A stretch of 64,000 nt of DNA from Polyangium jinanense (GTDB lineage Bacteria > Myxococcota > Polyangia > Polyangiales > Polyangiaceae): the NCBI RefSeq assembly GCF_028435365.1, contig NZ_JAGTJJ010000017.1:127580-191579 (forward strand). Direction: 5' to 3'. The number at the start of each line of letters is the position of its first letter. Within the stretch, counting starts at the first letter, position 1. This document shows positions 1 to 64,000 of this stretch, in pieces. The notes under the pieces are model-generated. The model was given only the letters and a program-made list of their open reading frames with translations, had not been told where the DNA came from and searched no databases. The position numbers were made by a program, and so were the translations under genes.

Positions 1-595
1 CCTCGGGGCTCTCGCGCGGCGTGCCCGATCGGCCGGTGCCCAGGCGACGCAGCCAGATCATGGCGAGCGCGCTCGCGACCGCGCCGAGCAGCGACACGAG
101 CGAGAGCGAACCGGACAGCCGGAAGCTCGGGCCCGCGACGAGCGCCACGCCAGCGAATGCGATCGTCGTTGCAACCCAAACGATCCGGGAACTCCGCTCG
201 CCGAGCAGCCACGGCGCCAGGATGGCGATGAAGATCGGCGACGTCGCGCCGAGCGTCACGGCGTCCCCGAGCGCGATCGCCGGCGCGCCGAACGTGTAGA
301 ACGTGCAGAACATCGCGACCGTTCCGCAGATCGATCGGGCCCACGCCGTGCGCCGGTCGTGGATCACGAGCGGGGCGCCGCGCATCCGGGCGACCGCGAT
401 GGCGACCACGGCCCCGAGCACCGCGCGCGCCGCGGCGACCTCGGACCACGGGAGCTTTTGCGCGCCGAGGCGCGTGCAGATCCCCATGATCGTGAAGAGC
501 ACCTGCGCGACCACCATCCACGCGAGCGCCTTTCGTGGTCCGCTCGTGGCCTCGGGGGCGCTCCTCTCTCGGCCCCCCGGCTCGACGCTGTTCAC
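1..595 (-). CDS. EamA/DMT-family transporter (3' end outside window)
   Basis: Reading the minus strand from a GTG at 595 gives an uninterrupted frame to the window edge (198 codons). It shows alternating hydrophobic segments typical of drug/metabolite transporters of the EamA family: a first membrane helix near MVVAQVLFTIMGICTRLGAQ, then AARAVLGAVVAIAVA, a GTVAMFCTFYTFGA helix, and an ALGDAVTLGATSPIFIAILA motif, which matches the LxxTxPxFxALLA region of the family. This is an inner-membrane permease of unknown substrate. The second EamA repeat lies outside the window. The exact start is uncertain because the frame stays open a little upstream. The plus-strand frames over this stretch are antisense shadows. 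Confidence 0.75.
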   Translation of the reverse strand, partial: MNSVEPGGRERSAPEATSGPRKALAWMVVAQVLFTIMGICTRLGAQKLPWSEVAAARAVLGAVVAIAVARMRGAPLVIHDRRTAWARSICGTVAMFCTFYTFGAPAIALGDAVTLGATSPIFIAILAPWLLGERSSRIVWVATTIAFAGVALVAGPSFRLSGSLSLVSLLGAVASALAMIWLRRLGTGRSGTPRESPE

Positions 596-731
596 CCGCG
601 CCGCGTTACCACGCGAAAGGCCGCGAAGCCCGCACTTGCGCGCGAGGGTTGGTCTCCCCTGTGTGCGTGCTGGCCCTCCGTGATATGAATCGTCACGTTT
701 GGGACGAACCTACCCCACGCTGGAGATCTGC

Positions 732-1208
732 ATGACCCCGAAAGCCCGCAGTGCCTCGATCGACGCTGGCTCCCTGCCCGCGCTCTCGCCCCTCGCCGCG
801 TTCGCCCTCGCGCAGGCCGACGGCACCCGGTCCATCGCGGACATCGCTGCCCTCGCGGCCGCCACCGGAACCGACGGGTGGACGCGTGACGCGGTGTTCC
901 GCGCGCTCGACGAGCTCGCGGATCTCGGCCTCCTCGAGGCGCGCGTGGCCCCTCCGGCTGGTGGTCCTCGGGTTCGCCGCGGCCCGACGGTCGAGAGCGC
1001 CCCGGCCCTCGGTGTTTCGCCGGGCATGCCGCTCTGGGCTTCCGACGACGACGACGGCTCGCGGAAGAACCAAGAGGAGAAGGAAAAGCGCCACGCGGAG
1101 CAGAGCGACAAGAAGAAGTCCGGCAAGGACAAGGACAAGGAACAGGGCGCCCGCGGCGCGGAGCAGAGCGACAAGCGCACGGCCGAGCAGAGCGACAAGG
1201 GTTCCTGA
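732..1208 (+). CDS. Small wHTH/RRE-like protein with three C-terminal AEQSDK repeats
   Basis: A 158-residue protein. ATG 732 is preceded by GGAG with a 6-nt gap. Residues about 15-75 (SPLAAFALAQADGTRSIADI, then a helix ending FRALDELADLGLL) resemble the winged-helix fold of PqqD-like RiPP recognition elements; this is my reading of the pattern, not a search result. A linker with a DDDD run follows, then a highly charged tail with three exact AEQSDK copies at residues 122-127, 143-148 and 151-156, ending two residues before the stop. It ends 13 nt from the 3' end of the convergent oxygenase/ATP-grasp gene, which may modify it. The tail is rich in Glu, Asp, Ser and Lys, the side chains that ATP-grasp ligases join. 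A plain low-complexity protein is the alternative. No family is recognised with certainty. Confidence 0.7.
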   Translation: MTPKARSASIDAGSLPALSPLAAFALAQADGTRSIADIAALAAATGTDGWTRDAVFRALDELADLGLLEARVAPPAGGPRVRRGPTVESAPALGVSPGMPLWASDDDDGSRKNQEEKEKRHAEQSDKKKSGKDKDKEQGARGAEQSDKRTAEQSDKGS

Positions 1209-1221
1209 AGCGCCGTCGCCG

Positions 1222-2703
1222 CTACGTACCGGCCCTTCGCTCCGCTTTTCGCACGAGCCAATCGATCATCGCTCCCCCCACGTCTTGCCCGCCGACGAGC
1301 CGGGCGCGCGCGAAAAAACACGGAAAGTTCACTTCGAGCACGTAATGGCGTCCGCTCGGATGTTCGAGCACGTCCACGCCGCCGAGCTCGACATCGAGGG
1401 CGGCCGTCGCAGCCACGGCGCTCGCCAGGATCTCGGGCGCGGGCGGCGTCCGGTAATCGGCCGGATCATCGGTCGCGTGGGTCCGGAAATCGTCTTCGTC
1501 CTTTTGATTTCGCCAGTACCCCGCGACGCGGTCGCCCACCACGATGCAGCGATAATGCGTCGCATCCGGGATGTAGGCCGAGAGCACGGGCATCCGGCCC
1601 GACGCGAGCGCATGATCCATCGTGGAAAACAGCCCCGCCAGGCTGTCGATGCGCAAGACGCCGATCCCCCCCGATCCGCCGGCAAACTTCATCACGATCG
1701 GCAGGCCGCCGAGATCCTCGACATAGCGCCGCAAAAGCACGCGGTTCGTCGTGTTCCCCCAGATCCACCGCGGCACCGAGATTCCCCGCCGCTCGAGCAC
1801 GGAAACCTCGGGCCCGATATCGCGGAACATGCCGTCCGGCTCCCGATGAAATGTCACCACCCCCGGCCCCGAAAGCGCCTGCTCCACGCGCACCGCCGAG
1901 GACGAGACGGCCGGCCGGAAGAGCAAGGTTCCCGGCGGGAGCGGCTCGGCCGCGGTGAAATCGAAATTCGCCGCCTGCACTTCCTCGTACGAGACCCCGC
2001 GCGACGCGCACGCCTCGCGCAGCACGCGTATCGTCGTCTCGGGCACGCCGTCGTTCACGCAGACGAACCGCCGCGAAGCAGGCGCCTTCCCCGCCGGCCT
2101 CTCGTCCGCCGCGAGTTTCACGCGGGCGGCCTCGACGGGGGCATAAACGAAATACGCGATCGTCGCCTTTTCCCCTTCGCGGAGCGGATTCGACTGATGC
2201 AGCGCGGCCCTGTCGACGCTCCCGTCGGGCCGATGGTTGAACCAGAGCGCGAGCCGTCCCCTTTTCGCGCCGACGGCCACCGGATGCGGCTCGGCGCGCG
2301 GGAAAAACGTCTCGCCGCCGCCTTCCGCGTCCGTGAGATAGACGATCGCGGTCGCCATGAGCCGCGCGCCGCCGATCGTGTATTCGTCGAGGTGCGGCGG
2401 ATGCGCGTCGCCCCGCTCGTACCGGCGAAACCGGAACGTCGGCTCGACGAGCGTGCAGGAAAACCCGAGGACCGCCTCGATCCGCGCCGCGATCGCCGCG
2501 AGCACGGGGTCCTCGCGGACGGGTAGCTCGCTCGACAACCCCGTCTCGTTCGCCTGCCACGCGAGCCCGCGGCGGGTGAGCCCGTCGCGATCGCCGTACG
2601 AGGCGAGCACGTGGCGCACCTCGTCGTCGAAGACAAAACCCTCCTGCACGTAGAGGCGCGGCGCCTCGGAAAGGCGCCGCAGCGGAGACGAGACGGGGTT
2701 CAT
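1222..2703 (-). CDS. Fused prolyl-4-hydroxylase-like 2OG-Fe(II) oxygenase and RimK-type ATP-grasp ligase
   Basis: A 493-residue protein counted from ATG 2703; a TTG 36 nt upstream keeps the frame but is less likely. Residues about 1-195 form a P4Hc-type double-stranded beta-helix. The iron ligands are visible as H104-L-D106 in HPPHLDEY and H169 in ALHQSNP, with K179 as the 2-oxoglutarate contact. Residues about 215-493 form an ATP-grasp domain: a glycine-rich loop in VMKFAGGSGGIGVL, then the metal-binding LEVN in HYVLEVNFPCFF. Family knowledge: RimK-like ATP-grasp enzymes make amide or ester bonds to carboxylates, and P4H-like enzymes hydroxylate residues or free metabolites. The fusion suggests coupled hydroxylation and ligation. 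The convergent neighbour at 732-1208 is a candidate peptide substrate, which is inference. Confidence 0.85.
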   Translation of the reverse strand: MNPVSSPLRRLSEAPRLYVQEGFVFDDEVRHVLASYGDRDGLTRRGLAWQANETGLSSELPVREDPVLAAIAARIEAVLGFSCTLVEPTFRFRRYERGDAHPPHLDEYTIGGARLMATAIVYLTDAEGGGETFFPRAEPHPVAVGAKRGRLALWFNHRPDGSVDRAALHQSNPLREGEKATIAYFVYAPVEAARVKLAADERPAGKAPASRRFVCVNDGVPETTIRVLREACASRGVSYEEVQAANFDFTAAEPLPPGTLLFRPAVSSSAVRVEQALSGPGVVTFHREPDGMFRDIGPEVSVLERRGISVPRWIWGNTTNRVLLRRYVEDLGGLPIVMKFAGGSGGIGVLRIDSLAGLFSTMDHALASGRMPVLSAYIPDATHYRCIVVGDRVAGYWRNQKDEDDFRTHATDDPADYRTPPAPEILASAVAATAALDVELGGVDVLEHPSGRHYVLEVNFPCFFARARLVGGQDVGGAMIDWLVRKAERRAGT

Positions 2704-2755
2704 GGGCCCGACAGCACCGTGCGAGAGCGACGCTGTCAAGCCCGGCGGCCCGGGA

Positions 2756-4273
2756 TCACTTGATGGGGAGCGCGGCGAACCGCGTGATCTTGCCGCGGCG
2801 AACCTTGAACGCCGCCACGGTGCCGGGCTTCATCTTGCCGAGCGCGGCTTCGAGCGCCTTGGCGTCGCGCACCGGCGCGCCGTTGACCTCGAGGAGCACG
2901 TCGCCCGGCGAGAGCTCGCTCTCGGCCTCCGTGACCCGGTCGACGCGCACGCCGCCGCCCGCGAGATCCGAGAACTGGAAGCCGAACTTGTTCGCCGTGG
3001 CCGGCGCCTTCGGCCCGCGCGTGGGCTTCGTGTCGACCTCGTCGCCGTTGCCGTCGCCGAGCTGATCGAGTTTCGCGGTTACCTCGAGCGGCTTGCCGGA
3101 GCGGAGGAGCGAGACTTTGATCGTCGTGCCCGGCGCGTGCCGCGCGACCTTGCGGGGCAGGTCTTCGGCGTGGTGGATCGGCGTGCCGTTCACTGCGACC
3201 ACGATGTCGCCGGGCTTGATGCCCGCGCGCGCCGCCGCGCCGCCCGGCTCGAGATCCGAGACGAGCGCGCCCTTCGGCGTGTCCATGCCAAACGCCTTGC
3301 CGAGATCGGCCGTGAGCGGCTGGAAGAGCAGGCCGAGCTTGCCACGCTCGACGCGACCCTTCTCGCGGAGCTGCGGCAGGATGTCCCTCAGCGCGTCGAC
3401 CGGCGTCGCGAAGCCGATGCCGTTCGCGCCGGCGCGGATGGCCGTGTTGATGCCGATCACCTCGCCCTTCCAGTTGAACAGCGGACCGCCGCTGTTGCCC
3501 GGGTTGATGCTCGCGTCGGTCTGGATGAAATCGTCGTACGGGCCGGCGCCGATCGAACGCGCCTTGGCGCTCACGATCCCGAGCGTCACCGTGTGCCCGA
3601 GCCCGAAGGGGTTCCCGACCGCGAGCACGTGCTCGCCGACGCGCAGCGCCTCGCTCGATCCGAGCGCCGCGACCGGAAGGCCGCTCGCGCCGCGAAGCTT
3701 CAAGAGCGCGAGATCGAGCTTCGTATCACGCCCGACGACGTCGGCGGCGAACTCGCGCTCGTCCGCGAGGCGCACCTTCACATCGTCCGCGCCCTCGATC
3801 ACGTGCGCGTTCGTCACGATGAACCCCTCGGGGTCGATGATGAACCCGGTGCCGAGCGCGGTGCGCGCCATCTGTCGCTCCGGGGTGCGCGGCGCGCGTT
3901 CACCTCCGCCGCCTCCGCGCGGGCCGAAGAAAAACTCGAAGGGATCGATGCCGCCGAAGCCCGGTCCTCCGCCGGCGACCTTCTGCGTCGTCGTGATGTT
4001 GACGACCATGGGCGTCACGCGCTGGGCGAGGTCGGCGACGTCGAACGTCGCGGGCACGGGCGCGGGCCCGGCGGGCGCGGGCGCTGCCGTGACGGCCGCG
4101 GCGGCCTCGGCCGAGACTTGCTGGGCAACCTCTTGCGTAGAGGGCGGCGGCGGCGTCGCGTGCGCCTCGTGCCCGCAGCCGGTGGACCCGAGCAATCCCG
4201 TGGCGAGCAAAAGGGCGAGCGCCGAGCGAGACACGAATGAAGACGCGCGCTGGGACGAACGGACGGACATCAT
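2756..4273 (-). CDS. HtrA/DegP-type periplasmic serine protease, lipoprotein
   Basis: A 505-residue protein starting at ATG 4273, with GGGGAG six nt upstream. An N-terminal signal ends in a lipobox GSTGC with the modified Cys at 33. A Pro/Ala linker follows, then a trypsin-like domain with the full triad: H157 in TNAHVIEG, D187 in KLDLALLK and S261 in GNSGGPLF. Two PDZ domains complete the protein (one around KLGLLFQPL, with LEPGGAAARAGIKPGDIVVA; the second ending in KVRRGKITRFAAL). Length and order fit DegP/DegQ. It should degrade or refold misfolded envelope proteins; the lipid anchor would tether it to a membrane. The nearest genes are unrelated to proteolysis, so it is probably transcribed alone. 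Confidence 0.95.
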   Translation of the reverse strand: MMSVRSSQRASSFVSRSALALLLATGLLGSTGCGHEAHATPPPPSTQEVAQQVSAEAAAAVTAAPAPAGPAPVPATFDVADLAQRVTPMVVNITTTQKVAGGGPGFGGIDPFEFFFGPRGGGGGERAPRTPERQMARTALGTGFIIDPEGFIVTNAHVIEGADDVKVRLADEREFAADVVGRDTKLDLALLKLRGASGLPVAALGSSEALRVGEHVLAVGNPFGLGHTVTLGIVSAKARSIGAGPYDDFIQTDASINPGNSGGPLFNWKGEVIGINTAIRAGANGIGFATPVDALRDILPQLREKGRVERGKLGLLFQPLTADLGKAFGMDTPKGALVSDLEPGGAAARAGIKPGDIVVAVNGTPIHHAEDLPRKVARHAPGTTIKVSLLRSGKPLEVTAKLDQLGDGNGDEVDTKPTRGPKAPATANKFGFQFSDLAGGGVRVDRVTEAESELSPGDVLLEVNGAPVRDAKALEAALGKMKPGTVAAFKVRRGKITRFAALPIK

Positions 4274-4278
4274 GAATT

Positions 4279-4284
4279 CTCCCC
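4279..4284 (-). promoter_or_regulatory. Ribosome binding site setting the HtrA start
   Basis: The minus strand reads GGGGAG six bases before the double ATG at 4273/4270. The frame stays open 48 nt further upstream, but this site and the signal peptide favour the downstream start. Confidence 0.6.
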
Positions 4285-4462
4285 TCGAACCTCCGGGCGA
4301 GCGAACCAGCCGAGGCTCCACTTCATTCCGAGCCTAACGGATGAATCGCGATACCGAGTTGCGCAACCCCTCGCGGTGCGGTTGGGACGATCGCATGTCT
4401 CCCCGGATGCCGCTGTCCCCTGGCGTAGCGCTCTGGTACCGTTCGCCGCCGGAAGGGAAGCG

Positions 4463-5317
4463 ATGAACGATCTGCGCAAACGCATGGAAGAGCGGCGAAT
4501 CGGGTTCGTGGGCGGCGGCAGCATGGCGTCCGCGCTCATCCGGGGCCTCTTGCATTCGGCCATGGTCACGCCCGCTCAAATCCGGGCGAGCGATCTGAAG
4601 GAACAGCGGCTCGACGAGCTCCGGCAGACGTACGGAATCGACACCACGGATGACAACGAGGCGCTCGTCCGCTGGGCCGACGTCGTCGTCATCGCCGTGA
4701 AGCCGCAGATCGTCGACCGTATCCTCGGCGCCGTCGCGGCCGGGCTGAAGGAGGGCGATGTCGTGATCTCCGTCGCCGCCGGCGTGCCGATCGAGGCCAT
4801 CGAGGCGCGCCTGCCCGAGCGCACGCGGGTCATTCGATCGATGCCGAACACCGCGGCCATCGCGCTCGCGGGCGCCACGGCCATCGCGCCCGGCTCGCAC
4901 GCCACGAAAGACGACCTCGAGGTCGCCCGCGCGCTCTTCGAGGCCGTCGGCCGTTGCGTGGTGCTCGACGAATCGCTGATCGACGCGGTCACGGGCCTGT
5001 CGGGCAGCGGCCCGGCGTACGTGATGCTCATGATCGAGGCCCTCGCGGACGGCGGCGTCAAGGTCGGCCTCGGCCGCGACACCGCGCTCCTCCTCGCGGC
5101 GCAGACCGTGTACGGCGCGGCCAAGCTCCAGCTCGAGACGGGCGAGCACCCAGGGCGCCTCAAGGACATGGTCACGAGCCCCGGCGGCACGGCCATCGCG
5201 GGACTGCACACGCTCGAAGCCGGCGGCCTGCGCCGCACGCTCATCGACGCCGTCGAAGCGGCCACGAACCGCGCCGGCGAGCTCGGCGAGCAGATGGCGA
5301 AAAAGCTCCGGCGCTAA
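4463..5317 (+). CDS. proC: Pyrroline-5-carboxylate reductase
   Basis: A 284-residue enzyme of normal length. ATG 4463 follows the purine tract GGAAGGGAAG. The N-terminal Rossmann fold shows IGFVGGGSMASALIRGLL, the NADPH-binding GxGxM motif of ProC, then AVKPQ and VISVAAGVP. The C-terminal helical domain carries the P5CR signature region DAVTGLSGSGPAYVMLMIEA and MVTSPGGTAIAG. It catalyses the last step of proline synthesis, P5C plus NAD(P)H to proline, in the cytoplasm. It stands between a divergent protease gene and a PI-PLC-like gene, with no other proline genes nearby. Confidence 0.96.
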   Translation: MNDLRKRMEERRIGFVGGGSMASALIRGLLHSAMVTPAQIRASDLKEQRLDELRQTYGIDTTDDNEALVRWADVVVIAVKPQIVDRILGAVAAGLKEGDVVISVAAGVPIEAIEARLPERTRVIRSMPNTAAIALAGATAIAPGSHATKDDLEVARALFEAVGRCVVLDESLIDAVTGLSGSGPAYVMLMIEALADGGVKVGLGRDTALLLAAQTVYGAAKLQLETGEHPGRLKDMVTSPGGTAIAGLHTLEAGGLRRTLIDAVEAATNRAGELGEQMAKKLRR

Positions 5318-5482
5318 CCTCCCCGCATTCCGTCCTCGTCGCCGATCGAGCGCCCTCTGGCTTTCGGCCGCGCTCTTGCTCGTCCGCACGGCATGTCCCC
5401 GCCGTGCTCGATGATTTCCCCATCGCCGTCCGATTCTCCAGGCCTTGACGGTCCTCCCGAGGAGAGCTGTCATGCCGTGAAT

Positions 5483-6529
5483 ATGCATTCTCGCCTTGCC
5501 CTCTGTTTTTCCCTGCTAACGCTTACCTTCTCCTTCTGCGCGTGCAGTGACACCGACGAAGGCAGCGCTCCTGGCACGACCAAACCCTCGTTCGTGTATC
5601 CGCTCGACGACGTCCTGCGCCTCCACCACGTGCAGGCCAAGGCCACGCACAACAGCTTCCACGTGGCGAACCCCGATCTCACGGGCGCCGCGTACGCCGT
5701 CGATCACGCGCCGCTCGACGTGCAGCTCTCCGAGCAGGGCGTGCGCTGCATCGAGCTCGACCTCCGGTACGACGAGGCGCTCGGGGATTACAAGGTCGCG
5801 CACGTGCCTTTCCTCGACGAAGGCAGCACGTGCGCCACGCTCGGCGCGTGCCTCGGCATCGTGAAGCGCTGGTCGGACGCCCACCCGGCCCACCTACCGC
5901 TCACGATCATGCTCGACATCAAGGACCTCGCGCCCGGCGCGAACGCGATCGAGGCTTATTTCGGCACCCTGCACGAGAAGCTCCTCGGGGTTTGGCCGGA
6001 AGATCGCGTCGTGACGCCCGACGAGGTGCAGGGCGATTACGCGACGCTCGGCGAGGCCGTGAAGACCGAGGGCTGGCCCACGCTCGGCAAGCTGCGCGGC
6101 CGCGTGATCTTCACGATGTACAACCTGACCGACGGGTTTGGCAAGGCGTATTCCCGCGAGGGAACGAGCCTCGCAGGCCGGCTCCTCTTCACCCGGACGG
6201 TGCCCACGGATCCGCATGCCGCATGGACGCTCTATGACGATCCCACGGTGACGAAGGTGCTCATCGACGAGGCCGCGGCCGCGAACATGATGGTCCGCAC
6301 GCGCGCCGAGATCGACCTCGACGCCGCGCTCGCCGGCGACACGAAGTTGCGCGATGCGGCGCTCGCGGGCGCCGCGCATCTCGTCACGACGGATTATCCC
6401 GCGCCGATCGACGGCTCCACCTATCACGTGGACATCACGGGCGGCACGCCGGCGCGCTGCAATCCCGTGACGGCGCCTGCCGAATGCACGTCCGAGGCGC
6501 TCGAAGATCCTCGGTTCATGAAGCCCTGA
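5483..6529 (+). CDS. Phosphatidylinositol-specific phospholipase C-like (PI-PLC-C1 type) secreted protein
   Basis: A 348-residue protein from ATG 5483. The N-terminus is hydrophobic and ends in FCAC, a possible though imperfect lipobox. The mature part begins with LRLHHVQAKATHNSFH, where H56 corresponds to the first catalytic histidine of PI-PLC-like phosphodiesterases. IELDLRYD and LTIMLDIKDLAPGANAIE follow, typical of the TIM barrel of the calcium-dependent PI-PLC-C1 family. The predicted role is cleavage of phosphodiester head groups at the cell surface or outside the cell; the substrate is not known. Its TGA directly abuts the TGA of the convergent DUF2961 gene, so the junction reads TGATCA with no spacer. 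Confidence 0.85.
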   Translation: MHSRLALCFSLLTLTFSFCACSDTDEGSAPGTTKPSFVYPLDDVLRLHHVQAKATHNSFHVANPDLTGAAYAVDHAPLDVQLSEQGVRCIELDLRYDEALGDYKVAHVPFLDEGSTCATLGACLGIVKRWSDAHPAHLPLTIMLDIKDLAPGANAIEAYFGTLHEKLLGVWPEDRVVTPDEVQGDYATLGEAVKTEGWPTLGKLRGRVIFTMYNLTDGFGKAYSREGTSLAGRLLFTRTVPTDPHAAWTLYDDPTVTKVLIDEAAAANMMVRTRAEIDLDAALAGDTKLRDAALAGAAHLVTTDYPAPIDGSTYHVDITGGTPARCNPVTAPAECTSEALEDPRFMKP

Positions 6530-8182
6530 TCAGCGATAGAGGAACGTCACGCTCCGGTACCGGTCGAGCGTTTCGGGGATGCCTGGACCAATTTCCAGCG
6601 CGATCTCCGCGCTCTTCTGGAAGTCGATCCGATCCGTGAGCACGTGGAACCGGCACGCGCTCGTGCGAGCCGAGGGCGGCGTGACCTCGGTGCCCCACCA
6701 TTGCGCGAACGGCGAGGCGTGAGGGCCGGATTCGAAGTAGAACGCGCCATTCAGGTAATCCTCGGTGCCCGTTCCGACGACCGACGTCACGCCGTCGAGC
6801 ACGGCGCGCTCGTCACCTTCGAGGAAATTGAGCGGTTCGTCGAAAAGGCTGCCATCACCGATTCCGCGGCCTTCCAGCATGAGGCACGTCCCGGCCCAGC
6901 GCCCGCGGCCCGTGACGCTCGCGAGTGGATGCTCGGGCCCCGGCGCGGGCGCGACGGTCTCGTTGCGGACGGCGTGGAGATGGCCGAACGGCTCGCTCGG
7001 GACGACCTTTTCGCCTCGAATCGAGAGCGTGAAATCGACCTGCTCCGCGGCCGCGCTCGTCGCCGCGAAGACCGCCTTTTCCTTGAATGGCATCGGGAGC
7101 CGCAAGGCGAGACGCGCCGTGCCTCCGTCCTTCGACCCCGCAAGCGCGAGGCTCGCATTCTCCGGCGCATCCAGCGTCGCGGCGAAGAGATCCGAGAACG
7201 GCAGCAGAATGGCCGGCGCGGCATCATCATCCCAGGTGACCGAAAGCGTGACGTCACGCAGCGTGGCGAGCTGCGCCTCGGCGACCTCGATGGAAAACGC
7301 ATGAATCGTGGAAGGACCTGCAAGATCGGCCAGCGTGGTCGTTTGTCCGGGCTCCAGGGTCACGGTCTTGGGCGCGAGGAGCGGCTCGCCCGGGATCACC
7401 CCCTCCGCCGTGGACGAGAGGACGGAAATCGCCTGGTCCCGCGCGGCGAGGCGCGCCTCGGCCGCCTTGCGCGGCACGGCCTCCGGGGAAAGGACCGCCC
7501 CTGCCTGATGATAATAATATTCCAGCGGCCCGAGCCCATCGAGGGCTATCACGATTTTCTTGGAGAAGACGACCGGATAATACCACGCGAGGTGATTCCC
7601 CGGCCCATCACCGAACGGCGGCGCGAACATCTCCCCCGCCGTGCCGTCGATCACCGCGGCGAGCGGCTCCTCCACGACGGGGTTCGCCTCGTCGTCGACC
7701 CAGATCCGCAGCACCTCGTCGTTCGCCACGAGCCCGTTCCGCAGCGAGCTCGCCGTGAGCCAGAGCCGCGACAGGTAACCCGAACCCGAAAACCGCGAGA
7801 GCACGACGCCCCGCACGTACGCCTCGGGGCACGCGGCCTCGTCGTAAATCGGCGGGATGAGCTGGTTCTCGCTGACGGAGGCCTCGCGGCCGCGGCAGAC
7901 GAAATGGTTCATGTCGCGGTTTCCACGCTCCACGAAATCGGCCGGCGCAGGCGCGCCGCTCAGGCGATCCTGGCTCCCCGTCTGGACGTACCTCTCCTCG
8001 CCGAAGACGGGCAATGCCCGGAAATCCGCGAGCGCCGCGAGCGCGGCTTCGTCCGCGAGCTCCTCGCGCGTGCCTGGCGGCGGGAGCGTCACCACGGGGC
8101 GGGGATCATCGCTGCAACCGGCGGCGGAAGCGGCGGCGAGGACGAAAAAGGTGGCGCGTGCGCGGCGGATCGTGCGGTCCAT
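6530..8182 (-). CDS. DUF2961-family lipoprotein
   Basis: A 550-residue protein from ATG 8182. The signal is FFVLAAASAAGCSDD, with a clear lipobox and Cys. The body shows features of DUF2961 proteins: LSRLWLTASS, then LRIWVDDEANPVVEEPLA, a MPFKEKAVF segment, and a late region with a GTGTEDYLNGAFYFESG motif. DUF2961 is a jelly-roll-type family, and several members act on alpha-fructan or other sugars; the substrate here is not evident. It shares a divergent promoter region of about 120 bp with the kinase gene that starts at 8307 and is convergent with the PI-PLC gene. Confidence 0.8.
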   Translation of the reverse strand: MDRTIRRARATFFVLAAASAAGCSDDPRPVVTLPPPGTREELADEAALAALADFRALPVFGEERYVQTGSQDRLSGAPAPADFVERGNRDMNHFVCRGREASVSENQLIPPIYDEAACPEAYVRGVVLSRFSGSGYLSRLWLTASSLRNGLVANDEVLRIWVDDEANPVVEEPLAAVIDGTAGEMFAPPFGDGPGNHLAWYYPVVFSKKIVIALDGLGPLEYYYHQAGAVLSPEAVPRKAAEARLAARDQAISVLSSTAEGVIPGEPLLAPKTVTLEPGQTTTLADLAGPSTIHAFSIEVAEAQLATLRDVTLSVTWDDDAAPAILLPFSDLFAATLDAPENASLALAGSKDGGTARLALRLPMPFKEKAVFAATSAAAEQVDFTLSIRGEKVVPSEPFGHLHAVRNETVAPAPGPEHPLASVTGRGRWAGTCLMLEGRGIGDGSLFDEPLNFLEGDERAVLDGVTSVVGTGTEDYLNGAFYFESGPHASPFAQWWGTEVTPPSARTSACRFHVLTDRIDFQKSAEIALEIGPGIPETLDRYRSVTFLYR

Positions 8183-8296
8183 CGTCCGTTCAATGTGCGC
8201 CGATGCCGCCCCGGAGGCGAGCGTATTTTTCGTGCGCAGCGGACGAGAAAAGTCGGAACCCGCACTTCTCCGGGCGGCGGGAATGGTGCATCCTTC

Positions 8297-8300
8297 GAGG
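8297..8300 (+). promoter_or_regulatory. Ribosome binding site choosing the kinase start at 8307
   Basis: GAGG lies six bases before ATG 8307. A second in-frame ATG at 8283 has no such site, so the start MEWTISDT is preferred. Confidence 0.5.
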
Positions 8301-8306
8301 CGCGCA

Positions 8307-10226
8307 ATGGAATGGACCATCTCCGACACGATCCGCGTGGAAGACCTGGCGGAGGCCCTCGGGACCACGACCGAGGGCGCGCCGCCGCGGAGCCATCCGC
8401 CGGACGCCGAAACGCCAGTGCTGCCGCGCCTGTCGCTTTCGACCGGCGCGATCGAGGGCAAGGCACCCGTGCTCTCCTCGCCGGGCGTCGACCTCACCCT
8501 CGTGCGGCAGCTCGGGCAAGGCGGCATGGGGGCCGTCTACCTCGCGCATCAGCGATCCCTCGATCGCCATGTCGCCGTAAAAATACCGCACGACGACGCG
8601 CCCCGGAGCGCGTCCTTGGCGATCATTCGCGAAGGCCAGGTCGCCGGGGGGCTCGAACACCCGAACATCGTGCCGGTGCACGCGCTCGGGCTCGACGATA
8701 CAGGGCGGCCGATCCTGGTCATCAAGCGGATTGAGGGCGTGTCGTGGAGCGACCTCCTCGCGGATGCGAGCCATCCGTTCTGGGAGCTCGCGAGCTTCGG
8801 GGGCGAATCACGCCTCGTCGCGCACCTCGAGATCCTGATGCAGGTATGCAATGCATTGCATTTCGCCCATACCCGCGGGATCGTCCACCGGGACATGAAG
8901 CCCGACAACGTGATGGTCGGCGAATTCGGCGAGGTGTACCTGCTCGATTGGGGGGTGGCGCGGAAGATCGACACGACGCCGGGCAAGGAGGCGGAGCCGC
9001 TCGTCGGGACCCCTGCGTACATGGCCCCGGAGATGGCTTGCGGAAAGCCGCACGAGGTCGACGCGCGGACGGACGTGTATCTGCTCGGCGCGACGCTCCA
9101 CGAGATCCTCACGGGCAACCCGCCGCACGCGCGGCCGAGCCTTTACGACGCGCTTCTTTCGGCGAGCGCGGGGACGCCGCAGGACTACCCGCCCGAGGCC
9201 CCGGACGAGCTCGTCGCGCTCTGCAATGCCGCAATGTCGCGCGATCGGGACGAGCGGCCCCCGAGCGCCGCGACATTCCGCGAGCGCGTGGCCGATTTTC
9301 TGCATCACCGCTCCTCGCTCGGAATCGCGAATGCGGCGAGCGAGCGGCTCGCGGCCTTGGAGAAGGCCATGGGTAACGGCGGACCTGAGCTCGTCACCAG
9401 CGCGGAAATGCTGGGCGGGCTCAGCGAATGCCGCTTCGGCTTTCTGCAAGCCCTCCGCGAATGGCCCGACAACACGCGCGCCAAGGAGGGGCTCGCGCGG
9501 AGCCTCTCGCTCCTCGTCGAGCGCGAGCTCGCCCTGGAAAACCCTGCGAACGCCCGCGCCCTGCTCGAACGAATCGAAGGAGATCGCTCCGCGCTCGAAA
9601 CGCGCGTCGCCCTGCTGGAAGAAAAAATCGAGGAACGCCGGCGGCTCGAGCGGAGGGCCGCGAAGATGGCCAAGGAGATGGATTCCAGCGTGGGTCGCCG
9701 CGCGCGGACGCTCTTCATCAGCGCCGTGGTCGGAACCGGCGCCATCGCAATGGGCGCCCTCTCGATCCGCGAAGCGAACACGCGCCGCCCCTCGTCCTGG
9801 GCCGACGTCCTCGTCTTCGACGCGGTGATCCTCGCGCTGTTCCTCGCCGGGCTCTTTTTTGGTCGCAGGCGGCTGCTCACGAACCTCTTCAACCGCCGGC
9901 TGCTCTTCACCGTCACGGCCTCGTTCGCGCTGAATGCCCTGCACGACGTGCTCTCCTACGCTCGCGGCGAGCACGTCTGGACCTCGGGCGCGATGGGCCA
10001 GCTCATCATCGGCTCTTGCCTCGTGGTCACCGCGATCAACAGCACGCTCGAGCTCCTCTGGCCCGCGGCGATCCAGCTCGCGGGCGGCTTGCTCTCGTTT
10101 TACGTCCCCTGGGCGACGGGCGCGATCAGCACGATCGGCACGCTCGTCACGGTCGCGCTCGTCCTCCGGGCATCGAAGCCGAGCGGCGCCGCGGAGACGG
10201 CTGACGCGCGGCACGACCGCGTGTAG
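8307..10226 (+). CDS. Membrane-anchored Ser/Thr protein kinase with DWG in place of DFG
   Basis: A 639-residue protein. The eukaryotic-like kinase domain runs from about residue 64 to 340: glycine loop GQGGMGAVYLA, ATP-binding Lys in HVAVKIP (K92), catalytic loop IVHRDMKPDNVM, a magnesium motif LLDWGVA where Phe of DFG is replaced by Trp, and APEM of the activation segment. An alpha-helical segment follows (LEEKIEERRRLERRAAK). Four hydrophobic segments then run from ARTLFISAVVGTGAIA to about residue 620. The topology suggests a cytoplasmic kinase held by a C-terminal four-helix membrane domain. Myxobacteria have many such kinases; its target is unknown. The metallophosphatase gene starts 20 nt downstream, so the two may be co-transcribed. 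Confidence 0.92.
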   Translation: MEWTISDTIRVEDLAEALGTTTEGAPPRSHPPDAETPVLPRLSLSTGAIEGKAPVLSSPGVDLTLVRQLGQGGMGAVYLAHQRSLDRHVAVKIPHDDAPRSASLAIIREGQVAGGLEHPNIVPVHALGLDDTGRPILVIKRIEGVSWSDLLADASHPFWELASFGGESRLVAHLEILMQVCNALHFAHTRGIVHRDMKPDNVMVGEFGEVYLLDWGVARKIDTTPGKEAEPLVGTPAYMAPEMACGKPHEVDARTDVYLLGATLHEILTGNPPHARPSLYDALLSASAGTPQDYPPEAPDELVALCNAAMSRDRDERPPSAATFRERVADFLHHRSSLGIANAASERLAALEKAMGNGGPELVTSAEMLGGLSECRFGFLQALREWPDNTRAKEGLARSLSLLVERELALENPANARALLERIEGDRSALETRVALLEEKIEERRRLERRAAKMAKEMDSSVGRRARTLFISAVVGTGAIAMGALSIREANTRRPSSWADVLVFDAVILALFLAGLFFGRRRLLTNLFNRRLLFTVTASFALNALHDVLSYARGEHVWTSGAMGQLIIGSCLVVTAINSTLELLWPAAIQLAGGLLSFYVPWATGAISTIGTLVTVALVLRASKPSGAAETADARHDRV

Positions 10227-10245
10227 AATGCGCGCGTCTGACCTC

Positions 10246-11073
10246 ATGAAACTCCTCGCCATCAGCGATCTGCACGTCGGATTTCCGGACAATCGAACCG
10301 CCGTCGCGTCCCTCGGCGCGCGGCCCGACGATTGGCTCATCCTCGGTGGGGATCTCGGCGAAACGTTCGAGCACGTACGATTCGTGCTGGATACGCTGGC
10401 GCCGCGGTTCCGGAAGCTCGTGTGGGTGCCGGGAAACCACGAGCTGTACGTCAACCCCCACGAGCCGGGCGAGCCCCGCGGCGCCGCCCGATATGCGCGG
10501 TACATCGAGCTCTGCCGCGAGCGCGGCGTGCTCACGCCGGAGGATCCATATCCCATCTGGGAAGGCGAGGGCGGCCCGCACCTCATCGTCCCCATGTTCC
10601 TGCTCTACGATTACACGTTCCGCCCGGACCACGTGCCCGTGAGCGAAGCCGTCGCCTGGGCCGCGGAGCAAGGCATCGCCGCGGCGGACGAGGTCCTGCT
10701 CGATCCCGCGCCCTTTCCGAGCCGGCCGGCGTGGTGCCACGCGCGCGTCGCCGAGACCGAAGCGCGCCTCCGCACAGCGCCCGCGCTGCCGAAGGTGCTC
10801 ATCAATCATTTCCCGCTGCGCCAGGACCTCGTCTTCCTGCCGCGCGTGCCGCGCTTCTCGCCCTGGTGCGGGACGCGAAAAACCACGGATTGGCACGTCC
10901 GCTTCGATGCGCGCGTCGTGGTGCAGGGCCATTTGCACGTCCGGCGGACGGTGCACGTCGACGGCGTCCGCTTCGAGGAGGTCTCGTTCGGATACCCGCG
11001 CGAACGCCGGAGCGACCGGTCGATCGACGCTTACGTGAAACAGATCCTCCCGACGCCGGAGATCACGCCTTGA
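10246..11073 (+). CDS. Calcineurin-like metallophosphoesterase
   Basis: A 275-residue cytoplasmic protein from ATG 10246 (an in-frame ATG at 10228 is possible). All metal-binding motifs are present in order: SDLHVG, GGDLGE, VPGNHELYV, INHFPL and QGHLHVRR. This is the calcineurin-like fold used for phosphoesters, nucleotides or nucleic acids; the substrate cannot be read from the sequence. The stop overlaps the TTG start of the phosphopantetheinyl transferase by 4 nt, so the two are probably translationally coupled, and the kinase gene lies just upstream. Confidence 0.9.
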   Translation: MKLLAISDLHVGFPDNRTAVASLGARPDDWLILGGDLGETFEHVRFVLDTLAPRFRKLVWVPGNHELYVNPHEPGEPRGAARYARYIELCRERGVLTPEDPYPIWEGEGGPHLIVPMFLLYDYTFRPDHVPVSEAVAWAAEQGIAAADEVLLDPAPFPSRPAWCHARVAETEARLRTAPALPKVLINHFPLRQDLVFLPRVPRFSPWCGTRKTTDWHVRFDARVVVQGHLHVRRTVHVDGVRFEEVSFGYPRERRSDRSIDAYVKQILPTPEITP

Positions 11074-11831
11074 GCCCTCTTTCCTTGCCCTCGGGCGCCG
11101 CGCACCTCTGGTACGTCGATCCCGACGCGATCGACGATTGGTACCTGCTCGCGGCCTACCATTCCGTCATGTCGCCCGACGAGGCCCGGCAGCAAGCTCG
11201 TTTTCGGTTCGCCGAGGGCCGACGCGAATACCTCGTCACGCGCGCGCTCGTCCGCGCCGTGCTCAGCGCGTATGCGCCCGTCGCCCCGCGCGATTGGGTC
11301 TTCGTGCGAAACAGCCACGGCCGCCCGGAGATCGCGGGGCCGAGCGGCGCGCCGAGGGTGCGCTTCAACCTCTCGAACACACGTGGCCTCGTCGCGATCC
11401 TCGTCGCAGAGGACCGCGAAGTCGGCCTCGACGTCGAGGACACCCACCGGCGCGGCGAGACCGTCAGCATCGCCGACCGCTTCTTCTCCCCGTTCGAATC
11501 CGCCTCGCTACGCCGGCTGCCCGCGCATCGCCAGCGGGATCGATTCTTCGATTACTGGACCCTCAAGGAAGCCTACATCAAGGCGCGGGGCATGGGCCTC
11601 GCCATCCCGCTCGATCATTTTTCCTACCACCTCGACGAGGCCGGCCCCATTCGTATCTCCTTCGAGCCCGAGCTCCCGGACGCCCCTTCGCGCTGGCAAT
11701 TCTCGCTCACCTCGCTGGGCGGTCGTCATCGCGTGGCGACGGCGATCGAGCGAAGGCCTGGCGAGGGCCCCGTTGCCGTCGAGATGTTTCGTTGTGTCCC
11801 GTTCGAGGACGTGCCGCGGTCGCGTGGATGA
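11070..11831 (+). CDS. Sfp-type 4'-phosphopantetheinyl transferase
   Basis: A 253-residue protein starting with TTG 11070, which overlaps the upstream stop by 4 nt; GGAG lies 8 nt upstream. It carries the Sfp-family motifs: FNLSNTRGLVAI, the magnesium-binding EVGLDVED and the WTLKEAYIKARGMGL box. Such enzymes transfer phosphopantetheine from CoA to carrier proteins of polyketide, nonribosomal peptide or fatty-acid synthases. Broad-specificity Sfp enzymes are expected in a metabolite-rich myxobacterium. No synthase genes lie in the window, so it probably acts on carrier proteins encoded elsewhere. Confidence 0.95.
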   Translation: MSPLSLPSGAAHLWYVDPDAIDDWYLLAAYHSVMSPDEARQQARFRFAEGRREYLVTRALVRAVLSAYAPVAPRDWVFVRNSHGRPEIAGPSGAPRVRFNLSNTRGLVAILVAEDREVGLDVEDTHRRGETVSIADRFFSPFESASLRRLPAHRQRDRFFDYWTLKEAYIKARGMGLAIPLDHFSYHLDEAGPIRISFEPELPDAPSRWQFSLTSLGGRHRVATAIERRPGEGPVAVEMFRCVPFEDVPRSRG

Positions 11832-11919
11832 GGAGGAACCCCAAGGCCTGACGGTTGTCCCAAGGAAGGCGGCGTCTTTTGCGTTTCACGAAGCACGCCC
11901 CCCATCCAAGGAAGACCCG

Positions 11920-12948
11920 ATGGCCGACGGATCCCGCTTCCCCAGGCTCGCTCCCCCGTTCGCGATCACCGGCGCCGCCGCCGGCTGGCTCTCCGCGGGG
12001 CTGCTCTCGAACCCGCTTCTCGGCGTCACGTACGGCGAGATCAAACCCCTCGCCGCCCTCGGCACCATGCTCATCGCCGCCGTCACCGGCGTCCTCCTGA
12101 AAAAGCTCTGCCTCGGGTGGCGATATTCGTACGAAATCGAAACCCCCAACGCCGAGACCCGCCCGACGTCGGACCGGACCGGGTATCACGTCCTGGTCGT
12201 GCTCCTCGCCGGCGCCGCGGCCGGCGCGATGGTCGCGAGCCTCGACCACGCCAGCGACGGCACGCTCGGCGGCGCCGCGAGCGGGGTCTTCTCCGCGATC
12301 CTCTTCTTGCCCGTTTGCCTGCTCATCCTCTCGTCCGCGCGCCGCGCCCAGCGGGCCCGCCTCGGCTCGATCGTCGCGGGCAGCGATCGCCGCGCCGTGT
12401 GGGGGATCCTCGCGGCGGCCCTCTCCGCGGCCACGCTGCTCGCGGCCCTCGACTGGCCGGCGGCGCACCTGGAGGAGACCGAAAAGCCCATCCCGGCGCT
12501 CTTCATCCTGCTCGCGACAGCCCTCGTGACGCTCGTCGTCCTCGCGGCCGACCTTCGTGCTTTGAAGCGCGCGCAGACGGCGCTCGCGCCGGGGCTAGAG
12601 GCCGAGAACGACGGGCCCGCGCCGCTCGTGGACCTTGCCGTTCCGCGCGTCGATCTCGGCCTCGGCGACGACCTCGCCTCGCGCCTCGCGCGGAGCGCCG
12701 CCGCGTATCGAGGCCGGGATCGCGCGGTCGAGCTCGTCCAGGGCAATCCAGAGCAGGCCCTCGGCGCGCTCCGGCGCGCGGTTCGGCGCGGGGTCACGAG
12801 TCTGGCGCTGATGGGCGTGATCCTGGGCGCGCACGGCCTCGCCCAGTCGTCCTTCGTGGCGAAGCTCTACGCCGAGGCTCGTTGCAACACAGGGTTGCCG
12901 GCGCTCCTCTGCCAGACGTACCAGGCGCAGGCTATCCAGTCGCGGTAG
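11920..12948 (+). CDS. Hypothetical multi-pass membrane protein
   Basis: A 342-residue protein from ATG 11920. Hydrophobic segments occur near residues 10-32, 40-60, 88-106, 112-133, 152-172 and 187-206, after which a soluble stretch of about 90 residues leads to a last hydrophobic segment (VTSLALMGVILGAHGLA). The C-terminus has three Cys residues in CNTGLPALLC. No family is recognised. The 3' end overlaps the convergent alpha/beta hydrolase gene by 17 nt. Confidence 0.75.
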   Translation: MADGSRFPRLAPPFAITGAAAGWLSAGLLSNPLLGVTYGEIKPLAALGTMLIAAVTGVLLKKLCLGWRYSYEIETPNAETRPTSDRTGYHVLVVLLAGAAAGAMVASLDHASDGTLGGAASGVFSAILFLPVCLLILSSARRAQRARLGSIVAGSDRRAVWGILAAALSAATLLAALDWPAAHLEETEKPIPALFILLATALVTLVVLAADLRALKRAQTALAPGLEAENDGPAPLVDLAVPRVDLGLGDDLASRLARSAAAYRGRDRAVELVQGNPEQALGALRRAVRRGVTSLALMGVILGAHGLAQSSFVAKLYAEARCNTGLPALLCQTYQAQAIQSR

Positions 12949-13855
12949 CCGTCGTCGCGCCCTCGCCCAGCCACGAGAGCAAGAGCGCGTTGAAGCGGTC
13001 CGCCTGGACGAGCGTGAGATCGTGCCCCGCATTCGGCAAGAGCTCCGTCTGGATGTGCGGCGCGACGCGCTTCACCCGCGCGATCGCATCCTTCGCCGAA
13101 TAAATCGTCTCGTTTTCCCCCAGGATCAGAAACGTCGGCCGCGGCAGCGCCTGGAGCTCCTCGTCACGTAGCACCGTCGGCTGCGCCGTGGGCTTCCACG
13201 CGAAACATCGCGCGGCCAGGTAGGAGTCCTCGATCACCTCCTCGACGAGCTTCCGGCCCTCCTCGCCCTTCGCCGCCGTGTCCGCGAGCATCCATTGCAT
13301 GAAGTTCCGCGTGAGCCACGGAATGGGCAGGGCGGTCAAAATGGCGCGCGCCATCCATTTCACCACGATGGGCAGCACCGTGTTCGCCGGCGCGACGAGC
13401 ACGAGGCCTCGCACCCGCCGCGGATATCGCAGCCCGTACTGGCTCGCGATCCACCCGCCGTACGAGAGCCCCGCGAGCGCGAACTCCGATCGGATACCGA
13501 GGCCCGTCGCGACCTCGTCGAGCCAGTACGCGTAATCGTACCCCTCCTTCGCGAGCCGCGAATAGACGCTCTGGCCGCAGTCGTGGATCCCGTCGATGGC
13601 GAAGACCTCGAACCGCTCGGCGAGCTTCGCAATGTTCGGCCCCCATTGCAGCGAGCTGCCGGAGATCCCGTGCAAAAGCACGAGCGGCGGGGCGCCCGCG
13701 CGCCCGCTCACCCGGACGAACGTCCGTCCGAGGGACGTTTCGATCGTGCGGCCTTCGCAGGGAACGGGCCAGCGCGCGGCGCGCTCGTCGTAGCGGGCAA
13801 GGAACCGTTCGCGGGCCTCGGCGGAGCGGAACGGGTGATGCGGGGGGAAGGTCAT
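12932..13855 (-). CDS. Alpha/beta-hydrolase fold protein
   Basis: A 307-residue protein. It shows LVLLHGISGSSLQWGP (oxyanion hole region), the nucleophile elbow GLSYGGW (GxSxGG), an acid in FLILGENETIYS and the catalytic His in LLPNAGHDLTL. This is a standard hydrolase of the esterase/peroxidase-like group; the substrate is unknown. ATG 13855 is separated from the stop of the upstream gene (13857-14246) by a single base, indicating an operon. Its 3' end runs 17 nt into the convergent membrane-protein gene. Confidence 0.9.
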   Translation of the reverse strand: MTFPPHHPFRSAEARERFLARYDERAARWPVPCEGRTIETSLGRTFVRVSGRAGAPPLVLLHGISGSSLQWGPNIAKLAERFEVFAIDGIHDCGQSVYSRLAKEGYDYAYWLDEVATGLGIRSEFALAGLSYGGWIASQYGLRYPRRVRGLVLVAPANTVLPIVVKWMARAILTALPIPWLTRNFMQWMLADTAAKGEEGRKLVEEVIEDSYLAARCFAWKPTAQPTVLRDEELQALPRPTFLILGENETIYSAKDAIARVKRVAPHIQTELLPNAGHDLTLVQADRFNALLLSWLGEGATTATATG

Positions 13856-13856
13856 C

Positions 13857-14246
13857 TCAGGACACCCGCGAGGCGATGCGGCGCCGGACCTCGGCCACGA
13901 AGGCGTCCGGATCCTCGACCGAGACATAAAGCGTCTCGGTCGGAACGCGGACGAGCACGCGCATCGGCTGGGCCGGCGCGAGGCGAATGCGCACCACGTC
14001 GTCGTACGACCCGACAACCGCGACCGTATCGACGAAATTGGTTCGCCATCCGAGCCCGCCGAGCAGCGGCCAGCGCGCGCGCTCGACCGAGGTGACCCGC
14101 GAGAGCGGGATGCGCTCGTCGAAGAGCCAGCCAAAACGAACGTGGATCTCGTCGCCTTCGATGTCGACGTACGATCGCTCGGCCGTTCCGCCGAATACGG
14201 AGAGGAGTGGCTTGACCCAGGTGCTGCGTCGGATCTCGGTTCGCAT
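13857..14246 (-). CDS. Conserved hypothetical beta-rich protein (PH-like)
   Basis: A 129-residue protein from ATG 14246. It is made of short beta-strand-like stretches (ERSYVDIEGDEIHVRFG, RIPLSRVTSVERARW, VVGSYDDVVRIRLA, RVLVRVPTETLYVSVEDPD), resembling small PH-domain-like proteins that end in a helix VAEVRRRI. No catalytic motif is visible. It is coupled to the downstream alpha/beta hydrolase (1-nt gap). The function is unknown. Confidence 0.75.
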   Translation of the reverse strand: MRTEIRRSTWVKPLLSVFGGTAERSYVDIEGDEIHVRFGWLFDERIPLSRVTSVERARWPLLGGLGWRTNFVDTVAVVGSYDDVVRIRLAPAQPMRVLVRVPTETLYVSVEDPDAFVAEVRRRIASRVS

Positions 14247-14300
14247 GGGGCCCCACGATGGCCATCGTCGCCACACGACGCAAGGCGGCAGGTGACGATT

Positions 14301-15878
14301 CTACCTCGAAATCACGACCGCCGTCGTAGGCCCGTTCTCCGGGGCGCCGGCCCCCGACGCGCCCTGCCAGCCGGCGGGCACGGGTGGGTCGCTCCAATGG
14401 AACAGGGTCTCGGCGTCGATCGGCGAGAGGTTCACGCAGCCGGCGCTGGTCGGCTCGCCGAAACGCTCGTGCCAGTACGCGGCGTGCAGCGCGAAGGGCG
14501 GGTTGAAATACTGCGTGTGAGGGACGTCGGCGATCCAGAACGAGCGATCCTCGCCTTTTTCGGGCGACATCGTGGCCGCCTTGTCCTTGAACGTCACGTA
14601 AAACGTCCCGGTCGGTGTCGTGCTCGCCTTCACGTTGTCGATCCCCTTCACGGGAACACCGCCGGATCCGGGCGAAATCAGCGTGGCGAACACGGGTTTG
14701 AGCCCCTCGTACGCGACGAGCGTGCCTTGCGTGATCCGCACGTGCACCCACTTCGTCCCTTCGCGCACGCCAAACGGCAGCTTTTGCCGCGGCTCGACGA
14801 CCGTCGCATCGGATTGCTCCACCCACACCGGCTGCCCGCCCTCGCGCTCCTTCGTTTCGAGGTACGTGGCCCCCGCGACCTCGGCCGTATGGCCCGTGAG
14901 CATCGCATACGAGCGCGCCGGGAACGACGTGCCGGTGCGCTCCATCGCGCCGCCGTCGAGCCTGCGCCATTTCGCGCGTGGTGATTTGCGGAACCAGGCG
15001 AGGGGCAAGGCGACGTCGTCCCCGAGGCGAACGCCGTGGAACGAGCTCGGTCGGAACGAGCGCACGCGGTCGGCGGGCACGACCGTGAGGTCCACCGAGA
15101 GCAGGAACGTGCGTCCCTCGGCGGAAAACGCCTTCGTGTACGAGAGCATCGACCCATGCGGGATGTTTTGCCGCACGAGATCGAATCGCCCGGGACGCAC
15201 CATTTTGCCACCTTCGAGGAACGCGGGCAGCGGGTCGGTCGGCGTGATCGGCTCGGTCTGGGCGAGGTCTTCGTGCGCGGAGAGGAATTTCGACAGCGGC
15301 TCGAACTTGCCGGCGGGCCCGAGGAGCCTTTCGATGCGCGCCTGCTCGCGCGGCGTGGGCACGCGGTTGTACATCGGCGCGCCATTGGAGATGGCGTATT
15401 TGTAGGGGAAGGGTCCCGCCGCGGGCAACGTCGCGTCGAACGCGGGCCGGACCTCGGGCAGCGGCTCGCGCGAGACGAGCGGGTCGTTGCAGACGTACCC
15501 GCGCGGCTCGATCGCCCAGAACCCCCGCGCGCACCCGGCCCCGCGCACGGGTTCGGGCTTTTTCAACGCGACCGACTCGCCGACCCGAATGTACCCGAGG
15601 TATCGCTCGCCCTTCTTCTCGGGCGTCGGGTAAATCCAGGGAATGCCCTCGACGGCATAAAGGCGCGGCCCGGAAGGAGCCGCCGGCGCGGGTTCGGCCA
15701 CGGGCGCGGAGGCGGAAGCGGGAGCGGCGGCGGAAGCGGCGGCGGGCGCGGGAGCGGGCGCGGAAGCGGTTGCAGCCACGACCACGGGCGCCTTCGGCGG
15801 CGGCGCGGGCATGAGCGCGGGCTCCGCCGGACCACATCCGAGCGCGAGCACGACGGGAGCGAACGGGAAGCCGCGCAT
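14301..15878 (-). CDS. L,D-transpeptidase (YkuD) lipoprotein
   Basis: A 525-residue protein. The signal ends in LALGCGPAE (lipobox Cys 15), followed by an Ala/Pro/Ser linker of about 50 residues. The C-terminal YkuD domain has TPTGTFYVTFKDKAATM, then LHAAYWHERFGEPTSAGCVN with the catalytic His and Cys. These enzymes form 3-3 cross-links in peptidoglycan or attach lipoproteins to it. The middle 200 residues contain a repeated SH3-like pattern and may bind the wall. It stands alone between two oppositely oriented genes. Confidence 0.92.
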   Translation of the reverse strand: MRGFPFAPVVLALGCGPAEPALMPAPPPKAPVVVAATASAPAPAPAAASAAAPASASAPVAEPAPAAPSGPRLYAVEGIPWIYPTPEKKGERYLGYIRVGESVALKKPEPVRGAGCARGFWAIEPRGYVCNDPLVSREPLPEVRPAFDATLPAAGPFPYKYAISNGAPMYNRVPTPREQARIERLLGPAGKFEPLSKFLSAHEDLAQTEPITPTDPLPAFLEGGKMVRPGRFDLVRQNIPHGSMLSYTKAFSAEGRTFLLSVDLTVVPADRVRSFRPSSFHGVRLGDDVALPLAWFRKSPRAKWRRLDGGAMERTGTSFPARSYAMLTGHTAEVAGATYLETKEREGGQPVWVEQSDATVVEPRQKLPFGVREGTKWVHVRITQGTLVAYEGLKPVFATLISPGSGGVPVKGIDNVKASTTPTGTFYVTFKDKAATMSPEKGEDRSFWIADVPHTQYFNPPFALHAAYWHERFGEPTSAGCVNLSPIDAETLFHWSDPPVPAGWQGASGAGAPENGPTTAVVISR

Positions 15879-15960
15879 CCTGATCCCGAGCTATGCCCCG
15901 GATTCGCTCGCCTGCGCAACTCCGCCGCGCCGAAAAACCCGTAGCATCGCGGAACGCCCC

Positions 15961-18159
15961 ATGGCCCCGCGCGCGACCCTCCCCCCGCCCTCGACCGTCC
16001 GCCCCCCGAAGGCCCCGAGCCACCTCCAGGCCGAGCTCCTCGCCGCAGCCTGGGAAGCCTTCTCCGCGCTCCTCTTCGTCTGGACCGTCGTCCCCGACGC
16101 CCTCTCCGCAGCCTTGCCCGTCGCCATCACCATCGGCGTCGTCTCCCTCTCCCTCTCCGCCCTCGCCGGCCCAGCGCTCGTCCGCCGCGGATCCCGCGGC
16201 CTCTTCGTCGCCGCCCTCGTCCGCACCCTCTCCTGGCCCCTCTCCGTCAGCCCCCTCGTCCCGCACATCGGCTCCCGCGTGCTCTTCGCCGCCGCCGGCT
16301 TCGGCCTCATGGCCGGCGGCATCCGTCGCGCCTTCTACCGCCGCTTGAACCCGTTCGCCGACGCTCCCACCGACGCCCGCAACCTCCGCGACAAACTCGC
16401 CGAGTCCGCCATGGTCGCCGGCATCGTCGGCGGCCACACCCTCATGCTCTTCTGCGTCGCCTTCCTCCGCACGCAGAGCCCCGTCCTCTTCAAAGCCTGG
16501 CTCGAAATCGTCCCGGCCCTCGCCCTCGTCGGCACCATCGGCTTCACGCTCGCCGTCCGCCCCGCCACGCGCCACGTCGCCCGCGCCCTCGCCGCGGGCC
16601 CGAACGGCGACCGCGCCATGCACGAGCGCGCCATCGCCCAGGCCGAGGCCCTGCCGAACACCCTCTCCTACCTGAACTTCACCGTCTGGTCGGCCTTCAT
16701 CACGATCGGCGTCTTTTACGCCCGACCCGGCCGCGCCGCCTGGTCCGTCGCCGACGCCGTCATGGAGATCTGCCTCGGCATCCTCTTCGCCTTCGGCGTC
16801 TCCTTCTACCAGCGCGGCTGGGACCTCGACACCGTCGCGCCCCTGCTCGAACGGCTGCGAGCCTGGACCGGCCGGGGCGCGGCCATGCTCGCCGAGCCCA
16901 TCACCCTGCGCCGCCGCATGCTGCGCGATTTCGGCCTGCCGCTGCTCTTCACCACCACGCTCTCCCTCTTCTCCTCCGTCGGTCTCTACCGCGCCCTCTC
17001 CGTCGGCAGCGATCTCCGCCAGGACATCGACGCCATCGCCGCCCTCATCGCCGCCTTCGCCACCATGGTCGTCGCCGCATTCGGCGTCGTGGCCCGCGCC
17101 GCGCGTGAACTCAGCCGCCCCCTCGCCGTCCTCGCCGGCGCCGCCGATCTCGTGGCCGGTGGCGCACTCGACGCCGCAGCGCCGCCCGTCACCGGGCCCG
17201 TGGAAGTCGTCGGCCTCGGCGAGAGCATCGAGCGGATGCGTGTGCGGCTCGCCGGCACCATCGCCGAGCTCGAACGCGAGCGTGCCGGTCTCGAAGAAAA
17301 CGTCGTAGCTCGCACAGCCGAGCTCACGAAGACATTGGACGAGCTCCGCCGCGCCCAAGCCGCGCTCGTCCAGGGCGAGCGTCTCGCCTCGATCGGCGAG
17401 CTCTTCGCCGGCGTCGCGCACGAGATCTACAACCCCCTCACGGCCATCGCCGGCGCCGCAGCCCCCCTCGAACGCCTGTCCTCGGAGCTCGGGCAAACCC
17501 TCGCCGCCTTCCGCGCCGCCCTGCCGGAACTCTCGCCAGCGCGGCGAAACGAGCTCGAAAGCACGATGAAGGAGCTCGACGTCGACGCCGCGCTCGAAGA
17601 CCTCGTCGGCATCTCGCACCTGCTCCGCCGCGCCAGCGATCGCGCCGTCCGCATCGTCGGCAACCTGAAAAGTTTTTCCCGGTCACCCGGCGAGGTCGTG
17701 CCCACGGACCTCGTGGCCGGCATCGAGGAGACCCTGGTGCTGCTCGGCCGCCGTCTGCGCGACGCGGGCATCGAGGTCGAAAAACGTTACGGCGACGTGC
17801 CCGAGGTCCTCTGTCGCTCAGGCGAGATGAGCCAGGTCTGCATGAACCTGCTCGTCAACGCCATCCAAGCCGTCGAGAGCGACGGGCGCTCCGGCAAACC
17901 GACCCCGCGCATCGTCATCGAGGCCCGTCGCGACGGCGGCGCAGCCCTCGTCGCCGTCAGCGACAACGGCCCAGGCGTCCCCGAAGACATCGCCTGCCGC
18001 ATCTTCGAGCCCTTCTTCACCACAAAACCTCGCGGCCAAGGCACCGGCCTCGGCCTGTCGATCTCGAGCGACATCGCCCGGCGGCACGGCGGCGCGCTGT
18101 CCCTGGAGCGCGCCGAGAGCGGCGGCGCACGGTTCGTCTGTCGAATCCCGCTGGCCTGA
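15961..18159 (+). CDS. Orphan membrane sensor histidine kinase
   Basis: A 732-residue protein. The N-terminal 400 residues hold several hydrophobic segments with a 7TM-like character, a HAMP-like region (residues about 390-450) and a coiled coil (ELERERAGLEENVVARTAEL). The kinase core has an H-box in FAGVAHEIYNPLTAIAGA, where a Tyr stands at the usual Asn position of HEINNPL. Then come N-box MNLLVNAIQAV, G1 SDNGPGVP, F-box FEPFFTTK and G2 GTGLGLSIS. It autophosphorylates on the H-box His and passes the phosphate to a response regulator; none is adjacent. Its stop lies 15 nt before a dispersed hairpin repeat that may act at the 3' end. Confidence 0.93.
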   Translation: MAPRATLPPPSTVRPPKAPSHLQAELLAAAWEAFSALLFVWTVVPDALSAALPVAITIGVVSLSLSALAGPALVRRGSRGLFVAALVRTLSWPLSVSPLVPHIGSRVLFAAAGFGLMAGGIRRAFYRRLNPFADAPTDARNLRDKLAESAMVAGIVGGHTLMLFCVAFLRTQSPVLFKAWLEIVPALALVGTIGFTLAVRPATRHVARALAAGPNGDRAMHERAIAQAEALPNTLSYLNFTVWSAFITIGVFYARPGRAAWSVADAVMEICLGILFAFGVSFYQRGWDLDTVAPLLERLRAWTGRGAAMLAEPITLRRRMLRDFGLPLLFTTTLSLFSSVGLYRALSVGSDLRQDIDAIAALIAAFATMVVAAFGVVARAARELSRPLAVLAGAADLVAGGALDAAAPPVTGPVEVVGLGESIERMRVRLAGTIAELERERAGLEENVVARTAELTKTLDELRRAQAALVQGERLASIGELFAGVAHEIYNPLTAIAGAAAPLERLSSELGQTLAAFRAALPELSPARRNELESTMKELDVDAALEDLVGISHLLRRASDRAVRIVGNLKSFSRSPGEVVPTDLVAGIEETLVLLGRRLRDAGIEVEKRYGDVPEVLCRSGEMSQVCMNLLVNAIQAVESDGRSGKPTPRIVIEARRDGGAALVAVSDNGPGVPEDIACRIFEPFFTTKPRGQGTGLGLSISSDIARRHGGALSLERAESGGARFVCRIPLA

Positions 18160-18174
18160 TCGCTCGCTGTCCCG

Positions 18175-18484
18175 TCGCGCCGGGGCTCTGCCCCGGGCCC
18201 CGCGGGGGCTGTTCGCCCCTCGACCCGAACCAGGGCAAGCCCTGGACCATTTGGGGAAGAACTGCGCGATGCGCAGTTCTTCCCACAGGCCCGTGGCAAG
18301 ACCAGAGACAGCGTTGCCAGTCACGGCGGTCTTGGTTGGCAGGGCCTTCGTTGGTCTTGACCTGGCCTGTTCGATGAACTGCGCATCGCGCAGTTCATCG
18401 ACCCCGAGTCCAGCGCTTGCGCTGGTCCGGGTCCAGGGGCGGACAGCCCCTGGTGGGGCCTGGGGCAAAGCCCCAGTGCAGCGG
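18175..18484 (+). repeat. Dispersed hairpin-rich inverted-repeat element, full copy A
   Basis: About 310 bp between two convergent genes. Two homologous units of about 115 bp lie head to head (18175-18293 and 18370-18484) around a central spacer. Each unit holds four successive hairpins: CCGGGGC-TCT-GCCCCGG; GGGGGC-TGTTC-GCCCC; CCAGGGC-AA-GCCCTGG; and an end palindrome GAAGAACTGCGC-GAT-GCGCAGTTCTTC in the left unit or its GATGAAC variant in the right unit. The right unit has CCAGCGC-TT-GCGCTGG and GGGGC-AAA-GCCCC (sequence changed, pairing kept). Related copies lie at 21678, 27105 and 57966. It looks like a MITE-like or REP-like element with no coding capacity. Confidence 0.9.
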
Positions 18485-18503
18485 CTTCGACACGAGACAG
18501 CCG

Positions 18504-19769
18504 TCAGATCCCCAGCATCCAGATCGTTCCATCCCGACAAGCTGCCACCAGCTTGTCATCGCCTGCTGGCTGGATCGCCACCGGCGCTGCGCATAGCTTC
18601 TCGCTCACGAGCGCCACGTTCCCATCTGGCCGCGCCACCCCGACGCGCCCGTTTTGCCGCGCGAACGCCACGCGCCCCTCTGCGTCCACGATCATCGCTG
18701 GGCTCGGCCGTGCATCGGCTGGCGCGTTGAAAAATCCTGTCGCCGCTGCCGTCCCGGCCGGCGCCGCCGGATCTGGGGCCGCCGGCTGCGCCCCCTTGTC
18801 GAGCACCATCCGCAGCCGCTCGTTGCCTGCTGCGTCCACCCCGAAGAGCAGTCCCGTCGACGTCGAAAACATCGCGAACCCCCGCGGGTGGATCGTCACC
18901 GGCTCGTCGTACGTCCCGAGCCCCACGTCGCCGGCCCGCACGTGCGTGAGCCCCGTCTTGAGGTCGAGCCCCACGAGGGTCTTGCCGTTCACCACTGCGA
19001 GCAGCGTCCGCCCGCCTTCGAGCGCTGCTCCGCGCCGCAGCGGCCCGCCGAACGTCCCGACCTTCTTTGGCGGGTTCGGCGGCCGGAACACGTAGACACC
19101 GCCGGCCTCGCCCGTTGCGATCGTCCCTTCTGGACCCTCGATCAGCGCCCCCACCGCACGCTCCGGCAAGCTTGCCCGCGCCCGCACCCCGCCGTTCGCG
19201 TCGAGCTCCACGAGTGCCCGTCCCCCGACGACCACGCTTCCGTCCGAACGCGCGAGCGGCGCCACGTCGAGATCGCGGCCTCGTTGCCCGAGCGGCGTCG
19301 CGAACTGCACCCGACCGTCCCGCCCGAGGCCTACCGCCGCGCCCGCGCTCGTCACGAGCAGGATCGTCCCGTCGCTCGTCAGCACGGGCGGCGCGATGGC
19401 TGGCGCGCTGCCGAGCCGCGTCCGCCACACCTCCTTGCCGTCCGGCGAATACGCGACCACCTCCGGCACCGTCAGCGCCGTGTAGATCCGCCCCGTCTCG
19501 TCCACGACCGGCGGCACCTCGATCGTCCCGCCGAGGTGCCTCCGCCACTTGTCGACCGGCGGAAACGGCAGCCTCGATCGACTCTGCCCCGTGCGCCGCG
19601 CGTCCACTCGCTCGCTTGGCGCGTGCCCGCGCGGCGGACCTACGACCACCGTGTACGGCCGCGTCGTGTCGATGCCTTCCGCGTGCGCGATCTCCGGCGC
19701 CGGCTGCGCGCAAAACCCTGCCACCACGGCGAGGGCTGCCCCGAGGCGCGACGGTGTCTTCATGCTCAT
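18504..19769 (-). CDS. PQQ-type beta-propeller exported protein
   Basis: A 421-residue protein with a signal peptide (AALAVVAGFCAQPAPEIAHA). The rest is built of about seven propeller blades with the recurrent pattern seen in VVDETGRIYTAL, YSPDGKEVWRTRLG, LTSDGTILLVTSAG, GRDGRVQFATPLG and ARPDGNVALVSE. This resembles BamB/PQQ-binding-like propellers used as protein-binding scaffolds or quinoprotein domains; no enzyme motif is evident. ATG 19769 overlaps the stop of the upstream zinc-ribbon gene by 4 nt (ATGA), so both form an operon and may act together at the envelope. Confidence 0.85.
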   Translation of the reverse strand: MSMKTPSRLGAALAVVAGFCAQPAPEIAHAEGIDTTRPYTVVVGPPRGHAPSERVDARRTGQSRSRLPFPPVDKWRRHLGGTIEVPPVVDETGRIYTALTVPEVVAYSPDGKEVWRTRLGSAPAIAPPVLTSDGTILLVTSAGAAVGLGRDGRVQFATPLGQRGRDLDVAPLARSDGSVVVGGRALVELDANGGVRARASLPERAVGALIEGPEGTIATGEAGGVYVFRPPNPPKKVGTFGGPLRRGAALEGGRTLLAVVNGKTLVGLDLKTGLTHVRAGDVGLGTYDEPVTIHPRGFAMFSTSTGLLFGVDAAGNERLRMVLDKGAQPAAPDPAAPAGTAAATGFFNAPADARPSPAMIVDAEGRVAFARQNGRVGVARPDGNVALVSEKLCAAPVAIQPAGDDKLVAACRDGTIWMLGI

Positions 19770-21622
19770 TTCCGCTCTCCGGGCATCGTGAACGCCACCT
19801 GGATCTCCGGCACCACGCTGCTACCCGGCGCGCTGAACGGTTTTCCGAGTTGACCGTACGCCGTGATCACGTCGCCCGCCTTCGCCGGGTTCGGGAAGCC
19901 GTGCACGAGCCGCACCCGGCAAGGACCTTGTCCCTTCGGACACCCCTCCTTCGCCGGCACGTCGAGCAAGAAGATCGTCTGGTGGTTCTGCGTCCGCGCC
20001 TCGACGATCTCGCCCGACACCACCGCGGCCTTGCCCACGTCACTCGCCTGCGTCGAGGCGAACGCCGTGTAGCCGAGCGGTTTGTCCGTCATGAACTCGT
20101 GCGCCGCGGCCGCGAGCTTCTCCACGCGCCGCACCGCGATCGGCACGATCCGCGGCGCCATCCCGGGCGCCTTCGCGCGCACCTCGATGTTCGTCGATCC
20201 CACCGACGACACGCTCATCCGCTGCGCGAACGATCCGTCCGCGGACACCTGGATCGGCTTGCCCGCCGCGAGCACCTCCGCGCCCTTCATCGTGCGCCCT
20301 GCGAGCACGAACGTCTCGCCGTCCACGATCACGCGCGGCCCCGGCGCGTCGATGTGCAGCGGCACGATCCCCACCGCGACGTCGACCGCGCCCTCCTCGC
20401 GCGTGCCGCCTTCCGTCTGCACCACGTACGGCACGCGGCGCTTGAGCGTCGCGGGTTCGTCCGCGGGCCCCGTGCAATCCGCGGCCACGTCGATCACGTG
20501 CACCGCGGGCCCGTCCTTCACCGCCGCGGGCTTGCCGTCGATCGTGATCTCCGTCCCGCCCACGGCCTCGACCGCCACGTGCACCGACGGTTTTTCATTC
20601 GCGAGCCCCGTGAGATCCGGCCGCAGCCGGTAACTCACGTGCACGCTCACGCCGACGGACTCGTCGCGCCCGCTGCCCGGCCTGTCGATCGAGACCTTGA
20701 GCCGGTTCTCGCCGAGCGCGAGCGGCGCGGGCAAGGTCACGAGGGCCGTGTGTTTCTTGATGTCCGCGCTCGCCGCGCCGATCTGCACCTTCGTGCCGTC
20801 GGGGCAGCTCTTGCACTCGATCTCCACGGCCTCGCGGCCCTCGGGCGTGGCCTTCACCCGCGCCGTGAGCGGAGGCGGGCTGCTGTAGAGCAACGTGAAG
20901 ACGACGGCGAACACCACGAGCAAACCCGCCGTGATGATCACCGGCAGCGCGCGCTTTCGGTTCTTGCGCGCGCGCTCGCGCACGACCTCGCCGCCGCGCG
21001 GCTGCATGGGCGGCAAGACGAGGCGCTTGCGCGCGAGCTTGTCGCGGGAGCTCGGCCGCGGGTTCTTGCCGCGGTACCGCTCCATCTCGTCGGGCATGAT
21101 CGTCGCGCCGAGCTCGTGTGGCATCTCGCGCTCGCGACCCGCAGGTTCGCCGTCGACGATCGGCGCACTCGCGCGGAGCGGCGCGATGCCCGGCCGCGCC
21201 ACGCCGAGCAACGTGCCCTCGGCAGGCGGCGGCGCCTTGACGGCGGGCGCAGCGGAAGGCGAAGCGGCGTTCGGGACGGCGACGCCGAGCAACGTCTGCG
21301 CGGGGGCGTGCGCCGGCGCGGGCTTCCGGCCTTCGGACGGCGCGAGGGCAGGCATGCCGACGATCGTGCGGTTCTCGGGCGACGGCGGGACGACGGGCCT
21401 CGCCGGGCCATTCGAGCCGGGTTTCACGAGGGTCGGCGCGTCGGGATCAACCGCCATCGACGCGTTCGGGCCCTTGGCGAGGTCCGACAGCGACACGCCC
21501 ACCATCGTGCGCGCGGTGGCGGCGCCTTTCTGCGCCGACGCGAGCGTGGCCAGCGCAAAGCCGCACCCGCCACAGGTGGCGGCGCCGGGGCTAGCCTTGG
21601 TCCCGCACTCGGGGCAGTGCAT
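19766..21622 (-). CDS. Zinc-ribbon membrane protein with repeated TxxGx motifs
   Basis: A 618-residue protein; ATG 21622 was chosen because the N-terminus MHCPECGTKASPGAATCGGC is a clear zinc ribbon (CPEC...CGGC). Residues 30-160 are disordered and carry five spaced copies of a T-[MLI]-[VL]-G/K motif (TMVGVSLSD, TLVKPG, TIVGMPAL, TLLGVAVP, TLLGVARPG). One membrane helix (ALPVIITAGLLVVFAVVFTL) follows a basic stretch at about residue 225. The remaining 370 residues are beta-rich Ig-like or carboxypeptidase-regulatory-like modules, probably periplasmic. The cytoplasmic zinc ribbon and motif tail could recruit partners to the envelope; this is inference. It is coupled to the propeller gene. Confidence 0.85.
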   Translation of the reverse strand: MHCPECGTKASPGAATCGGCGFALATLASAQKGAATARTMVGVSLSDLAKGPNASMAVDPDAPTLVKPGSNGPARPVVPPSPENRTIVGMPALAPSEGRKPAPAHAPAQTLLGVAVPNAASPSAAPAVKAPPPAEGTLLGVARPGIAPLRASAPIVDGEPAGREREMPHELGATIMPDEMERYRGKNPRPSSRDKLARKRLVLPPMQPRGGEVVRERARKNRKRALPVIITAGLLVVFAVVFTLLYSSPPPLTARVKATPEGREAVEIECKSCPDGTKVQIGAASADIKKHTALVTLPAPLALGENRLKVSIDRPGSGRDESVGVSVHVSYRLRPDLTGLANEKPSVHVAVEAVGGTEITIDGKPAAVKDGPAVHVIDVAADCTGPADEPATLKRRVPYVVQTEGGTREEGAVDVAVGIVPLHIDAPGPRVIVDGETFVLAGRTMKGAEVLAAGKPIQVSADGSFAQRMSVSSVGSTNIEVRAKAPGMAPRIVPIAVRRVEKLAAAAHEFMTDKPLGYTAFASTQASDVGKAAVVSGEIVEARTQNHQTIFLLDVPAKEGCPKGQGPCRVRLVHGFPNPAKAGDVITAYGQLGKPFSAPGSSVVPEIQVAFTMPGERK

Positions 21623-21677
21623 CAGGGCGGATACTACCGTGGAAGCTCGCCAGGGGAAGCCCCCCCTGGCCTGGGCC

Positions 21678-21788
21678 GTCGCGCCGGGGCGCTGCCCCGG
21701 GCCCCGCGGGGGCTGTTCGCCCCTCGACCCGAACCAGGGCAAGCCCTGGACTCGGGGTGGAAGAACTGCGCGATGCGCAGTTCTTCCA
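21678..21788 (+). repeat. Dispersed hairpin repeat, single-unit copy B
   Basis: A single unit of the family at 18175: CCGGGGC-GCT-GCCCCGG, GGGGGC-TGTTC-GCCCC, CCAGGGC-AA-GCCCTGG, then the end palindrome GGAAGAACTGCGC-GAT-GCGCAGTTCTTCC. The first loop differs from copy A (GCT against TCT). It is followed by a short spacer remnant and lacks the second unit. It lies upstream of the zinc-ribbon gene start at 21622. Confidence 0.88.
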
Positions 21789-22216
21789 ACGGGCCGGTGG
21801 GACGGTGTTGCTGAGCGCAGTGGCAGCGCGGCTGTCTGGTCGTGTCAATCGAGTGCGAACGCCTGCGCGGTCGTCCTTGCATCGGCGCGAAGGCGCCCGG
21901 GACACGTGCACAGCGCGGGGTGCGCCGGAGCCAATGGGGCCGTGACGACGTGAGCAGCGCCCCTGCGTCGATGCAAGCGCGGATAGGAACACGTCAGGGC
22001 GACGCTGGGACGCGCGCAAGTGCTCCCGCGCCGCGTGCTCGGCGTCCGTTGAACGCGTGCAAGGCACGCGGCGCAGGTCGTTTGGAGCGCCTTGCACGCG
22101 TGGAACACCCACCGAGCAGCCGCCATCGGGCGATTCGCACGCGCGCAAGGCGCGTCGTGCTGGCCGCGTGGTCCAAGGCACGACCGTCCGTCCGTCCGAC
22201 TCGGTGACGAGCGCGC
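21789..22216. other. Gene-poor intergenic stretch
   Basis: No convincing gene: overlapping frames on both strands are short, Arg/Ala-rich and lack ribosome binding sites. The stretch begins with remnants of the copy B spacer and contains a 13-bp inverted repeat (22053-22101) and a further related GCGCGCAAGGCGCG at 22141. Confidence 0.6.
22053..22101. repeat. Perfect 13-bp inverted repeat
   Basis: ACGCGTGCAAGGC at 22053-22065 is repeated exactly in inverted form at 22089-22101, with 23 nt between. A third, related sequence (GCGCGCAAGGCGCG) lies at 22141-22154. It could be a long-loop hairpin or paired protein-binding sites. It has no T-tract, so it is not a classical terminator. Confidence 0.6.
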
Positions 22217-22477
22217 TCACGTGCCTGTCGAAAGATCCCCGGGCACGCGGGCAGCGCGCGCGGCCCAGGAGGATCTCGCGAGGTCGTGGGGGTCATTGCC
22301 CTCGACCAACGCGGCGCAGTCCGCCACGCAGGTGTCGCAGAGGAAGATGCCCTTGGGCCCTTTGATCAGCTTCTTCACGCTCGCTTGCGGGAGGTCGCAG
22401 AACGAGCACGCGACGTCCGCATGGCGTGAGCCACGACGAACGTCCGGGATGATGTGTGCTAGCCTCGAGCTATCCAT
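22217..22477 (-). CDS. Small ClpX-type C4 zinc-finger protein
   Basis: An 86-residue protein counted from ATG 22477; longer in-frame starts exist. The core ACSFCDLPQASVKKLIKGPK with C24/C27, then LCDTCVADC with C47/C50, matches the N-terminal zinc-binding domain of ClpX (CSFCGK..VxKLIxGP...ICxxC). The AAA+ motor is absent. In ClpX this domain binds substrates and adaptors, so a stand-alone copy could be an adaptor or decoy. It is divergent from the TPR-CHAT gene and only 95 nt away. Domain identity is fairly sure; function is not. Confidence 0.75.
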   Translation of the reverse strand: MDSSRLAHIIPDVRRGSRHADVACSFCDLPQASVKKLIKGPKGIFLCDTCVADCAALVEGNDPHDLARSSWAARAARVPGDLSTGT

Positions 22478-22572
22478 TGTCGAGGGGGGCGCGTCGTCTC
22501 GCGTTACGAGGATGCAAGCGGCGCGTGGGCGCACACGTTCGACGGCGCATGCAATCATCGAGGAATGCACGC

Positions 22573-25500
22573 ATGGAAATCCTTTTCGATGCAGACGTGC
22601 TGAACGAATTCGAAACGCTTCACGATGAGGCCATCAAGTTGACCGCCGCAGGAAACGTAGGCGCCGCCATTCCCATGATCCAGCTTGGCCTATCCATTCT
22701 CGAAAACACCTTTGGGCCGGAGCCTCTTCAGGTGGCGTATGCACTGAAGAACGCCGCGGATCATTACGACAATCAGCACGCAGACCACCGGGCGAATTTG
22801 CTCTATCAACACGCGATCCTCCTCGTTGAAAAAGCAACGGGACCGGACAGTCCGGAGATGTTCTCGTGGCTGACTCATTTGGCCAGGCGGTACAGATCAC
22901 GCGGAGATCATCGGGCCGCAGAACCATTGCTCGCCCGCGCGATTCAATGTATGGCGCGAGGTGCGGACCCGGAAGATCCCATTGGCAGCGGCTTCGGATG
23001 GGCCATCGAAGAAGGTCAGCTGCTCCACGCAGAAGCGGCCAAGCTCCGTGATCGAGATCATTATGATGCAGCCATTTTTCTCGCAAAAAGCGCACGCACA
23101 TTGCTGGAGAATGGCTTCGGAGGCCCCTCTGACTTGTCTTCGACATCGAGTTACATCCTGGGAACGACGTACGCGCGAAAGAAAGACTACCCCAACGCCG
23201 AACTGGAGCTCCGACGCGCGATTGTCAGTGGCGAAAAATTGTTGTCACCACACCATCTCACATTGGCCACTCCGCTCCAGGATCTTGCAAGACTGTATGC
23301 CGCAAAGGAAGACTACGCCCAAGCCGAAGCACATTACGCAAGAGCCATCGACATCTTGAAAAAGACGTGTGGACCCAACGACCCTCGCGTTGGGATGGCG
23401 CTCGATCGATTTGCGGAAATGTACTTCCTGAAAAACGATTAAGCCAAAGCCGAATCGCTGTGCCGGGAGGCGCTCGCCATCCTCGAACGAGCGCTGGGAC
23501 CAAACCATGCCCTTGTTGCGAAGCTATCCTTCCAGATCGGGGTATTGCGCGAATTTCAGATGGATTCCACCTGGACCCAGTTGCGCTACGAGCTCGCGCT
23601 GTCCACGATGGAGAAAGCGGTCGGTCGCGATCATCCCGCGGTGGCGTCCATGCTCGACCGCATGGCAATCGTCAAGACCAACGAAGGACATTACGACCAT
23701 GCCATTTCGTTGGCTCGACGAGCAATTGCCACACGACAAGCAGCATTCGGAATGAGCCATCCGGGCATCACGGACTCACTCCTCGTATTGGCTGACATTC
23801 AAAACCAAAAGGGAGACTTCGACGAGGTAGAGCGTCTTTGTCGGCGGGTCATCGACATCAACGAAAAGACAACGGAAGCGTGCCATCCCGGTGTATCGCA
23901 CGCCATGAACCTTCTCGCGGATCTCTTGCTCCGCCGAAAGAAAGACTTCGATGCTGCGGAGGCACTTTTTCAGCGCTCGCTGGCCATGACCGTGGAGACA
24001 TTTGGAGCAGACAACCCCGACGTTGCGATTTCGTGGAACAACCTCGCCATGCTTTACAGTTACAAGAAGCAATTTTCGAAGGCCGAGGAATATTTTTTCC
24101 AGGCGCTGACCATTGGCGAAAGAGCACTCGGGGCGGGGCATCTGCAAGTGGCCGTTCTTCTCCGCAATCTCGCGACGATGTATATCGTCTGGGGCAAGCC
24201 GGAACATGCCGTGAAACACCTCGCACGGACGGTGCACACAGAAGATCGGCATATTGCGATGCGTTTGACCGTCGGGTCGGAGGAGCAAAAGCGGAAGCAC
24301 ATGAACCTCCTCTGGCGCTCGACGAACGACGCCATTTCACTTGTCGCCCACGACGCCCCCAACGCCTCGCAATCGAAGGAACTCGCTCTTCGGACCATTT
24401 TAAATCGTAAAGGTCGAGTGCTCGATACGATGACCGACAACTTCTCCACGCTGCGCCGATTCTTGACGACGGCGGATGGCAAGCTGTTCGAGCGCCTGCA
24501 GCGCGTCTGCGCGGAGCATTTCGCCCTCGTGTGGCGCGGATCCATCCGTCCGCCCAAGGTCGAAGACCTGTTGGCCCGCGCGCGTCTCGATCAAGAACGG
24601 CAACAACTCGAAATCGCCATGAGTCATCGGTGCGGCGAGCTGCGGGGCGAGCTGCAACCGGTGACGATTGAGCAAGTGCAAGCTGCAATCCCCGAAGGTG
24701 CAGCGCTCGTGGAGCTATTCCTCTATGTACCCGTCGTTCATGATACCGACGAATTCAAACCCGGTCGTTATGTTGCCTATGTGCTACTTCGCGATGGCGC
24801 GATTTCCTGGGTGGACCTCGGCGAATCCGATGCCATTCACAAGCTGACCGTGGAGTTTCTCGCGGCACTTCGACGACCCACGCCGACGACGCGCGAATTC
24901 GGTGATGTCGACACTGCCATTGCGGAGCATCGCACAGCGGCCCGAACGCTCGATGCTCTCATCATGCAACCCATCCGGCGTTTGCTCGGCCCAATTCGTA
25001 AGATTCTCTTGAGTCCCGATGCCTTGCTGAACATCGTGCCGTTTGGTGCGCTCATCGATGAAGATGGTCGCTACGTCATCGAAAATTACGAATTAAATTA
25101 CTTGGCAAGTGGCCGCGATCTCTTACGCCTTGCGGACCACTTCCAATCGCGCCAAGGTCCCGTCGTCATTGCCGCCCCCGATTACGAACATATCACGCCC
25201 ATTGCTCCGGATGCGCAGGAGAGCGTCGCGCGGGACCCTACTCGTGATGCGCTGCGTGGGTTGTCTTTCCGTCCGCTTCGCTTTGCCGCGCAAGAAGGTC
25301 GCGCGATTGCACGAAAGATCGACGGTTCCACGTTGCTGATGGGAGAGGCGGCCACCAAAGGCGCCTTGATGAAGGTAGCCGGGCCAAAGCTGCTCCACAT
25401 TGCGACGCATGGCTTTTTTCTGCAGGGCCCATCGACGCAGGAAGCGCCCTCGCCATTCGATGAGGGTTTGTTCGGTTTTGATCGCCCCACGCATTTCAAA

Positions 25501-25992
25501 TCGAACGTGGACAACCCGCTCTTGCGTTCGGGCATCGCGCTCGCTGGTGCAAATCGCGGGCACGAGAATCAGGCGCTCGGCATTCTGACGGCGTTCGAGG
25601 TTTCGCAACTCGACCTGCTGGGGACGAAGCTCGTGATATTGTCGGCGTGCAAAACGGGCCTGGGTGAAATCGCCAGCGGTGAAGGTGTCTATGGATTGCG
25701 TCGAGCCCTCAGCATTGCCGGCGCGGAGACGCAGGTCATGAGTCTATGGAGCGTGGATGATGCGGCGACGTGTGAATTGATGGAGGCTTATTACGACAAG
25801 TTGCTTGCGGGGGAGGGGCGCGTAGAAGCCTTGCGTCGAGCCCAGCTCGAAATGCTAGGCCACCCTGATCTCGCGCATCCGTATTACTGGGCTTGCTTCA
25901 TTGCGTCGGGAAATGATGCGCCCCTCCGCTCATCTGCGGAGACCGTTGACGAGGGGGGCCGCCCTGACTCGGCCTCTAGCGAGCGTCGCTGA
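22573..25992 (+). pseudogene. TPR-CHAT caspase-like protease gene interrupted by an in-frame TAA
   Basis: ATG 22573 opens a frame that would encode 1138 residues but is cut by TAA at 23440-23442; the same frame then continues without further stops to 25992. About ten TPR-type repeats (for example KKDYPNAELELRRAI, KEDYAQAEAHYARAI) precede the CHAT domain. The stop falls exactly where a repeat should read LKND-Tyr-AKAESLCREAL, so a Tyr codon became TAA by one base. The CHAT domain keeps its catalytic His (LLHIATHGFF) and Cys (LVILSACKTGLGE). Family knowledge: CHAT peptidases are activated partners or effectors linked to TPR sensors. The DNA is visibly A/T-richer than its neighbours. Recent inactivation, readthrough or two-part translation are all possible; no good ribosome site precedes the second part. 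Confidence 0.85.
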
Positions 25993-26977
25993 CCGCGGCG
26001 GGCTCGGCGCGCACCATTTTTGCAAAGTGCGTATCGAGCCAGCGCTCGGCCTCCGCGAGATCGGGCGTGCTGCGAAACGCCTCGGCGCGCTTGAGCACGT
26101 CGATGAGCAGCTTCTCTTCGTGGACGGGGTAGGCCAGAGACAGCTCTCCGTGCGCGAGGTGCGTTTCCCAGCGGGCGCGCACCGCGGCCCAGAACGCGGC
26201 GGTCTCCTTCCAGTAGCGCTGAGCCGCGCTGAGCGGATCGTCGATGCGGGTGTACTCGTTGAAGCCGAATTCCCGAACCAGCGGGCGCTCGACACCGTCG
26301 CGGCGGATGACCTTGGTGTTGTCCTGCTCGTGGGTCCAGCCCAGCGGCGTGATGGTGTGCCGGTTCTCGGCGACAATCAGATCGTAGTCTTTGCGCTTGG
26401 AATACTCGCGGCGCGGGAGCGGGCGCAGCGTCGTCTCCGAGGTCCAGGTCGACGAGCTCTTCTGATGCACCCAGGTGCCGCTGCCGGCATAACGTGGCGC
26501 ATCGTTGACTTCGTAGACGAGCTGGGTCCACGTGCCTGCGCGTTCCTGCTCGCTGCGCGTGCGCCGGTCGAACCGCTGCGCGCCGAGGAACCGGAAGTGA
26601 TCAGGCGCCTCGTAAACCCACACCTGGCGCCAGTGCTTCACCACCATGCCCGCGGGAAGCACCAAGAGGTGCTGGAGCTCGATGCGTCGCGGCTCGTCGC
26701 TCACCACCACCACGGCCTCCGTGCCGGTCACGTCCTTCGAGGGGCGCGGGAGGTAGCCCGGCTCGAGGAGCGTTGTCTCGTCGAAGTGGAACGACACGCG
26801 GTAGCTGCCGGCCATCGAGAGGATCGCGCGGCGGTCGCAGTCGAAGGCAGCAACGCCCGGGCCGCACCAGGCCTCGGTGCGGGGGACTCCATGGGCGAGC
26901 CGCTCGGCTCGCGAGCTCCCTGCATGTCCACATCCCACGAGCATCGTCGTCGCCAGAGCCAGAGCCACAGTGCGCAT
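25976..26977 (-). CDS. DUF6607-family lipoprotein
   Basis: A 333-residue protein; the N-terminus RTVALALATTMLVGCGHAG has a lipobox with Cys 16. It shows the conserved pattern AILSMAGSYRVSFHFDET, then IELQHLLVLPAGMVVKHWRQ and VYEAPDHFRFLG, which I recognise from the DUF6607 family of exported proteins of unknown function. Its 3' end overlaps the convergent TPR-CHAT frame by 17 nt. Upstream lies dispersed repeat copy C. Confidence 0.8.
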   Translation of the reverse strand: MRTVALALATTMLVGCGHAGSSRAERLAHGVPRTEAWCGPGVAAFDCDRRAILSMAGSYRVSFHFDETTLLEPGYLPRPSKDVTGTEAVVVVSDEPRRIELQHLLVLPAGMVVKHWRQVWVYEAPDHFRFLGAQRFDRRTRSEQERAGTWTQLVYEVNDAPRYAGSGTWVHQKSSSTWTSETTLRPLPRREYSKRKDYDLIVAENRHTITPLGWTHEQDNTKVIRRDGVERPLVREFGFNEYTRIDDPLSAAQRYWKETAAFWAAVRARWETHLAHGELSLAYPVHEEKLLIDVLKRAEAFRSTPDLAEAERWLDTHFAKMVRAEPAAVSDAR

Positions 26978-27104
26978 GCGGAGGCTCGTAGATGAAGTTG
27001 CTAATGAAAGTCAATATCTATGAAGGGCACCGCACGAAACGAACGCGCGCAGCCTTTCGCCGCTGCGATTGGCAACGCCGTCTCTGGTCTTGCCACCGGC
27101 CCGT

Positions 27105-27215
27105 TCGATGAACTGCGCATCGCGCAGTTCATCGACCACGAGTCCAGCGCTTGCGCTGGTTCGGGTCGAGGGGCGAACAGCCCCCGCGGGGTCCGGGGCG
27201 GCGCCCCGGCGCGGC
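27105..27215 (-). repeat. Dispersed hairpin repeat, single-unit copy C
   Basis: A unit in the opposite orientation to copy B: GATGAACTGCGC-ATC-GCGCAGTTCATC, CCAGCGC-TT-GCGCTGG, GGGGC-GAACA-GCCCC, then a GC stem ending CCGGGGC-GGC-GCCCCGG. The flank GGCAACGCCGTCTCTGGTCT (27071-27090) is homologous to the spacer of copy A, so C is a truncated full element. It is a mosaic: the palindrome of one subtype is joined to the GC stems of the other. Confidence 0.88.
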
Positions 27216-27235
27216 GGCGGCCCCAAAAAGAGACG

Positions 27236-28063
27236 TCAGCTCAGCGGCTCGTGGTGATCGTGCGCGACCACGCCGCGCTTCCAGTGCCCTGAGGCGTGGA
27301 TTCGTGCGCGCGCCCAGCCTTGCTCGCGCACGAGCATGCGCATCACTGCGGCGGTCTCGGAGGCCTCACCGGCGAGCCAGGCGAATCCATTGCTCGCATC
27401 GGGAAGCTCGGCTGCGCGCACGATGTCCACGAGCTGCTTTGCTACGTCGCCCGCTCCGCCCGCGTCCGCACGGTGCACCCAGCGGGTCTCCACGCCTGGC
27501 TGGACAAGCTCGGGCCATGCGACCTGGTCTTTCGTGTCCTCGACCAGCGCCACCACGAAATTGTGCACGGTCGCCGGTGTCTCCTCGAGACGACGTACCA
27601 TCTCCGGCAACGCCGTCTCGTCGCCGACGAAGAGCTGCCAGGCTGGTTGCAGCCGGAGCAGGCGCGAGCCGCGCGGCCCGGCGAGGCCCAGCACGTCGCC
27701 TGGGGTCGCGCGTGCCGCCCAGGAGGAGGCGACGCCATGCCCGTGCAACAGGAAGTCGACGTCGATGGTGTCCGCGTGCCTTGCCCTGATGGTGTAGTCG
27801 CGCGCGATCGGACGTGCGCCCGGTGGCGGCTTTATTTCGCCGCGCTCGTCGATGACGGGCAGTGCAGGCTCGGACTGTCCCTCGGCGGGGAACAAGAGCT
27901 TCACGTGGTCCTCGGGTGCCAGGGATATGAAGCCCTCGAGTTCGGGACCGCCGAGCGTGATGCGACGCATACGTGGCGAGAGATCGCGGACGCGGGTGAC
28001 GACCAAACGGCGAATCTTCAGCGGGTGACGAACGAGCTCGAAGGGCGAGTCTTCACGGTTCAT
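27236..28063 (-). CDS. Siderophore-interacting FAD/NAD(P)H reductase
   Basis: A 275-residue protein. ATG 28063 was preferred over an in-frame GTG 9 nt upstream because AGGAG lies 8 nt before it. It has the SIP-family layout: N-terminal FAD domain with RDYTIR, a GxG-rich GLAGPRGSRLL, and a C-terminal NAD(P)H-binding domain with FVGDETALPEMVRRLE and WLAGEASETAAVMRML. These enzymes release iron from ferric siderophores in the cytoplasm by reduction. No siderophore transporter is adjacent, so it acts with genes elsewhere. Confidence 0.93.
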   Translation of the reverse strand: MNREDSPFELVRHPLKIRRLVVTRVRDLSPRMRRITLGGPELEGFISLAPEDHVKLLFPAEGQSEPALPVIDERGEIKPPPGARPIARDYTIRARHADTIDVDFLLHGHGVASSWAARATPGDVLGLAGPRGSRLLRLQPAWQLFVGDETALPEMVRRLEETPATVHNFVVALVEDTKDQVAWPELVQPGVETRWVHRADAGGAGDVAKQLVDIVRAAELPDASNGFAWLAGEASETAAVMRMLVREQGWARARIHASGHWKRGVVAHDHHEPLS

Positions 28064-28314
28064 CGAGGACACTCCTGCGGAGACGAAGGTGGCCGGTCAC
28101 CAATAACACTGGGGAAATTTATGCAACGAGCGAATCGGTGTGTTGGACGAAAGGTCTACGATGCGGCCATTCGCCGCCTTGAAGCAGACGCAGACCAGGA
28201 GCCCGAGCCGCTTCGCTTCCGCCCCCGCTTCCACTTCCGCCCCCGCTTCCGCAACATCTCCGCTGTTGACAGCCCCCTCGCGGCGCGCGAAACCATGGGC
28301 GCGTTCTTAACGGC

Positions 28315-28320
28315 AGGAGG
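28315..28320 (+). promoter_or_regulatory. Strong Shine-Dalgarno fixing a TTG start
   Basis: AGGAGG lies six bases before TTG 28327. No ATG is near, so this site fixes the rare start of the following gene. Confidence 0.7.
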
Positions 28321-28326
28321 CTGACT

Positions 28327-29124
28327 TTGCTGAAGCACCTCAACATCGACGAGATGGTGGCGATCATCGCGCCCTGGGTGGACGAGTCGAAGCGCAAGAG
28401 CGTGTTCCTCTCCATCCCGGAGATCGCGCCGCTGCATGGCAAGGTGCTGAAGGCCTACGAGGCCGTGATCAGCATCCCGCAGACCAAGGCCACGCCGACT
28501 GCGCTCGCCTCGATCCTCGAAGAGGAGACGCTCGTCGACGCGCGGCACGATCACCTCGCCCGCGCCATCTCGCTCTCGCTCGACGCGCGCGCTGAGCTCT
28601 ACCTCGCGGGGCATCCGCCCGACTTCGCGCGCGCGGCGCGGGCCCGGGACATCTCGCGCAAGTTGTTCCCGACGGGCCTGGCGATCGTGAACGCGTCGCT
28701 GCTCGCGGAGTCGGGCAACACGGCGCGGGTCGCGCGGCTCGTGCGGGAGGAGGAGCCCTGGATGAGCGACTTCCTCACGGAGATCCCGGCGGGCGCGCCC
28801 CCGCATACGCTGAAGGACGTGGTGGACGCGTGGATCGCGACCGGCGCGCGCCTGGCCGAGCTCGAGAACGCGCGGACGGAGCTGCTCGCGAAGGAGGCGG
28901 CGACGCCCGAGGGCGTGCTGTCGCCACAGGCCGCGCGCAGCTTTTGGCTCCGGGTGGTGTCGCAGGTCCTATCGAACCTGGAGCTGTCGGAGGCGCCGGC
29001 CGAGTACATCGAGGCGATCCGGAGGCCGGTCCTGCGTGCGTCCGAGCGGGCGGAGCGGCGGTATGCGGGCGAGAAGAGCGCGCCGGACCCGATGAACGAC
29101 GATACGTTGCCGGCCGACGGCTGA
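28327..29124 (+). CDS. Conserved hypothetical alpha-helical protein
   Basis: A 265-residue protein starting at TTG 28327 after a perfect AGGAGG. It is predicted almost entirely helical, with no signal peptide, membrane segment or Cys pairs. Notable stretches are IPEIAPLHGKVLKAYEAVIS and FWLRVVSQVLSNLELSE. The C-terminal end is charged and probably disordered. It lies 43 nt upstream of hisF in the same direction and may be co-transcribed. I do not recognise the family. Confidence 0.75.
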   Translation: MLKHLNIDEMVAIIAPWVDESKRKSVFLSIPEIAPLHGKVLKAYEAVISIPQTKATPTALASILEEETLVDARHDHLARAISLSLDARAELYLAGHPPDFARAARARDISRKLFPTGLAIVNASLLAESGNTARVARLVREEEPWMSDFLTEIPAGAPPHTLKDVVDAWIATGARLAELENARTELLAKEAATPEGVLSPQAARSFWLRVVSQVLSNLELSEAPAEYIEAIRRPVLRASERAERRYAGEKSAPDPMNDDTLPADG

Positions 29125-29167
29125 AGGGAAGTTGGCCCATCGCGGCGCCTGGCGCTAAGCGCGCTGT

Positions 29168-29959
29168 GTGCTGGCCAAGCGCATCATCCCGTGCCTCGAC
29201 GTGAAGGACGGACGCGTCGTCAAGGGCGTCCAGTTCGTCGGGCTCAGGGACGCGGGCGATCCCGTCGAGGCCGCCCGGCGCTACGACGAGGCCGGCGCCG
29301 ACGAGATCACCTTCCTCGACATCACGGCCTCACACGAGAAACGCGGGACGCTGCTCGACATGGTGCGCGCGGCGGCCGATCAGATCTTCGTGCCGCTCAC
29401 CGTGGGCGGCGGCGTGGGGAGCGAGCGCGACATCGAGGCGTTGCTCGACGCGGGCGCCGATAAGATCGCGATCAACACGGCCGCGGTGCGCGAACCGGAG
29501 CTCGTGGAGCGGGCGGCGGCGCGGTGGGGCGCGCAGGCGATCGTGGTGGCGATCGATGCGAGGCGGGTCGGGACGGAGGAGCCGGCCCGGTGGACCGTCG
29601 TGACGCACGGGGGGCGGCGGGAGACGGGGCTCGACGTGATCGAGTGGTCGAAGCGGATCACGGGGCTCGGGGCGGGAGAGATCCTGCTGACGAGCATGGA
29701 CCGGGACGGGACGAAGGCTGGCTACGACCTCGCGCTGACGCGGGCCGTGGCGGACGCGGTGAGCGTGCCGGTGATCGCGTCGGGGGGCGTGGGGACGCTC
29801 GAGCATCTGTACGAGGGGCTCGTCGTGGGAGGGGCGGACGCGGCGCTCTGCGCGTCGATCTTCCACGACGGGACGTACTCGGTGGCGGAGGCGAAGGCGT
29901 ACCTGGCGGGACGCGGGGTGGCGGTGCGGCAAGGCGAACCGAGGAGAGGTGGGTCGTGA
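29168..29959 (+). CDS. hisF: Imidazole glycerol phosphate synthase cyclase subunit
   Basis: A 263-residue TIM-barrel protein from GTG 29168. It has the HisF signature: [20 protein letters not shown] with catalytic Asp in [40 protein letters not shown] with the second catalytic Asp, and VIASGGVG. With HisH it converts PRFAR and ammonia to IGP and AICAR in histidine synthesis. No other his gene is present here. GTGA at its end overlaps the next gene by 4 nt, which is unusual for hisF. Confidence 0.97.
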
Positions 29960-31815
29960 ATCGGGCGAACGTGACGCTTTCGGAGGTCCTCGGGGCCGCA
30001 TCCGCGCGGGCCGCGGCGATGGTGCCGGAGAGCGCGGGCTACCTCGTGCTTTCGCTGTGCGACGCGCTCGGGAATCTGCCGATCCGGGTGGACCCCGCCG
30101 CCGTGACGCTGTCGGCCGAAGGCGTGGTGGCCGTGAACCGGCAAGGCGAGGTGCTGTCCGGCGCGGAAGCCGCGCGCGGGCTGCGGGAGTTGCTCGGGCG
30201 GCTCCTCGCGGTGACGGCAGGCGGAGCGCCGGGGCTTTCCGCGGTGGCGAGGGCAAGGGCGCAGGCCGCCGAGCGAGGTCCGGGCGTGGTGGCGGCGGAG
30301 ATCGAGGCGGCGCTGGTGCCGCTGAATCGGGGTGCGGCGAAGCGGACGCTGGCGAGGTTGGCCAGGGAGACGGCGCGCGCGGTGGAGGCAGGGCTCGTGG
30401 TGGAGCCGGCGCCGCTGCCGGCGCCGGTGGTGGTGGCGGCTCCGGTGCAGGCTCCGGTGGTGGTGGCGGCGCCGGCACCCGCTCCCGTGGCCGCTGCCGC
30501 GCCCGCGCCCGCTCCCGTCTCCGCGCGCGTGGCCGCTCCCGCGTCCGTGACCGTGGTGGACAAGGTCGTTTCGGTCGCGGCCATCCCTTCCCTGCCGCCG
30601 GATCTGCTGTTCACCGCGCCGCCCTCGGGGCCGCTGCGCGAGGCGACGCCGACGCTCCAGGATCCGATGTCGATCGAGACGACCGACGCGACGCCGCTCT
30701 GCAGCGTCGATCTCGCCCTGCTGGAAGCGCCGGCCGAGAGCGAGAAGTCGAGCCCCGCGGCGGCGGTGTTGCCAGCGTCGGAGCCGGTTGCGGCGCAGGC
30801 GCAGGTGCCGGTCGTGCCCGCGGTGGCGGAGTCGACGTTGCTTTCCGCGCGGGAAGCGGCGGTCGAGCTCTTGCCGCCGGCCGAGGCGTCGCCCGCGGCG
30901 GCGCCGGTGTCCGTGAAGGACGCCGGGACACGCGTGACCCACGAGTCGACGTGGCCCTGGCCGGTCGGGCTCGGGATGCGGCCAGAGGCGCCACCGCCGG
31001 GATCGGCGCGGCCTGTCGCGGCGCCGCCTTCGCGGGTGGAGGAGGCGCGGGTGGAGGAGGCGGCGGCCGTGGTGCATGCGGTGCCGTCGGAGGTGCCGCC
31101 TTCGGCCGAGGAATTGCGGAGCTTCGAGTTCGAGGTGCTCACGCCGCTACCGTCACCGGCCGTGGAAAAGGGCGTGGAAGCGCTGTCGCTGTCGGGATTC
31201 TCGGGCATCGTGGAAGCGCTCGAGCATCCAGCGACGGAGCCGCCCGCGTCGGTGGTGGATCCGGTATGGGTGGCGCCTTCGGTGTCCGTGAAGCCGGTGG
31301 CGGTGGAGCCTGCGGTGGCGGAGGAGCCGGCGGCGGCGGTCGTGGAAGAGGCACCCGCGGAGGCGGCCTTCGTGGCGGCGCCCGCGAAGGTGGGGCCGGA
31401 CCGCGTGGACGAGCTGCTGACGCGATTCGCATTGCCGGAAGGCGGCGAGGAGGCGTTGTTCCGGGCGACGGCGTCGAGCTTGAAGGAGCTCGCGGGGCTC
31501 GCGCCGACGCCCTACGCGCCGGAGGTCCTGCCGGCGATCCGGATCCCGGCGCGGCCGGAAGGCAAGAGCCCGGAATGGCTGCCGCAAGTACGCAAGGAGC
31601 CGGCGGAGCTCGCGCCGGCGCCGCTGGTGCCGGTTTCACGCAGAATGGGGGCGCGGGTGCTTTTGCCGCTCGCGCTGTTGGTGGTGGTGCTGGCAGGGAC
31701 GGGGGTGCTCGCCTGGGCAAGACCGGGCATTTTCGCGCGCGTGCCGCGGTTCTGGAAGGCGGTGCCGAGCGAAGGAGCCGAGAGGCCGGTGGCAGCGACG
31801 GACGAGGCGGAGTAG
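29956..31815 (+). CDS. Low-complexity protein with a C-terminal membrane anchor, translationally coupled to hisF
   Basis: A 619-residue protein from GTG 29956 (4-nt overlap with hisF; GAGGAGAGG upstream). Residues 1-130 are globular; the pattern TLSEVL...[29 protein letters not shown] faintly resembles the KIND/kinase C-lobe fold. Residues about 150-560 are rich in Ala, Val, Pro and Glu with repeated [13 protein letters not shown] units and should be disordered. A membrane helix ([20 protein letters not shown]) near residue 575 leaves a short tail. It is probably inserted with the long N-terminal part in the cytoplasm. The function is unknown. Confidence 0.75.
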
Positions 31816-31869
31816 GGCGCCAAACGACGCGCTGGAAACCGCGCGACGAGGCTGGTATCCTCCAGTTCC

Positions 31870-32130
31870 ATGAGCACGCACGTGTTGCCCTTGCCGCTGG
31901 CCCTCGATCCGGAGCTTCGTGAGCGTCTGGAACGGATCGCCCAGGCCGCAGGCCGCAGCGTCTCCGAGCTCGCAGGCGCCGTCCTGCGCGACTTCATCGA
32001 CGAGAACGACCGCCAGCTCGCCGCCATCGACGCTGGCATCGCCGAGGCCGACGCAGGCGAGCTCCTCGATTTCGAGGAAGTCCGAGCGGACATGCACAAG
32101 AAGATGTCCGCCCTCTCCCCGAAGCGATGA
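31870..32130 (+). CDS. Ribbon-helix-helix antitoxin of a ParDE/RelBE-type module
   Basis: An 86-residue protein. The start LPLPLALDPELRERLERIAQ followed by GRSVSELAGAVLRDFI is a CopG/ParD-like ribbon-helix-helix DNA-binding domain; the acidic C-terminal half (DAGIAEADAGELLDFEEVRA) is the usual toxin-binding part. It should repress its own promoter and neutralise the toxin. ATGA at 32127-32130 overlaps the toxin start by 4 nt. Confidence 0.88.
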   Translation: MSTHVLPLPLALDPELRERLERIAQAAGRSVSELAGAVLRDFIDENDRQLAAIDAGIAEADAGELLDFEEVRADMHKKMSALSPKR

Positions 32131-32423
32131 AGCTCCGGCTGACGCTCACGCGGCTGGCCAAGCTCGACCTGGACGACCTCATCGTCCACATCGGCACGGA
32201 CAACCGTCGAGCCGCCGTGAAAATCGGCACCTCGATTCTCGACAAGATCGAGCTCCTCAAGGACCACCCGGAAATGGGGCGTCGCGGTCGACGCCCCGGG
32301 ACACGGGAGCTCGTCGTCGAAGGCACGCACTACATCGTCGCTTATCGCGTCGTGCCCGAACGAGAGCAGATCCAGATCCTGCGAATCCTGCACACGTCGA
32401 GGCTCTGGCCCGAGCAGCTCTGA
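32127..32423 (+). CDS. ParE/RelE-superfamily toxin
   Basis: A 98-residue basic protein: LTRLAKLDLDDLIVHIGTDN, AAVKIGTSILDKIELLKDHP, GRRGRRPGTRELVVEGTHYI, AYRVVPEREQIQILRILHTS. This order (LxxIxxYI..., MGRxGRxxGTRELV, YRV...ILRVLH) is that of ParE/RelE toxins, which act on DNA gyrase or ribosome-bound mRNA. It is complete and in frame, so the module appears functional. Confidence 0.9.
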   Translation: MKLRLTLTRLAKLDLDDLIVHIGTDNRRAAVKIGTSILDKIELLKDHPEMGRRGRRPGTRELVVEGTHYIVAYRVVPEREQIQILRILHTSRLWPEQL

Positions 32424-32454
32424 GCGTACCCCAAGCCGAGCCTCGGTTTCCCGC

Positions 32455-33411
32455 CTACCCCCGCTCGAACCATTCCTTCGCCGCGGCCGCGCCATTGGCC
32501 ACGAGCTTGTCCTGCATCTCCTTCGAGAGCTTGAATTCGGTCGTGGCCACGCCCGCGTCGTCGATGAAGATCGTCCGCGCGAGCGCTGCTTCGTCGAGGT
32601 GCAAGAGCGTCGACGAGGAGATGATGAACGAGGTCAGCGCCTTGGCGTAGGTCTCGAAATCTTTGATGTCCATGCGCGGAAGCCTCCAATCGTCGAGGGA
32701 GGCATCGTTCTCCGCCTTCGTCCCCAGGCAAAAGCCGAGCGTCGCCGGCTGCACCGCCGGGGCGTGCGGATCGGCGCCGAGGACCGGGGTCTTGTGGACG
32801 CCGTCGAAAAGATCGATCGGGTAATTCCACGAGACACCGCCGTCGACGTAGAGGTCACCATGGAAGGGGTACGCCTCGAAGAAGAGCGGAATGCTCATCG
32901 ACATGCGCACGGCCTTGTACACGGGGACGTCGGGGCGCGAGGCGGCTGAAAAGACCTCGGCGATGCGCTGCGAGAGATTCGTCGTGACGACGTAAAGGTT
33001 GCGAGCGCGGCCAGGGTATGCCGTGGCGAGGGCCGAAAGCTCCGCGAAGGTGAGGTCGGGCTGAGCGCGACCGGTGAGGCGCTCGGTGAGGTGCGCGATC
33101 TGATTGCGCAGCCAGTCCTCGGCGGTCTTGCCCGGGTGGACGCCGTAGGCCTCGAAAAGGCGCGAGGCGCCCCCGAAGACCCAGCCCTTGCCGTCCATGA
33201 ATTTGGTGAAGTCGGTCTCCCGCAGGATCTTTTCGAGCTCCGCGGCGTCGACGCCAACCGCGAGAAGCGCCGCCGTGATCGCGCCCGCCGACGCGCCCGC
33301 GACCTGCGTGACGCCCCCGAGCACACCACGCCGCTCGAGTTCCCCGATCGCGCCGGCATACGCGATCCCCTTCATGCCCCCACCCTCGAACACGAGATTC
33401 TCGATCTTCAT
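32455..33411 (-). CDS. Patatin-like phospholipase
   Basis: A 318-residue protein from ATG 33411. The oxyanion motif is FEGGGMKGIAYAG, the nucleophile GASAG is in VAGASAGAITAALLA, and the catalytic Asp is in YVDGGVSWN: the full Ser-Asp dyad of patatins. It should hydrolyse acyl groups of phospholipids. There is no signal peptide; bacterial patatins of this size are cytoplasmic or delivered by secretion systems. It is divergent from the degraded ATPase gene at 33554. Confidence 0.93.
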   Translation of the reverse strand: MKIENLVFEGGGMKGIAYAGAIGELERRGVLGGVTQVAGASAGAITAALLAVGVDAAELEKILRETDFTKFMDGKGWVFGGASRLFEAYGVHPGKTAEDWLRNQIAHLTERLTGRAQPDLTFAELSALATAYPGRARNLYVVTTNLSQRIAEVFSAASRPDVPVYKAVRMSMSIPLFFEAYPFHGDLYVDGGVSWNYPIDLFDGVHKTPVLGADPHAPAVQPATLGFCLGTKAENDASLDDWRLPRMDIKDFETYAKALTSFIISSSTLLHLDEAALARTIFIDDAGVATTEFKLSKEMQDKLVANGAAAAKEWFERG

Positions 33412-33553
33412 GACACGAGCCCTCCATCGGACAGGGTATCCGGGGCGTGGGGGCGGCGTCATCCATGAAGCAACCGGGGTCGAGCAATCCGTCTCCCCTC
33501 GAAAGCGCATGGGTTCGGATGGCTGGCGTACAGCGACGTGGTACGCTGATGGC

Positions 33554-34329
33554 ATGATCACGCGGTTCGAGGTCGATGGGTTCAAGTCGCTGCGGGATTT
33601 CGCGGTGGATCTGGAGCCGCTCACCGTGTTCGTCGGCCCGAATGGAGCGGGGAAGTCGAACCTGCTGGAGGCGATGGCGCTGCTCGGGCGGCTGGCCTCG
33701 ATGCCCGTGGAGGAGGCGTTCAAGAAGGGACGCGGACGGGTCCTCGATCAGTTCAGCCGGTTTGGGGGAGAGACGAGCAAAACGATTCGATTTGCGGTCG
33801 AGGTGTCGATGCGCGCGCCCATTCCAGCTCTCGATGAGGAGTCGCGACGCTCCCAACAGGATATCAATACGAGCTCACGATTGAGCGCCGAGCGCGGGAA
33901 TCGGGCGTCGACAGATTCGTGATCAAGCACGAGAGTCTTCGGGGAAAGCTCGACGGCGGTGACGAGACGGATTCTTTCGTCACCAATATCATCGGAGAGT
34001 CTTCAGGCACAGTTCTCCAGGGGGCGCATTCGGTCCAGTTCTCTTCCCCTCTCTTGGGTCTCGTCAACGCCCTCGTGGAAGAACTCGGCACATTCCGCAT
34101 CCCTCATCTCGATGCCACCCGACTCCGCGAGCCAAGCGAGAGAATCAGCTCCGGCATCCTCGCGCCCGACGCCTCCAATCTCGCGACGATACTCGCGGAC
34201 ACGCCTCCGCGCGAGCCCCGCGCCCGCCCCGTGGGCAAGCCCAAGAAGCCGAGCGACAGCGCCTTCGTCGCCTCGCTGCGCGAAGTCGACATGCTGCTCC
34301 ACGCCGCGGACGCCGAGGCGGCCGAATGA
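33554..34329 (+). pseudogene. Degenerate AAA (OLD/AbiL-like) ATPase: frameshift plus internal loss
   Basis: ATG 33554 starts MITRFEVDGFKSLRDFAVDL with an intact Walker A GPNGAGKSNLLEA. The frame is lost between about 33838 and 33859: the expected continuation GYQYELTIERRARESGVDR lies in the next frame and runs on to 34329. The second part goes from APDASNLATILA directly to a tail SLREVDMLLHAADAEAAE. In intact members of this family the ABC signature, Walker B and H-loop stand between these two points; they are absent, so a large internal segment appears deleted. The ATPase cannot be active. ATGA couples it to the DUF4276-like gene. Such pairs usually belong to defence modules. Confidence 0.75.
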
Positions 34330-34724
34330 CACGGAGCCGTATCTACCTTTGTGCTGCCCTCTATGCAGAGGGGCCAAGCGATTACGATTTCCTCTCCCCA
34401 CTCATCAATCGCTTGCTCGATCTGCTGGGAAATAGGCTTCTTCCGAGCAGGGTCGACGTCGCGGAGACCATCGGCATCGACGCTCCCAGGCCGTATCCCC
34501 CGAAGCGAGACGATCGTATCGCCGCCGCTGTCGCCGAGCACTGGGGCGCCTTCACGCTACTTGTCATCCATGCCGATGGCGCAGGAGACCCGGACGAAGC
34601 GCGGCAGACCTGCGTGACACCGGGGACCGCTCTGGCCGAGCAGGACTTTCCATCCCTCGTCAGCGTGCCGTGCGTCCGCGAGGCCATCCAGGCCATCGCG
34701 CGCGCCTCGGACGCCGCAGACTGA
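34326..34724 (+). CDS. DUF4276-like (TOPRIM-related) protein, probably C-terminally truncated
   Basis: A 132-residue protein overlapping the upstream frame by 4 nt. It starts RIYLCAALYAEGPSDYDFLS, the EGxxDxxFL motif seen in DUF4276/TOPRIM-like proteins, and has LLVIHADGAGDPDEARQT as the second acidic motif. Full-length relatives usually continue past a VPVRETEAW motif; here VPCVREAIQAIA diverges and stops 16 residues later. With the broken ATPase upstream it is probably a remnant of a two-gene defence system. A terminator-like hairpin follows. Confidence 0.6.
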   Translation: MTRSRIYLCAALYAEGPSDYDFLSPLINRLLDLLGNRLLPSRVDVAETIGIDAPRPYPPKRDDRIAAAVAEHWGAFTLLVIHADGAGDPDEARQTCVTPGTALAEQDFPSLVSVPCVREAIQAIARASDAAD

Positions 34725-34742
34725 AATCTCCCGCCAATGCAA

Positions 34743-34771
34743 GGGTCCCCCCGCATACCGCACGGGGACCC
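34743..34771 (+). terminator. Hairpin after the DUF4276-like gene
   Basis: GGGTCCCC (34743-34750) pairs perfectly with GGGGACCC (34764-34771) across a 13-nt loop, 18 nt after the stop. No T-tract follows, so intrinsic termination is uncertain. Confidence 0.4.
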
Positions 34772-34781
34772 GTCCTCGATG

Positions 34782-34940
34782 AGCCTCCGCCACGCTCCCC
34801 CTCCGTACCGAGCTCCCCTCGACGTACCTTCGCTACGGTCCCCCTCCGTACCGAGCTCCCCTCGACGTACCTTCGCCACGCTCCCCCTCCGTACCGAGCT
34901 CCCCTCGACGCCCCTTCGCTACGGTCCCCCTCCGTGTTGA
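34782..34940. repeat. 43-bp tandem repeat, about 3.5 copies
   Basis: The anchor CCGTACCGAGCTCCCCTCGA occurs at 34803, 34846 and 34889, and a degraded fourth CCGT at 34932: an exact 43-bp period. Copies alternate between CTACGGTCCCC and CCACGCTCCCC at the junction. The DNA is pyrimidine-rich on the plus strand. There is no convincing coding potential, although one frame is open. Confidence 0.9.
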
Positions 34941-34963
34941 AGCCTCGTCCATGAGACTCCCCT

Positions 34964-34998
34964 AAGAAAAAAGGCCCCCGCGCATCCGCACGGGGGCC
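34964..34998 (-). terminator. Intrinsic terminator of the fad operon
   Basis: On the minus strand GGCCCCCG pairs with CGGGGGCC (34973-34980 with 34991-34998) around a 10-nt loop and is followed by a T-rich run (TTTTTT, 34967-34972). It lies 25 nt after the thiolase stop. Confidence 0.85.
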
Positions 34999-35022
34999 CT
35001 CTTCAACGAAGGAACGTGGAGC

Positions 35023-36186
<1,164 letters not shown>

Positions 36187-36195
36187 GGCTACCAC

Positions 36196-38565
<2,370 letters not shown>

Positions 38566-38699
38566 CCGAGAAGGCTCCCTGGGTTGTCGTTGCCGGCAGA
38601 CGGGTACCGCGGAGGCCGGCCGGTGTCTACGGACAGATGCCGCGACGCGGCAGGTAGGGCAGGTAGGGGCCAGCGGGCATCATGTCCACCCCGGTCCGC

Positions 38700-39089
38700 T
38701 CACGCGCCGCGGAGCGTTCGGCGCATCTCGGTGAGCCAGGAGCGGGCGGAGGCTTCGTCCGGGAAGAACCGGAACGCGAGCTTTCTGTGCGCGAAAACGC
38801 GGGCCGCGTTGGCGATGAGCTCCGCGACGACCCGGAAGCGAAAGCTGCCGCCGACGAACGCGGTTGCCTGCGCTCGTTCGTCCCGGATGGCCGCGATGCT
38901 GCGGCGGCACGCGGGCTCGACGCCCTCGACGCGGCGTAGATCCGCGAGCGTCAGGAGGTAGCGCTGATCGGCGAGCAGCTCGGTGCGCAGCGCGGCGTAG
39001 GCCGCGACATGGGGGGCGCGGATCACGCCTCGGAAGGTCAGGACGAGCAGATCGGGCGGCTCGAGCGTCGCCGTGTGCTCGCCGATCAC
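38700..39089 (-). CDS. STAS/SpoIIAA-like small protein coupled to modC
   Basis: A 129-residue protein if GTG 39089 is used, which gives the same GTGA 4-nt overlap with modC as modC has with modB; a GTG at 39110 is also open. The pattern PDLLVLTFRGVIRAPHVAAY, LLTLADLRRVEG and a C-terminal FFPDEASARSWLTEMRR resembles the STAS/SpoIIAA fold. Its place at the end of a molybdate transport operon suggests regulation of the transporter, but this is inference. The gene at 48158-48625 has a similar end (FDNEASARAWLAERRR). Confidence 0.65.
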   Translation of the reverse strand: MIGEHTATLEPPDLLVLTFRGVIRAPHVAAYAALRTELLADQRYLLTLADLRRVEGVEPACRRSIAAIRDERAQATAFVGGSFRFRVVAELIANAARVFAHRKLAFRFFPDEASARSWLTEMRRTLRGA

Positions 39090-39811
39090 GGCTTGCCGCA
39101 GTGCGGACACGGCGCCCCCTCCCCGAGCACGACCTCGCGCGGCATCTCGCGGGCCGGTGTTCCCCGCTCGAACCGGACGAACACATCCCCGAACGCCGCC
39201 GCCTCCTCCGCGTCGTGCGTCACGAGCACCGCCGGCAGCGATCGCCGCGCGAGCGCCTCCCGTAACGAGCGACCGATCGCGAGCCGCGAGGGCCGATCCA
39301 GCGCGGAAAGCGGCTCGTCGAGCAGGAGCAGTCTCGGCTCCGCGGCGAGCGCCCGCGCGAGCGCCACCCGCTGCCGCTCGCCACCGGAAAGCGCGTCCAC
39401 GCGCGCCTCGCAGAGCGCCGTGAGCCCGAGCTCGTCGAGCAGCGCGAGCGTCGCGGACCCTGGCTTTTTCCGCTCCGCGCGGGGCAGACCGAAGACCACG
39501 TTGCCGAGCACGTCGAGGTGCGGAAAGAGCGCCTGGTCCTGCGGCACGTACCCGATCCGCCGCCTCTCGGCCGGCACGAAGACCCCACGCGGAAAGTCGT
39601 ACAGGGCCTCGCCCGCGAGCCGCACCGAGCCTCGCGCCGGCCGCAACAGGCCGGCGATCGCGCGCAGCGTGACGGTCTTACCCGCGCCGGACGAGCCGAA
39701 CAGGACGAGCACGCCCGTAGGCAGCGAGAACCGCGCCTCCACGGAGAACGCCGCCGCGCCGCGACCCACCGTGACGTGCAGATCGACGTCGAGCGCCGGC
39801 GCACCACTCAC
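39086..39811 (-). CDS. modC: Molybdate ABC transporter ATP-binding protein with a short Cys tail
   Basis: A 241-residue protein from GTG 39811. Walker A GSSGAGKTVT, Q-loop YVPQDQALFPHL, signature LSGGERQRVALARAL, Walker B LLLLDEPLSALD and H-loop VTHDAEEA are intact. It lacks the C-terminal molybdate-binding MOP domain of E. coli ModC. Instead it ends in CPHCGKP, a single CxxC pair. It powers import through ModB in the adjacent gene. The 4-nt overlaps on both sides show a tight operon. No modA is nearby. Confidence 0.9.
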   Translation of the reverse strand: MSGAPALDVDLHVTVGRGAAAFSVEARFSLPTGVLVLFGSSGAGKTVTLRAIAGLLRPARGSVRLAGEALYDFPRGVFVPAERRRIGYVPQDQALFPHLDVLGNVVFGLPRAERKKPGSATLALLDELGLTALCEARVDALSGGERQRVALARALAAEPRLLLLDEPLSALDRPSRLAIGRSLREALARRSLPAVLVTHDAEEAAAFGDVFVRFERGTPAREMPREVVLGEGAPCPHCGKP

Positions 39812-40485
39812 GATGTCGCCCGCCCTTCCCGCGGCCCGAGCAAGCCCGCCACGAGCACCACCACGACCGAGATCGCCGAGAGCACCACCACGTAGAACCC
39901 GGCCCGCGCGTCGTCGCCTTCCTGGAAGGCCGAGAAGATCTCCACCGGCATCGTGTTCGTCCGGCCCGGGATGTTGCCCGCGAGCATCAAGGTCGCGCCG
40001 AACTCGCCGATCGCCCGCGCAAACCCGAGCACGAGCGCCGCGAGCACCCCGCGCCACGCGAGCGGCAAGGTCACGCGGAAGATCACCTCCCACGGCCGGA
40101 GCCCGAGCGTCCGCGCCACGTCTTCGAGCTGCGATGGCACCGCCTCGATCGACGGTTGCGCCGTCTTCACGAGGATCGGCAGCGCCACGACCGCCGACGC
40201 GAGCGCCGCGCCGGCCGGCGAGAACACAAGCCGAAGGCCGAGCCCCTCCTCCAGCATCCGCCCGAGGAGCCCCCGCCGTCCGAACACCACGACGAGGCAA
40301 TACCCCACGACCGAAGGCGGCAAGACGAGCGGCAAGAGCACGAGCGCGTCGACGAGCCCACGCAACCTGTACCGGCACCGCGCCTGGAGCAGCGCGACCG
40401 CGAGCCCGATCGGCCCGACGAAAAGGAGCGCGAGGCCGGCAACGCGGAGCGAGAGCAGGATCGGGAACGACGTGGACGACTCCAC
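39808..40485 (-). CDS. modB: Molybdate ABC transporter permease
   Basis: A 225-residue inner-membrane protein from GTG 40485. It has about five membrane helices and the EAA loop LEDVARTLGLRPWEVIFRVT with FARAIGEFGATLMLAGNIPG, which is characteristic of ModB/CysT-type permeases. Sulfate or tungstate transport is possible in principle; GEFGATLMLAGNIPGRT favours ModB. The gene is first in the operon modB-modC-STAS. Confidence 0.92.
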   Translation of the reverse strand: MESSTSFPILLSLRVAGLALLFVGPIGLAVALLQARCRYRLRGLVDALVLLPLVLPPSVVGYCLVVVFGRRGLLGRMLEEGLGLRLVFSPAGAALASAVVALPILVKTAQPSIEAVPSQLEDVARTLGLRPWEVIFRVTLPLAWRGVLAALVLGFARAIGEFGATLMLAGNIPGRTNTMPVEIFSAFQEGDDARAGFYVVVLSAISVVVVLVAGLLGPREGRATS

Positions 40486-40583
40486 CGGCGGCGACTCTAC
40501 GCCGGGAAGCGGCCATGTGCCCGCGCGATGCGACGCCGCACGGTCGCCTTGACGCCCCGCGCGGCCGGACGATACCGTTTCTC

Positions 40584-41624
40584 ATGGCCCGCCCACGCAA
40601 GCCCTCCGGAGCTTCCGCGTGGCCTTTCTCGATCGCCTGCGCAGCCCTCCTCGCCGCTCCCGTTGCCCACGCGCAGCAGGATCCGGCGGCGGCCGAGGCC
40701 CTCTTCAACAGGGGCCTCGTCGCGATGCAGGCCGGGCATTTCCACGTCGCTTGCCCCGCCTTCGCCGAGAGCCAGCGCCTCGATCCCCGCGCCGGAACCC
40801 TGTTCACCCTCGCCGAATGCGAGCGGCTCTCCGGCAAGATTGCCTCGGCGTCCGCCCATTACGCCGAATACCTGCGGCTCTTCGACGGCATGCCCGCGCC
40901 GCTGCGGCAAAAACACGCGGAGCGCGCGACGATCGCCCGCAAAGAAAAAGCCGCGATCGATCCCACGATCCCCACGCTCACGCTCGTCCTGCCGCAAACC
41001 GCGCCGCCCGGAACCCGCGTGACGCGCGACGGGATCGAGCTCGGCGCCGCCTCGCTCGGCACGGCCTTGCCCGTGGATCCAGGCGAACACCTCCTCACGA
41101 CGTGGGTCCCCGGCACCCCGCCGATCGAGCAGCGCGTGATCGTGGCCCAAGGCGAGGCGAAGACCGTCGCGCTCGACGTGCAGGCGACGACCCCGACGCG
41201 TCCAGCCGGTTCGACGAGCTTCCCTCCCATCCTACCCACCGACCCTCACCACCCCGAACCTCCCGAGCATGCCTACCGCGGAGTCCCGACCTGGGCCTGG
41301 GTCGCCGGGCTCGGGGGCCTCGCCGCGGCCTCGGGCAGCATCGTGTTCACGGTCTCGCACCTCCACGTCCGCGGCCTCGTGGCGGAGCGTTGCCCCGACG
41401 GCACCTGCGTCGAGCCCGGCCTCGCGGCGGAGTATCGCCGGCTCTGGAACCGCGACCTCGGCCTCGCCATCGGCTTCGGCGCGCTCGGCGCGCTCGGCAT
41501 CGGCGCCGCCATCACCGGGATCGTTCGCGCGTCGCCCGAGGCCACGAAGGTCCCCCACGCCGCGGCCTTCGTCCCGTGGGTCACGAAGGGCGCCGGCGGC
41601 GCCGCCGTCGTCGGCCATTTCTGA
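40584..41624 (+). CDS. Exported TPR/PEGA-like membrane protein
   Basis: A 346-residue protein with a signal peptide (FSIACAALLAAPVAHAQ). Residues 35-110 form TPR-like helices (AEALFNRGLVAMQAGHFHVA, AGTLFTLAECERLSGKIASA). A beta-domain follows with TLTLVLPQTAPPGTRVTRDG, like PEGA-type modules. Two hydrophobic segments near the C-terminus (WVAGLGGLAAASGSIVF, AIGFGALGALGIGAAI) flank a CPDGTC pair. This layout is common in Sorangiineae envelope proteins; no role is known. Confidence 0.8.
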   Translation: MARPRKPSGASAWPFSIACAALLAAPVAHAQQDPAAAEALFNRGLVAMQAGHFHVACPAFAESQRLDPRAGTLFTLAECERLSGKIASASAHYAEYLRLFDGMPAPLRQKHAERATIARKEKAAIDPTIPTLTLVLPQTAPPGTRVTRDGIELGAASLGTALPVDPGEHLLTTWVPGTPPIEQRVIVAQGEAKTVALDVQATTPTRPAGSTSFPPILPTDPHHPEPPEHAYRGVPTWAWVAGLGGLAAASGSIVFTVSHLHVRGLVAERCPDGTCVEPGLAAEYRRLWNRDLGLAIGFGALGALGIGAAITGIVRASPEATKVPHAAAFVPWVTKGAGGAAVVGHF

Positions 41625-41637
41625 TAGGACGCGTCTC

Positions 41638-43056
41638 ATGCGAAGGGCCTCGCCGTCCGCGCTCGCTCCCCTCGTCGCGCTCCCACTCCTGCCGGCGTGC
41701 GCTCCGCCGCTCCAGGATCCGCCTCCGCCCTTCGAGGAGCGCCCGGTGGGCGAGCTGCGCGCCGCGGCCGTCGCTAAAATCGAAGGCATGGGTCCCCGCA
41801 CGATCACGGACGTCGCGGTCCTGCCCTCGGGAGAGCCCGTCCTCGTGGGGCATTGCAGCGGCGAGCTCCACCTCGGCGATAGCCCCACGCCGTGTCCCGG
41901 CAAGGAAGCCTTTTTCCTGATCGAGCTCTCCCCGGCCGGCGCGATCGCCCGGTCCCTCGTCGCAGGCGAGCTCGGCACCGTACACCCGGTCGACGTGGCC
42001 ACGCGGACCGACGGCAGCGTCGTTGTCGTCGGGGAGTTCGCGGGCGCGCTGGATCTCGGCTCGACGCGGCTCGAAAGCACCTCCGGCGAGGACGCGTTCC
42101 TCACCGTGCTCGACGGGTTCGCGCCGGGCGAGACGATCGGCGGGGAAGCGATGCGTTTCGGAGATACGGGCGAGCAAATCGCGACGAGCGTGGCGGTCGC
42201 CGAAGGCCACGGCATCATGCTCGCGGGCGCGTTCTCGGGCGTCGTCGGCTTCGGCGGCCCTGCGCTCGAGAGCGAAGGCGATTACGACGTTTTTATCGCG
42301 TCGAGGACCGCAGGTGGTTCGCCTCGATGGTCCACGCGGCTCGGCGGCCCGCTCGTCCAGCAGGCGATCGCCATCGCGGCGCGCCCGGACGGCGGGGCCG
42401 TCGTGGTCGGCGCTTTCGAGGGCTCGATCGGCGCGGGGACGGTGTGGAGCGCCGGCGGAAAAGATGTATTCGTCGCCGCGATCGACGCCGCGGGCGGGCC
42501 GGGCTTCACGCTCGCGCTCGGCGATGCGGTCGATGACGAGGAGGCGGCGGGCGTGGTCGTCGATGCGCTCGGTCAGACGGTCGTGCTCGGGAGCTTCGGG
42601 GGCAGCGTGGGGCACGGGGCCACGCTCGCCACGGCGCGATCCGAGCGCGCGGCGTTCGTCGCGGCCGTGGATCCCCAAGGCGCACTCGTCAAAATCCGAA
42701 GCTTTGGCGAGACGGGCGTCACGCGCGGCAGGGCGATGGCCCCGCGGCCCGGGGGCGGCACTTACCTCGCGCTCGATTTCACGGGCCGGGTCGAGGTGGG
42801 CGATCGTGTCTTCGAGAGCAAAGGCGCCGAGGACGTGCTCGTCCTCGAGCTCGACGCGTCCTTACGGGCCGTACGAGCGGGCGCCTTCGGGGACATGTAT
42901 ACGCAGCGCGCGACGGGCATGGCCGTCGACGGGGAAGGACGCGTGTTCCTGGTGGGTGATTTCGAGGGAACGCTCCTGGCGGGGGAGGACGCTATCACCG
43001 CCTCGTGGATCGAGCCGTTCTGGATGCGGATCGACGCATGGAGCGGCGGCGAGTGA
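41638..43056 (+). CDS. Beta-propeller (SBBP-like) lipoprotein
   Basis: A 472-residue protein starting 13 nt after the previous stop. The signal ends in LPLLPACAPP (lipobox). Repeats of about 45-60 residues follow, each with a DVAxxxDGxVVVVGxFxGxLDLG pattern (for example VDVATRTDGSVVVVGEFAGA, IAIAARPDGGAVVVGAFEGS, MAVDGEGRVFLVGDFEGTL), as in SBBP beta-propellers. It is probably an outer-surface protein of unknown ligand. Its last 62 nt overlap the convergent vWA gene. Confidence 0.82.
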   Translation: MRRASPSALAPLVALPLLPACAPPLQDPPPPFEERPVGELRAAAVAKIEGMGPRTITDVAVLPSGEPVLVGHCSGELHLGDSPTPCPGKEAFFLIELSPAGAIARSLVAGELGTVHPVDVATRTDGSVVVVGEFAGALDLGSTRLESTSGEDAFLTVLDGFAPGETIGGEAMRFGDTGEQIATSVAVAEGHGIMLAGAFSGVVGFGGPALESEGDYDVFIASRTAGGSPRWSTRLGGPLVQQAIAIAARPDGGAVVVGAFEGSIGAGTVWSAGGKDVFVAAIDAAGGPGFTLALGDAVDDEEAAGVVVDALGQTVVLGSFGGSVGHGATLATARSERAAFVAAVDPQGALVKIRSFGETGVTRGRAMAPRPGGGTYLALDFTGRVEVGDRVFESKGAEDVLVLELDASLRAVRAGAFGDMYTQRATGMAVDGEGRVFLVGDFEGTLLAGEDAITASWIEPFWMRIDAWSGGE

Positions 43057-44836
43057 AGAGCGCGAGGCCCGCGAGGATCGAGGCCATGGCCGCGGGCGTG
43101 AAATCGGAAGAGCTCCCTGCCCCGTAAGCGCAATCGACGTCGAAGATGGGGTTCGGGCAGGAGAGCCGCGGGTCGAGGGGACAGGCGTCCACGTCGTTCA
43201 GGAGCCCATCCCCGTCGATATCGTCGTCACAGGCATTGCCCACCCCGTCGCCGTCCTGGTCCGCCTGATCGGGATCGGGTACGGCGGGACAAACATCCTG
43301 CGCATCGGGGATCGTGTCCTGATCATCGTCGAGCACGCTGTCCCGATCGCAGGCGTCGCCCAGCGTGTCCATGTCGCTGTCCGCCTGGTCCGGATTGGGC
43401 GTCGTCGGGCAATTGTCGCCCATCCCCGTCGGGATGCCGTCGCCGTCGGGATCCGCGTCGCAGGCATCTCCTTCTCCGTCGCCGTCCTGGTCCGCTTGAT
43501 CCGGATTGGCGACGTCCGCGCAATTGTCGAACGCTCCGGGCACGCCGTCGCCATCCAGGTCTTCGTTGCAACCATTGCTCGGATCGCCATCACAATCGCT
43601 GTCGATGGCGTCACCACAGATCTCCGTCTCCGGCTGCCCCGGCGCCACGCCGCACGCGGTTCCTCCCTGCCCGTCACACACGAGGAACCCGGTCCGCTCA
43701 CACGCGCCGACGCCCACGGAGCACGGGCCATCGAGGCCGAACCCCTCGTCCGTGCAGCCATTGCAATCGTTGTCGGCTTCGTCGCAGACCTCCGCCTTGC
43801 CGATCGTGCCTTCGATGATGGTCGCGAGCGCCATGCTGAGCGCGGCCTCGTTGTTCGCCTTGATCGCCGTGCCGGTGCCGCCGGCGGCGGCGACGGCGTC
43901 GTTGTTGAGGCTGGCAGCCGCGAAATCGATGACGTGCGTCTTGACGCTCCAGAGGATCCCGCCCTTCGTGAAACCTGCGTAAAGGTCGGCGGCAGCGTCC
44001 ACCGCGTCCGCGCTCGCGTCGCAGCTCTCGAGGCCGTCGGTGATCAGAAGGACACGCACCGGCCGACAGGCCCGCTCGCCCGCGTCCGCGATCGGCGAAG
44101 GGAACGACCTGGTCCCCGTGGGATTGGACCATCCGACCGAGAGGTACCGATACGCGTCACGGAGCAAGCCGTTGATCGGCGTCTCGCCTTGGGCCCAGAG
44201 CTCCTTGGGCATCGTCCCGGACTGCGTGCAATCGTTGTCCACCCATTGCAAAAGCTCGGAGACATTGGAGGGCTCGAGCGGCGGCGCATAAAAGTTGTCT
44301 AGACGCACGGGCACGAGGATCTCCCCGCCGTGCCGGTCCTCCGAATTCGGCTGTGACGTGGGCTCCGTGCCGCAGCCGCCCCCGGGCACGCCGCCCCCGG
44401 GATAACTTTGCCACGTGCACGTCCCGTTGCCATCTCCGAACCCTACGTTGGCGCAGGTCGACGTGCAGTTCATGGCCGACCCTCGGGCGAACGCGGCGAG
44501 GCCGAAGTTCACCTGCTCGCCATACGTCTCGACCAAGTTCTTCACGACACACTTCGCGTGGTCCCCGCGCGACGACCCGAAGCCACAGGAGCTCATCACC
44601 GGCGCCCCAGCTTGCATGACGTTTTGCGACATCGACCCCGAGGTGTCGAACGCGATCAAGAAGTAAGGCTTCGCCGGCGCCGGCCACATCGACGGATCGA
44701 GCGAGCACTCCGCCGGTTCGGCGCGAGCGCCGGTCGTCGCGAAGATCGCCGCCGCAGCGAGCGTGGATCCAATCAGATGGGCGCGTGCGCCACGAAACCT
44801 GCACGTTTCAGCGTCTCGACTGTACCGCTTCGTCAT
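42995..44836 (-). CDS. vWA and thrombospondin type-3 repeat surface protein
   Basis: A 613-residue protein from ATG 44836 (GGAG 8 nt upstream). After a signal peptide (LAAAAIFATTGARA) comes a von Willebrand A domain with the MIDAS motif FDTSGSMS. A Cys-rich link (CDEADNDCNGCTDEG) follows, of the MopE-like D-x-D-C type. Then come four or five thrombospondin type-3 calcium-binding repeats (NPDQADQDGDGEGDACD and variants). The end has a hydrophobic stretch followed by RRR, similar to MYXO-CTERM sorting tails. It is probably secreted and surface-anchored, with a role in adhesion or calcium binding. Confidence 0.88.
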   Translation of the reverse strand: MTKRYSRDAETCRFRGARAHLIGSTLAAAAIFATTGARAEPAECSLDPSMWPAPAKPYFLIAFDTSGSMSQNVMQAGAPVMSSCGFGSSRGDHAKCVVKNLVETYGEQVNFGLAAFARGSAMNCTSTCANVGFGDGNGTCTWQSYPGGGVPGGGCGTEPTSQPNSEDRHGGEILVPVRLDNFYAPPLEPSNVSELLQWVDNDCTQSGTMPKELWAQGETPINGLLRDAYRYLSVGWSNPTGTRSFPSPIADAGERACRPVRVLLITDGLESCDASADAVDAAADLYAGFTKGGILWSVKTHVIDFAAASLNNDAVAAAGGTGTAIKANNEAALSMALATIIEGTIGKAEVCDEADNDCNGCTDEGFGLDGPCSVGVGACERTGFLVCDGQGGTACGVAPGQPETEICGDAIDSDCDGDPSNGCNEDLDGDGVPGAFDNCADVANPDQADQDGDGEGDACDADPDGDGIPTGMGDNCPTTPNPDQADSDMDTLGDACDRDSVLDDDQDTIPDAQDVCPAVPDPDQADQDGDGVGNACDDDIDGDGLLNDVDACPLDPRLSCPNPIFDVDCAYGAGSSSDFTPAAMASILAGLALFTRRRSMRRSASRTARSTRR

Positions 44837-44957
44837 CAAACACTCTCCTTCGATCGGGATCGTTTGGATGATCGCATGTCGGAGGCCTTACTGACAAGCC
44901 CCTCATTCGCGTAGTGCCACGCTTTTCTTCGGCGCCGCCTCGCGCTACGATCGCGGC

Positions 44958-46397
<1,440 letters not shown>

Positions 46398-46466
46398 GCC
46401 CGCCCGAAGGTGGATCTCCGTTGATCCAGTTGCCGGGACGAACGTCGCGCCGAACGAACGCGGTGC

Positions 46467-47492
46467 ATGGCCACGACCAAACGCGCCGCACCCCACTCCA
46501 AAAAAGCGCCCGCGACAGCCGACGCCGCCGCGCCGCCCGCAAAACGCACCCGCCGCAAGAAAGCCCCGGCCGAGGGATCGCGCGGCCTGCCCGCCGGCGT
46601 CCTGCTCGCCGGCCCGGTCCCGCCCGAGGTCGAAAGCCTCGCGCACGCCATCCAGGAGGACGGCGGCTCGGTCCTCGCCATCTACCGCGACCCGCTCGGC
46701 GCCCACCCCACCCTCCTCGCGGGCCTACCGCTCGACCGCGTCGAGCCCACGCCGTTCCAGCGCGACCTCTCGGAGGCCCACGCGCAGAAGCTCGCGACCG
46801 TGCTCGACAAGATCGGCATCTTCCTCGACCCGATCATCGCCTTCCGCCGTCCCGATGGCCGCTACTGGACCCCGAACGGCCGCCACCGCCTCGAGGCCAT
46901 GAAGCGCCTCGGCGGCCGCGCCCTCGTCGCCCTCGTCGTGCCGGACGAGCGTGTCGCCTACCAGATCCTCGCCCTCAACACCGAGAAGGCGCACAACGTC
47001 CGCGAACGCGCGATCGAGGTCATCCGCATGGCCCGCTCCCTCGCCGACGCAGGCTCGGACCGCGCCGAGAAGGATTTTTCCTTCGAGTTCGAGGAGCCCG
47101 CGCTGCTCACGCTCGGACTCTGCTACGAGGCCCGCCCGCGCTTCTCGGGAGGCTCGTACCATGGCGTCCTCCGCGCCTCGGACGCCTTCCTCGACCTCCC
47201 GCTCCCCGAGGCCCTCGCCCGCCGTGAAGCGCAGGCCGAGCGGCTCCTCGAGCTCGACGACCGCGTCACCGAGATCGCCGCCGAGCTCAAGGCGCGTGGC
47301 TTCGAGAGCCCCTTCCTCAAGCCCTTCGTCGTCGCGCGGCTGAATCCGCTCCGCTTCCGCAAGGGCGCTGCGATGGCCGTGGACGACGTCCTCGATCGCA
47401 TGCTCGACGCCGCCCACGCCTTCGACGTCGGCCGGGTGCGGCCCGAGCAGATCGCCCGCACCGGCGGCCCGCCGATGGAAGAGGCCGCCTGA
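46467..47492 (+). CDS. ParB-like nuclease-fold domain protein
   Basis: A 341-residue protein. A basic, disordered N-terminus (KRTRRKK) precedes a ParB/Srx-like domain: LPLDRVEPTPFQRDLSEAHA, IGIFLDPIIAFRRPDGRYW and the box GRHRLEAMKRLGG. A helical C-terminal half follows. The chromosomal ParB CTP-box (GERRxRA) is altered, and no parA lies nearby, so it is likely a solitary ParB-like regulator rather than the segregation protein. Confidence 0.8.
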   Translation: MATTKRAAPHSKKAPATADAAAPPAKRTRRKKAPAEGSRGLPAGVLLAGPVPPEVESLAHAIQEDGGSVLAIYRDPLGAHPTLLAGLPLDRVEPTPFQRDLSEAHAQKLATVLDKIGIFLDPIIAFRRPDGRYWTPNGRHRLEAMKRLGGRALVALVVPDERVAYQILALNTEKAHNVRERAIEVIRMARSLADAGSDRAEKDFSFEFEEPALLTLGLCYEARPRFSGGSYHGVLRASDAFLDLPLPEALARREAQAERLLELDDRVTEIAAELKARGFESPFLKPFVVARLNPLRFRKGAAMAVDDVLDRMLDAAHAFDVGRVRPEQIARTGGPPMEEAA

Positions 47493-47549
47493 CGCGAGGA
47501 CCCGTCCGGATTGTTGGCAAGCGGCGCGCCGCTCTCCCATAGTCCCCGC

Positions 47550-48140
47550 ATGCTGCGGCGAGACGTGTACTTCTTCGGCCTGCTCTCCTTGGCCCTGCTC
47601 GGCTGTGGCGGCGGGAGCGAGGCATCCCCTCCGCCGGCCGCGCCAAAAACCCCGGCGAAGGGCGCGTCCGGGGCCGCCGACCAGGGCCCGGCGAAGGCCC
47701 CGGACAAGATCGAACGGGAGACCTTGAAGACCGTCCTGCCGATGGGCCTGCCGTGGCTGCTCCGCCGCGTCTGGCCCGAGGAGGTCTTCCGGGACGGCAA
47801 GTTCGTCGGCTGGCGCCTCGTGGCCATCCCGGAGGAGTGGACCGGGCTCGACGTCCGCCCGGACGACGTCGTCACGCGCATCAACGGCAAGACCGTCGAG
47901 ACCCCCGAGCAACTCTGGGACGCGTGGACCTCGCTCGCCACCGCGCCCGAGCTTCGCGTCACCTACGAGCGCGGCGCCGAAACCAAGGAGATCGTGCTGC
48001 CCATCGCCGGCGCCCCTGCGCCCGAGCTCTTGGCCTCCCTCACGAACCCGTCCCCGCCGCCGCGCAAGGCCACCACGAAGCGCGGCACGATCGTCATCGA
48101 GAGCCGCGACCCGGCCGGCGACGATCCCGACACGAAGTAA
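47550..48140 (+). CDS. PDZ-domain lipoprotein
   Basis: A 196-residue protein. The signal GLLSLALLGCGGGSEAS has a clear lipobox. After a Pro/Ala linker comes a PDZ-like domain: GWRLVAIPEEWTGLDVRPDD, VVTRINGKTVETPEQLWDAW and ELRVTYERGAETKEIVLPI. This resembles the C-terminal PDZ of GspC-type proteins, but the general secretion genes are absent. It presumably binds an envelope protein. Confidence 0.82.
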   Translation: MLRRDVYFFGLLSLALLGCGGGSEASPPPAAPKTPAKGASGAADQGPAKAPDKIERETLKTVLPMGLPWLLRRVWPEEVFRDGKFVGWRLVAIPEEWTGLDVRPDDVVTRINGKTVETPEQLWDAWTSLATAPELRVTYERGAETKEIVLPIAGAPAPELLASLTNPSPPPRKATTKRGTIVIESRDPAGDDPDTK

Positions 48141-48157
48141 CGCCCTGCCGATCGCGC

Positions 48158-48625
48158 CTACATCACGCTCTTGCGGTTGCGCCCCCTGCGCCGCTCGGCG
48201 AGCCATGCGCGCGCGCTCGCCTCGTTGTCGAACACCTTGCCGTACATGTTCACCCCGAACGCGCGGATCATGCGCGTGAGGAACTCCATCGACGTCCGGT
48301 GGAAGAACCTCCGCACCACGTAGGCGGCGGTGCGCGGAGGCGACGCGCGGAAGAGCTTGGCGGTCTCGGTGATCGCGCCGGGGGCGATGGAGAGATCCTC
48401 GCCGAGGACGACGAGGTTGTAGATCGGCGCGCACTCGTCCCACAAGGGTTTCTCGAGCTTGCTCAGCTCGCCGACGTGCGCGCCGGTCGCCGTTCCGCGC
48501 GTGAAACGATAGACGAAAAGGTCCGTCTCCTCGCGCTCGATGCGGTGCTCACCAGCCGTGTGTGTATCGGGCGTCACGATCCCTCCGTCGGGCGGGGGTT
48601 TTCCATTTTCCGGAGGAACGATCAT
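48158..48625 (-). CDS. Hypothetical STAS-like cytoplasmic protein
   Basis: A 155-residue protein from ATG 48625. It has a disordered N-terminus with VPPENGKPPPDGG, then beta-alpha elements (DLFVYRFTRGTATGAHVGEL, YNLVVLGEDLSIAPGAI) and a C-terminal FDNEASARAWLAERRRGR. The last motif recurs in the gene coupled to modC, which suggests the same STAS-like family. No partner is adjacent. Confidence 0.65.
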   Translation of the reverse strand: MIVPPENGKPPPDGGIVTPDTHTAGEHRIEREETDLFVYRFTRGTATGAHVGELSKLEKPLWDECAPIYNLVVLGEDLSIAPGAITETAKLFRASPPRTAAYVVRRFFHRTSMEFLTRMIRAFGVNMYGKVFDNEASARAWLAERRRGRNRKSVM

Positions 48626-48672
48626 GCAGGGGCGCGGGGCACTTCGCAAGCCGCACGCGCGACGAAGCAGGA

Positions 48673-49320
48673 TCAGGACTTGCGCTTGAAGACGAGCGTC
48701 ATCTTTTTCTTCGGGTCCACAAGCTCGAGCGTCTTGTCGTCCTTCAATGTGATGGTGATCGCGAGATCCTTCGGCATCTCCTTCTTCGAGATCTCGTCCT
48801 TGCCTGCGGGCTTCATCACCACGGTCCCATTCTCGTCCTTCACGACCTCGTACTTCACCTTGAGGATGACCTTGTCCTTGCCCTTCTCGGTGACGTGCGA
48901 AACGTACACGGAATCGACGGTGAACTCGATCCACTCGCCGGCGGCGGCCTCTTCGAGCTCCTTCATCAGCGCGGCATATTTCTTCTCGTCCTTGCCGGCT
49001 TTTTTCTTGGCTTCGGCTTCGGCGTTGGCGCGCGGCTCGCCCGAGAAATCGAACTGCCATTGACCGACGATTCGCTCCTTGCCGGGCTTCGGCGCGGGGG
49101 CGGGCTCGGGCGCGGGGGCCGGAGCGGCCTGCGTCGGGGCGGGCTCCGCGGCCGTCGTCGCGGGCGGCGGCGTGGTTTCGGCCGGCGCCGGCGGCGTCGT
49201 CGTCTCGGCGGGCGGCTGCGGCGCCGTCTCGGGCTGCGGTGTTTCGCCGCCCCCGCACGCGATACCGAGCAGAGCCATCGTGGACACGAGCACCAGAGAA
49301 AGCTGCCTTTTCGCCATCAT
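48673..49320 (-). CDS. Hypothetical lipoprotein with an Ala/Pro linker
   Basis: A 215-residue protein from ATG 49320 (GAGGAG upstream). The lipobox is LLGIACGGG. Residues 25-80 are a Thr/Pro/Ala linker. The folded part IVGQWQFDFSGEPRANAEAE continues into a Lys-rich beta-domain with VILKVKYEVVKDENGTVVMK and ITITLKDDKTLELVDPKKKM, a lipocalin-like or META-like small barrel. Unknown function; envelope location. Confidence 0.75.
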   Translation of the reverse strand: MMAKRQLSLVLVSTMALLGIACGGGETPQPETAPQPPAETTTPPAPAETTPPPATTAAEPAPTQAAPAPAPEPAPAPKPGKERIVGQWQFDFSGEPRANAEAEAKKKAGKDEKKYAALMKELEEAAAGEWIEFTVDSVYVSHVTEKGKDKVILKVKYEVVKDENGTVVMKPAGKDEISKKEMPKDLAITITLKDDKTLELVDPKKKMTLVFKRKS

Positions 49321-49411
49321 TTTCCGTTCTCCTCGTGAAACGGGGCATCCGCCCGGCCGATACGCGTGTTTACGCGCCAAACCGAAGGACGCCCGAGCGA
49401 GGGAAAACGGC

Positions 49412-50068
49412 TCACGTCGCGATCGTGCGCTCCTGCGCCTCATACGGCCCTCCCACGGCCCTCCCACCGTCCCGGGCGATTTGCTCGAAGAGCGGCGCGA
49501 GGTTTCGGAACACGCGTTCGCGCGAAAGCACGATCCGGACATGGCAATTCCCCGCATACACGAGCGCGAGGATCCCGCTCACGGCGAGGAGCATCCCCCA
49601 GGGAAAGGACGCGGGCCGCCAGCTTTCGAATGAGCCCCACGCGGCGAGGACGAGCAGGAACGGCGACGGCAACGCGAGGAACAAGGCCCTCCAGAGCAGC
49701 GCCGCGGCTTTCCGGAACGCCTCGTCGTAGTCACGGGCGATCTCGGAGAAGACGGGCACGAGGGCGGCATTCGGTCCGCCACGATATCCGCCACGCGCCG
49801 CGCTCTCCGGTGAGCCCACGCGCACGGCCGCGAGGATCGCGGCCTTCGTGGCCACGCAGACCGGCAGGGGGTGACCGGCGTTCGTGATCTTGAGGGCGCG
49901 TGGCAGGTTGCCGGCCTCGATGATCCTCCGGATGACGGAGACGAACATGTCCCCGTCGACGTCCCGGTTGTGGGCCAGCGCGACCCAGTACGCCCCGGAG
50001 GCCAAGCCCGCGAAGAGCACCCCCACATGCTCGCGCAGCCACCACGGAAGGTCGACGAGTGGCTCCAT
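49412..50068 (-). CDS. Hypothetical membrane protein, possibly MotA/TolQ/ExbB-like
   Basis: A 218-residue protein with hydrophobic segments near residues 14-31, 128-146 and 153-171. The stretch SVIRRIIEAGNLPRALKITN followed by PLPVCVATKAAILAAVR recalls the cytoplasmic loop of MotA/TolQ/ExbB proteins (LxxLIExGD...PLxxVLxAGL), but the match is weak and no partner gene of the TolR/ExbD type is nearby. Assignment is tentative. Confidence 0.6.
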   Translation of the reverse strand: MEPLVDLPWWLREHVGVLFAGLASGAYWVALAHNRDVDGDMFVSVIRRIIEAGNLPRALKITNAGHPLPVCVATKAAILAAVRVGSPESAARGGYRGGPNAALVPVFSEIARDYDEAFRKAAALLWRALFLALPSPFLLVLAAWGSFESWRPASFPWGMLLAVSGILALVYAGNCHVRIVLSRERVFRNLAPLFEQIARDGGRAVGGPYEAQERTIAT

Positions 50069-50221
50069 CGCGGGCGATCCTACCCGATTTCGCCCCGCGG
50101 AATGGCCTCCTCGCCTCGCATGTAACCTCCGAGGCCCCCGTGCCGTTCCCCCGGGGTCCGCGCCGCCGAAAGATCCCGACGACGCCCCTCCTGTCCTTTG
50201 CTACAAGCCGAGACGATCGAC

Positions 50222-51178
50222 ATGCCGAAGCGCCCGCTCCTCGCCACCTCCGCCCTGCTCCTCGCCCTCGCCGCCTGCCAGGACGACCCGGCCCCGACCG
50301 CGCTCCCGACTTCCTCCGCCGCGCCCGCGCCGCCCCCGCCGAGCGCCGCCGCCCCGGCCGCCACCACGAGCGCCGCCCCCGCCGCGGAGCCCACGGCCGC
50401 CGCACCAACCGCCTCCGCCGCCGCGCCCGCGCCCGCGCCCGCCACCGCAACCGCCTCCGCCGCCGCGTCCCCGCGCCCGACCGCGACCGCGTCCGCCGCC
50501 GCGCCGCCCGCGACCGCCTCCGCGGCCGCGCCACCCGCCACCGCCTCCGCCGCGGAGCCTGCGCCCTCGGCCGCGCCTGCGCCTGGCTCGGCCGACGCCG
50601 TGGCCGTGGCGATCGATCAGGTCTTCCTCGACAAGAAGACCTTCTTCGCGAAGTTCAAGCAGGAGCACACGCAAAAAGTGGCGGGCACGACGAAGAAATC
50701 GACTGGCGTCTTCTATTTCGAGCGGCCGAACAAGATCTCCTTCCGGTACGACGCGCCGAGCAAGAATCGCATCGTCTCCGACGGCACGACGCTCAAGGTC
50801 TACATCGGCGAGGACAACCAGATGTTCGTGCAGCCCGTGGACAAGACCGAGTACCCCGGCGCCCTCGCCTTCCTGATGGGCAAGGGGCTCGGCCCCTCGT
50901 TCAACTTCGCGTTCCACGACAAATCCAAGTTCGAGGGCGGCCCCGTCCTGCTCGGGAAACCTCGGCAAGCGACGCCACATTACGACTCGGTGTATTTCTA
51001 CGTGGACAAGGCGTTCCTGGAGAAGAAGGATCCCGGCGTGATCCGCCGCGTCATGCTCGTCGACGCCCAGGGCAACCGCAACCGCTTCGATTTCGAGGGC
51101 TCGACGCAACCCGCCACGATCGACCCCGCCGAGTTCACCTTCACCCCTCCGCCGGGCACCAACGTGACCCAGAATTGA
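50222..51178 (+). CDS. LolA-like lipoprotein with a long low-complexity linker
   Basis: A 318-residue protein from ATG 50222. The signal LLLALAACQDD carries a lipobox. About 95 residues are almost purely Ala, Pro, Ser and Thr. The C-terminal 200 residues have the LolA pattern: KTFFAKFKQEHTQKVAG, STGVFYFERPNKISFRYDAP, NRIVSDGTTLKVYIGEDNQ and later DFEGSTQPATIDPAEF. LolA normally is a soluble periplasmic carrier of lipoproteins; a lipid-anchored version is unusual and may bind lipids at a membrane. It ends 4 nt before the next gene. Confidence 0.85.
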   Translation: MPKRPLLATSALLLALAACQDDPAPTALPTSSAAPAPPPPSAAAPAATTSAAPAAEPTAAAPTASAAAPAPAPATATASAAASPRPTATASAAAPPATASAAAPPATASAAEPAPSAAPAPGSADAVAVAIDQVFLDKKTFFAKFKQEHTQKVAGTTKKSTGVFYFERPNKISFRYDAPSKNRIVSDGTTLKVYIGEDNQMFVQPVDKTEYPGALAFLMGKGLGPSFNFAFHDKSKFEGGPVLLGKPRQATPHYDSVYFYVDKAFLEKKDPGVIRRVMLVDAQGNRNRFDFEGSTQPATIDPAEFTFTPPPGTNVTQN

Positions 51179-51182
51179 AGCC

Positions 51183-52874
51183 GTGCCGCTCGACCTCTGG
51201 CCGCTCTCCCCGCCGGGCCGTCTGATCCACGAGGACCGAGACCTCGTCGCCATCGACAAGCCCCCGTTCGTCCCGACACACGCGCCCGAGCGCAGCGACG
51301 ACGTCCATCGCCGCCTCACGGCCTATTACGAGGCCATGCAGCCGGGCGCGCCCGTCTACCTTGGCGTCCACCAGCGCCTCGAACGGGACACCTCGGGCGT
51401 GCTCGTCTTCACGCGCCGCCGCGAGGCGAACCGATCCATTGCCGAACAAATCGAGCGCCGCCGCGCGCGCCGCACCTACGTCGCGCTCGTCCGCGGCACG
51501 CCGGGCATGCTCGGCCGCGGCAAGGGGCCGGACAAGGGCGTCTTGCGGCATCGGCTCGCGCCGGGCGACGGCGGCCATCGCGTCTTGCCGCCCTCGGCGC
51601 GGGCGGGCCAGGTCTCCACCGTGAACTTCCGCGTCCTCGAGCGGCGCGGCGATCGCACGCTCCTCGCGCTCACGCCCGAGCCTGGTTGTCCCGTGGATCT
51701 CCCGGCCCAGCTCGGCGCCGAACAAGCTCCGATCGTGGGCGACGTGGCGCGCGGCGGAGATCCGGCGCCTCGGCTCGCCTTGCACCTCGAAGAGCTCGTC
51801 CTCGACCACCCGGAAGGCGGCCGCCCCCTCACGCTCCGCGCCCCCATTCCGGTCTTCTTTTCGGATTTTCTCGAAGGGAAAGAAGGGCTCTCCGACGTGG
51901 ACGCCCTCGAGCGTCGCTTGCGCGAGGCCGCCGAGCGCCGCGCGTGGATCGCGCGCCTCCCGGGCACGGATGCCTTCCGCCTCGCGAATGCCGCGGGCGA
52001 CGGATTGCCCGGCGTCACGGTGGATCGATACGGGGATTTCCTCGTCGTTTCGCTTTACGACGAGGACGCGGAGGCCGCGCGGGAGCGGATCCTCGACGCG
52101 GCCTTCCGGCTCGGCCCGACGGGTATCTACCTCAAGATCCGCCCGAAGCACGCAAGCCGCATCGTCGACGCGCGGGAGCCGCAGTTCGCGCCGAAGGACC
52201 CGGTCCGCGGCGCGCCCGCGCCCGATCCGATGGTCGTGCACGAGCTCGGCTTGCCGTACGAGGTGCGGCTCGGCGATGGTTTGTCCACGGGTATCTTCCT
52301 GGATCAAAGGGAAAACCGTCGCCGCGTGCGGGAAATGGCCTCGGGGTTGTCCGTCGCGAACCTCTTCGCCTATACGTGCCCCTTCACGGTGGCGGCGGCC
52401 GCGGGCGGGGCGCGGCGAACGGTGAGCGTGGACGTGTCGCGCGGCGCGCTCGATTGGGCGCGGCGGAACCTCGACCGGATCGGTGTGGATCCCGCGGCGC
52501 ACGCGCTCGTCGAGGCGGACGCGATCAAATGGCTCGAAAAGAGCGCCACCAAGGAAGGACCATTCGACCTCGTGCTCCTCGATCCGCCGAGCTTCGCGAC
52601 CACGAAGCAGACGCGTTTCTCCGCGGAGAGCGATTACAAAAAGCTCGCGGCGAGCGTCCTCCGCGTGCTCGCGCCGGGCGGACGGCTCCTCGCGTGCACG
52701 AATCACAAGGGAATCTCGCGCGCCAAGTTCAAGCGTGTGCTGCAGGACGCCGCGCGCGACGCGGGGCGGGGCGCGGCGCAGGTGAAGGAGTGGCCCGATC
52801 CTGAGGATTTCCCGCCGGAGCCGGGCGCAGAAGCCCATTTGAAGACGGTGCTCGTCACGCTCGAGAGGGGTTGA
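51183..52874 (+). CDS. RluA-type pseudouridine synthase fused to an RlmI-type rRNA methyltransferase
   Basis: A 563-residue protein from GTG 51183. Residues about 12-215 are a pseudouridine synthase: LVAIDKPPFVPTH, then VHQRLERDTSGVLVFTRR with the catalytic Asp (HRLDxxTSG motif, here with Glu-Arg-Asp spacing). Residues about 225-563 match RlmI/YccW methyltransferases: GLPGVTVDRYGDFLVVSLYD, the SAM-binding VANLFAYTCPFTVAAAAGGA, DVSRGALDWARRNL and the DPPSF motif in LVLLDPPSFATTKQ. The fusion would modify one or two rRNA positions. Check the catalytic spacing before assuming synthase activity. Confidence 0.88.
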   Translation: MPLDLWPLSPPGRLIHEDRDLVAIDKPPFVPTHAPERSDDVHRRLTAYYEAMQPGAPVYLGVHQRLERDTSGVLVFTRRREANRSIAEQIERRRARRTYVALVRGTPGMLGRGKGPDKGVLRHRLAPGDGGHRVLPPSARAGQVSTVNFRVLERRGDRTLLALTPEPGCPVDLPAQLGAEQAPIVGDVARGGDPAPRLALHLEELVLDHPEGGRPLTLRAPIPVFFSDFLEGKEGLSDVDALERRLREAAERRAWIARLPGTDAFRLANAAGDGLPGVTVDRYGDFLVVSLYDEDAEAARERILDAAFRLGPTGIYLKIRPKHASRIVDAREPQFAPKDPVRGAPAPDPMVVHELGLPYEVRLGDGLSTGIFLDQRENRRRVREMASGLSVANLFAYTCPFTVAAAAGGARRTVSVDVSRGALDWARRNLDRIGVDPAAHALVEADAIKWLEKSATKEGPFDLVLLDPPSFATTKQTRFSAESDYKKLAASVLRVLAPGGRLLACTNHKGISRAKFKRVLQDAARDAGRGAAQVKEWPDPEDFPPEPGAEAHLKTVLVTLERG

Positions 52875-54077
52875 ATGGCGACCTCCCTCCCCTCCGACGA
52901 TCACCTCTCCCACCGTGATCGCCCGGGCCTGCTCGCGCTCATCCTGGGCGCGCTCGCGGCGCTCGGGCCGCTCACGATCGACATGTACCTGCCGAGCTTG
53001 CCCTCGATCGAGCGGGATCTCGGCACCACCGCCTCGATGACGCAGCTCACGCTCGCGTCGTATTTCGCGGGGCTCGGCATCGGCCAGCTCGGGTATGGAC
53101 CGGTCACGGATCGGTTCGGCCGCAAGCGCCCGCTCTATTTCGGGCTCACCCTGTACGTGCTCGCGTCGGCCGGATGCGCGCTCGCGCCGAATGCAAAAGC
53201 GCTCATCGCGCTCCGGTTCCTGCAAGCGCTGGGCGGCGCCGCCGGGCCCGTCGTCATGCGAGCGGTGGTCCGGGATCTTTATGTGGGCGCCGCGGCAGCC
53301 CGGCTGCTCTCCATGCTCATCCTGGTCATGGGCGCGGCGCCCATCCTGGCGCCGCTCCTCGGCGGCTTCACCCTGGAAATCGCGGGCTGGCGAACCATCT
53401 TCGTCGTGCTCACCGTACTCGGCGCCGCCTGCCTCGCGCTGATGGCCGCGGCGCTGCCCGAGACCTCGACCACGCGGACGCGCATCGAGGTCCGGTCCCT
53501 CGCCCGCAATGTCCGCGCGCTCCTCGGGCACCGCTCGTTCGTCGCGTACACGCTCACGGGCGCATTCTCGCAGGCGGGCATGTTCGCGTACATCTCGGGC
53601 TCGCCCTTCGTCCTCATCAACCTCTTCCACGTCTCGCCGCAGCGGTACGGGTGGTTTTTCGGGGCGAACGCGGTCGGGTTCATCGCCGCGTCCCAGGTGA
53701 ACCACAAGCTCCTCGCGCGCTTCGCGCCGGGCCGGCTCCTCGCGCGCGGAACGGTCGCGGCGGCGACGGTGGGCGTGGTCCTCTACGCCATTGCGGTGAC
53801 CGGGGTCGGGGGTTTGCCCGCGGTGGCCGCGATGCTGTTCGGATTCCTGGCGAGCATCGGCTTCATCGGGCCGAATGCGACCGCGCTCGCGATGGAGGAG
53901 CAAGGGGCCCGGGCGGGCCTCGCCTCCGCCCTGCTCGGGTCGATTCAATTCGGCATCGCGGCCTGCGCGTCGTCCCTCGTGGGCCTCTTCAACGATGGCT
54001 CGATGCGCCCGATGGCGGGCGTCATGGCCGCCTGCGGCGCGGCCACCTTCCTCGCCGGCTTTTTCGCGCGGCGCTGA
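52875..54077 (+). CDS. Bcr/CflA-family MFS drug exporter
   Basis: A 400-residue protein whose ATG follows the previous stop directly. It has twelve hydrophobic segments with the Bcr/CflA signatures ALGPLTIDMYLPSLPSIERD, LGYGPVTDRFGRKRPLYFGL (MFS motif A) and ALRFLQALGGAAGPVVMRAV with VRDLY. Family members export bicyclomycin, chloramphenicol or amino-acid derivatives by proton antiport. The last gene of the operon that begins with the LolA-like gene. Confidence 0.94.
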   Translation: MATSLPSDDHLSHRDRPGLLALILGALAALGPLTIDMYLPSLPSIERDLGTTASMTQLTLASYFAGLGIGQLGYGPVTDRFGRKRPLYFGLTLYVLASAGCALAPNAKALIALRFLQALGGAAGPVVMRAVVRDLYVGAAAARLLSMLILVMGAAPILAPLLGGFTLEIAGWRTIFVVLTVLGAACLALMAAALPETSTTRTRIEVRSLARNVRALLGHRSFVAYTLTGAFSQAGMFAYISGSPFVLINLFHVSPQRYGWFFGANAVGFIAASQVNHKLLARFAPGRLLARGTVAAATVGVVLYAIAVTGVGGLPAVAAMLFGFLASIGFIGPNATALAMEEQGARAGLASALLGSIQFGIAACASSLVGLFNDGSMRPMAGVMAACGAATFLAGFFARR

Positions 54078-54080
54078 CCC

Positions 54081-57000
54081 TCAATCGAACTCGACGTCGA
54101 GCTCGTCCGGCATATCCACGAGCCACGGCAATCGGGCGATCCCCGCCTCGTCGCAGAGCTCGTCGAGCTCGACCTCGGTCCCGTCGTCGAGCACGAGGTC
54201 GCCGCGCACGTAATACCGAAGCCCCCAGGAGAGCGGTTTTTCGCGGCTCTCCGGGCGCTCGGCGAGCTCGCACAAGAGCTTCCGGTCCTCGGGCGTCGAC
54301 ATGCGCGCCACGTGCCGCGCGAGCGCCGGCCAGAGCGGGTCGATTCCTTCCGGCAGCTCCGCGAGCGCACGGCGAAAAGGCATCGATTCCGAACGCGGAC
54401 GCAAGGACAGGCGGCATGCCTCGTGGAACAGGCGCAGGAGTGGATCCTTCGGCTCCGAGAACGCGAGCACCGCGCGTGTCCCGGCCCGGCCGATCCCCGC
54501 GAGCTCCGCGGCCGCGAAATCGAGCGTCCACGGCTCCTCGGGCAATTCGAGCTCGTGCGCCCAGACCCAGGCCATGTCGAGCACCCAATCTTGCGCCCAG
54601 TCCCGCGCCCAGTAGCGCGACAGATCAAACGCCCAGTCCCGCGCCAGATCCCGCGTCCAGTACCGCGCCAGATAACGCGCCCAGTACCGCGCCAGATCGA
54701 GCGCGAAATCCCGCGCCCATTCCCGCGCCCACGAGCGCGACAGATCCATCGCCCAGTCCCGCGCGAGGTCGAGCGCCCACGTGCGCACCCAGTCGTCGTG
54801 CGCCGCTTCCTTCGCCCACGACCGCGCCAGATACCGCGCCATGTACCGCGCCAGATCCCGCTCCTCCCGCTCCGGCACGAGCGCCCGCCGGGCCGCGCGC
54901 CCGAGGTGCTCGCGTTTGCCGCCGAGCGAGATCAACGTCTGCAATCGCGCCGCCGCGGGACCCCGCGGACCCGGCCACAAATGGAGCAGCGAGAGCTCCG
55001 GCGGATCGCCCGGCCAAACCGGGCTCGACCCGCCGAGCGCCCGACCACGCGCCACGCCTTGCCCCTCGCCCGCCGCCGAAAGCAATCGCGACATCGCCGG
55101 CGGCTCCGCCTCCTCGCGCCCGAGCCGCGCCTCCTGCCACCACGACGCCGCAATGACCCCAGGCAGCCATCGCGCCTGCGACGCCACCTCTGGCCACGCC
55201 GCCGCGAGCCGCTGCCGCCGCCCCTCCTGCCGGCTCGCCGCCCACGCCCGCGCGGCCGCGAACCCGCGCACCTGCTCGTGCACGTGGAAATGGGCCGAGA
55301 GCCGCGCGCACCACGCCTCGAAATGCCCCGCGCCGAGCCCGTCCGCGAACATCACGCCCGCGAGCCAGAACCCGTCCGCGTCTCCCTCGATGAGATTCTC
55401 CAGCACCGCCGCGAGATGCGCGGGATTCCGGTCCTCCACGACCGCCGCCCACAGCCTGAGCGTCTCCCAGAACGCAAGATCGTGCAAATACCGCCGGCAA
55501 AGCGCGACCCGCGCCTCCGCCCCCTCCACCACCGCGGCCCAATGGTGCGCCACGAGGTATTCCTGGAAGCTCAGGTGCGCAAACGAAAAGGTCTCGTCGG
55601 CGCGATCCACGAGCACGCCCGCCGAGGAGACCAGCCACGCGATGAACCCGCGTCGCTCCTCGTACGAGAAGCGCGAGGGCAAGAGCGCGCAAAGCTCGTC
55701 CTCCGTGCGTACGATCGGGCTCCGGCTCTGCTCGCGATAGCCATCGCGCTGCACCCGATCGGCGAGCTCCGCGAGCACACGCATCCGCTCGGCTGCGTCC
55801 TCGGGCCGGAACACCGCCGACGGCGCCCGCGCCCCCTCCGCCTCCTTCGCACGCGGCCGGGCCGAAAGCAGGTTGTCGAGGCAAATCCGGTATAGCTCGT
55901 GCCGTTTGTCCGGGAGCGGCCTCGACCGGTGCACGAAAAGCATCATCACGAGCAGGAGCGCCGTCCGCGCGAGTGCCTCGGCCTCGGCGCTCGACGCGAG
56001 GGCCGAGACGAAGCGCTCGCTCGCGGCGTGGGCGGACGCCTCGTCCTCGCCGTGCACGCGCCCGTGGAAGCGCGTCGCGAACGCCCGGATCTCCTCGTCC
56101 GAGAGCGGCTGCACGTCGAGCACGTCGAACCCCTCGGCGCCCGAAGGCCGGCTCTCGCCATAAGGACGGCTCGTCACGACCGCGAGCACGCGCGGCGACG
56201 TGCCGAGCAGGCCCATCAATTTCTCGCGCACCTCGTCCCCGAGATCGCCGAGCTCGTCCCAGCCGTCAACCAGCAGAATGGGCCGCGGCCCCGTGGGATC
56301 GTCGAAGAGCACGGCGAGCGTCTTTCGTTCGTCGCGCCCGCGCACCTCGGCGAGGCGCCCCGCGAGATAGGCTTCGAGCGTCCGCTCGCTCGGCACCGCC
56401 CGCTCCCATGCGCGCCCGAGCTCGCGGAGCTCGATCAAAAACGGGACACAGTTCTTTTCGCCCTCGGCGAGCAGCTTGCGGAAACAATGGCGCAGGATCG
56501 TGGTCTTTCCGCAGCCGGCCGGGCCCCGAATGACGAGCGGCGTTTCGCGCGTGGCAAGCGCGAAGGGCTCGAGCGGCGCGCCATCGTCGAGCCGGTCCGC
56601 GTCCGTATTCGTCCCGAGCCTCGGCGGCACGAACATCTCGTCGAGCCGCGAAGGCACGGGCGGCCCTCCCCCGCTCGGCTGCGTCACGCCCACGCCACCG
56701 AGGTCCCAGCGCACATAACGTGCGCCGAACCGCCGGCGATACGCCTCGACGAACGCCGAAACCTCGACGGCCTCGGACGGCGTGACGATCTGTTTTTCCT
56801 CGCCAAACCCTTTCGGCACGTACAGATCGAGCGTGGCGCCGCGCGGGCTCGCCGGATCCACCGCAAAGGTCCCCGGCTCGACCTGCCCCTCGGCGCGGAC
56901 GCGCGGCGCGTAGATCCGCAGGATCGACCGCGCTTGCCGCCGGGCCGGATCGAGCTCCAGCAGGTGCACCATCGCCGGCTGGCTCTCGGGCAGCTTCCCG

Positions 57001-57923
57001 GGCGAAAGCCCCCAGCTCCCGGACGAGAGCACGAGCGTGTGCCCCTTCTCCCCGCGCCGGAACGGGAATGCATGGGCATCGGCGCCGTGATGATGTCCGT
57101 GCAGGACCACGGAGACCCGCGCGTCCTCGGTCACGGCGCGCAGGTGCTCCTTGCCCTCGAAGCCGGCAGCGTCGGCGGCGAAATGCTCGATCGTCTCGGG
57201 CTTGAGCGGACCGGGGTGGCCGCGCAGCCATTGCACCCAGCTCTCCACGGCCTCCGGCACGGGCGTGATCGGATTGTGGTGCACGGCGAGGATCGACATC
57301 CACGACGGGGGCAAACCGCGCAGATGATCGAGCAAGCGCTGAGCTTGCGCCTCGCCGAACGATCCGCCCTGCCGCGCGTGGGACTCGCGCTCGCAGGAGT
57401 TCAAGGCGGCGACGGCGATCCCGCCATCCGGCATGGCGAAATGGTGGACGACGGCGCCATGGCCGATCGAGGTCACGGTCGGCAGCTCGGCGCGCGGGCG
57501 CCCGTGGAACGCCGTCACGAACGCTTCGAATCGCGCGAGGCGCACGAGAGCGAGGCGGCGTTCGAGCTCGGCATCGTCGAACCCCTCGTCTTCCTGCTCG
57601 ATCTGGACCTTGCGTGTCTCGGCCCAGGAGACATCGTGGTTTCCAGGGACGAACACGAATCGATCCCGCGGGACACGAAGAAGCGCATCGAGGTGCCCAA
57701 AAAACCCGAGCGCGGCCTCGTATTCGTTCTTGCGCGCCGCCTCGGCGATGTCACCCGTGACCACGACGAGCCCCACGCCCTGCCGAATGCCAAGCTCCTC
57801 GCGCGCGGCGTCGATCGCGGCAGCGAAGCGCGCAGCGAGCCGCTCGCCATCCTGGCCCCCGAAGCGACCATGCGGGCCGAAATGCAGGTCCGAGAGGTGG
57901 AGGACGAGGAGCGGGAAGGACAC
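54081..57923 (-). CDS. Metallophosphoesterase-NACHT (STAND) protein with a Trp-rich four-residue repeat
   Basis: A 1280-residue protein. Residues 1-330 are a calcineurin-like phosphoesterase: LHLSDLHFGPHG, VTGDIAEAA, FVPGNHDVSW, LAVHHNP and LHGHHHGAD, so all metal ligands are present. Residues about 455-800 form a NACHT-type NTPase: Walker A RGPAGCGKTTILRHC, Walker B PILLVDGWDEL, sensor VVTSRPYG, and the STAND helical region ending in FSFAHLSFQEYLVAHHW. Residues about 1020-1125 carry some 25 four-residue units such as RDWA, RYWA, RYLA, LDLA and MDLS, with a 12-bp DNA period at 54555-54865. Family knowledge: bacterial NACHT proteins sense invaders and trigger an N-terminal effector. The repeat may be the sensor. 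This is probably an anti-phage NLR-like protein. Confidence 0.88.
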   Translation of the reverse strand: MSFPLLVLHLSDLHFGPHGRFGGQDGERLAARFAAAIDAAREELGIRQGVGLVVVTGDIAEAARKNEYEAALGFFGHLDALLRVPRDRFVFVPGNHDVSWAETRKVQIEQEDEGFDDAELERRLALVRLARFEAFVTAFHGRPRAELPTVTSIGHGAVVHHFAMPDGGIAVAALNSCERESHARQGGSFGEAQAQRLLDHLRGLPPSWMSILAVHHNPITPVPEAVESWVQWLRGHPGPLKPETIEHFAADAAGFEGKEHLRAVTEDARVSVVLHGHHHGADAHAFPFRRGEKGHTLVLSSGSWGLSPGKLPESQPAMVHLLELDPARRQARSILRIYAPRVRAEGQVEPGTFAVDPASPRGATLDLYVPKGFGEEKQIVTPSEAVEVSAFVEAYRRRFGARYVRWDLGGVGVTQPSGGGPPVPSRLDEMFVPPRLGTNTDADRLDDGAPLEPFALATRETPLVIRGPAGCGKTTILRHCFRKLLAEGEKNCVPFLIELRELGRAWERAVPSERTLEAYLAGRLAEVRGRDERKTLAVLFDDPTGPRPILLVDGWDELGDLGDEVREKLMGLLGTSPRVLAVVTSRPYGESRPSGAEGFDVLDVQPLSDEEIRAFATRFHGRVHGEDEASAHAASERFVSALASSAEAEALARTALLLVMMLFVHRSRPLPDKRHELYRICLDNLLSARPRAKEAEGARAPSAVFRPEDAAERMRVLAELADRVQRDGYREQSRSPIVRTEDELCALLPSRFSYEERRGFIAWLVSSAGVLVDRADETFSFAHLSFQEYLVAHHWAAVVEGAEARVALCRRYLHDLAFWETLRLWAAVVEDRNPAHLAAVLENLIEGDADGFWLAGVMFADGLGAGHFEAWCARLSAHFHVHEQVRGFAAARAWAASRQEGRRQRLAAAWPEVASQARWLPGVIAASWWQEARLGREEAEPPAMSRLLSAAGEGQGVARGRALGGSSPVWPGDPPELSLLHLWPGPRGPAAARLQTLISLGGKREHLGRAARRALVPEREERDLARYMARYLARSWAKEAAHDDWVRTWALDLARDWAMDLSRSWAREWARDFALDLARYWARYLARYWTRDLARDWAFDLSRYWARDWAQDWVLDMAWVWAHELELPEEPWTLDFAAAELAGIGRAGTRAVLAFSEPKDPLLRLFHEACRLSLRPRSESMPFRRALAELPEGIDPLWPALARHVARMSTPEDRKLLCELAERPESREKPLSWGLRYYVRGDLVLDDGTEVELDELCDEAGIARLPWLVDMPDELDVEFD

Positions 57924-57965
57924 GTCGAGGGAGCATACCGGAAGTGGGGCGTGGCATGAAGACGG

Positions 57966-58272
57966 CGCTGCGCTGGGGCTTTGCCCCAGGCCCCAGCAGG
58001 GGCTGTCCGCCCCTGCACCCGGACCAGCGAAAGCGCTGGACTCGGGGTCGATGAACTGCGCGATGCGCAGTTCATCGAACGGGCAGAGTCAAGACCAACG
58101 ACGAGCCTGCCCGCCAAGACAGCAGCGCTGACGTTTCAACCGGCAACGGGGTACCACCGGCCTGTTGGAAGAACTGCGCATCGCGCAGTTCTTCCACGAA
58201 CGGTCCAGGGCTTGCCCTGGTTCGGGTCGAGGGGCGAACAGCCCCCGCGGGGTCCGGGGCAGCGCCCCGGCG
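57966..58272 (+). repeat. Dispersed hairpin-rich inverted-repeat element, full copy D
   Basis: A second complete element of about 307 bp, between divergent genes. The left unit (57966-58079) has GGGGC-TTT-GCCCC, CAGGGGC-TGTCC-GCCCCTG, CCAGCGA-AA-GCGCTGG and GATGAACTGCGC-GAT-GCGCAGTTCATC; the right unit (58163-58272) has GAAGAACTGCGC, CCAGGGC-TT-GCCCTGG, GGGGC-GAACA-GCCCC and CCGGGGC-AGC-GCCCCGG. The order of the two subtypes is the reverse of copy A, and the spacer (AAGACCAACGACGAGCCTG) is homologous to that of A. Confidence 0.9.
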
Positions 58273-58377
58273 CAGCGGCTCGGTGTGGGAGTTTGTCGGA
58301 GGATCCGGGGGCGTACACTGCGCGTCAGAAACGGATTGCGGAGGTGGGTTTTTCCAGGTACGAGTTTGACCAGGAAC

Positions 58378-58776
58378 ATGCCTCGGTCATCAACCTCCGC
58401 ACGGTTTCCTCTGTACCTCACGGCCTTCTCCTTCGTCGCGCCGCTCCTCGTGTCCGCTGCATGCGCGCCGAGTCGCGAGGAGGAGATGGTCCTCCGCGAG
58501 CCGATGAAGATCGCGATGATGTTCGGCCCTCACCTGCGCCTGCCCGACCAGGCGCGTCTTTGCAAGAGTCGGCTGGGCGTCCATCGGTGTCCGAAGGACT
58601 TGCCCCTCCGCGGGATTTATCCCGTCGAGCCACTGCGGAACGCGTCGTGTCTGTACGAGCCAAACGGCCCGCCCATCGCGGAGCTCGACGAGAATGGCGT
58701 ACCGCAGGGCGAGTACACGCTGTGCTGCGCGCTGACCTACTTCGAGGCGGACAGGCGTGACGCCTGTTCGCGCTGA
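58378..58776 (+). CDS. Hypothetical Cys-containing lipoprotein
   Basis: A 132-residue protein from ATG 58378 with a signal ending LLVSAACAPS (lipobox). The mature part has five further Cys (ARLCKSRLGVHRC, NASCLYE, YTLCCALTYF), which could form disulfides, and ends at CSR. A family is not recognised. It is separated by 10 nt from the next gene, with which it probably forms an operon. Confidence 0.7.
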   Translation: MPRSSTSARFPLYLTAFSFVAPLLVSAACAPSREEEMVLREPMKIAMMFGPHLRLPDQARLCKSRLGVHRCPKDLPLRGIYPVEPLRNASCLYEPNGPPIAELDENGVPQGEYTLCCALTYFEADRRDACSR

Positions 58777-58786
58777 GGGTGCCACG

Positions 58787-59320
58787 ATGGAACAGCAGCG
58801 ACAGTCACCCGCGCGCGTTCGAGCTCGCGGACCTGCTGCCTGGGTCGAGTTCGTCGGCGGCACGCTGATATTCGTCGCGTGTATCCTCGGCGTCGTGAAC
58901 GTGTTCGCGTCGACGGTCGAGGTCGACCAGTTGGCGAGCGAAACCGCCTGCATGGGGCAGCCTCCCGGGTGCGAGGCGGTGCCGATGAAGTGGGACCGTG
59001 TGCCATGGGCGCACACGCTCGAGGTCAACACGACGGGAGGCACCGTCGACGTCCGTTGCAGTCGCGCGTATGTGCTCCTCGGCGCGTGGTCGTGTGCTGC
59101 GCTGACCGCGTTGCCGGTGCCCGTCGCGCCTAGCGCGAGTGCGAGCGCGAGCTCCGCGCCCGCCGCGTCGTCGGCGAAGACTCCACCCCGATCCGGGAAG
59201 CCCATCGTCGTCCGGATTTCGCCGGCTTCGTCCGGATCGGCGGCGCCGCGCACGGGGAAGATGGAGCTTCAGGTGGTTCGCGACCTTGGCGGGAAACCTC
59301 CGGCACAGTCGACGCAGTAG
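58787..59320 (+). CDS. Hypothetical single-pass membrane protein
   Basis: A 177-residue protein from ATG 58787 (GAGGGTGCC upstream). A basic N-terminus precedes a membrane helix FVGGTLIFVACILGVVNVFA; the outer part has Cys residues in ETACMGQPPGC and VRCSRAYVLLGAWSC, then a Ser/Ala linker and a short charged end. Pairing with the Cys-rich lipoprotein upstream suggests a joint envelope role. The function is unknown. Confidence 0.7.
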   Translation: MEQQRQSPARVRARGPAAWVEFVGGTLIFVACILGVVNVFASTVEVDQLASETACMGQPPGCEAVPMKWDRVPWAHTLEVNTTGGTVDVRCSRAYVLLGAWSCAALTALPVPVAPSASASASSAPAASSAKTPPRSGKPIVVRISPASSGSAAPRTGKMELQVVRDLGGKPPAQSTQ

Positions 59321-59423
59321 AGGGCTGGACAGCCCTGCTTTCAGAACGTTTGTCAAGGAAAATTTCGAAACAGCCGCGGCGACCTACCCCTCTCAAGGTG
59401 TCGCGTGGACGGGGGGCCGTGGC

Positions 59424-60320
59424 TCAGCCATCCTCGACGCGGATCGGGATCCAGTCGAACCCGGTGACGCCGGCGCCCTGGAAGATGCGGCGGACCTTGG
59501 GGGTGACGAGGAACAAGGGGTATGGGAAGAGGGCGTCGCTCACGTCACCCTCGAAATTCACCTCACCGAACCATTCCCACGTCACGTTCACGTCGTGGAT
59601 ATCGGCGACGTCCGAGGCGCGGTAGGCAATGCGCATAGGGACCTCCTCCTTCCCCGTGAAGCTACTCCGCCCGCATGCGCAGGGCTTGTAGGGGTAGACC
59701 CCGGTCGAACGGGGAGACATGGGAGGCAGGGTATGCGTGGCGCAGAGCTGCCGCCACGGAATCTGGAAGCCCCGCTCCTCGAACGCCGCGAAGACGCTCC
59801 GGAACGAAAGCCCCGTCGCGCCGCTCTGCGCGAGCGCCGCGGCGAGCTTCTCGTCCACGAGCACGTCGTCGTAGGACGTCGTGGCCGCGCGCCGGCCTTC
59901 GAGTTTGGGGAGGTCTTCGCCCTCGATGATCATCGCGGACGTCTGCCGGGCCCCGGCGCCGCACCGATTGCAGGCGTCTGACATGTCGTACGTCGTGCCC
60001 ATCCTGGGCCCCCCGAAGACCCTGGCGTTGACGTCGTACCACGCGGCGATCAGGCGTGCTGACTCAAGCTCTTCATCGGTGAAGCAGTCGTAACGCCGTT
60101 CGAGCCATCTGATTCCGCGGTCCTTGAGGAGGTTCAAGAGCAGCGACAGGCGTTCGTCCGTCTCGTCGAGCGTCAGGTCTACCCAAATCTGCCGTTTGCG
60201 TTGCAGCATGAAGTCTTGCACTTTCGCGGCATCCATCGGTATCCCCGCCGGGCCGAACACGGCTTCCAGTCCACCAGGGATGTGTTGAGCATGGAAAAGA
60301 ACCTTGACCTCGGTTTTCAT
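59424..60320 (-). CDS. Putative immunity protein of a polymorphic toxin locus
   Basis: A 298-residue protein; GAGGAC directly precedes ATG 60320. It has a CxxCG motif in ACNRCGAGARQ and a second Cys pair in PYKPCACGRSS, and ends PLFLVTPKVRRIFQGAGVTG, then DWIPIRV. This ending resembles the Imm11/double-CXXCG immunity proteins that myxobacteria keep beside Sit-type toxins. It follows 19 nt after a toxin-like fragment. Assignment rests on pattern and context and is tentative. Confidence 0.6.
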   Translation of the reverse strand: MKTEVKVLFHAQHIPGGLEAVFGPAGIPMDAAKVQDFMLQRKRQIWVDLTLDETDERLSLLLNLLKDRGIRWLERRYDCFTDEELESARLIAAWYDVNARVFGGPRMGTTYDMSDACNRCGAGARQTSAMIIEGEDLPKLEGRRAATTSYDDVLVDEKLAAALAQSGATGLSFRSVFAAFEERGFQIPWRQLCATHTLPPMSPRSTGVYPYKPCACGRSSFTGKEEVPMRIAYRASDVADIHDVNVTWEWFGEVNFEGDVSDALFPYPLFLVTPKVRRIFQGAGVTGFDWIPIRVEDG

Positions 60321-60339
60321 GTCCTCGTCTCGCGATATC

Positions 60340-60630
60340 TCACTTCACGAAATAGGGCTTGATGGCTGCGAGCCAGTGCGGAAAGTCCTCATACACCTCC
60401 TCGTATACCTTCCAGACGTTTTCCTTGCTCGTGGGGGGCAGCCGCTGCCTAGCATCATTGAGCAACGTCGTGATCCTCTTGTGCTGGGCCTCCGTCAAGA
60501 TCACCGACGGTATCTTGTCAAGCTGCTTCTTCGTGAGCCCGAGCTCCCGCCCCATCGCCTTTTCCAAAGTACGAGATCGACCCGATCGAGCTAGAACCCG
60601 CGGGAAACGAGGATCTGTCAGTCGGTCCAC
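60340..60630 (-). CDS. Toxin C-terminal-domain-like fragment
   Basis: At most 96 residues (GTG 60630); the segment MGRELGLTKKQLDK to the end (IPSVILTEAQHKRITTLLND, VWKVYEEVYEDFPHWLAAIK) resembles the C-terminal part of HNH/AHH-type toxins of contact-dependent systems, where the nuclease HH motif lies upstream. Here a stop closes the frame a few codons before the GTG, so only the tail survives. It is likely a decayed toxin next to its immunity gene. Confidence 0.5.
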   Translation of the reverse strand: MDRLTDPRFPRVLARSGRSRTLEKAMGRELGLTKKQLDKIPSVILTEAQHKRITTLLNDARQRLPPTSKENVWKVYEEVYEDFPHWLAAIKPYFVK

Positions 60631-60632
60631 CC

Positions 60633-60905
60633 ATGGCGATCGGAGAAGCTAACCCCGCGATTCCTGGTAGCGTGACAGAATCCCGACAAGAACGCGAGGG
60701 GACCGCGACTCCCCCGACGAACCCCTTGGACGCCGCGACGGCGGCCCTCCGGGCAGCCCTGGACGCGTCAATCAAGGCAGGTGACATCGAAGGCGCGCGG
60801 CGCGCCATGCGAGCCCTAGACGCCCTCCTCGGTGAGCCCCCGACGTCGGGCCACGATGCGCCCGTCTCGGCCGTCAAGAGCACTCGCAAGCGCCGGAAGG
60901 CGTAA
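60633..60905 (+). CDS. Small hypothetical protein with basic tail
   Basis: A 90-residue protein; the central segment LDAATAALRAALDASIKAGD followed by IEGARRAMRALDALLG is a strongly amphipathic helix pair, and the end KSTRKRRKA is basic. Codon usage fits the genome. It is divergent from the toxin fragment (2-nt gap) and is followed by a terminator-like hairpin. The function is unknown. Confidence 0.55.
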   Translation: MAIGEANPAIPGSVTESRQEREGTATPPTNPLDAATAALRAALDASIKAGDIEGARRAMRALDALLGEPPTSGHDAPVSAVKSTRKRRKA

Positions 60906-60917
60906 GCCGCGCCGATG

Positions 60918-60954
60918 GCCCCGGGCGAGCTCGTGAGGGGGCGCCCGGGGCTTC
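60918..60954. terminator. GC-rich hairpin between convergent genes
   Basis: GCCCCGGGCG (60918-60927) pairs perfectly with CGCCCGGGGC (60942-60951) across a 14-nt loop, then TTCT follows. It lies between the convergent 90-residue gene and the sigma-factor gene and could serve both. Confidence 0.6.
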
Positions 60955-60993
60955 TACGCCCGTCCGATCGGCCGACCGAACCAGGGAGGCGGA

Positions 60994-61527
60994 TCACCTC
61001 ATGATTGCCAGCAAGTCACGCGCCCGGGAAAGCCTGCTTTTGGCAGTGCCGAGCACCACGCCGACGCTCTCGGCAGTCTCGCTTGTCGTGTACTCGAGCG
61101 CGTCGAGCTCGACCACCCTGCGCAGGTTCGGAGGCAATCGCTCGACCATCCGAAGAGCTTCGCGAGCCTCGAAACGGAGAGCGGGATCCCCCCCGCGCGA
61201 GGGTGTTTCGTCTGCCGGGCCCCCACCGCTCCACCTTGCGCTCCGCCGATAGCGCCGGGCGGCCCGGACTGCAAACGCCGCGATGAGCGTCCGTGCGGCG
61301 TCCACGTCGGCCTTCCCCTCGATGACGCGGATCCGTCGCTCGTCGGAATATCGCCAGAATGCGAAAAGCACGTCCTGCGCCAAATCGTCACGGTCGGCAG
61401 GGATAACGCCTACCCGGCGAGCAATGCCGCAGACGTAGGGCCGAAGTTTCTCTAGATCGGATTGATCCAGCGTGATCCGTTCGCTATGCTCGCCTGTCTC
61501 TTCGTTGACCACCCATTGCCGTTGCAT
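60994..61527 (-). CDS. Sigma-70-family (ECF-like) factor
   Basis: A 177-residue protein. Region 2 is in DRDDLAQDVLFAFWRYSDER and the following helix; region 4 is MVERLPPNLRRVVELDALEY with the helix-turn-helix TTSETAESVGVVLGTAKSRL. It should direct RNA polymerase to a special promoter set. Its start lies 44 nt inside the upstream sigma gene, so the two are co-expressed. No anti-sigma gene is apparent. Confidence 0.88.
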   Translation of the reverse strand: MQRQWVVNEETGEHSERITLDQSDLEKLRPYVCGIARRVGVIPADRDDLAQDVLFAFWRYSDERRIRVIEGKADVDAARTLIAAFAVRAARRYRRSARWSGGGPADETPSRGGDPALRFEAREALRMVERLPPNLRRVVELDALEYTTSETAESVGVVLGTAKSRLSRARDLLAIMR

Positions 61528-62038
61528 GGCGTCCCTCCGTTCGTTTCAGCCGCTCTTGTCCAGCGTGCAATCGTTTCCAAGCGGTAGCGCGCGAGGTTTC
61601 GAGCCTGCGCGCTATCTCGTCGATCGAATGGCCTTCGAGGTGGAGCCGCAGCGCTGCGCGCTCGACGGGCGGCAGCCGTTCGGCCCGATCGAGCCATTCC
61701 CCAAGCGAGGCGCGCTCTTCTGGCGAGGGCGACGGGTCGAAGGCGCACCTTTGCAGGTCTCTCCCTGACATGAGCACCTCGACCCTATGACGGGCGAGGC
61801 GTCGCCAATTCATCGCGAGAAACCATGCCGTTCGCATGAGCCATTCGGCAGGGTTCCGCGGCGCCCTGTTTAGCCGGGAGTATTGCAAAAACACACGTTG
61901 CGCGAGGTCGTTCGCGTCGACCTCATGCACACCGAGCCGGCGCAGCTTCGCGACAATTCGCGGCCGTTCTCTGGCAAAAAGGCGGACGAATCCCGCCCCG
62001 CTGGCGCCCGTCGGGCGCTCGGGTCCCTTGCGCTGCAT
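61484..62038 (-). CDS. Second sigma-70-family (ECF-like) factor
   Basis: A 184-residue protein from ATG 62038. Region 2 shows VDANDLAQRVFLQYSRLNRA and AWFLAMNWRRLARHR; region 4 shows LPPVERAALRLHLEGHSIDE and IARRLETSRATAWKRLHAGQ. It precedes and overlaps the first sigma gene by 44 nt. Sequence similarity between the two is modest, so they are not a recent duplication. Confidence 0.88.
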   Translation of the reverse strand: MQRKGPERPTGASGAGFVRLFARERPRIVAKLRRLGVHEVDANDLAQRVFLQYSRLNRAPRNPAEWLMRTAWFLAMNWRRLARHRVEVLMSGRDLQRCAFDPSPSPEERASLGEWLDRAERLPPVERAALRLHLEGHSIDEIARRLETSRATAWKRLHAGQERLKRTEGRHATAMGGQRRDRRA

Positions 62039-62504
62039 TGTGCATCGCTCCCGGACCGCATCGGGCGGCCCGAGCTCGATTTACGGGCGCTCGCGTGGCG
62101 AGTTCAAGCCATTTTAGCGAAGGACGAACGTTTTTCTTGGCACATTATCATCTGGTAATGATATGCTCCGCGGCCGGAAACGAGGTTCGATCGCGAATGT
62201 CCACGATACGCGGAGGGACAGATCGGACCGAATGACAGATATTCGGCCGACAGCTATCCGGCCTTCCCGCCTCGCCTGCTACCCCGGCGAGCGGATCGGG
62301 GAGGGCTCACGGCGTGACGGATCAGGCAAGACGGGCGGTTGCCGGACCGGGAATGCAAATCCCGCGGAGCCTGCCCGCACCTGCACAAATGCGCAGCCTT
62401 CCGGCGCAGCACGTGCTCGGGTACGGTATGCTCCATGCGCATTGTACCCTCCAGCCTGCGAGCGTTGAAGCTGCTGTCCGGCGCTTAGTTAGGGAGCATG
62501 ATCG
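62039..62504. other. Intergenic stretch without a supported gene
   Basis: The first 130 nt are A/T-richer than the surroundings (CATTATCATCTGGTAATGAT near 62143) and are the probable promoter region of the sigma genes on the minus strand. Short frames on both strands are Arg/Pro-rich, lack ribosome binding sites and look non-coding. No tRNA was found. Confidence 0.5.
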
Positions 62505-63005
62505 ATGGCGTTCCTTTGGAACAAGGAGAACATCCCCCAGCGCGGGTGGGTGTGCATCGACGTCGAAGACCTTGAGGATACCATCCACACATGTGAAATG
62601 TGCGGCAACGAAAATGTCCGCTACGTCCACTGGATGCACCATCCAGAGCATGTGCCGGATCTACGTGTCGGATGCGTATGCGCCGAAAAGATGGCTGATG
62701 GTTACGAGGGAGTGAGCCGCGAGCGCCGTTTGAAAAACCGGGCGGCTCGACGGGCGAAGTGGGTTAAGCGTTACTGGCCACAACGCTTGATAAGCGACAG
62801 GCCCATTGTCGTGGGCATGCAGCTCAAAACGCAAGGTTACAAATTTTGTATTGTCCCCGTGACTGGTGGCTGGCGCGGGTCAATCACCCTGCCGACTGGA
62901 AGAGTTATACAAGGCAGGCGTACGTTTAATGACCTCAATACCCTTAAGCTGATCCTCTTCGACTATGTTTGGCCACGGCGTCTCGGACCAACAACGCACC
63001 AATGA
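62505..63005 (+). CDS. Zinc-finger-like accessory protein of lower GC
   Basis: A 166-residue protein with GGGAG upstream. The core HTCEMCGNENVRYVHWMHHP, then GCVCAEKMADGY, gives a C-x2-C plus C-x-C metal site with nearby His residues. A basic region (RRLKNRAARRAKWVKRYW) follows, then a beta-rich end. The gene is visibly A/T-richer than the genome average, consistent with arrival by transfer. Related short zinc proteins occur in mobile regions. Function unknown. Confidence 0.7.
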   Translation: MAFLWNKENIPQRGWVCIDVEDLEDTIHTCEMCGNENVRYVHWMHHPEHVPDLRVGCVCAEKMADGYEGVSRERRLKNRAARRAKWVKRYWPQRLISDRPIVVGMQLKTQGYKFCIVPVTGGWRGSITLPTGRVIQGRRTFNDLNTLKLILFDYVWPRRLGPTTHQ

Positions 63006-63133
63006 CTCAGTCCCGGAGGCGCACGTGCGCGGGGTCACCTCACGTGGCACGTCCAGCGCTCGACGTTGTTTGCCGCACGGACGCGCGCGTTCCGGCGTTC
63101 GTCCGTGCGTTCGTTCGCGCGTTGCGGGTCCGT

Positions 63134-63817
63134 TTACGCGGCATTTCGTCGGGGCTCGCGCCCGTGGCGCTTGGCCTGTAGAGCCTCGAAACGGTCGGCG
63201 ATCAGGGCCCCGATCCCGATCTCGGCCTTCACCACGACCCCGGCCGCGTCGATCGCGTCAAACACTGCGTCCACGAGATCCGCCATGACCCCGGGCCACT
63301 CGGGGTGATTCTCGATCGATGCGGCCTGTTCGAGCTTCGCCAGCGCGGTTAGAGCCGTGATCCGCTTGCCTTCCAACGTCGCGATCTGCGCCGGGGAGAG
63401 CTTGCCCGTCTGTAGGATCTTCGTCAGCCGTGCGACGCTTGCGCGGAGTTCCTCCGCGGTAGTTCCCAGAACGGGCGGCGCATCGTGCGGGGGATCGGAC
63501 GGCGGCGGCGCTTCCGCTTCCGTGCGCGGGGCATCGGAAGGCGCGGCCTTCCCCGCGCCGGTACGCGTCCACCAGGACCACGCGATCGGCGGGATGTCTG
63601 CCAGGGCTTCGAGCTTTTCGAGGTACGGCGCCGCTGGCGTTCGGCCTTGTTTCCAGCCTGTCAGCAGGCCCGGACTGCACCCGAGACGCGCGGCGAGCTC
63701 CCGGTAACCTGTAGCTCCGCGCCATGCGTCGAGGCGTGTCCAGCCGACGGAACCCCACCCCTCGCCGGGGCATGACGTGGCGAACCTGGCACCGTCCGGA
63801 GCGTCGAAGCGAACCAT
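63134..63817 (-). CDS. HTH (XRE-like) protein of a mobile or accessory region
   Basis: A 227-residue protein if ATG 63817 is used; ATG 63856 is also open, but would put an operator-like dyad inside the gene. The N-terminal domain GYRELAARLGCSPGLLTGWK followed by APYLEKLEALADIPP is a Cro/XRE-type helix-turn-helix. A Pro-rich linker leads to a helical C-terminus (LTKILQTGKLSPAQIATLEG, IGIGALIADRFEALQA) that resembles phage or plasmid regulators and terminase small subunits. It probably represses a divergent promoter. Confidence 0.65.
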   Translation of the reverse strand: MVRFDAPDGARFATSCPGEGWGSVGWTRLDAWRGATGYRELAARLGCSPGLLTGWKQGRTPAAPYLEKLEALADIPPIAWSWWTRTGAGKAAPSDAPRTEAEAPPPSDPPHDAPPVLGTTAEELRASVARLTKILQTGKLSPAQIATLEGKRITALTALAKLEQAASIENHPEWPGVMADLVDAVFDAIDAAGVVVKAEIGIGALIADRFEALQAKRHGREPRRNAA

Positions 63818-63838
63818 GGAAACAGTGTGCTCCGTTGC

Positions 63839-63869
63839 GCCGTGAACGTCAAACATATCTGTTCACGGC
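63839..63869. promoter_or_regulatory. Operator-like inverted repeat
   Basis: GCCGTGAAC at 63839-63847 is repeated in inverted form as GTTCACGGC at 63861-63869 with 13 nt between. TGTTC and GAACA half sites continue to 63878. It lies between the HTH gene and a divergent frame, where autoregulation would be expected. Confidence 0.5.
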
Positions 63870-63896
63870 TCACGAACAAGGGCGAACGATGGAAAC

Positions 63897-64000
63897 GTGA
63901 GTAATTCCCGGCGTAACCCCGGCCCCGGGCCCCACCTCGCCGATGATGACGTCGGGGCCTTCGAGGTGACCGGCGCGCTCGACCCGCCGCACCTGGACGA
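63897..64000 (+). CDS. Possible start of a divergent gene (partial)
   Basis: From GTG 63897 an open frame (VSNSRRNPGPGPHLADDDVG, then EVTGALDPPHLDE) runs to the window edge. It has normal codon-position GC bias but only 34 codons are visible and the ribosome site is weak. No family can be named. Confidence 0.3.
   Translation, partial: MSNSRRNPGPGPHLADDDVGAFEVTGALDPPHLD

Follow-up and report, generated by a model that had tools for sequence, protein, structure and literature searches.

ATP-grasp ligases join carboxylates to amines. RimK, the glutamate ligase that acts on ribosomal protein S6, attaches free Glu at a C-terminus, and a short peptide usually serves as the leader of a graspetide. 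Predictions that ATP-grasp enzymes modify peptides were reportedly made earlier by the Aravind group (2009, 2010). The closest described system is that of corallotide, the graspetide of group 15, which comprises CorA/B/C/D. According to the accessible part of its description, corallotide is reported only from Corallococcus, its motif is KxxxD, and CorC binds and activates CorB (PMC13097080). Here we analyze a related gene pair in a stretch of 64,000 nucleotides (the window) from Polyangium jinanense, a soil bacterium in which the module consists of two genes (Table 1). A search of main texts, mostly outside subscription journals, found no description of this pair.

Table 1. Features of the gene pair, in window coordinates
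Feature	Position	Strand	Basis
Predicted substrate (partner) protein, 158 aa, PqqD/RRE-like N-domain and ExxxK tail	732..1208	+	ORF, alignments, dN/dS
wHTH/RRE-like N-domain, partner residues 1-75	732..956	+	
Partner linker, residues 76-104	957..1043	+	alignment, hydropathy
Looser unit EEKEK, E115...K119, partner tail	1074..1088	+	alignment, conservation
Unit 1 EQSDK, E123...K127, partner tail	1098..1112	+	
Unit 2 EQSDK, E144...K148, partner tail	1161..1175	+	
Unit 3 EQSDK, E152...K156, partner tail	1185..1199	+	
2OG-Fe(II) oxygenase/RimK-like ATP-grasp fusion, 493 aa	1222..2703	-	Pfam, profiles, alignment
2OG oxygenase domain, enzyme residues 8-195	2119..2682	-	Pfam, alignment, fold match
ATP-grasp domain, enzyme residues 210-487	1243..2076	-	alignment, fold match, tree

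A fused enzyme and a repeat protein

A sequence-only reading of the window had proposed that a RimK-like ATP-grasp domain is fused to a 2OG oxygenase with intact iron ligands. Both Pfam domains indeed exceed their cut-offs within one coding sequence: PF13640 (2OG-FeII_Oxy_3) on residues 91–187 with 30.8 bits (cut-off 27) and PF08443 (RimK) on residues 302–482 with 40.5 bits (cut-off 21). In a 27-sequence alignment of the enzyme, H104, D106 and H169 are invariant and K179 is nearly so; we take these four residues to be the iron and 2OG ligands. The oxygenase half also matches the prolyl 4-hydroxylase fold (3gze, Foldseek E 4.1e-13), and with its profile match and HxD...H ligands it is of the 2OG-Fe(II) prolyl-4-hydroxylase type. 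In the ATP-grasp half, which matches RimK and PsnB in Foldseek, K339, D444, E457 and N459 are invariant across the 27 sequences and align with the same residues in a RimK-like paralogue. This half thus has the fold with the catalytic Lys, Asp and E-x-N expected of graspetide synthetases, the roles of these residues being taken from the accessible part of PMC4431377 and from general knowledge.

The partner gene converges on the enzyme gene with 13 nt between its stop codon and the end of the enzyme coding sequence, as the same reading had it, and its ORF does contain three exact AEQSDK copies, at residues 122, 143 and 151. A looser fourth unit, EEKEK (residues 115–119), lies upstream of them; among 14 relatives its E115 is invariant and its K119 nearly invariant. 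Across seven Polyangium-type copies, dN/dS rises from 0.28 for the N-domain through 0.41 for the linker to 0.51 for the tail, and the gene is therefore under purifying selection. A check for mobile origin found no plasmid match to positions 700–2760 at blastn sensitivity.

The pair recurs in several phyla

We asked how often the enzyme is accompanied by a protein with many E-[Q/E]-x-x-K units, whichever strand encodes it. Such a partner is present at 50 of 66 distinct loci from several phyla, which are not independent of each other, as they include six Polyangium, five Nannocystis and four Thalassolituus-like loci. Second copies had been dropped before counting (L043-L048, L050-L052, L058, L059, L062-L064, L067, L071, L072, L075, L104-L106, L109, L110). 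The partner was found at 33 of 42 loci of a first genome scan, which used the single peptide pattern E[VAC]NFPCY[FY] and so missed enzymes that do not have it, at 12 of 18 further Myxococcota loci, at a second Acidobacteriota locus (L049) and at four of five later, held-out loci. Among the latter, L102 has nine units (2.2 expected) and L107 and L108, near copies, have three each (0.6 expected), while L101 is weak by score (7 Glu–Lys pairs at +4, 2.7 expected, z 3.1). The co-occurrence thus bears out the proposal that the two genes form a module, and the scan extends it beyond myxobacteria to distantly related bacteria.

Homologs without such a neighbor, or with non-repeat tails, had been named in advance as evidence against a module; they are a minority. 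Examination of neighboring ORFs revealed no ExxxK partner at 16 of the 66 loci, including L028, Chloroflexota L018-L020 and candidate-phyla L037, L038 and L040; the nine others are contig-end, oxygenase-only or otherwise empty. At L018, an Os1348-type peptide takes the place of the partner, and L019 and L020 look similar by eye. The convergent layout, which had been contrasted with typical RiPP operons, holds for the window but is only one option, since both genes lie on one strand at 17 of 46 tabulated loci. Of 35 non-redundant loci, 22 yielded the oxygenase and 13 did not, and therefore the ATP-grasp/ExxxK pair is the core of the module. BLAST clustering of neighbors at L001-L042 showed no third gene family common across lineages, and we rejected the idea that a conserved third gene extends the pair into a larger operon; the Nannocystis neighbors reflect lineage-wide synteny.

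The pairing can also be observed from the partner's side. We modeled the N-domain on the first 95 columns of alignment A1, which combines Polyangium-type proteins with the distant P0013. Within the collected loci, this model picked up 51 ORFs at E <=0.01, 36 without copies, and all adjoin the enzyme gene except the L004 partner, which lies 3.2 kb away. In a profile search, no N-domain protein above 36.4 bits was present in 349 enzyme-negative Myxococcota genomes. All 20 of 20 strong matches fell in enzyme-positive genomes, a partly circular result given that the profile was partly built from the same genomes. A partner-alignment search of a protein collection returned seven proteins; both this and the enzyme search scored only the candidates with most shared words. 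One relative is named in its source as a colicin import membrane protein.

The N-domain family resembles PqqD

The suggestion of a wHTH/RRE-like N-domain fused to the repeat tail is supported by the PDB profile, Pfam and fold matches of relatives. The fold was assigned through the family sequence profile rather than the window model. Searched against PDB, this profile gave PqqD entries as its three best sequences (5sxy, E 0.0013), and lasso and heterocyclase RREs were among the best folds. In Pfam, too, PqqD matches more of the family than any other model does (19 of 31 members at E <=0.1), and at L013 it reaches 28.3 bits (cut-off 23.4). The window protein itself has no PqqD match at E <=1 and a weak one to MarR_2 (E 0.029); its predicted N-domain structure does not contain the sheet of three strands that canonical RREs have, and Foldseek with this model gave no significant match (best E 1.2). 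Judged by its relatives, then, its N-domain is PqqD/RRE-like. A wHTH was not seen in the partners at L017, L024, L030, L068, L069 and L107, which nonetheless have the ExxxK motif.

Many relatives have an RR plus hydrophobic segment of twin-arginine type where the Polyangium linker sits. It passes the hydropathy cut at 25 of 46 loci and in none of the six Polyangium copies measured, whose linker is not hydrophobic; L055, the closest copy of the window protein, peaks at 0.50 (cut 1.4). Weak PEP-CTERM-like ends occur in some relatives.

Glu and Lys four residues apart

As one version of the spacing test was biased, with some partners chosen by their own ExxxK score, freer versions relied on N-domain homology alone or on a model that covered the full-length Polyangium protein with its tail. 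The main sample comprised 24 non-redundant partners picked by N-domain homology alone, with Polyangium left out. Here, Lys follows Glu at +4 238 times, compared with 46 in shuffled sequences (z 33.8), and +4 is the top Glu–Lys spacing in 22 of the 24, the other two not peaking there. It is this test in relatives that shows the repeat to be more than chance. Mild rises at Glu–Lys +3 (76 vs 46, z 5.4), Arg–Glu +3 (77 vs 45) and Lys–Glu +4 (69 vs 47) may occur in ordinary helices. In the same sample, Asp–Lys +4 is not raised (20 vs 23) and Glu–Arg +4 is depleted (28 vs 44), while Lys–Asp +4 stands at 30 vs 23, which does not amount to a corallotide-type KxxxD pattern.

Conservation follows the same rule. 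In five ortholog groups (a sixth, with just two near-identical members, carried no information and does not enter the total), Glu in ExxxK is kept at 0.90 (n=53) compared with 0.41 for other Glu (n=50), and Lys at 0.85 (n=53) compared with 0.48 (n=36). Arg conservation is 0.77 overall, and unpaired Lys is also conserved in Oceanospirillales (0.87, n=10) and in a Clostridia-like group (1.00, n=2). Thus, of the residues initially suggested as ligase targets, Glu(i) and Lys(i+4) are informative, whereas Ser, Asp and the EQSDK word as a whole are not. By spacing and conservation, the enzyme adjoins a predicted precursor with repeated donor and acceptor residues of the graspetide kind.

As controls, 50 K/E-rich segments of one Nannocystis genome gave 50 vs 47 for Glu–Lys +4 and a raised Lys–Glu +4 (78 vs 45); one of five scored ORFs there reached z 5.0 (9 seen, 2.4 expected). 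E. coli TolA gave 12 vs 7.2.

Proposed mechanism and alternatives

We think it probable that the module carries out graspetide-like protein stapling, in which repeated Glu(i)–Lys(i+4) isopeptides form and are then hydroxylated. Gene pairing, the +4 rule, its conservation and the domain assignments come directly from the computations; from them we infer what bond is formed, that the substrate docks, that hydroxylation takes place and where, and what export contributes. The PqqD/RRE-like domain of the partner would dock the substrate on the enzyme. The ATP-grasp domain would activate the Glu side-chain carboxylate in each E-[Q/E]-x-x-K unit and couple it with the Lys at +4, so that i,i+4 isopeptide (lactam) rings arise at the units. 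Such a bond fits because ATP-grasp ligases couple carboxylates with amines, and so do the RimK/PsnB and prolyl 4-hydroxylase fold matches. The fused oxygenase would then hydroxylate this ring, with Lys as the likeliest site, by analogy with CorC in the accessible account of corallotide. Many relatives would export the mature product via the RR plus hydrophobic segment, which Polyangium copies do not have.

Polyglutamylation or a similar tagging, in which the RimK-like domain adds free amino acids to the unit Glu (or Lys) and the other residue serves recognition, is unlikely in our estimate, even though RimK is the closest ATP-grasp by sequence, profile and fold, and a midpoint-rooted tree groups the family with RimK-like paralogues and leaves graspetide synthetases outside. 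Lys at exactly +4 would then be pure recognition, yet Arg is depleted rather than accepted there, the middle residues of the unit vary, and Lys is conserved nearly as much as Glu. We see still less reason to regard the tail as an unmodified charged rod in which Glu–Lys salt bridges stabilize a coiled coil or single alpha-helix, with the enzyme acting elsewhere on the protein. Salt bridges of this i,i+4 type do stabilize helices, the tails are rich in K/E/Q/A with Lys–Glu +4 mildly raised, and the colicin-import name of one relative would suit a rod. However, TolA and the Nannocystis segments do not show the pattern and Glu–Arg +4 is depleted, and on these grounds the rod was set aside; Asp–Lys +4 is not raised either, the 349 enzyme-negative Myxococcota genomes have no N-domain proteins above 36.4 bits, and some partners have three units only (L107).

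Cross-linking between chains, with Glu of one joined to Lys of another in a covalent network, strikes us as improbable to a slightly greater degree: the many units per chain, the export-like segments and the PEP-CTERM-like ends would suit it, but a donor and an acceptor on different chains would hardly account for strict within-chain spacing. Least credible of all is a regulatory pair, in which a wHTH protein that binds DNA and ends in a low-complexity tail merely adjoins an unrelated modifying enzyme. In its favor, a weak match to MarR_2 is the sole Pfam match of the window protein; we set it aside in view of the PqqD matches in the PDB profile search and in Pfam, and partners in which no wHTH is seen keep the motif.

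Within-chain stapling would have wider implications. Among synthetic helix staples, Glu–Lys and Lys–Asp i,i+4 lactams are a classical choice. If our reading is right, stapled proteins are made in nature by this route, and ATP-grasp macrocyclization would serve long, often exported proteins besides small natural products. An enzyme family that writes such lactams repeatedly into proteins would also be a tool to staple recombinant peptides. The strict Glu/Lys rule makes the hypothesis testable. A simple search rule also follows from the module, namely to look for an ATP-grasp enzyme of the present clade that neighbors a protein rich in ExxxK; genome mining that depends on short precursors and curated synthetase models may miss such pairs. 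With less conviction, we suggest that structural proteins of this kind, most of them exported, may make up a widespread class that has no name yet, their tails being covalently stapled by a dedicated ATP-grasp clade wherever Glu(i)–Lys(i+4) pairs recur. This would be helix stapling of natural origin over the length of entire proteins. These substrates would usually carry their own recognition domain and take the twin-arginine route because cross-linked chains must leave folded.

Comparison with known systems

The ATP-grasp half is nearer RimK by sequence than known graspetide synthetases, and RimK and LysX/ArgX are its best sequence and fold matches. Membership in RimK was nevertheless rejected, as the enzyme scores 67.5 of 143.4 bits on TIGR00768 and 47.2 of 331 on PRK10446; unlike RimK, moreover, members of the family carry a fused oxygenase or have an ExxxK protein as partner. 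A second RimK-like match (77–110 bits) exists besides this enzyme in 11 of 15 genomes searched. With the graspetide synthetases (PsnB, MvdC/MvdD, TIGR04187) the system shares the ATP-grasp fold (PsnB 7drm, E 1.5e-14 in Foldseek) and repeated donor/acceptor residues in the substrate, but its substrate has a folded N-domain instead of a short leader peptide. In a quick tree, the family forms a separate clade (SH-aLRT 98–99), relative to 10 TIGR04187-like sequences that are all below the TIGR04187 cut-off and RimK sequences labelled by similarity only. Given this clade and 24.3 of 350 bits on TIGR04187, membership there was rejected as well. TIGR04187 itself matches in 17 of 339 Myxococcota genomes, never over the cut-off, and no oxygenase of this type occurs within ~1.5 kb on each side of those loci. 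The N-domain is like PqqD and RiPP recognition elements in profile and fold, but it is fused to the predicted substrate rather than to an enzyme, and in the window protein the sheet is reduced.

Corallotide offers the closest parallel. As far as the accessible part of PMC13097080 describes it, both systems are myxobacterial and set an ATP-grasp ligase and a PF13640 2OG oxygenase, as the window does, beside a large precursor that combines an N-terminal domain with a series of repeated units, each having one acceptor and one donor at a distance of four residues. Activation of CorB by bound CorC fits the fusion of ligase and oxygenase in one enzyme. Groups 34, 35 and 41 of the same source might overlap with the present system. 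The differences, by that account, are KxxxD there and ExxxK here, a separate CorD (beta-lactamase) there, and a PqqD-like domain and export segment that the part consulted does not describe. CorB, compared by description, is assigned to TIGR04187, far from the score of the window enzyme. Relative to corallotide, our best reading is thus a system with another ligase clade, a reversed motif and a recognition domain carried by the substrate itself.

The gene pair in the window

The sequence-only reading had described a 158-residue protein with three exact AEQSDK copies and, 13 nt away, a convergent oxygenase/ATP-grasp fusion with intact iron ligands. All of these features were confirmed. The three copies can be read from the ORF of the small protein (hereafter the partner), and 13 bases separate its stop codon from the end of the enzyme coding sequence. 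The enzyme matches the PF13640 oxygenase family, and in an alignment of 27 sequences H104, D106 and H169 are invariant, as are K339, D444, E457 and N459, which match the same residues in a RimK-like paralogue. The structural model of the enzyme is confident (mean pLDDT 91.7). In structure comparison, the ATP-grasp half is nearest to RimK (5zct, E 5.5e-18), then ArgX (2.7e-16) and PsnB, a graspetide synthetase (7drm, 1.5e-14), and the oxygenase half to a prolyl 4-hydroxylase (3gze, E 4.1e-13). The enzyme is followed by a gene for a serine protease that resembles HtrA/DegP and contains two PDZ stretches; it may be either a chance neighbour or a processing enzyme.

Features of the window gene pair and of other enzyme loci (L-numbers)
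Feature	Position	Strand	Remark
Window partner CDS	732-1208	+	158 residues
AEQSDK copies	partner residues 122, 143, 151	+	read from sequence
Looser unit EEKEK	partner residues 115-119	+	upstream of the AEQSDK copies
Window enzyme CDS	1222-2703	-	493 residues; PF13640 2OG-Fe(II) oxygenase, then RimK-like ATP-grasp domain
HtrA/DegP-like gene	2756-4264	-	window
L024 partner end/enzyme ORF start	9991/9995		same strand
L025 partner end/enzyme ORF start	5303/5300		same strand
L068 partner end/enzyme ORF start	1501/1504		same strand
L069 partner end/enzyme ORF start	1498/1501		same strand
L009 oxygenase and ATP-grasp ORFs	9950-10600 and 10607-11452		Psychrosphaera; separate, abutting
L018 Os1348-family peptide and multi-part protein	9666-9902 and 10821-13061		near ligase relative
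L107 partner	1038-1568		gammaproteobacterial
L108 partner	627-1163		near copy of L107
L157	4991-6295		Myxococcota genome G093

Partner and enzyme co-occur across phyla

Protein searches returned 63 homologues of the enzyme and 13 of the partner, including a Polyangium sp. 15x6 protein with 96% identity; all four partner homologues with a name are from Polyangium. A 156-aa metagenomic relative, P0013 (33% identity), has an RR motif plus a hydrophobic segment at the place of the non-hydrophobic Polyangium linker.

A single peptide pattern, taken from the aligned enzymes and used to scan a collection of species genomes, yielded 42 enzyme loci, and a model of the small protein repeatedly matched ORFs adjoining the enzyme. 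Together with locus-by-locus reading, this placed a partner at 33 of the 42 loci, adjacent to the enzyme in every case except L004 (3.2 kb away). No partner was seen at the remaining nine: Chloroflexota L018–L020, candidate-phyla L037, L038 and L040, a Verrucomicrobia MAG locus (L028), and two contig-end fragments (L041, L042). The candidate-phyla ligases, for which no ExxxK partner was seen, are a side branch of the enzyme family.

The sequence-only reading had proposed looking for a repeat-tailed neighbour in myxobacterial genomes, and such co-occurrence was indeed found. The enzyme is present in 28 of 377 sampled Myxococcota genomes, and 12 of 18 further Myxococcota loci have a partner within the ~1.5 kb examined on either side. 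Among the six that have none within that distance, L061 is at a contig end, L077 and L078 contain only the oxygenase, and L076 has a poor ATP-grasp domain; L073 and L079 are the other two. Elsewhere, the enzyme occurs in 6/294 Planctomycetota genomes, 3/321 genomes of Psychrosphaera's class and 1/247 Acidobacteriota genomes. Four of five new loci from these groups have a partner (L101, with a weak score, L102, L107 and L108), the fifth (L103) being at a contig end. With a second Acidobacteriota locus, L049, which also has one, partners were found at 50 of 66 distinct loci.

A model of the partner N-terminal domain (N-domain) alone, made from the first 95 columns of an alignment that adds P0013, a distant relative, to the Polyangium-type proteins, matched 51 ORFs, or 36 once copies were dropped (ORFs of at least 60 aa, E <=0.01, loci then collected). 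Except at L004, none of these ORFs is more than about 0.5 kb away from the enzyme, the 42-locus set spanning up to 10 kb per side. A broader N-domain profile hit 20 of the 377 Myxococcota genomes at 65–94 bits, all 20 among the 28 enzyme-positive ones, an overlap that is partly circular since the profile was built in part from the same genomes; in enzyme-negative genomes scores never exceeded 36.4 bits.

Gene orientation is free. Among 46 tabulated loci, 28 are convergent, 17 same-strand and one divergent, and thus the pairing persists through rearrangement. In several same-strand pairs the two ORFs abut or overlap. Clustering the genes around L001–L042 by BLAST revealed no third family common to different lineages. 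One Acidobacteriota genome has two copies of the system (L049, L015), one with the oxygenase on the far side of the partner and the other with no oxygenase found; each partner has a weak PEP-CTERM-like match at its end. In genome G093, a full partner and an oxygenase without ligase lie on separate contigs (L157, L156); no ligase was detected at E 1e-50, perhaps owing to an assembly gap.

Glu and Lys are fixed four residues apart

The tails resemble low-complexity sequence, yet a single relation, Glu(i)–Lys(i+4), is fixed. In 24 non-redundant partners, selected by N-domain only and excluding Polyangium, 238 Glu–Lys pairs at +4 were observed versus 46 expected from shuffled sequences (z 33.8), and +4 was the top spacing in 22 of them. 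Other spacings from 1 to 10 gave 24–76 pairs versus 45–47, the highest being +3 (76/46, z 5.4). For other residue pairs the +4 counts are 20/23 (Asp–Lys), 28/44 (Glu–Arg), 30/23 (Lys–Asp) and 69/47 (Lys–Glu). A 35-partner set, some members of which were picked partly by the motif itself, gave 379/75, with +4 on top in 32 of 35. Position +1 of these 379 motifs is mostly Gln (36%) or Glu (20%), hence the consensus E-[Q/E]-x-x-K. Lys/Glu-rich windows of a Nannocystis genome are without the Glu–Lys +4 excess (50/47), and so is TolA of E. coli, a helical rod (12/7.2, z 2.1); both have more Lys–Glu pairs at +4 than expected (78/45 and 21/7.5).

Conservation agrees with this rule. Across five ortholog groups, Glu conservation is 0.90 within ExxxK (n=53) versus 0.41 elsewhere (n=50), and that of Lys 0.85 (n=53) versus 0.48 (n=36); Arg has 0.77 and all remaining residues together 0.55; groups vary, with Lys outside ExxxK reaching 0.87 in Oceanospirillales. 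In a seven-partner alignment, 10 of 18 invariant tail columns are five Glu–Lys pairs spaced four apart. Among Polyangium-type units (EQSDK, EESDK, EMSDK, EMNDK, ETNDK) E and K stay constant; the middle letters drift, and at L056 they change in step from copy to copy.

The L107 partner, in which no N-domain was seen, resembles the window protein in ending in three AEQxxK units. It and its near copy L108 begin with a region that includes a signal-like stretch of RR type, and have an Asp run and just these three units, making them a minimal substrate for tests.

The enzyme family

A quick 46-row tree separates three clades, the enzyme family (SH-aLRT 98), RimK-like paralogues (98) and TIGR04187-like synthetases (99); with midpoint rooting, the first two group together and the synthetases stand apart. 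An oxygenase, fused or neighbouring, is present at 22 of 35 non-redundant loci and was not found at 13. It is a separate neighbour gene at L009, L013, L014, L027 and L049; the first four indicate that fusion or fission took place within the family. Since the motif is similar at loci with and without an oxygenase, we infer that the ligase rather than the oxygenase reads it.

At Chloroflexota L018, the ligase homologue adjoins a peptide of the Os1348 family in the NHLP clan (52.8 bits, cut-off 40) as well as a protein combining PqqD-like, daptide-type metalloprotease and cyclic-nucleotide-binding-like parts, which links the family to RiPP biology from a second side. L019 and L020 resemble L018 by eye, and such loci probably represent a RiPP cluster of another kind whose substrate differs.

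Proposed mechanism and relation to known systems

ATP-grasp ligases convert a carboxylate to an acyl phosphate, followed by transfer to an amine. Pairing, residue rule, conservation and folds are computational observations; ring formation, the order of steps, hydroxylation, docking and export are inferred. The need for Glu and Lys exactly four apart, with no substitution by Asp or Arg, most simply suggests that both residues are in the product as a Glu–Lys isopeptide ring, which the ATP-grasp domain would form within each ExxxK unit. The N-domain fused to the tail may dock the substrate on the enzyme. The precedent is corallotide of Corallococcus (PMC13097080), whose five repeats each receive a KxxxD ring from the ligase CorB. 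The PF13640 oxygenase CorC, which also binds CorB and activates it, afterwards hydroxylates the delta carbon of the ring Lys. Fusion of two such enzymes in one chain, as in the window, would be expected if they cooperate, and by analogy with CorC the fused oxygenase might hydroxylate the ring Lys after closure. In lineages with RR plus a hydrophobic segment, the folded product could be exported by the twin-arginine route. Export and anchor-like segments, present in some lineages, would favour a role in the envelope over that of a diffusible antibiotic.

No description of such an ATP-grasp/ExxxK pair was found in open-licence full-text literature, and the parts consulted of PMC8939145, PMC12710340, PMC2922099 and PMC4431377 do not mention one. 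The window system would work in the manner of a graspetide system, but by score and by clade its enzyme falls outside the known synthetase family. KxxxD, the unit of corallotide, is not the motif found here; the ExxxK rule is sharp, recurs in several phyla and lends itself to simple tests.
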